Assembly (NCBI GenBank): GCA_903864555.1 | Contig: CAIPGJ010000476.1 | Coordinates: 1-17,177 of the forward strand | DNA from: an uncultured Pseudomonadota bacterium | GTDB lineage: Bacteria; Pseudomonadota; Gammaproteobacteria; Burkholderiales; SG8-39 | Reading direction: 5' to 3' | Length of the DNA stretch: 17,177 nucleotides | Shown: one piece after another, positions 1 to 17,177 of the stretch | Position numbering within the stretch: position 1 is the stretch's first letter | Layout: the number at the start of each line of letters is the position of its first letter | Translations under genes and position numbers: made by a program | The notes under the pieces: generated by a model | Seen by the model: the letters and a program-made list of their open reading frames with translations, nothing else | The model's database searches: none | Told to the model about the DNA's origin: nothing

Positions 1-489
1 CGCACGGCTGACCAGGGTGTTGGCCGTCTGCATGCCGGTGATGCGCAGCTTCCAGTCCTGGGGCAGTGCCTCGTAGGCGGCGTTCATGTTGCACACGGAA
101 GTGGCACCGCCCTTGTCGGGCACCTCCACCGCATACAGCATGGTGAACTTGGGCGGGCGCTCCTGGTTGGTGTGGTCGGTGTGCCAGGTCGCGTTCTTCG
201 CCACCTTGGCCTGCGCCCCGGTGCTGTCCTTGTTGCGGTTGGACAGCACGCTGATCAGCGGATGGCCATCGACCAGGTAGCGCCGGTTCTGGTCCTCCAT
301 CAGCTCGCCGAACAGTTCGGCTGCCGCCTGGTACTGGGCCGGGGTGAACTGCTGCCCGCGAATGACCATCACCGCATGCTTGGCCACCGCTTCGTTCAAC
401 TGCCTGCGGGTGGCCTCATCCACCGGATTGCGCAGGTCGATGTCCGTGACAATGGCGCCGATATGCTCTTTCACCTTGGTAATCTGCAT
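1..489 (-). CDS. TauD/TfdA-family Fe(II)/2-oxoglutarate-dependent dioxygenase, N-terminal part
   Basis: The first 163 residues of a TauD/TfdA-type dioxygenase are visible; the gene runs off the left edge, so the distal His and Arg of the active site are missing. These cytoplasmic enzymes hydroxylate small organic acids (taurine, sulfonates, 2,4-D and others) using 2-oxoglutarate, O2 and Fe(II). The family start is clear (IGAIVTDIDL, residues 11-19), and the metal motif H-x-D appears as W-H103-T-D105 followed by N/QERPP, as in TauD/TfdA proteins. The ATG at 489-487 follows a strong GGAGGAG ribosome site. The gene is separated by 115 bp from the toxin-antitoxin cluster on the same strand and is probably transcribed on its own. 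The substrate cannot be predicted from this part. The family call is secure; the specificity is unknown. Confidence 0.87.
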   Translation of the reverse strand, partial: MQITKVKEHIGAIVTDIDLRNPVDEATRRQLNEAVAKHAVMVIRGQQFTPAQYQAAAELFGELMEDQNRRYLVDGHPLISVLSNRNKDSTGAQAKVAKNATWHTDHTNQERPPKFTMLYAVEVPDKGGATSVCNMNAAYEALPQDWKLRITGMQTANTLVSRA

Positions 490-570
490 CGCTCCTCCTC
501 GTGGTCACACCGTTGTATGGTTTTTGTGTGAAGCCGGACTGCAGGGTGATTCTACTTCCAGAACCGTGAC

Positions 571-589
571 GGGCTGCCGGACGCAGCCC
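571..589 (-). terminator. Possible weak terminator hairpin after the HigA gene
   Basis: A perfect 7-bp stem, GGGCTGC/GCAGCCC, with a 5-nt loop lies 15 nt beyond the stop codon of the HigA-like gene on the minus strand. There is no T-run after it, so intrinsic termination would be poor. It may only limit read-through into the dioxygenase gene. Confidence 0.3.
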
Positions 590-604
590 TTCATGCAGGG
601 CTTG

Positions 605-931
605 TCAGCCAGGCTTCATGTCACCAGACTTGAGCTGATACTGCGCGCGGGCCTGCTCAACCCGCAGCAAATCCTTCCCGATGTGGCGGCGCGCCTCCTC
701 CAGGTCGTAGTCGGCTTGCAGACCCAGCCAGAAACCCTCGGAAGTGCCGAAGAATGCCGCCAGGCGCAGCGCCGTATCGGCAGTGATGCCGCGCTTGCCC
801 AACACGATTTCGTTGATCCGGCGCGGTGGCACCCCGGTTGCACGGGCCAGCGCATTCTGGCTGAGGCCCATCGGGTTCATGAACTCCTCCAACAGCACTT
901 CCCCCGCATGAATGTTCGGCAGTGTCTTCAT
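605..931 (-). CDS. HigA-family antitoxin (XRE HTH), without an intact adjacent HigB
   Basis: A 108-residue HigA/VapI-type antitoxin. The family signature is nearly complete: IHAGEVLLEEF (7-17), an HTH at about 23-42 (GLSQNALARATGVPPRRINE), GKRGITADTALRLA (45-58) and FGTSEGFWLGLQADYDLE (61-78). Such proteins neutralise the HigB mRNA interferase and repress their own operon. HigB normally lies just upstream; here the upstream neighbour is a different antitoxin gene, 49 bp away. A short frame ending ...DVEITVYIEKP stops at 930-928 and overlaps this ATG as ATGA, which looks like the tail of a lost HigB. The ribosome site (GAGAAG) is modest. The gene is co-directional with the RelE/NadS pair and probably shares its transcript. 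It is either an orphan antitoxin or a third member of the cassette. Confidence 0.85.
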   Translation of the reverse strand: MKTLPNIHAGEVLLEEFMNPMGLSQNALARATGVPPRRINEIVLGKRGITADTALRLAAFFGTSEGFWLGLQADYDLEEARRHIGKDLLRVEQARAQYQLKSGDMKPG

Positions 932-975
932 GGCTTCTCAATGTAGACAGTGATTTCCACATCGGAAGGGCCGGC
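928..975 (-). pseudogene. Possible HigB toxin C-terminal remnant
   Basis: In the gap between the NadS-like stop and the HigA start, one minus-strand frame reads AGPSDVEITVYIEKP and then TGA at 930-928, overlapping the HigA ATG (ATGA). Known HigB toxins end in a DVEI-x-DYH type tail and are often translationally coupled to higA. The match is short (about 5-7 residues) and no start or catalytic core remains. The upstream part would have been replaced by the NadS-like gene. This is inference from a short motif. Confidence 0.35.
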
Positions 976-980
976 GTGAC

Positions 981-1286
981 TCAGTCCCTGAGCGCCGCGG
1001 CAATGATCTTCGGATGCTGCTGCGCGATTCGGATGAGCGTCCTGGCAGCGCCCGAAGGCTCGCGCTCGCCCTGTTCCCACTTCTGCAGCGTGCGCACGGA
1101 AATACCCAGCACGGTCGCAAACTGCGACTGGCTCAGGCCGCTGGCCTGCCGGGCAACCACTACCTCGGGCACCGCCACACGCGTCCTGCGCACAGCCTTG
1201 CCGGACTTCATCTGCCTGACACTTCCCAGCAATTCAGCCTGGAAAGCCTGCAACTCTGCGTCAATCACCTTCTTTTTCGACGGCAT
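981..1286 (-). CDS. NadS/HigA2-like HTH antitoxin
   Basis: A 101-residue antitoxin with a C-terminal XRE/Cro HTH at about residues 51-72 (LSQSQFATVLGISVRTLQKWEQG), followed by REPSGAARTLIRIAQQHP, the typical ending of NadS/HigA2-type antitoxins. The N-terminal half (lysine-rich start, VRQMKSGK) is the usual toxin-binding arm. Its start overlaps the 3' end of the RelE-like toxin gene by 26 bp, and its AAGGAG ribosome site lies inside the toxin gene, so translation is coupled. The product should bind the toxin and, through the HTH, the palindrome at 1596-1612. Gene order toxin-then-antitoxin is that of HigBA-type modules. The family and pairing are secure; the activity is untested. Confidence 0.87.
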   Translation of the reverse strand: MPSKKKVIDAELQAFQAELLGSVRQMKSGKAVRRTRVAVPEVVVARQASGLSQSQFATVLGISVRTLQKWEQGEREPSGAARTLIRIAQQHPKIIAAALRD

Positions 1287-1584
1287 GTTTCAACTCCTTG
1301 AGGAAAGACGCGGGTAGATTGTCGAACTTGCTTTTGGTGTAAGCGATCAACAACCAGAGGGTGCCACTTGCAAGCACGTTGTAGTAAATCACCCGGGCAC
1401 CACCACGTTTGCCACGTCCGCCTGCAGCCCACCGCAGCTTGCGCAAACCACCGCTGCCCGGAATGACATCACCCGCCAGAGGATTGAGTGCGATCCAGTT
1501 GACGAAGGCATCCAGCTCTTCCTCTGACCAGATGGCTTCAGCCGCGTTCCGGAAAGCTGCAGTTTGGGCGACAGTCAGGTACAT
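1261..1584 (-). CDS. RelE/HigB2-like toxin of a type II toxin-antitoxin pair
   Basis: A 107-residue RelE/ParE-superfamily protein, predicted to be a ribosome-dependent mRNA interferase. The diagnostic block is GDVIPGSGGLRKLRWAAGGRGKRGGARVIYY, residues 38-68, where the basic residues (K49, R51, R58, K60, R61, R64) are in the positions that contact RNA in this family. It is followed by the hydrophobic strand TLWLLIAYTKSKFDNL and a C-terminal helix (LKELKHAVEKEG). The ATG at 1584 is preferred to a TTG nine bases upstream because it gives the usual MYLTV start, although neither has a strong ribosome site. The NadS-like antitoxin gene overlaps its 3' end. The length is normal and the protein appears intact. 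Confidence 0.87.
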   Translation of the reverse strand: MYLTVAQTAAFRNAAEAIWSEEELDAFVNWIALNPLAGDVIPGSGGLRKLRWAAGGRGKRGGARVIYYNVLASGTLWLLIAYTKSKFDNLPASFLKELKHAVEKEGD

Positions 1585-1595
1585 GGGAATCAATC

Positions 1596-1612
1596 ATACC
1601 CCATTGGGGCAT
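1596..1612. promoter_or_regulatory. Palindromic operator of the RelE/NadS module
   Basis: ATACCCCATTGGGGCAT is an almost perfect palindrome (7 of 8 arm positions around a central T). It lies 11 bp upstream of the toxin ATG and just downstream of the putative -10, where bound antitoxin would block initiation. Position and symmetry fit an autoregulatory operator for the NadS-like HTH protein; binding is inferred. Confidence 0.6.
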
Positions 1613-1613
1613 A

Positions 1614-1643
1614 ATTATCACTTGCCCCCAAAGCCCTCAGCAA
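1614..1643 (-). promoter_or_regulatory. Probable promoter of the toxin-antitoxin cluster
   Basis: Read on the minus strand, TTGCTG (1643-1638) and GATAAT (1619-1614, 5 of 6 matches to TATAAT) are separated by 18 bp. The start site would fall inside the palindrome at 1596-1612, about 20 bp before the toxin ATG. Sigma-70 type; predicted by eye. Confidence 0.5.
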
Positions 1644-1740
1644 CAGACCACTGCCCCCCAGGGATAGACCACGGTTTTCGCAAGCGATGACCGTGATCCG
1701 TACTAGGCTGGTTTCGTGTCCCCGGTTCGGTCCGGCTCGT

Positions 1741-1769
1741 TTGCGCTGGCTGCTACCCAAGGTTAGAGT
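1741..1769 (+). promoter_or_regulatory. Possible promoter for Bug protein 1
   Basis: TTGCGC (1741-1746) and TAGAGT (1764-1769) are separated by 17 bp, about 50 bp before the Bug protein 1 start. Both hexamers are imperfect, so this is a weak prediction. The rest of 1613-1821 holds no gene that I can support. Confidence 0.3.
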
Positions 1770-1821
1770 GCATTGTCTGCGCGGCGCGTTGCTGCCGGAG
1801 GAACTTCAGGAGGAGAAGCCC

Positions 1822-2826
1822 ATGCACACGCGGACATCAAGCCTCACCCGGCCTGCACACCTGGCCGTCACGCTGCTGGCCCTGATGCTGTCCTTGTCAG
1901 GCAGCGCGGCGAACGCCCAGCAGGACTACCCGAACAAGCCCGTGCGCCTGGTGATTCCTTACCCCGCTGGCGGTACCACAGACCTGCTGGGACGCATGAC
2001 CGGCCAGCGCCTGGCAGCCCAATGGAAACAGCCGGTGATTGCGGACAACCGGCCCGGCGCCGGCGGCAGCCTAGGTGCCGCTGCCGTGGCCAAGGCGCCC
2101 GCCGACGGCTACCAGCTGGTGCTGGGCAATTCGGCCTCGCATGGCGCCTGGGAACTGCTCTACCCGGGCAACCCGCCCTACAACGCCCTCCGCGATTTCA
2201 CGCCGGTGTCGCTGCTTGCCACCACCAAGCTGGTGCTGGTGGTGCGCACCGGGCTGCCGGCCAGGACCGCCGCAGAACTGGTGGCGATGGCCAGGGCCAA
2301 ACCCGGTGCCCTCAGCTATGCATCGCCTTCGGTGGGCAGCTCGCCGCACCTGGGGATGGAACTGTTCAAGATGGTGGCCGGCATCGACATCGTGCACGTG
2401 CCCTATGCCGGCGCGGCGCCCGCGCGCACCGCGCTGCTCGCGGGCACCGTGGATGCCTACATGGGCGGCGTGCAGGCCATGCAGGAACTGGCGCGCGCCG
2501 ACAAGGTGCGCGTGCTGGGCGTGGTGTCGGGCACGCGCTCGCCCGACGCACCCGCGCTGCCCACGCTGGCCGAACAAGGCTATGCCCAGGCCGAAATCGA
2601 CACCTGGTACGGCCTGCTCGCCCCCGCAGGACTCGCCCCCGATCTTCTGTCACGGCTCAATACCGCCACGCGCCGCGTCCTGGACGGGGACGAAGTGCGC
2701 GCGGAACTGGCAAAGCTCGACTTCGAGCGCGCCACCTCCACCCCGCAGGAATTCTCCGCCCTGCTCGCGCGCGAGCGCGAGAAGCTGTCACGGATCATCA
2801 GGACTGCGGGCATCAAGGGCGAATGA
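1822..2826 (+). CDS. Bug/TctC-family periplasmic solute-binding protein (Bug 1)
   Basis: A 334-residue tripartite tricarboxylate transporter-type receptor. A signal peptide (basic start, hydrophobic TLLALMLSLSG, cleavage near NA-QQ at residue 32) sends it to the periplasm. The mature protein opens with the family signature YPNKPVRLVIPYPAGGTTDLLGR and continues with DNRPGAGGSLGA, KAPADGYQL, GSSPHLGMELFK, VHVPYAGAAPA and the ending PQEFSALLARERE. Bug proteins bind carboxylates or amino acids in a water-mediated pocket. The frame is open upstream, but the ATG at 1822 is chosen because AGGAGGAG lies six bases before it and the signal peptide starts there. It is convergent with the isomerase gene. 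No TctA/TctB membrane genes are present, so it is an orphan receptor. The ligand is unknown; sequence differs clearly from the Bug 2/3 pair. Confidence 0.92.
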   Translation: MHTRTSSLTRPAHLAVTLLALMLSLSGSAANAQQDYPNKPVRLVIPYPAGGTTDLLGRMTGQRLAAQWKQPVIADNRPGAGGSLGAAAVAKAPADGYQLVLGNSASHGAWELLYPGNPPYNALRDFTPVSLLATTKLVLVVRTGLPARTAAELVAMARAKPGALSYASPSVGSSPHLGMELFKMVAGIDIVHVPYAGAAPARTALLAGTVDAYMGGVQAMQELARADKVRVLGVVSGTRSPDAPALPTLAEQGYAQAEIDTWYGLLAPAGLAPDLLSRLNTATRRVLDGDEVRAELAKLDFERATSTPQEFSALLAREREKLSRIIRTAGIKGE

Positions 2827-2939
2827 GCCGGCACCTGGGTGAGGAATGGGAGAGCAGGATCTCAGTTCTGCGCCAAACGCCTTGCCCATGAACTGCGCCG
2901 CCAGTCAGCGGCCCGCCCACAGCGTGAACCGCCCCGCTG

Positions 2940-3722
2940 TCAGCGACTCAGCCACGGCCTGATCCAGCCCAGGCCGTCCTCGGTGCGCCCGGCCGGTGCG
3001 TATTCGCAGCCCACCCAGCCGGTGTAGCCGATGCGGTCCATCCAGTCGAAGAGGAAGGGAAAGTTGATTTCCCCTGTGCCCGGTTCGTGGCGGTCAGGAA
3101 CATCCGCGATCTGAATATGGCCGATCCGCGCGAGGTTCTTCTCCATGGTCTTGGCCAGATCCCCCTCCATGATCTGCATGTGAAACAGGTCGTACTGCAG
3201 CAGCAGATTGGAGGCGCCAACCTCGTCCATGATGGACAATGCCTGTGCCGTATTGCACAGGAAAAAGTCGGGGATGGAGCGTGTATTGACCGGCTCGATG
3301 AGAAGCATGATGCCCGCCCTCGCCAGTTCATCCGCGGCAAAGCGCAGATTATCGACAAAGGTCCGGCGCAATACCGCAGGGTCGGTGCCGGCTGGCCCGA
3401 ATCCCGAGAGGCAGTTCAGCCGTGTACATCCCAGTGACTCTGCGTAATCGATGCTGCGCCGGATGCTATCCCGGAACTCAGCGATCCGCGACGGAATGCA
3501 GGCGATTCCGCGATCCCCTTTGCTCCAGTCTCCGGCATGAAGATTGAACAGCGCCACTTCGACACCTGCCTGGCGCACCCGGTCGACCAGCATTTTCCTG
3601 TCAAGAGCGTAAGGAAAATGGAATTCAACCGACCGGAACCCTTCGGCGGCAGCCCGATCGAAGCGGTCCGGAAATTCCGCGTCGGTGAACATGAAACTCA
3701 GGTTGGCGCAAAACTTCGGCAT
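2940..3722 (-). CDS. Hydroxypyruvate isomerase / 2-oxotetronate isomerase family (Hyi/OtnI-like)
   Basis: A 260-residue xylose-isomerase-like TIM barrel. Hyi interconverts hydroxypyruvate and tartronate semialdehyde; the close relative OtnI isomerises 2-oxotetronates. Family blocks are MPKFCANLSFMF (1-12), NLHAGDWSKGDRGIA (60-74), LIEPVN with the metal-binding glutamate E143, QYDLFHMQ (177-183) with D178 and H181, GHIQIADVPDRHEPGTGEI (201-219), and CEY with the second metal glutamate E240. The length equals that of known Hyi proteins. The ATG at 3722 is chosen because AAAGGA lies eight bases upstream and family members start MPKF/MPRF; longer in-frame starts add unrelated sequence. It is divergent from Bug 2 across a 376-bp region. 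With a glyoxylate/hydroxypyruvate reductase-like gene nearby, a role in C2/C3 hydroxyacid metabolism is likely. Hyi and OtnI cannot be told apart by eye. Confidence 0.85.
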   Translation of the reverse strand: MPKFCANLSFMFTDAEFPDRFDRAAAEGFRSVEFHFPYALDRKMLVDRVRQAGVEVALFNLHAGDWSKGDRGIACIPSRIAEFRDSIRRSIDYAESLGCTRLNCLSGFGPAGTDPAVLRRTFVDNLRFAADELARAGIMLLIEPVNTRSIPDFFLCNTAQALSIMDEVGASNLLLQYDLFHMQIMEGDLAKTMEKNLARIGHIQIADVPDRHEPGTGEINFPFLFDWMDRIGYTGWVGCEYAPAGRTEDGLGWIRPWLSR

Positions 3723-4098
3723 ATAGTCATCCTTTGCAGATTGGGCAAGTATCCGAAAACCCCACACCATCGCAGGCCATGTTGCACAGCGCCAAAACCC
3801 GCCCACCAGGCACTTGTGGAAACGCGGGTGCGATTCGGATAAAGTTAAGCATTCAACCATTATGCTTTTATGGCAGCAAGCAGCATCAGAAGACTCCGGG
3901 CGAGCCGGGAATCTGCCGAGAATCACATTGGAATCATTAGAGCGGAACTGCATCCGCCATAAACAAAGAATCAGGAAGACTCTGAAAAATGCCTGTTTTT
4001 CATGGCGCAATCACAGGGGCATGGGGATGCCTCCCGGTTTTCGAAAGTTTCCCCGGGGCAGTGACGACACTTGGACTCATCAACGGAGGAGAGGCGGG
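3723..4098. promoter_or_regulatory. Divergent intergenic region with two inverted repeats
   Basis: This 376-bp region separates the isomerase gene from Bug 2 and must carry both promoters. I see no gene in it. It holds AAGCAT-N9-ATGCTT (3847-3867) and GAAAAA-N6-TTTTTC (3984-4001), both perfect inverted repeats that could be operators. A possible + strand promoter is TTGTGG (3814-3819) and GATAAA (3838-3843), spaced 18 bp. The region is visibly more AT-rich than the genes. The neighbouring MarR protein (5194-5748) is a candidate binder. Confidence 0.4.
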
Positions 4099-5097
4099 AT
4101 GAACACAAATCCATCATGTGACAATGCCACCACGATGTCAGGCCATCTGCGGGCATGCGGCCTTGCGCTGATGCTGTCTGCCAGCAGCATTGCCGGCGCT
4201 GCCGACTACCCAGTCAAGCCCATGCGTTACGTTGTGGGTTTTGCCGCCGGTGGCGGTGCCGATATCAGTTGCCGTTACTGGGGCCAGAAGCTGACCGCCA
4301 TCACGGGACAGCCGGTGACCGTTGATAACCGTCCGGGGGCGGCGAGCGAGTTGGCGGTGAAGCATGTCATGGCTGCGCCGGCCGATGGCTACACGCTCCT
4401 TTGCACTACGGCCAGCGCCGGCATCCTCTCTGGAAAATTAAGGCCGCCCTTTGACTTGCGCACCGACCTGGCCCCGGTGATCCAGATGACGCGCTTCACC
4501 TTCGCGTTCTACGCCAGCCCGAACCTGCCGGTGAAGTCCATACAGGAGCTGATCGCATACGCCAAGAGCCAGCCCGGCAAGCTGAACTACAGCTCTGTGG
4601 GCCTGGGCTCCACACCACACCTGGCTATGGAATTGTTCAAATCCGCAACGGGCATAGATGTGGTGCATGTTCCCTTCAAGGGCACTGCCCAGGCAGTGAC
4701 CGCCGTTCTGACCGGCGAAATACAGGTCGGGCTGGATGCAGCCGCTGCGCTGCGCGGCCAGTTTGCTTCGGGCAAGCTGCGACCGCTGGCGGTCATTTCA
4801 GCGCGCCGCTCACCCGCACTGCCGGACGTGATGGGCATGGAGGAAGCGGGCGTAAAGGGAGTGGACGTGATCGCGTGGACTGGTCTGACGGCCCCCGTAA
4901 AGACACCGCGAGACATCATCGGCACACTCAACCGGCACTACAACGCCATCCTGCTGGAGCCCGAAGTGAAGAAGAACTTCTTCGATCAGGGCTACGAGAC
5001 CGGCGGCGGCACTCCGGAAGATCTTGGTCGACTGATCGCCAAGGAAGTATCCGAATGGAGCAAGGTGATCCGGGATGGAAACATCGATTTCAATTGA
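4099..5097 (+). CDS. Bug/TctC-family solute-binding protein (Bug 2), paralogue of Bug 3
   Basis: A 332-residue periplasmic receptor. The ATG at 4099 follows GGAGGAG by seven bases. The signal peptide has a long n-region (cleavage near AGA-AD, about residue 34); the internal ATG at 4135 would give a more ordinary one but lacks a ribosome site. Family motifs: YPVKPMRYVVGFAAGGGADISCR, DNRPGAASELA, APADGYTLL, LGSTPHLAMELFK, VHVPFKGTAQA and GEIQVGLDAA. It aligns without gaps to Bug 3 at roughly 70% identity by hand count over the mature part, including the run DLRTDLAPVIQMT and the cysteines in CTTASAG. The pair is a tandem duplication with a MarR gene between the copies. Likely function is capture of the same or related organic anion; the ligand is not predictable. 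Confidence 0.92.
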   Translation: MNTNPSCDNATTMSGHLRACGLALMLSASSIAGAADYPVKPMRYVVGFAAGGGADISCRYWGQKLTAITGQPVTVDNRPGAASELAVKHVMAAPADGYTLLCTTASAGILSGKLRPPFDLRTDLAPVIQMTRFTFAFYASPNLPVKSIQELIAYAKSQPGKLNYSSVGLGSTPHLAMELFKSATGIDVVHVPFKGTAQAVTAVLTGEIQVGLDAAAALRGQFASGKLRPLAVISARRSPALPDVMGMEEAGVKGVDVIAWTGLTAPVKTPRDIIGTLNRHYNAILLEPEVKKNFFDQGYETGGGTPEDLGRLIAKEVSEWSKVIRDGNIDFN

Positions 5098-5193
5098 CAG
5101 TTCATCGATTGGCTCGCCGGGCGATGCAAGGATGCGGTGATACCTGCACGGAGCGCTATACTCAGACCGGCAAGGTTGAAACAGGCTCCGTGC

Positions 5194-5748
5194 ATGGCCA
5201 CTACGCAAAAGAAGTACCGCATCACCGATTCGGCGCTCTACAGAATCCACAAGCTGGCGCGCTCGCTTACCAAGGGCACCACGAAGTATTTCATGGCGCA
5301 CTTCGACCTGAGCGTCCCCGAGATTCGGGTCCTGTCGGTGATCAGTAGCTATTCGCCCCTGTCTTCGAGCGTGGTCGTGGACATCGCCGCAATGGACAAG
5401 GCGCTGGTAAGCCGGGCGTTGGACAAGCTGCTCAAGCGCGGCCTGGTCGCGGTGAGCGCAGATCCGACAGACCAGCGCAAGTACATCTGGAGCCTCACCG
5501 CAGTTGGGAAGGACGTTACAGACCGCATCCATGCGGCCCGGGTGCGGCGCCAGGCCAGGCTGTTTGCTTGCATCAGTGCGGACGAGCATGCCGCCCTGCA
5601 GAGCATACTCGATCGCCTGTTTCAGTCTTCCGAAGCCGCCAACAAAGCGGATGCGGCTTCCTTGGCTGCGCAGCGCGGCAAGCGCGCGACGAAACTACGC
5701 CAGGGTGTCATGGGCGCCGCACAACAGATCGCAAAGAGCCGGAAGTAG
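5194..5748 (+). CDS. MarR-family transcriptional regulator
   Basis: A 184-residue winged-HTH regulator. The core lies at about residues 20-110: helix LSVPEIRVLSVI (39-50), recognition region AAMDKALVSRALDKLLKRGLV (65-85) and wing DPTDQRKYIWSLT (90-102), where D93, R95 and K96 match the conserved wing. MarR proteins act as dimers and usually respond to small aromatic or acidic ligands. The C-terminus has an unusual basic, alanine-rich tail (about 150-184, with RGKR and KSRK). The ATG at 5194 is chosen because the upstream GTG at 5137 adds a non-family extension; there is no clear ribosome site at either. The gene lies between two paralogous Bug genes on the same strand, so it probably controls them and perhaps the catabolic operon opposite. 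The family is secure; its targets are inferred. Confidence 0.9.
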   Translation: MATTQKKYRITDSALYRIHKLARSLTKGTTKYFMAHFDLSVPEIRVLSVISSYSPLSSSVVVDIAAMDKALVSRALDKLLKRGLVAVSADPTDQRKYIWSLTAVGKDVTDRIHAARVRRQARLFACISADEHAALQSILDRLFQSSEAANKADAASLAAQRGKRATKLRQGVMGAAQQIAKSRK

Positions 5749-5769
5749 GTGCACCTGACTGGCCGGACC

Positions 5770-5803
5770 CGAAATCGGAATCCATTTCGCGGCCACGGCC
5801 GCG
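5770..5803. promoter_or_regulatory. Overlapping inverted repeats between marR-like gene and Bug 3
   Basis: Two perfect dyads overlap in the 94-bp gap: CGAAAT-N8-ATTTCG (5770-5789) and CGCGGCC-AC-GGCCGCG (5788-5803). The first has the size of a typical MarR operator. The second could be an operator or a GC-rich attenuating hairpin, but it lacks a T-run. They lie 27-72 bp before the Bug 3 start. Regulation by the adjacent MarR protein is inferred. Confidence 0.4.
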
Positions 5804-5842
5804 CCGCGCGATGGCGCGATTGCTTACATAGGAGGCTCCAGC

Positions 5843-6835
5843 ATGATGATCAGAACAAGGCAGGCTGCCGGCGTTATCCGGCGCGCAACCCTGTGCGCAG
5901 CATTGCTGGCCAGCTCGCTGCCGGCAGCTGCAGTCGCGGCGGATTTCCCGATCAAACCCATGCGCTACGTGCTGGGCTTTGCCGCTGGCGGGGCGGCTGA
6001 TCTGGTCTGCCGTGCCTGGGGGGCCAAACTCACCGCCGCCACCGGGCAGCAGGTGGTGGTGGAAAACCGCCCCGGGGCGGCGAGCGAACTGGCCATCAAG
6101 CATGTCATGGCGGCCCCTGCTGATGGCTACACTCTGCTGTGCACCACGGCTAGTGCCGGGATTCTCTCGGCCAAGCTGAAGGCGTCATTCGACCTGCGCA
6201 CCGATCTTGCACCGGTGATCCAGATGACAAGTTCCACCTTCGTGTTCTATATAAGTCCGTCGCTGCCGGTAAAGTCCATTCAGGAGCTCATCGCCTATTC
6301 GAAGGCCCGCCCGGGCAAGATCAATTACGGATCAGTGGGTGTGGGTTCCACCACTCACCTGGCATTCGAGGTGTTCAAACAGTCAACGGGCCTCGATATC
6401 GTGCACATTCCCTTCAAAGGCACAGCGCAGACTTCAGTGGCCGTGATGTCCGGCGAAATCCAGGTCGGACTGGATGCCGCCACCGTACTCAAGCCGCATT
6501 TCGATTCCGGAAAGCTACGACCGCTAGCGGTGATTTCAGCGCGACGCACTCCCACGCTGCCGGAAGTGGTCGGAATGCAGGAGGCCGGCATTGCCAATGT
6601 CGACGTTGTCGCCTGGAACGGCCTGACCGCGCCGCTTAAGACGCCCCGCGAGGTCATCGATGTGCTGAATCGTCACTACAACGAGTTTCTCAAAGACCCG
6701 GAGTTCCGCGCCTTTCACTTCAAGCAGGGTTTCGAGGCCGAGGGAGGATCACCCGAAGTGCTGGCCAGGCGCATCGCCTCTGAAGTGGAGGCCTGGAGCC
6801 GGGTGATCAGAGCTCTGAAAATCGAGTTTGACTAG
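5843..6835 (+). CDS. Bug/TctC-family solute-binding protein (Bug 3), paralogue of Bug 2
   Basis: A 330-residue periplasmic receptor starting seven bases after AGGAGG. The signal peptide has an arginine-rich n-region and a hydrophobic core ATLCAALLASSL, with cleavage near AVA-AD at residue 32. The mature part FPIKPMRYVLGFAAGGAADLVCR...ENRPGAASELA...APADGYTLLCTTASAG...VHIPFKGTAQ...GEIQVGLDAA matches Bug 2 without gaps (roughly 70% identity by hand). Differences cluster at the C-terminus and around residues that line the pocket in Bug proteins, so ligand range may have shifted. It ends only nine bases from the stop of the convergent dehydrogenase gene. No membrane components are linked. The ligand is unknown. 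Confidence 0.92.
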   Translation: MMIRTRQAAGVIRRATLCAALLASSLPAAAVAADFPIKPMRYVLGFAAGGAADLVCRAWGAKLTAATGQQVVVENRPGAASELAIKHVMAAPADGYTLLCTTASAGILSAKLKASFDLRTDLAPVIQMTSSTFVFYISPSLPVKSIQELIAYSKARPGKINYGSVGVGSTTHLAFEVFKQSTGLDIVHIPFKGTAQTSVAVMSGEIQVGLDAATVLKPHFDSGKLRPLAVISARRTPTLPEVVGMQEAGIANVDVVAWNGLTAPLKTPREVIDVLNRHYNEFLKDPEFRAFHFKQGFEAEGGSPEVLARRIASEVEAWSRVIRALKIEFD

Positions 6836-6844
6836 CGCCGTGTC

Positions 6845-7798
6845 TCAAGCGGGGCGATAGGGGCTGAGCAGCGGCTTGCCTTGAAAATGCAGTCGCAGGT
6901 TCCCGGCCATGACATCGAACATGTCCTGGCGGGTCTGCACAGTCGATGCGCCCAGGTGAGGGAGAATGATCACATTGTCCAGGGCAAGCAGGGCCGGGTC
7001 GGGATTGGGTTCATTCTGGCAGACATCGAGTCCCGCACCGGCGATGTGCTTCAGCGCCAATGCCCGGATCAGTGCAGGCTCATCGACGATGGACCCGCGC
7101 GCGACGTTCACCAGGAAGCCTTCCGGCCCCAGCGCCTGCAGCACTTGTGCATTGACTAGGTTGCGTGTGGCCGGGGTGGCCGGGCAGCACACCAGCAATA
7201 GGTCGCTGTCGGCAGCCATGTCGTGCAGGTCGGCGTAGTAGCGGTATGGAACGTCTTGAGGCTTGCGTCCGAAATAGGCGATGGACATCCCGCACGCTGC
7301 CAACCGACGCGCCACGGCCTTGCCGATGCGCCCCAGGCCGATGATGCCGGCGGTATGCCCCCCCGCCAGTGTGGCCAGCGGCATGTTGCCTTCCCTGGGC
7401 CAGCGGCCTGAGCGCACATAGCGATCCCCGGCGGTGACACCACGCATGATGTCCAGGGAAAGCGCCAGCGCAATATCAGCCACCGGCTCGGCCAGCACGT
7501 CAGGCGCATGCGCAACAACGATGCCTCGCGCTGCAGCGGCCTCCGTATCAATGCTGTCCAGGCCGCTGGAGTAGGAGGAAATGATCTCCAGGCCGGGCAA
7601 CTGGTCGAAGAGCGCGTGGCTGAGCATCCCACAGCCGGTCTTGGTACCTCCCGTTGCGATGCCGCGAATGTCCCCAGAACGAATGCCTGCCAAGTCGGAC
7701 ATTCGCGCGCTGGCCGGCAGTACGTGGACGGTGAATTCCTTTCGCAGCTGGCTGACAGCCGCGGCAGGCAGGGCGGGCATGGCCAGCACACAGGACAT
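6845..7798 (-). CDS. D-2-hydroxyacid dehydrogenase (glyoxylate/hydroxypyruvate reductase-like)
   Basis: A 317-residue NAD(P)H-dependent dehydrogenase of the D-isomer 2-hydroxyacid family, which reduces 2-oxoacids such as glyoxylate or hydroxypyruvate. The Rossmann motif is G154-L-G-R-I-G159, and the catalytic triad is visible as R234 (NVARGSIVDE), E263 (QNEP) and H281 (LPHLGAST). The residues after the last strand of the dinucleotide-binding unit (YFGRKP, 175-180) include R178 and K179, which fits NADP(H) preference as in GhrB-like enzymes. The length is normal. The ATG at 7798 follows GAGGAG, which overlaps the stop region of the upstream acyl-CoA ligase gene (nine-base gap), so it is the last gene of a four-gene operon. 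Together with the Hyi-like isomerase, it suggests glyoxylate or hydroxypyruvate as a pathway product. The exact substrate is inferred. Confidence 0.88.
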   Translation of the reverse strand: MSCVLAMPALPAAAVSQLRKEFTVHVLPASARMSDLAGIRSGDIRGIATGGTKTGCGMLSHALFDQLPGLEIISSYSSGLDSIDTEAAAARGIVVAHAPDVLAEPVADIALALSLDIMRGVTAGDRYVRSGRWPREGNMPLATLAGGHTAGIIGLGRIGKAVARRLAACGMSIAYFGRKPQDVPYRYYADLHDMAADSDLLLVCCPATPATRNLVNAQVLQALGPEGFLVNVARGSIVDEPALIRALALKHIAGAGLDVCQNEPNPDPALLALDNVIILPHLGASTVQTRQDMFDVMAGNLRLHFQGKPLLSPYRPA

Positions 7799-7807
7799 CG
7801 CTTCTCC

Positions 7808-9940
7808 TCAGCCGATGATCAACAGGCCATCGACTGCGGCCACGCTGTCGACGCCCAGTTTGAGTGGATTGACTTCGAAGGTGAATTGCTCCCAGGGCGC
7901 GGTGGCAACCAACGCGGAAAAGCTGGCAATGAAATCAGCCGCCTGCCGTTGCTGCGATTCGGTGACAAGATGTGGAAGGCGCCGCAGAGTGCGCAGCCGG
8001 GAGAGCAGGTCAAACGCGCCTTGGGCTTCCAGTGGGGCACGGGCCAAAGCAACATCGTCGATCACCTCGGTCAAGCCACCGCCCATGCCGCAGCCCACCA
8101 TGACGCCGAATTCCCGGTCCCGAAAGGCGGTCACCAACAGTTCCTGGGCTCCAGCAAACATATGCTGCACCCAGGTGCCCTCCAGGGTGACGCCCAACTT
8201 TGCGGCGCGCTCGCGAAATAACGTGTCGGCGCGCATCACGGCCTCGGCTGAATCCAGGTTGAGGACCACCAGCCCGGCCGCGGCGCGATGGGTGATCGCT
8301 GGAGAGATGCCTTTAAGCACCACGGGAAACCCTATCTCGGTAGCGATGCGCACGGCATCGGCGGTGGTTGTGGCAAGCTGCCCGCGAGCGACCGGCAGCC
8401 GTGCAGCTTGGAGAATGCCGGCCACGGTGTGTTCGGAGATGACGCCTTCACCGGCGCTGACGAAGCGGTCCCAGTAAAACGGCTCCGGAACCTGTTCGCT
8501 GCGGTGAATCTGATGGCGCAAGTCCTCCGCGTGGCGCGTGATGTAGCCCAGCGTGCGCACAGCGCGCGCCTGCTCCGTGAAGGTGTAGATGCCGCGCCTT
8601 GCCAGGTTTTCCCGGGTGCCTTCGGGCATGGCCTGCCAGGTGAGACAGAGAGTTTTGGCGGTGTCCTGGCGCAGGTCGTCGAACATTTCCACCAGCTGGG
8701 GTGCGAGGCTGCCGAAGCCGGAGGAGAGAAATATCCAGCTGTCTATCCCGGGCGCCGCGGATAGCGTACGAAAGGCCTCGGGCATGTTGGCGCGGTACTT
8801 CGGCGTGGTCATGATGCCCGGAGTCATGTCCACCGGATTAAGTGCCGAACTGATGGGTGTCAGCAGTGGTGCCACAGCCTTCATTGTATGCTCGTCCAGT
8901 TGCGGGACCTGCAGGCCTTCACGGTCGCACTGGTCAGTGCAGATCACACCACTGCCCCCGCCGAACGTGGACACGAGCACTCGCCGGCCGGCGGGCAGTT
9001 GCCCGGGCTTCATGGACGAGAGCTGCAGGCATACATCCAGCAATTCCTCGGTGGAGTGAACGCGGATCACGCCAAATTCTCGAAACACAGCCTCGTAGGT
9101 GCGATCCATGCCGGCAAGGCGTCCGGTATGGGCAAGCGCGGCACGGCCGCTGGCCTCGGTCGCGCCGCCCTTGAGCATGACCACCGGTTTGCCGCTGCGC
9201 CTTGCCGCTGCCAGCGCCTCGACAAAGCGCGCCGCATCGGACAGTCCTTCGGTATAAACGGCGATGACGCGGGTACCCGTATCATGCGTCAGCGCATGCA
9301 TAAAATCCGGGATCCCGAGCGAAGCCTCGTTACCGCAACTGATGGTGAGGCGAAACCCCAACCCCAGTTCCTGCGCGCGCGCGTGCGCCATGACGCTCAG
9401 TCCCCCGCTCTGGCTCACCATGGAAACGGCACCCGGAGTGAGCCGGTCGTGTTCGTACATCATGGAGCTGAAGGAGGCGGTCAGCCCGATGGAGGTATTG
9501 ATGATTCCAATGCAGTTGGGCCCGCACAGCTTGATGCCGCTGTCACCGCATATCGCTTCCAGCTCACGCTGGCGGGCACGGCCTTCCTCGCCGGCTTCGG
9601 CAAATCCCCCGGCCCAGACAATGGCCGCGGGCACGCCGACTTCGGCGCATTCCCTCAGTACCGGGGCGACCGATTCGGAGGGAACCGAGAGGATTGCTAG
9701 GTCCGGTATCCCGGGCAACTCGCGCAGGCTTGCATAGCAAGGCAGCCCGGCAACATGGCTCCGGCCGCTATTCACCGGCCAGATCGGCCCATGGAACTTG
9801 AACTTGCTGAGAAAGCCGACGGCCACGCCGCCCAGGTTGCCTTCGCGGTCAGACGCACCGATGACGGCGACTGAGCGCGGGGCCAGCAGCGGCGTCAGCT
9901 CGCCAAACGGTGGCGTACTGACCAGGGAAGGGGCCTGCAT
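7808..9940 (-). CDS. ADP-forming acyl-CoA ligase (fused alpha-beta acetate-CoA ligase family)
   Basis: A 710-residue NDP-forming acyl-CoA synthetase with both subunits in one chain. It activates a carboxylic acid to its CoA thioester with ATP, giving ADP and Pi. Domain order: CoA-binding Rossmann domain (about 15-145; SVAVIGASDREGNLG, KLCGPNCIGIIN), succinyl-CoA-ligase-like domains (about 165-460; VSQSGGLSVM, SCGNEASLGIPDF), and a C-terminal ATP-grasp domain (about 495-705; GFPVVLKGISPAITHRAAAGLV, GTWVQHMFAGAQELLV, GMGGGLTEVIDD, FEVNPLKLG). The phosphorylated histidine is H271 in RAALAHTGRLAG, and the second relay histidine is H551 in SPAITH. All key elements are present. It lies 30 bp after the crotonase gene and 9 bp before the dehydrogenase gene. 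The acid substrate is unknown; context suggests the ligand of the nearby Bug proteins. Confidence 0.9.
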   Translation of the reverse strand: MQAPSLVSTPPFGELTPLLAPRSVAVIGASDREGNLGGVAVGFLSKFKFHGPIWPVNSGRSHVAGLPCYASLRELPGIPDLAILSVPSESVAPVLRECAEVGVPAAIVWAGGFAEAGEEGRARQRELEAICGDSGIKLCGPNCIGIINTSIGLTASFSSMMYEHDRLTPGAVSMVSQSGGLSVMAHARAQELGLGFRLTISCGNEASLGIPDFMHALTHDTGTRVIAVYTEGLSDAARFVEALAAARRSGKPVVMLKGGATEASGRAALAHTGRLAGMDRTYEAVFREFGVIRVHSTEELLDVCLQLSSMKPGQLPAGRRVLVSTFGGGSGVICTDQCDREGLQVPQLDEHTMKAVAPLLTPISSALNPVDMTPGIMTTPKYRANMPEAFRTLSAAPGIDSWIFLSSGFGSLAPQLVEMFDDLRQDTAKTLCLTWQAMPEGTRENLARRGIYTFTEQARAVRTLGYITRHAEDLRHQIHRSEQVPEPFYWDRFVSAGEGVISEHTVAGILQAARLPVARGQLATTTADAVRIATEIGFPVVLKGISPAITHRAAAGLVVLNLDSAEAVMRADTLFRERAAKLGVTLEGTWVQHMFAGAQELLVTAFRDREFGVMVGCGMGGGLTEVIDDVALARAPLEAQGAFDLLSRLRTLRRLPHLVTESQQRQAADFIASFSALVATAPWEQFTFEVNPLKLGVDSVAAVDGLLIIG

Positions 9941-9970
9941 GTCAGGATGACCTTCCGATCTTGGGCAAGA

Positions 9971-10807
9971 CTAGCGTCCCTTCCAGACCGGACGGCGCTT
10001 TTCCTTGAAGGCACGTGGTCCTTCGGCACCGTCTTCGTTCTCGGCGATTTCCTGGTCAAGATGGCGGGCGTAGGACACCAATGCCGGATCATAGGCTCCG
10101 GCCAGGCGGTACAGGCGCACGGCGGCCTGCACCGCAGTCGGCGAACTGAGGCTGATCATTTCCGCAAGCTCCTCGGCACTGGCCATAAGTTTCTCCTTCG
10201 GCACCACCCTGTTGACGATCGCAAACTGCAGGCATTCCTGTGCCGACAAGCGGCCGTTGCAAAGCGTCAGGTATGCAGCTACCGTGCGCGGCAGGTTGCA
10301 GTAAAGATTGTGTGCGGAGCCCAGGCGCCCCACTTTGGTATGGGTGTCTCCTATCCAGGTGTGATCAGCCATCACACGCAACTGGCATTGCAGCGCCAGA
10401 CTCAATCCAACCCCAACGGAAAAGCCGTTCATGGCCGCGATTAGCGGCTTTTCCAGGTTGGCGTCGCTTGGCTGGCCGCCACCTCCCCACCAGAACAGCG
10501 GATTGTTCGGATCCTCATGCGGCGTACGTATACCCTTGGCCTGGTACTCGGCGAGAAACTTCACGTCGCGACCGCCGCAAAAGGCCTCGTCGCCGGCCCC
10601 CGTCACTATGCCGCAGTAGATATTGGGATCCAGACCGATGTCACGCCAGCACGAGCGCATCTCGGCATAGGCATAGGAATGCAGGGAATTGCGCACATGG
10701 GGTCGATTGATCGTGACATAGGCCACATGCCCCTTCTTCTCATAGATGAGGTGCTCCAGGTTCTTGGGTGCGGAGTCAGGGTTATAGGGCGATTCGTACC
10801 TTGGCAT
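9971..10807 (-). CDS. Crotonase-superfamily enzyme lacking both hydratase glutamates
   Basis: A 278-residue enoyl-CoA hydratase/isomerase-fold protein. The fold and oxyanion hole are clear: VAYVTINRPHVRNSL (28-42), GAGDEAFCGGRDVKFL (70-85) and AAMNGFSVGVGLSLALQC (124-141). In rat mitochondrial hydratase the two catalytic glutamates sit in GGGCE and GQPE; here the aligned residues are S136 (GVGLS) and H156 (GDTHT), so ordinary hydratase chemistry is unlikely. An insert with a WWGGGG run (about 90-119) lies before the second oxyanion segment. The superfamily also contains hydrolases, decarboxylases and C-C bond lyases. The ATG at 10807 is chosen over a GTG six bases upstream because AAGGAG sits seven bases before it. 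It is the second gene of the aldolase-ligase operon. The superfamily is sure; the reaction is open. Confidence 0.88.
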   Translation of the reverse strand: MPRYESPYNPDSAPKNLEHLIYEKKGHVAYVTINRPHVRNSLHSYAYAEMRSCWRDIGLDPNIYCGIVTGAGDEAFCGGRDVKFLAEYQAKGIRTPHEDPNNPLFWWGGGGQPSDANLEKPLIAAMNGFSVGVGLSLALQCQLRVMADHTWIGDTHTKVGRLGSAHNLYCNLPRTVAAYLTLCNGRLSAQECLQFAIVNRVVPKEKLMASAEELAEMISLSSPTAVQAAVRLYRLAGAYDPALVSYARHLDQEIAENEDGAEGPRAFKEKRRPVWKGR

Positions 10808-10849
10808 GTTCACTCTCCTTTGGATTTCACGTTCAAAAAGACAGACAAC

Positions 10850-11623
10850 TCATGGCTCATGGCGGGGATTGACTGCACGCATCAGATCGCGAAGGGCATT
10901 GCCGATGACCAGCGGCGTGGAAAAACCGAGGAAGCTGAATCCGCTCGCAAGGGTACCGGCAACCTCCGAGGCTACGCGCCCGGTGGTGCCTAGGCCCACT
11001 CCATCGACTTCCAGCACAGCATCGCGGATGGCAGCAATCGCTGCGACGGCCTCGGGGTGTCCTGGCTGACCAGGGTGTCCGAGCGAGGAAGACAGATCCG
11101 AGGGCCCGACAAACAGACCGTCTATACCAGGCAAGCGGGCAATCGCCGGCACATGCGGAATGGCCTTGACGTCCTCAATAATGACCACCACCGCCGTTGC
11201 ATCGTTGCGCCCGGCCAGAAATTCCGCAGAGGGCGTAAAGCCGTGGTGGGCCGCCCGCGACAGGGTCGTGACCCCGCGATTGCCGAGAGGCGGAAAAAAG
11301 GAGGCGTCTATGATCGCCGCGGCTTCGGCCTCCGTGGAGACATGCGGCACCACAATGCCATCGGCGCCAAGGTCGAGAATCTGCGTGATGGGCAGGGCAT
11401 TGGGCAGCCGAACCAGCGCAGCCATGCCGCAGCCCTGGGCCGCCCGCACCATGTGCTCTGCGGTCTCCACGCCGATCGGACCATGCTCACTGTCGATGAT
11501 GACAAAATCAAATCCGGCATAGGCGATCATTTCGACGATCGCAGGCGAAGGAAGGCTGATGAAAAAGCCGAGCAGAGCATCCCGGCGGCGCAGGCGCTGC
11601 TTGAACGAAAGCCTGGCGGACAT
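10850..11623 (-). CDS. HpcH/HpaI-family class II aldolase (2-oxoacid/CoA-type)
   Basis: A 257-residue metal-dependent TIM-barrel aldolase. HpaI-type enzymes split 4-hydroxy-2-oxoacids to pyruvate (or glyoxylate) and an aldehyde. The sequence shows the catalytic base H47 in DSEHGP, the substrate arginine R72 in VRLP, GADGIVVPHVST (87-97), the metal ligand E150 in IIEDVKAI, and the second ligand D176 in FVGPSDLSSSLGHPG; these correspond to H45, R70, E149 and D175 of E. coli HpaI. The length matches. The ATG at 11623 gives the family start (LSFKQRLRRRDALLGFF) after an AGAGGGGG site; an upstream TTG-type start is not needed. It is the first gene of a four-gene operon, 42 bp before the crotonase gene. 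The substrate cannot be deduced; a hydroxy-oxoacid or a 3-hydroxyacyl-CoA are both possible. Confidence 0.9.
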   Translation of the reverse strand: MSARLSFKQRLRRRDALLGFFISLPSPAIVEMIAYAGFDFVIIDSEHGPIGVETAEHMVRAAQGCGMAALVRLPNALPITQILDLGADGIVVPHVSTEAEAAAIIDASFFPPLGNRGVTTLSRAAHHGFTPSAEFLAGRNDATAVVVIIEDVKAIPHVPAIARLPGIDGLFVGPSDLSSSLGHPGQPGHPEAVAAIAAIRDAVLEVDGVGLGTTGRVASEVAGTLASGFSFLGFSTPLVIGNALRDLMRAVNPRHEP

Positions 11624-11644
11624 GGTGCGCCCCCTCTGGAAGAT

Positions 11645-11705
11645 TCTGGCATCGGAGTAGATCCAGCGTAGATGCCAGACTAGCAATTAGCCATTGACAC
11701 GTCAA
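11645..11705 (-). promoter_or_regulatory. Promoter and dyad operators of the aldolase operon
   Basis: On the minus strand TTGACG (11705-11700, 5 of 6) and TAGTCT (11682-11677) are spaced 17 bp, with a start site near 11670. A 12-bp palindrome TTGAC-AC-GTCAA (11694-11705) covers the -35. A second, 9-bp perfect inverted repeat, TCTGGCATC (11645-11653) and GATGCCAGA (11671-11679), spans the -10 and the early leader. Both positions suit repressor binding. Which regulator binds is unknown. Confidence 0.5.
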
Positions 11706-11823
11706 CCAATCACCCCAATGCAGGTACATCGCGGCACGACACGCCCCCAGCCCCCTCCTACAAAACGAATCAGCCAGTCCATCGGTTGCCGGCGATGGAT
11801 CAGCATCCTTTCACAGGACCCAA

Positions 11824-11842
11824 CCTCGATTCTCTATCGAGG
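11824..11842 (-). terminator. Possible terminator hairpin after Bug 4
   Basis: A perfect 7-bp stem CCTCGAT/ATCGAGG with a 5-nt loop begins nine bases after the Bug 4 stop codon on the minus strand. The following sequence is only weakly T-rich (TTGGG), so termination may be partial. It separates Bug 4 from the aldolase operon, which has its own promoter. Confidence 0.4.
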
Positions 11843-11851
11843 ATCGCCAGA

Positions 11852-12826
11852 TCACTCCGGCACGATCCCCGCCGTCTGGATCACCTTGCGCCATTTGGCG
11901 ATTTCGTCACGCACTTTGGTGGCCAGCACTTCGGGACGGCTCACCATGAGGATGGTGCCGAAGCTGTCGAACTTGGCCTTCACCTCGGGGTTGTTCACCT
12001 GCGGCACCAGCTCTGCACTCAGCTTGGCGATGATGTCCTTGCTGGTGGCAGCCGGGGCAAACAGGCCATACCAGATGGTGGATTCGTAACCGGGCACCGT
12101 CTCGGCGATGGTGGGCAGGTCGGGCAGCGCCGGTGAACGCTGGGCGTTGGTCACGGCCAGTCCCTTGACCTGTCCGGACTTGATGCGCGGGGCCAGTTCG
12201 ACCGAGCTGGCGAAGATGAGGTCGGTCTGCCCGCCCACCATGCTGGTGAGGGCCGCCGCGGCGCCACCGAAGGGCACGTGCAGGATATCGATGCCGGCCA
12301 CCGACTTGAGCAGCTCACCCGACAGGTGGTTGGTGGTGCCCACGCCGCTGGAGCCGAAGGTGATCTTGCCCGGGTTGGCCTTGGCCAGCTTGATCAGGTC
12401 GGCCACGTTGTTGCCGGGAAACTTGTTGCCCGCGCCCAGCACCGTGGCGCTGAGGCAGACCAGGCTGATGGGCGCCAGGTCCTTCTCCACGTTGTAGGGC
12501 AGGCTCTTGTAGTAGCTGGGCGAGATGGTGATGGCCGTGGTGGTAAACAGCAGCGTGTAGCCATCTGCCGGTGACTTGGCCACCTGGTCGGTGCCGATGT
12601 TGCCACCGGCGCCGGGCTTGTTGTCGATAAGGAATATTTGTCCCAGCTTCTTCGTCATGGGCTCGGTAAAGGCACGCGTCAGCGAATCCAGCGGACCGCC
12701 CGCAGTGAAGGGAATGACGATGCGCACGGGCTTGGCCGGCCAGTTGGCAGCCGGGCTTTGCGCCAGCACCGGTCCGCCGGCGACGAGCGTAGCGGACAGG
12801 GCCAGCAAGGGCAGGATGGGTTTCAT
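11852..12826 (-). CDS. Bug/TctC-family periplasmic solute-binding protein (Bug 4)
   Basis: A 324-residue receptor with signal peptide MKPILPLLALSATLVAGG and cleavage near VLA-QS at residue 22. Signature segments: WPAKPVRIVIPFTAGGPLDSLTR (29-51), DNKPGAGGNIGTD, KSPADGYTLL, VGTTNHLSGELLK, LHVPFGGAAAALT and the aspartate-containing QTDLIFAS. The ATG at 12826 follows AGAGGAG. It diverges clearly from Bug 1 and from the Bug 2/3 pair, so it is a separate lineage. It is co-directional with the methyltransferase-like gene upstream (62 bp) and with the aldolase operon downstream (228 bp, with a hairpin and a new promoter between). It may supply substrate to that operon; this is inference from position. 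The ligand is unknown. Confidence 0.92.
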   Translation of the reverse strand: MKPILPLLALSATLVAGGPVLAQSPAANWPAKPVRIVIPFTAGGPLDSLTRAFTEPMTKKLGQIFLIDNKPGAGGNIGTDQVAKSPADGYTLLFTTTAITISPSYYKSLPYNVEKDLAPISLVCLSATVLGAGNKFPGNNVADLIKLAKANPGKITFGSSGVGTTNHLSGELLKSVAGIDILHVPFGGAAAALTSMVGGQTDLIFASSVELAPRIKSGQVKGLAVTNAQRSPALPDLPTIAETVPGYESTIWYGLFAPAATSKDIIAKLSAELVPQVNNPEVKAKFDSFGTILMVSRPEVLATKVRDEIAKWRKVIQTAGIVPE

Positions 12827-12888
12827 GAAGACTCCTCTTGGGACTGTATTTTTATGGCTGGTGAATGGGGTATGGCCGCGCGACCTGG

Positions 12889-13680
12889 CTAACGCGGCTT
12901 GATGAAGCGCAGCACGAACTCGTCATTGGGCTGCAGCGGCTTGAACACGACGCGGTCGCGCGGGTCGGCCGGGTTGCGCAGGAAATCGGCCGAGCCCTCG
13001 AGGCGGAAACCGGCCGCCTCGACTTCGCGGCGCAGCGCTGCCTCCTCCACGCGGTGCAAGGTATTCCACTCGCTGAATGCAGTGCCGGGGCGCCCGGAAT
13101 GGTCGGCAATCAGGTACGCGCCGCCGGGCTTGAGCGCATTGAACACGGCGCGGTTCATGCTGGCCCGGTCCACCGCCGGATTGCCCTGGTCGTGATAGAC
13201 GAAGAAGAAGGTGGCCAGATCGAGCGTGCCCGCGGCGATCTCCGCCGGGACCGGCGTGCTGAATGGCAGTTCGTGGAGCGTGGTGTTGCCCAGCGATGCT
13301 GCCTTCAGTCTGGCGGCAAATCGTTCCTTGGCTGCCGGCTGCATGGGACCGTTCTGCGCCCACACCTGCCCTGATGGCCCCACGGCGCGCGCCAGCAGTT
13401 CAGTGCTGTAGCCGCCGCCAGCCCCCAGGTCCAGCACGCGCATGCCCAGGCCAACACCGGTGAAGGCCAGCATCTGCTGCGGCTTGCGGCGCAGGTCATT
13501 GGTGCGATCCGCCTCGCTGCGATCGGGACTGGCGAGTAGCCGGACAATGCCCTCGTCGGAGAGGCGAGGTGCATTGGCAGCACAACCGACAAGCAGCACG
13601 GTTGCAACAAGAATAGCCGTGCCACGCATGGCATTGTCGGCAAAGGACTTCAGGGCCTGCATACAGGAATCAGGGTTCAT
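12889..13680 (-). CDS. Exported class I methyltransferase-fold lipoprotein
   Basis: A 263-residue protein with a Rossmann-type methyltransferase domain. Motif I is VLDLGAGGGYSTELLA (82-97); ALKPGGAYLIADHSG (about 181-195) and FFFVYHDQ fit later motifs. The N-terminus carries a hydrophobic segment (TAILVATVLLVGC) ending in a lipobox L-V-G-C33, followed by AANAPRLSDEGI, so it looks like a lipoprotein anchored outside the cytoplasm. That is odd because S-adenosylmethionine is not known as a periplasmic cofactor. Proteins of this kind occur in other proteobacteria, but I know of no defined reaction. The start is uncertain: ATGs at 13680, 13662 and 13629 all lack a good ribosome site, although even the last retains the export signal. 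Fold secure; activity and location inferred. Confidence 0.75.
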   Translation of the reverse strand: MNPDSCMQALKSFADNAMRGTAILVATVLLVGCAANAPRLSDEGIVRLLASPDRSEADRTNDLRRKPQQMLAFTGVGLGMRVLDLGAGGGYSTELLARAVGPSGQVWAQNGPMQPAAKERFAARLKAASLGNTTLHELPFSTPVPAEIAAGTLDLATFFFVYHDQGNPAVDRASMNRAVFNALKPGGAYLIADHSGRPGTAFSEWNTLHRVEEAALRREVEAAGFRLEGSADFLRNPADPRDRVVFKPLQPNDEFVLRFIKPR

Positions 13681-13767
13681 AGTGTGGCCAGCAGTACATT
13701 TTCGGGTTGTGATGGCGTGGGGTCTGAAGCAGCCGCGGCATTATGGCGAATCACCGGGCAAAAAGAC

Positions 13768-13803
13768 AAAAAAAAGCCGGCCTCCGGGAGGGAGGCCGGC
13801 TTT
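13768..13803 (-). terminator. Strong intrinsic terminator of the cupin-rubredoxin gene
   Basis: A perfect 13-bp stem (13773-13785 with 13791-13803; core GCCGGCCTCC) has a 5-nt loop and is followed on the minus strand by a run of eight T (13775-13768). It lies 38 bp beyond the second, downstream TGA of the rubredoxin reading frame. On the plus strand it ends with only three T, so it acts mainly for the minus-strand gene. Confidence 0.9.
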
Positions 13804-13840
13804 CACCATGGCATTGGAAAGCGTTGAAAGCGGTTCTGGA

Positions 13841-13882
13841 TCAGAACTCGATGATTTCGAAGTCGGCCTTCTTGGCCTCTCA
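13841..13882 (-). other. In-frame continuation of the rubredoxin domain after an internal TGA
   Basis: After the TGA at 13882-13880 the same frame reads E-A-K-K-A-D-F-E-I-I-E-F and stops at TGA 13843-13841. Rubredoxins end C-P-x-C-G/E-x-x-K-x-D-F-E-x-x-E, so the TGA stands exactly where the fourth iron-binding cysteine belongs and the tail after it is intact. Possible causes are a recent TGC/TGT-to-TGA mutation, a sequence error, or recoding as selenocysteine. Downstream stems (GGCC-AAGAA-GGCC and UUCGA-AAUCA-UCGAG) do not look like a convincing bacterial SECIS. Confidence 0.7.
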
Positions 13883-14782
13883 ATCGGGGCACTCGAAGGA
13901 ATCCGGCACATCGGCCCAGCGCGTGCCGGGCGGGATGCCCGCATCGGCATGTCCGGTGGCTTCGTCATAGATGAAGGCACACAGGATGCACTGGTAGGTC
14001 TTGAAATCGCCCTTGCCATCGGCCGCAGGGGGCTTGTACTGGTCGGGCATGCCGCCGCCGGGAACCGGGAAGTTCAGGACCAGCGCGGTACAGCCTTCTT
14101 CACCGGCGACCAACTGGAACGGCCCTTCATTCTTGCCCACCCAGATGACGGTCAGGTCCTTCTTGATCTTGCCCTCGTGGACGATGCTGCCCTTGAGCAC
14201 GATGATGTACTGGCCATCACCCTTGGCCGGATCGGGCGCATAGCACTTGGCAGCCGCCTTCATCACCACGGAGAACCCGCCCAGGCCGCGGTCATCGCGC
14301 ATGTCTTCCATGGCCTTCATGGCCACGCCGCTCTCACCCGGGGTGAGATCGAGGTCGGGCATGGCGGTGATCTGCCAGGGCTTGCGGTTCTGCACCGCGT
14401 CGAGTTCGGCACGGGCGTCCGGCATGTACTGGGCGCCCGGGTCACGATGCGCGCGCAGCGTGATGAACCCCAGACCCTGGTCACCGTAGCTGATCGGGCC
14501 GTAGGGCGTGTAGGCGCGCGAGAAGTGCACGCCACCGAATCCCACCGGATGCTTGCCCATCTTGCCGTCGCCCTTGGCGATCACCTGGAACTGGTCAACG
14601 ATGTGGAAATGCGAGCGCAGCGTGCGGTTGGCCGAACCCTCGGCCAGGAAAGCCATCGGGGTATCGACGGTCTTGTCTTCGGGGCGCTTGATGAAATCGG
14701 TGCGCCAGGCAAAGTGGCCATTGGCCAGGTTGCGCTGAATGCGGGGATTGGGCACTTCCTCATAGGCAGTCACGAGTGGCAT
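13880..14782 (-). CDS. Cupin-like protein with C-terminal rubredoxin domain, interrupted by TGA at the last ligand cysteine
   Basis: Read to the first TGA this is 300 residues; with read-through it would be 313. Residues 1-240 look cupin-like (SHFHIVDQFQVIAKG at 57-71 with a possible metal pair H58/H60, then VHFSRAYTPYGPI, and VVMKAAAKCYAPDP and GQYIIVLKGSIVHEG in the second half). Residues 262-300 are a rubredoxin: YQCILCAFIYDEATGHADAGIPPGTRW...FECPD. The ligands C265, C268 and C298 are present; the fourth is the TGA codon (position 301), followed by a normal rubredoxin tail. The ATG at 14782 follows AAAGGAG by five bases. As truncated, the iron site would lack one thiolate. The fusion suggests electron delivery to a metal or flavin partner, but I do not recognise a named function. 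Single-gene unit with its own terminator; it is co-directional with aroC 243 bp upstream. Confidence 0.8.
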   Translation of the reverse strand: MPLVTAYEEVPNPRIQRNLANGHFAWRTDFIKRPEDKTVDTPMAFLAEGSANRTLRSHFHIVDQFQVIAKGDGKMGKHPVGFGGVHFSRAYTPYGPISYGDQGLGFITLRAHRDPGAQYMPDARAELDAVQNRKPWQITAMPDLDLTPGESGVAMKAMEDMRDDRGLGGFSVVMKAAAKCYAPDPAKGDGQYIIVLKGSIVHEGKIKKDLTVIWVGKNEGPFQLVAGEEGCTALVLNFPVPGGGMPDQYKPPAADGKGDFKTYQCILCAFIYDEATGHADAGIPPGTRWADVPDSFECPD

Positions 14783-14985
14783 GGATTCTCCTTTTGTATC
14801 TGGCGTTGTTTCTCGTTGGCTCGTCGTGGCACAGCTTGCAGCTCACGATCCGGCAGGCGCCGCGTCGGCGAGTCGCAAGGATACTTCTAAACCGGCGCCT
14901 TGGGGATGGTGACAAAAGCCGATAACCCACTAGGTCTTATGGGTATTATCCCGGTGGCGCATCCGGACACACCCTCTAAATCCAT

Positions 14986-15015
14986 AAATTACCGTTTTAA
15001 TACAGCATCTTGCAA
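14986..15015 (-). promoter_or_regulatory. Possible promoter of the cupin-rubredoxin gene
   Basis: In an AT-rich patch directly after aroC, TTGCAA (15015-15010) and TAATTT (14991-14986) are spaced 18 bp on the minus strand. This would give a leader of about 200 nt. The rest of 14783-15025 shows no gene or clear structure. Confidence 0.3.
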
Positions 15016-15025
15016 CAATATCCGA

Positions 15026-16129
15026 TTAACCGGGACGCTGCGCGGCAATGCGTGGGGTCCCGGTCTCCACGTCGGCACACTGGGCCCGGTGGCGCAGCGC
15101 GTGGTCCATCAGGACGCAGGCCAGCATGGATTCGCAGATGGGCGCGGCGCGCAAACCAACGCAGGGATCGTGGCGCCCTTTGGTTTCCACGGTCACCGGC
15201 TCGCCCTGCTTGTTGACGGACCGACGCGGCAGGCGGATCGACGAAGTGGGCTTGAGCGCAATGCTGACCAGCACATCCTGGCCGGTCGAGATGCCGCCCA
15301 GCACGCCGCCCGAGTTGTTGGTGACGAAGCCTTCGGGCGTCATTTCATCGCCATGCTGGCTGCCGCGTTGTTCCACCGCGGCAAAACCAGCGCCGACCTC
15401 CACGCCCTTCACGGCGTTGATGCCCATCATGCCAAACGCGATATCGGCATCCAGCCGGCCATAGACAGGCTCACCCCAACCCACCGGCACGCCACTGGCC
15501 ACCACGTTGATGCGCGCGCCGACCGAGTCACCGTCACGGCGCAACTGGTCCATGAAGGCTTCCAGCGTGTCCACCGAGTCGGGATCAGGGCTGAAGAACA
15601 GGTTCTCGCGCACCGCATCCCAGGACTTGAAGGCCAGCTTGTGCGGGCCGATCTGGGCCACATAGCCACGGATGAGAATGCCGTAGCGCTCGGCCAGCCA
15701 TTTCTTCGCGACGGCACCGGCCACCCCCCGTATGGCCGTTTCGCGCGCCGAGGAACGCCCGCCGCCCTTGTAGTCGCGGATGCCGTACTTCTGCCAGTAG
15801 GTGTAATCGGCATGGCCGGGGCGGAAGGTTTCGGCGATGGCCGAGTAGTCCTTGCTGCGCGCATCCTCGTTGCGGATGACAAAGCCGATCGAGGTGCCGG
15901 TGGTGCGCCCATCAAAGACGCCGGACAGGATCTCGACGCGATCGGGCTCCTGGCGCTGCGTCACATGGCGGGACGTGCCGGGCTTGCGACGGTCCAGTTC
16001 CACCTGGATGTCAGCCTCGCTCAACGCGATGCCGGGCGGACAGCCGTCGATGACACCACCGATGGCCGGACCATGGGACTCACCAAAGGAAGTGACACAG
16101 TAAAGCGTGCCGAAACTGTTGCCTGACAT
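15026..16129 (-). CDS. aroC: Chorismate synthase
   Basis: A 367-residue chorismate synthase, the last step of the shikimate pathway: 5-enolpyruvylshikimate-3-phosphate to chorismate and phosphate, needing reduced FMN, in the cytoplasm. The sequence is typical throughout: [33 protein letters not shown] (1-33, including H19 of the GESHG signature), [28 protein letters not shown] (47-74), [29 protein letters not shown] (signature 2), SQHGDE and [14 protein letters not shown], and [19 protein letters not shown] near the C-terminus. The length is close to E. coli AroC (361). The ATG at 16129 follows AAGGGA. It has its own promoter-like element upstream and is unlinked to other shikimate genes here. 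All conserved elements are intact. Confidence 0.98.
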
Positions 16130-16458
16130 TGAATTTTCCCTTTGAAATCAAACGAAATTTTAGCACAGCGACTCCCCCGCCGAATGGACGGGAACCCCCT
16201 GGCGAAAGGCTTGCGGCCCCCGACGATGTGGACCAGGCGGCTGACGCTAAGCCTGCGCATCCAATCAATGCTGCGCTGAGCGCATCGCTATCGTCCGGGG
16301 GGGCTACCCTGCCAGCACGGCTGCCAGGGCGTCAGTGGATCTGCGCTGTGCCCTGACACTGGCGGCAAGGCGACTCCTTGCCCCTGGGCTGCCGAAATGC
16401 GACTGCAGCCTGATGCAGCAGCAATGGGAACGTGAACTGCAGCGCTGCACCCGACTGA
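16130..16458. other. Intergenic region between aroC and the CBS-domain gene, with a probable aroC promoter
   Basis: This 329-bp stretch holds no gene that I can support. Near aroC the minus strand has an extended -10, TGC-TAAAAT (16165-16157), 28 bp before the aroC ATG; the -35 (near 16185-16180) is poor, which an extended -10 can tolerate. The rest is GC-rich and shows no terminator hairpin with a T-run after the CBS gene, no repeat and no RNA gene. Confidence 0.5.
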
Positions 16459-16941
16459 TTACAGCTTGCCTTCTTCCTTGTCCTGTTCGGGCCAGTCGCG
16501 GATGTAGGCCTTGAGCAGCTTGTTCTCCAGGCTGCGCTCCTCGAGCACGGCACGGGCGACGTCGTGGAAGGAGATCACCCCGAGCAACATTTCGCCTTCC
16601 ATCACCGGCACATAACGCGTGTGCGACTCGAGCATGACACGGCGCAGCTCGTCCACTTCCATGTCGAGATCGGCCGTGAGCGGCTTGGAGAACAGCGCTT
16701 CGCCCACGGTGATCTTCGAGAACGTCGGTGTGGGGCCGGCACGACCTTCGCGCTGGCGCCGCGCCAGCACCTCGATCACCTCCCGGAAAGTGAGCATGCC
16801 CACCAGCTTGCCGGACTTCAGCACCAGCAGCGACCCGATGTCCTGGTCAGCCATGGTCACCACGGCGTCGGACAGGGGCATGTCCGGCGAGGCCGTGTAC
16901 AGAGTGTTGCCCTTGACCTTGAGAACCTCTTTGACTTTCAT
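16459..16941 (-). CDS. Two-CBS-domain protein
   Basis: A 160-residue stand-alone Bateman module. CBS domain 1 covers about residues 5-70 (VKGNTLYTASPDMPLSDAVVTMADQDIGSLLVLKSGKLVGMLTFREVIEVL) and domain 2 about 80-142 (VGEALFSKPLTADLDMEVDELRRVMLESHTRYVPVMEGEMLLGVISFHDVARAVLEE). Such pairs bind adenine nucleotides (AMP, ATP, SAM) and regulate partners or sense energy state. The ATG at 16941 is chosen because AAGGA lies just upstream; a longer frame from 17019 adds an arginine-rich, non-family stretch. The charged C-terminus (ENKLLKAYIRDWPEQDKEEGKL) is commonly seen in betaproteobacterial versions. The partner is unknown. It is divergent from the glycosyltransferase gene. Confidence 0.92.
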   Translation of the reverse strand: MKVKEVLKVKGNTLYTASPDMPLSDAVVTMADQDIGSLLVLKSGKLVGMLTFREVIEVLARRQREGRAGPTPTFSKITVGEALFSKPLTADLDMEVDELRRVMLESHTRYVPVMEGEMLLGVISFHDVARAVLEERSLENKLLKAYIRDWPEQDKEEGKL

Positions 16942-17081
16942 GGCGTTTCCTTGGAGCGGAGCTGGCTGGTTCGCAATTATGTCGGAAGACCGGGACCGAT
17001 GTGCGGCGCGATGGGCCACCCAGGTTTCGACGGGACTTCGGCGGCGTCAATACCGTCCGCGCAGTCCCCTGCTGCTCGCCA

Positions 17082-17087
17082 TAAAAT
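17082..17087 (+). promoter_or_regulatory. Possible -10 for a leaderless glycosyltransferase transcript
   Basis: TAAAAT ends six bases before the ATG at 17094, so transcription would begin at or next to the start codon. No ribosome site is seen upstream of the ATG, which fits leaderless translation. A -35 at the right distance (17059-17064, GCGCAG) is poor. Confidence 0.4.
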
Positions 17088-17093
17088 CACGGC

Positions 17094-17177
17094 ATGTCTT
17101 CACTCCGTGTCGTGCTGGCCACCTTCGGTTCACTGGGCGACCTGCATCCCTACATCGCCCTCGGCCAGGTGCTGCAG
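17094..17177 (+). CDS. Glycosyltransferase (GT1/GT28-like), first 28 residues
   Basis: Only the start is inside the window: MSSLRVVLATFGSLGDLHPY followed by IALGQVLQ. The pattern VVLATFGSLGDLHPYIALG is the N-terminal nucleotide-binding loop of the UDP-glycosyltransferase / rhamnosyltransferase group (compare the GSxGDxxP motif of MurG-, RhlB- and sterol-glucosyltransferase-like enzymes), which transfers a sugar from a nucleotide sugar to a small acceptor or lipid. The ATG at 17094 lacks a ribosome site; a TAAAAT element sits directly before it. The gene continues beyond the right edge, so acceptor and exact family cannot be assigned. Confidence 0.8.
   Translation, partial: MSSLRVVLATFGSLGDLHPYIALGQVLQ

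Follow-up and report, generated by a model that had tools for sequence, protein, structure and literature searches.

An in-frame TGA at the fourth iron-ligand position of a predicted bicupin-rubredoxin gene

The gene, its encoded domains and its neighbours

The window analysed here, meaning the whole stretch of 17,177 nucleotides, carries on its minus strand a gene for a predicted bicupin with a C-terminal rubredoxin domain. The gene starts at position 14782 and, when read through an in-frame TGA, extends over 313 codons and a final stop (13841..14782, minus strand), an extent taken from the translation and matched over its full length by relatives of similar length. Translation of the minus strand over 13836-14782 ends in YQCILCAFIYDEATGHADAGIPPGTRWADVPDSFECPD, a stop, EAKKADFEIIEF and a second stop; the frame thus passes from FECPD through the first TGA into EAKKADFEIIEF and on to the second TGA. 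The first TGA is codon 301 (13880..13882, minus strand) and occupies the fourth iron-ligand position. Twelve codons in the same frame, identified by translation and alignment as the rubredoxin tail (residues 302-313; 13844..13879, minus strand), separate it from the second TGA (13841..13843, minus strand), which in the relatives' terms is the end of the gene. An earlier reading made from the letters of this DNA (the sequence-only reading) had placed the TGA on the fourth ligand cysteine and had the frame continuing to a second TGA; translation and the homologue column confirm the frame, the coordinates and the ligand position, and the continuation is borne out over its 12 codons.

Downstream of the gene lies a hairpin resembling an intrinsic terminator, with 14 pairs and a run of T (13772..13804, minus strand). 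The terminator described earlier is thus present after the gene, although the loose scan behind it turns up an average of 1.1 such sites in shuffled sequence. TGA is a normal stop in the window, ending ten of the 16 other open reading frames taken as genes, and on this count altered decoding of TGA was discarded as an explanation. These 16 frames lack internal stops by the way they were defined, which is not evidence. A programmed frameshift was also set aside, as the conserved tail shares its frame with the upstream part.

Up to the stop, the rubredoxin domain comprises residues 261-300 (13883..14002, minus strand) with the ligands C265, C268 and C298. When read through, the C-terminus aligns with positions 2-47 of the 47 in the profile of the Pfam family Rubredoxin (PF00301), with 67.5 bits against a gathering score of 23 (E 1e-18). 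Among homologues having a residue at the respective position, the cysteines are conserved at C265 (118 of 118), C268 (118 of 118) and C298 (117 of 118). Of the two CxxC pairs that define a four-cysteine rubredoxin, the window encodes three cysteines, with the TGA at codon 301 standing where the last would be.

Residues 1-245 (14048..14782, minus strand) match no Pfam family. A predicted model of the protein has a mean pLDDT of 90.6. Its best Foldseek matches in the PDB include 3o14 (anti-sigma factor ChrR), oxalate decarboxylases, salicylate 1,2-dioxygenase and the putative dioxygenase 2qdr; sequence identity in the rows listed is 9-14%, and the TM-score to the query about 0.4-0.5. Several of these structures are bicupins, and on the predicted model this region looks like a bicupin, that is, two beta-barrel cupin domains. 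The label "cupin-like" given earlier to the protein was therefore apt, resting on the fold as seen in the model and the PDB matches.

The upstream neighbour is the chorismate synthase gene aroC (15026..16129, minus strand), which also adjoins the gene in one related locus (L002, in genome G002) and lies near it in another (L005, in genome G005). A CBS gene, aroC (86-87% identical) and the bicupin-rubredoxin gene follow in this order in the window, L005 and L002, and L005 further shares with the window a methyltransferase (71%) and a TctC-type receptor (74%). Elsewhere in the window there are four TctC-type receptor genes (PF03401; 1687-2826, 3814-5097, 5843-6835 and 11852-12826) in 17 kb. Among them stand a hydroxypyruvate or 2-oxo-tetronate isomerase-like gene, over its cut-off, and, below NCBIfam cut-offs, matches to a 2-hydroxyacid dehydrogenase, a CoA ligase, an enoyl-CoA hydratase and an HpcH/HpaI-type aldolase. 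The region of 605-931 and 981-1593 holds a HigA-family antitoxin (over cut-off) beside an HTH gene with sub-threshold matches only, and an overlapping 110-aa open reading frame in this region has no family match; the HTH gene and the overlapping frame are possibly a second toxin-antitoxin pair.

Codon 301 in homologues and related genomes

A protein search returned 295 relatives, of which the best 120 were examined at the site. CPDC stands there in 117 of these 120, and in the other three (P0099, P0112 and P0114) the rubredoxin tail is missing, so that the alignment column of codon 301 is cysteine in every listed homologue having the tail (117 of 117). Aligning homologues at this codon had been proposed earlier as a check, and it returned cysteine in all listed homologues with the tail and TGA in none of those listed. 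The fusions of Burkholderiales and other Betaproteobacteria are alike with the window's gene in length, domain order and the invariant residues of both parts; they carry a PF00301 C-terminus and, where the sources name them, are termed "rubredoxin". Among the fusions listed, the window differs from all in having a stop where the fourth ligand is encoded, and isoleucine at codon 310 (13853..13855, minus strand), where 113 of 117 homologues have methionine and none has isoleucine.

The nearest relative among the matches listed, P0001, which represents seven member sequences, is full length, 96% identical over 313 residues and has cysteine at 301. In the tail, residue 310 is its sole difference from the window. 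Before the stop there are 11 differing residues, all within 145-251. These differences are spread unevenly, with none at residues 1-144 and none at 252-300.

Using the read-through protein, related genomes were also searched. In the family of G001, a relative's genome, all four genomes matched at E 0.001, some by the rubredoxin only; in the order of G001, with at most five candidates scored per genome, 12 of 399 genomes matched at E 1e-60 or better (20 rows); the family of G003 gave 51 of 74 genomes (80 rows) and that of G002 gave 4 of 98 (16 rows). Stop-bearing rows were few: one TAA and one TAG in G007 from the search of the family of G003, the TAA row coming up in the search of the order of G001 as well, and one TAG and one TGA in the search of the family of G001. 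The TAA match (G007:C41) has cysteine at the site and is stop-free through residue 309, while the other G007 match (G007:C82) has its TAG in frame. The match with the TGA (G008:C6, 29% identical) breaks off at residue 295 and the remaining TAG match (G009:C126, 33% identical) at residue 244, both short of the site. A Pfam rubredoxin search of 98 genomes gave no TGA among the matches listed and one stop-bearing row, a TAG (G532). No second TGA at codon 301 was thus seen among the 120 listed homologues or the genome match rows seen, some of which end before residue 301. A search for IMG/VR relatives with P0001 returned three stretches that fit a pattern, none of them a relative.

Cysteine at the site in all 117 listed homologues with the tail, the nearest of them full length at 96% identity, speaks for an ordinary nonsense codon, as do the lack of a TGA at this position in the genome match rows seen and the lack of a consensus bacterial SECIS described below. 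We give about an even chance to the TGA being an ordinary nonsense codon that arose by a real and recent point mutation. There is little decay, with one difference in the tail and none over residues 252-300 against P0001, which argues that the change is recent or absent from the organism altogether; the argument for "recent" is weak, since residues 1-144 are also identical to P0001.

Absence from the organism would mean a base-calling or assembly error, with the TGA confined to this record and the organism having an ordinary full-length cysteine rubredoxin. We rate this a serious contender, at somewhat under an even chance. The gene is otherwise open and conserved, the window may be a metagenome record, and the odd Ile310 lies nine codons from the TGA, which puts two unusual calls within 30 bases. 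There is, however, no positive sign of an error, and Ile310 could equally have been allowed by a relaxation of constraint once a real stop was in place. A nonsense mutation and a sequence error give the same picture, and only the reads tell them apart. Mutation or error had been put forward as the leading plain explanation by the sequence-only reading, and both the homologue comparison and the SECIS tests described below support it.

Selenocysteine machinery and the RNA after the TGA

Selenocysteine genes were searched for in seven relatives' genomes (G001-G007, the genomes of loci L001-L005, L007 and L008; L006 shares its assembly with L005, and L009 with L008). selB scored over its curated cut-off in all seven, selD likewise over its cut-off in all seven, and tRNA-Sec over its gathering score in all seven, with matches of 74-81 bits in six of them and, in G002, a match of 48.2 bits (gathering score 47) that is partial and adjoins selB at a contig end. 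In 14 well-known genomes used as controls selB passed in two, selD in two and tRNA-Sec in five, so that the tRNA-Sec search alone is unspecific. selA lies beside selB in G005 and G002, at 579 and 583 bits against a cut-off of 267.9; these were the two genomes checked for it, and both are syntenic with the window. In-frame TGA codons occur in selD of four of the seven genomes and in fdhN of G001. Taken together, selenoproteins are very probably made in this lineage, and probably, judging from the relatives, the window's organism can make them as well. As a separate observation, G002 and G005 have selA, selB, selD and a tRNA-Sec match, yet neither their selD nor their FdhN-like matches were reported to hold an in-frame TGA.

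A lack of selenocysteine genes had been named at the outset as something that would speak against selenocysteine. In the relatives the outcome was otherwise: they carry selB, selD and tRNA-Sec, with selA in the two checked, so that the case against selenocysteine rests on other evidence. The reading itself holds that the UGA is recoded and that selenocysteine serves as the fourth iron ligand of the rubredoxin. It draws on the TGA lying exactly on a metal-ligand cysteine with a nearly intact tail behind it, on the machinery of the relatives, and on a 2026 review (PMC13188914) according to which some selenoproteins may use selenocysteine as a ligand to bind a metal. The evidence of the RNA and of recurrence points the other way.

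The bacterial SECIS (bSECIS) consensus given in PMC13188914 has a loop of 3-9 nt with a G in its first two positions, an upper stem of 4-16 bp, an apical loop spaced 16-37 nt after the UGA and a minimum free energy of -7.5 kcal/mol or lower. We scanned for it with a custom script written from the published criteria, not with bSECISearch, under two stem rules. The lenient rule passes nearly anything, including 158 of 200 random window TGAs and 24 of 26 cysteine sites, and only a failure under it is informative; the window TGA fails, with a best hairpin of -5.5 kcal/mol against the -7.5 limit. The strict rule asks for a G followed by G or U and for four uninterrupted pairs. It gave no candidate at the window TGA; it passes all five of the relatives' in-frame TGAs (four in selD, one in fdhN), 64 of 200 random TGAs and 12 of 43 cysteine sites. 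Under either rule a pass says little, but the window's failure carries weight. The cysteine sites are those of cupin-fused and stand-alone rubredoxins, and they number 26 in the lenient and 43 in the strict scan since loci were added in between. The fdhN loci hold a second TGA context, in another frame, which passes leniently and was left out of the count. The earlier remark that no convincing SECIS is visible is thereby borne out.

A small GGCC-AAGAA-GGCC hairpin directly follows the TGA; it is present in identical letters in the cysteine homologues L002 and L004 and absent in L003, and because those cysteine homologues have it, no recoding is needed to explain it. The fold of the RNA over 13800-13882 is nothing special (z -0.64). 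Rfam gave no match for the whole window at the gathering threshold, and at a permissive threshold over 13741-13960 it gave 29 matches, all under the gathering score and most of them overlapping the terminator hairpin.

The SelD and FdhN selenoproteins of the related genomes offer a close comparison, belonging to the same wider lineage and likewise having an in-frame TGA in a conserved protein. Their sites pass the strict bSECIS test, with loops starting GU or GGU and a spacing of 18-20, and the SelD TGA recurs in four of seven genomes, whereas the window's site has neither a strict candidate nor recurrence. Zhang and Gladyshev (2005) required for a new selenoprotein family a SECIS-like structure and at least two TGA sequences, and, on account of possible sequencing errors, treated single TGA sequences as candidates only (PMC1088965). 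Against this standard, among the homologues listed and the genome rows seen, there is one TGA sequence against 117 with cysteine, and it has no consensus bSECIS and less structure than most random TGAs. The word "rubredoxin" is absent from the main text of four selenoprotein papers (PMC13188914, PMC12013277, PMC1088965 and PMC9312934), and no title on a selenocysteine rubredoxin was found among the listed literature mentioning both "rubredoxin" and "selenocysteine". It also should be considered that a minority of true bSECIS elements deviate from the consensus model (PMC12013277; PMC13188914), and because some real elements misfit it, the scans lower the probability of selenocysteine and do no more than that. 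On balance we regard a selenocysteine ligand here as very unlikely. Its more specific form, a selenocysteine-ligand rubredoxin that uses a non-consensus SECIS and is newly evolved in a lineage keeping the whole machinery, we regard as extremely unlikely.

The UGA might alternatively be leaky, or programmed to be read through, with a near-cognate tRNA decoding it part of the time so that short and full-length protein are made side by side. The frame does go on through a conserved tail to a second stop, as such a reading would have it. Near-cognate read-through of UGA usually inserts tryptophan or a similar residue, however, which would still leave the iron centre short of a cysteine, and a TGA stands at this place in no relative inspected. 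We hold read-through to be highly improbable, and the ordinary stop, whether by mutation or by error, to be the reading to carry forward.

Proposed role of the protein and predicted consequences of the stop

Some insight into what the fused domains may do comes from organisms in which they are separate. Homologues lacking the rubredoxin exist at 28-33% identity, and of the 29 loci with such a cupin (L010-L038), 17 also encode a rubredoxin as a gene of its own, no more than about 1.5 kb away; the other 12, some on short contigs, show no nearby rubredoxin gene. In L014, from Rhizobium (8500-10687), the order is rubredoxin, an FAD/NAD reductase with a Reductase_C domain, and cupin; L014 is the one locus in which the gene in between was identified. 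The split arrangement, found mostly in Alphaproteobacteria, has the same two parts close together as separate genes, with a reductase gene between them in L014; in the window's relatives the two are fused. From gene order, a chain likely runs from NAD(P)H through the reductase and the rubredoxin to the metal centre of the cupin, which suggests an uncharacterised cupin enzyme fed by rubredoxin.

Were the TGA a true nonsense codon, a recent point mutation would have put a plain stop into what is normally a gene for a bicupin ending in a rubredoxin. Release at the UGA would then give a 300-residue product in which the bicupin remains along with three iron ligands. With the fourth ligand and the following 12 residues lost, the Fe(Cys)4 centre could not form normally, and electron delivery by the rubredoxin, presumably to the cupin centre, would be lost for this gene copy. 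The last two parts of the proposed chain are those that are fused in the window's relatives, and the stop would uncouple the chain for this copy.

Such a loss may be tolerated, since rubredoxin-less homologues exist and each of the seven relatives' genomes holds more than one match to the gene. G001-G007 have between 2 and 16 matches each at E 1e-60 or better, for example four in G002, six in G005, five in G006 and 16 in G007, some of these being fragments. In G007 (the genome of L008) the 16 bicupin-rubredoxin matches lie in 5.7 Mb, some of them partial and two with a stop in the frame matched.

As it stands the finding matters little, being one nonsense codon in one gene of one record. It does carry a caution for selenoprotein searches: where a TGA coincides with a conserved redox cysteine and the lineage has selenocysteine genes, a filter by homology lets the site through, and only SECIS and recurrence tell against it. 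If selenocysteine were after all true here, the protein would be a natural case of iron held by a selenolate in a site of the rubredoxin type, and the effect of selenium on the redox potential of an Fe(Cys)4 centre could be tested directly.
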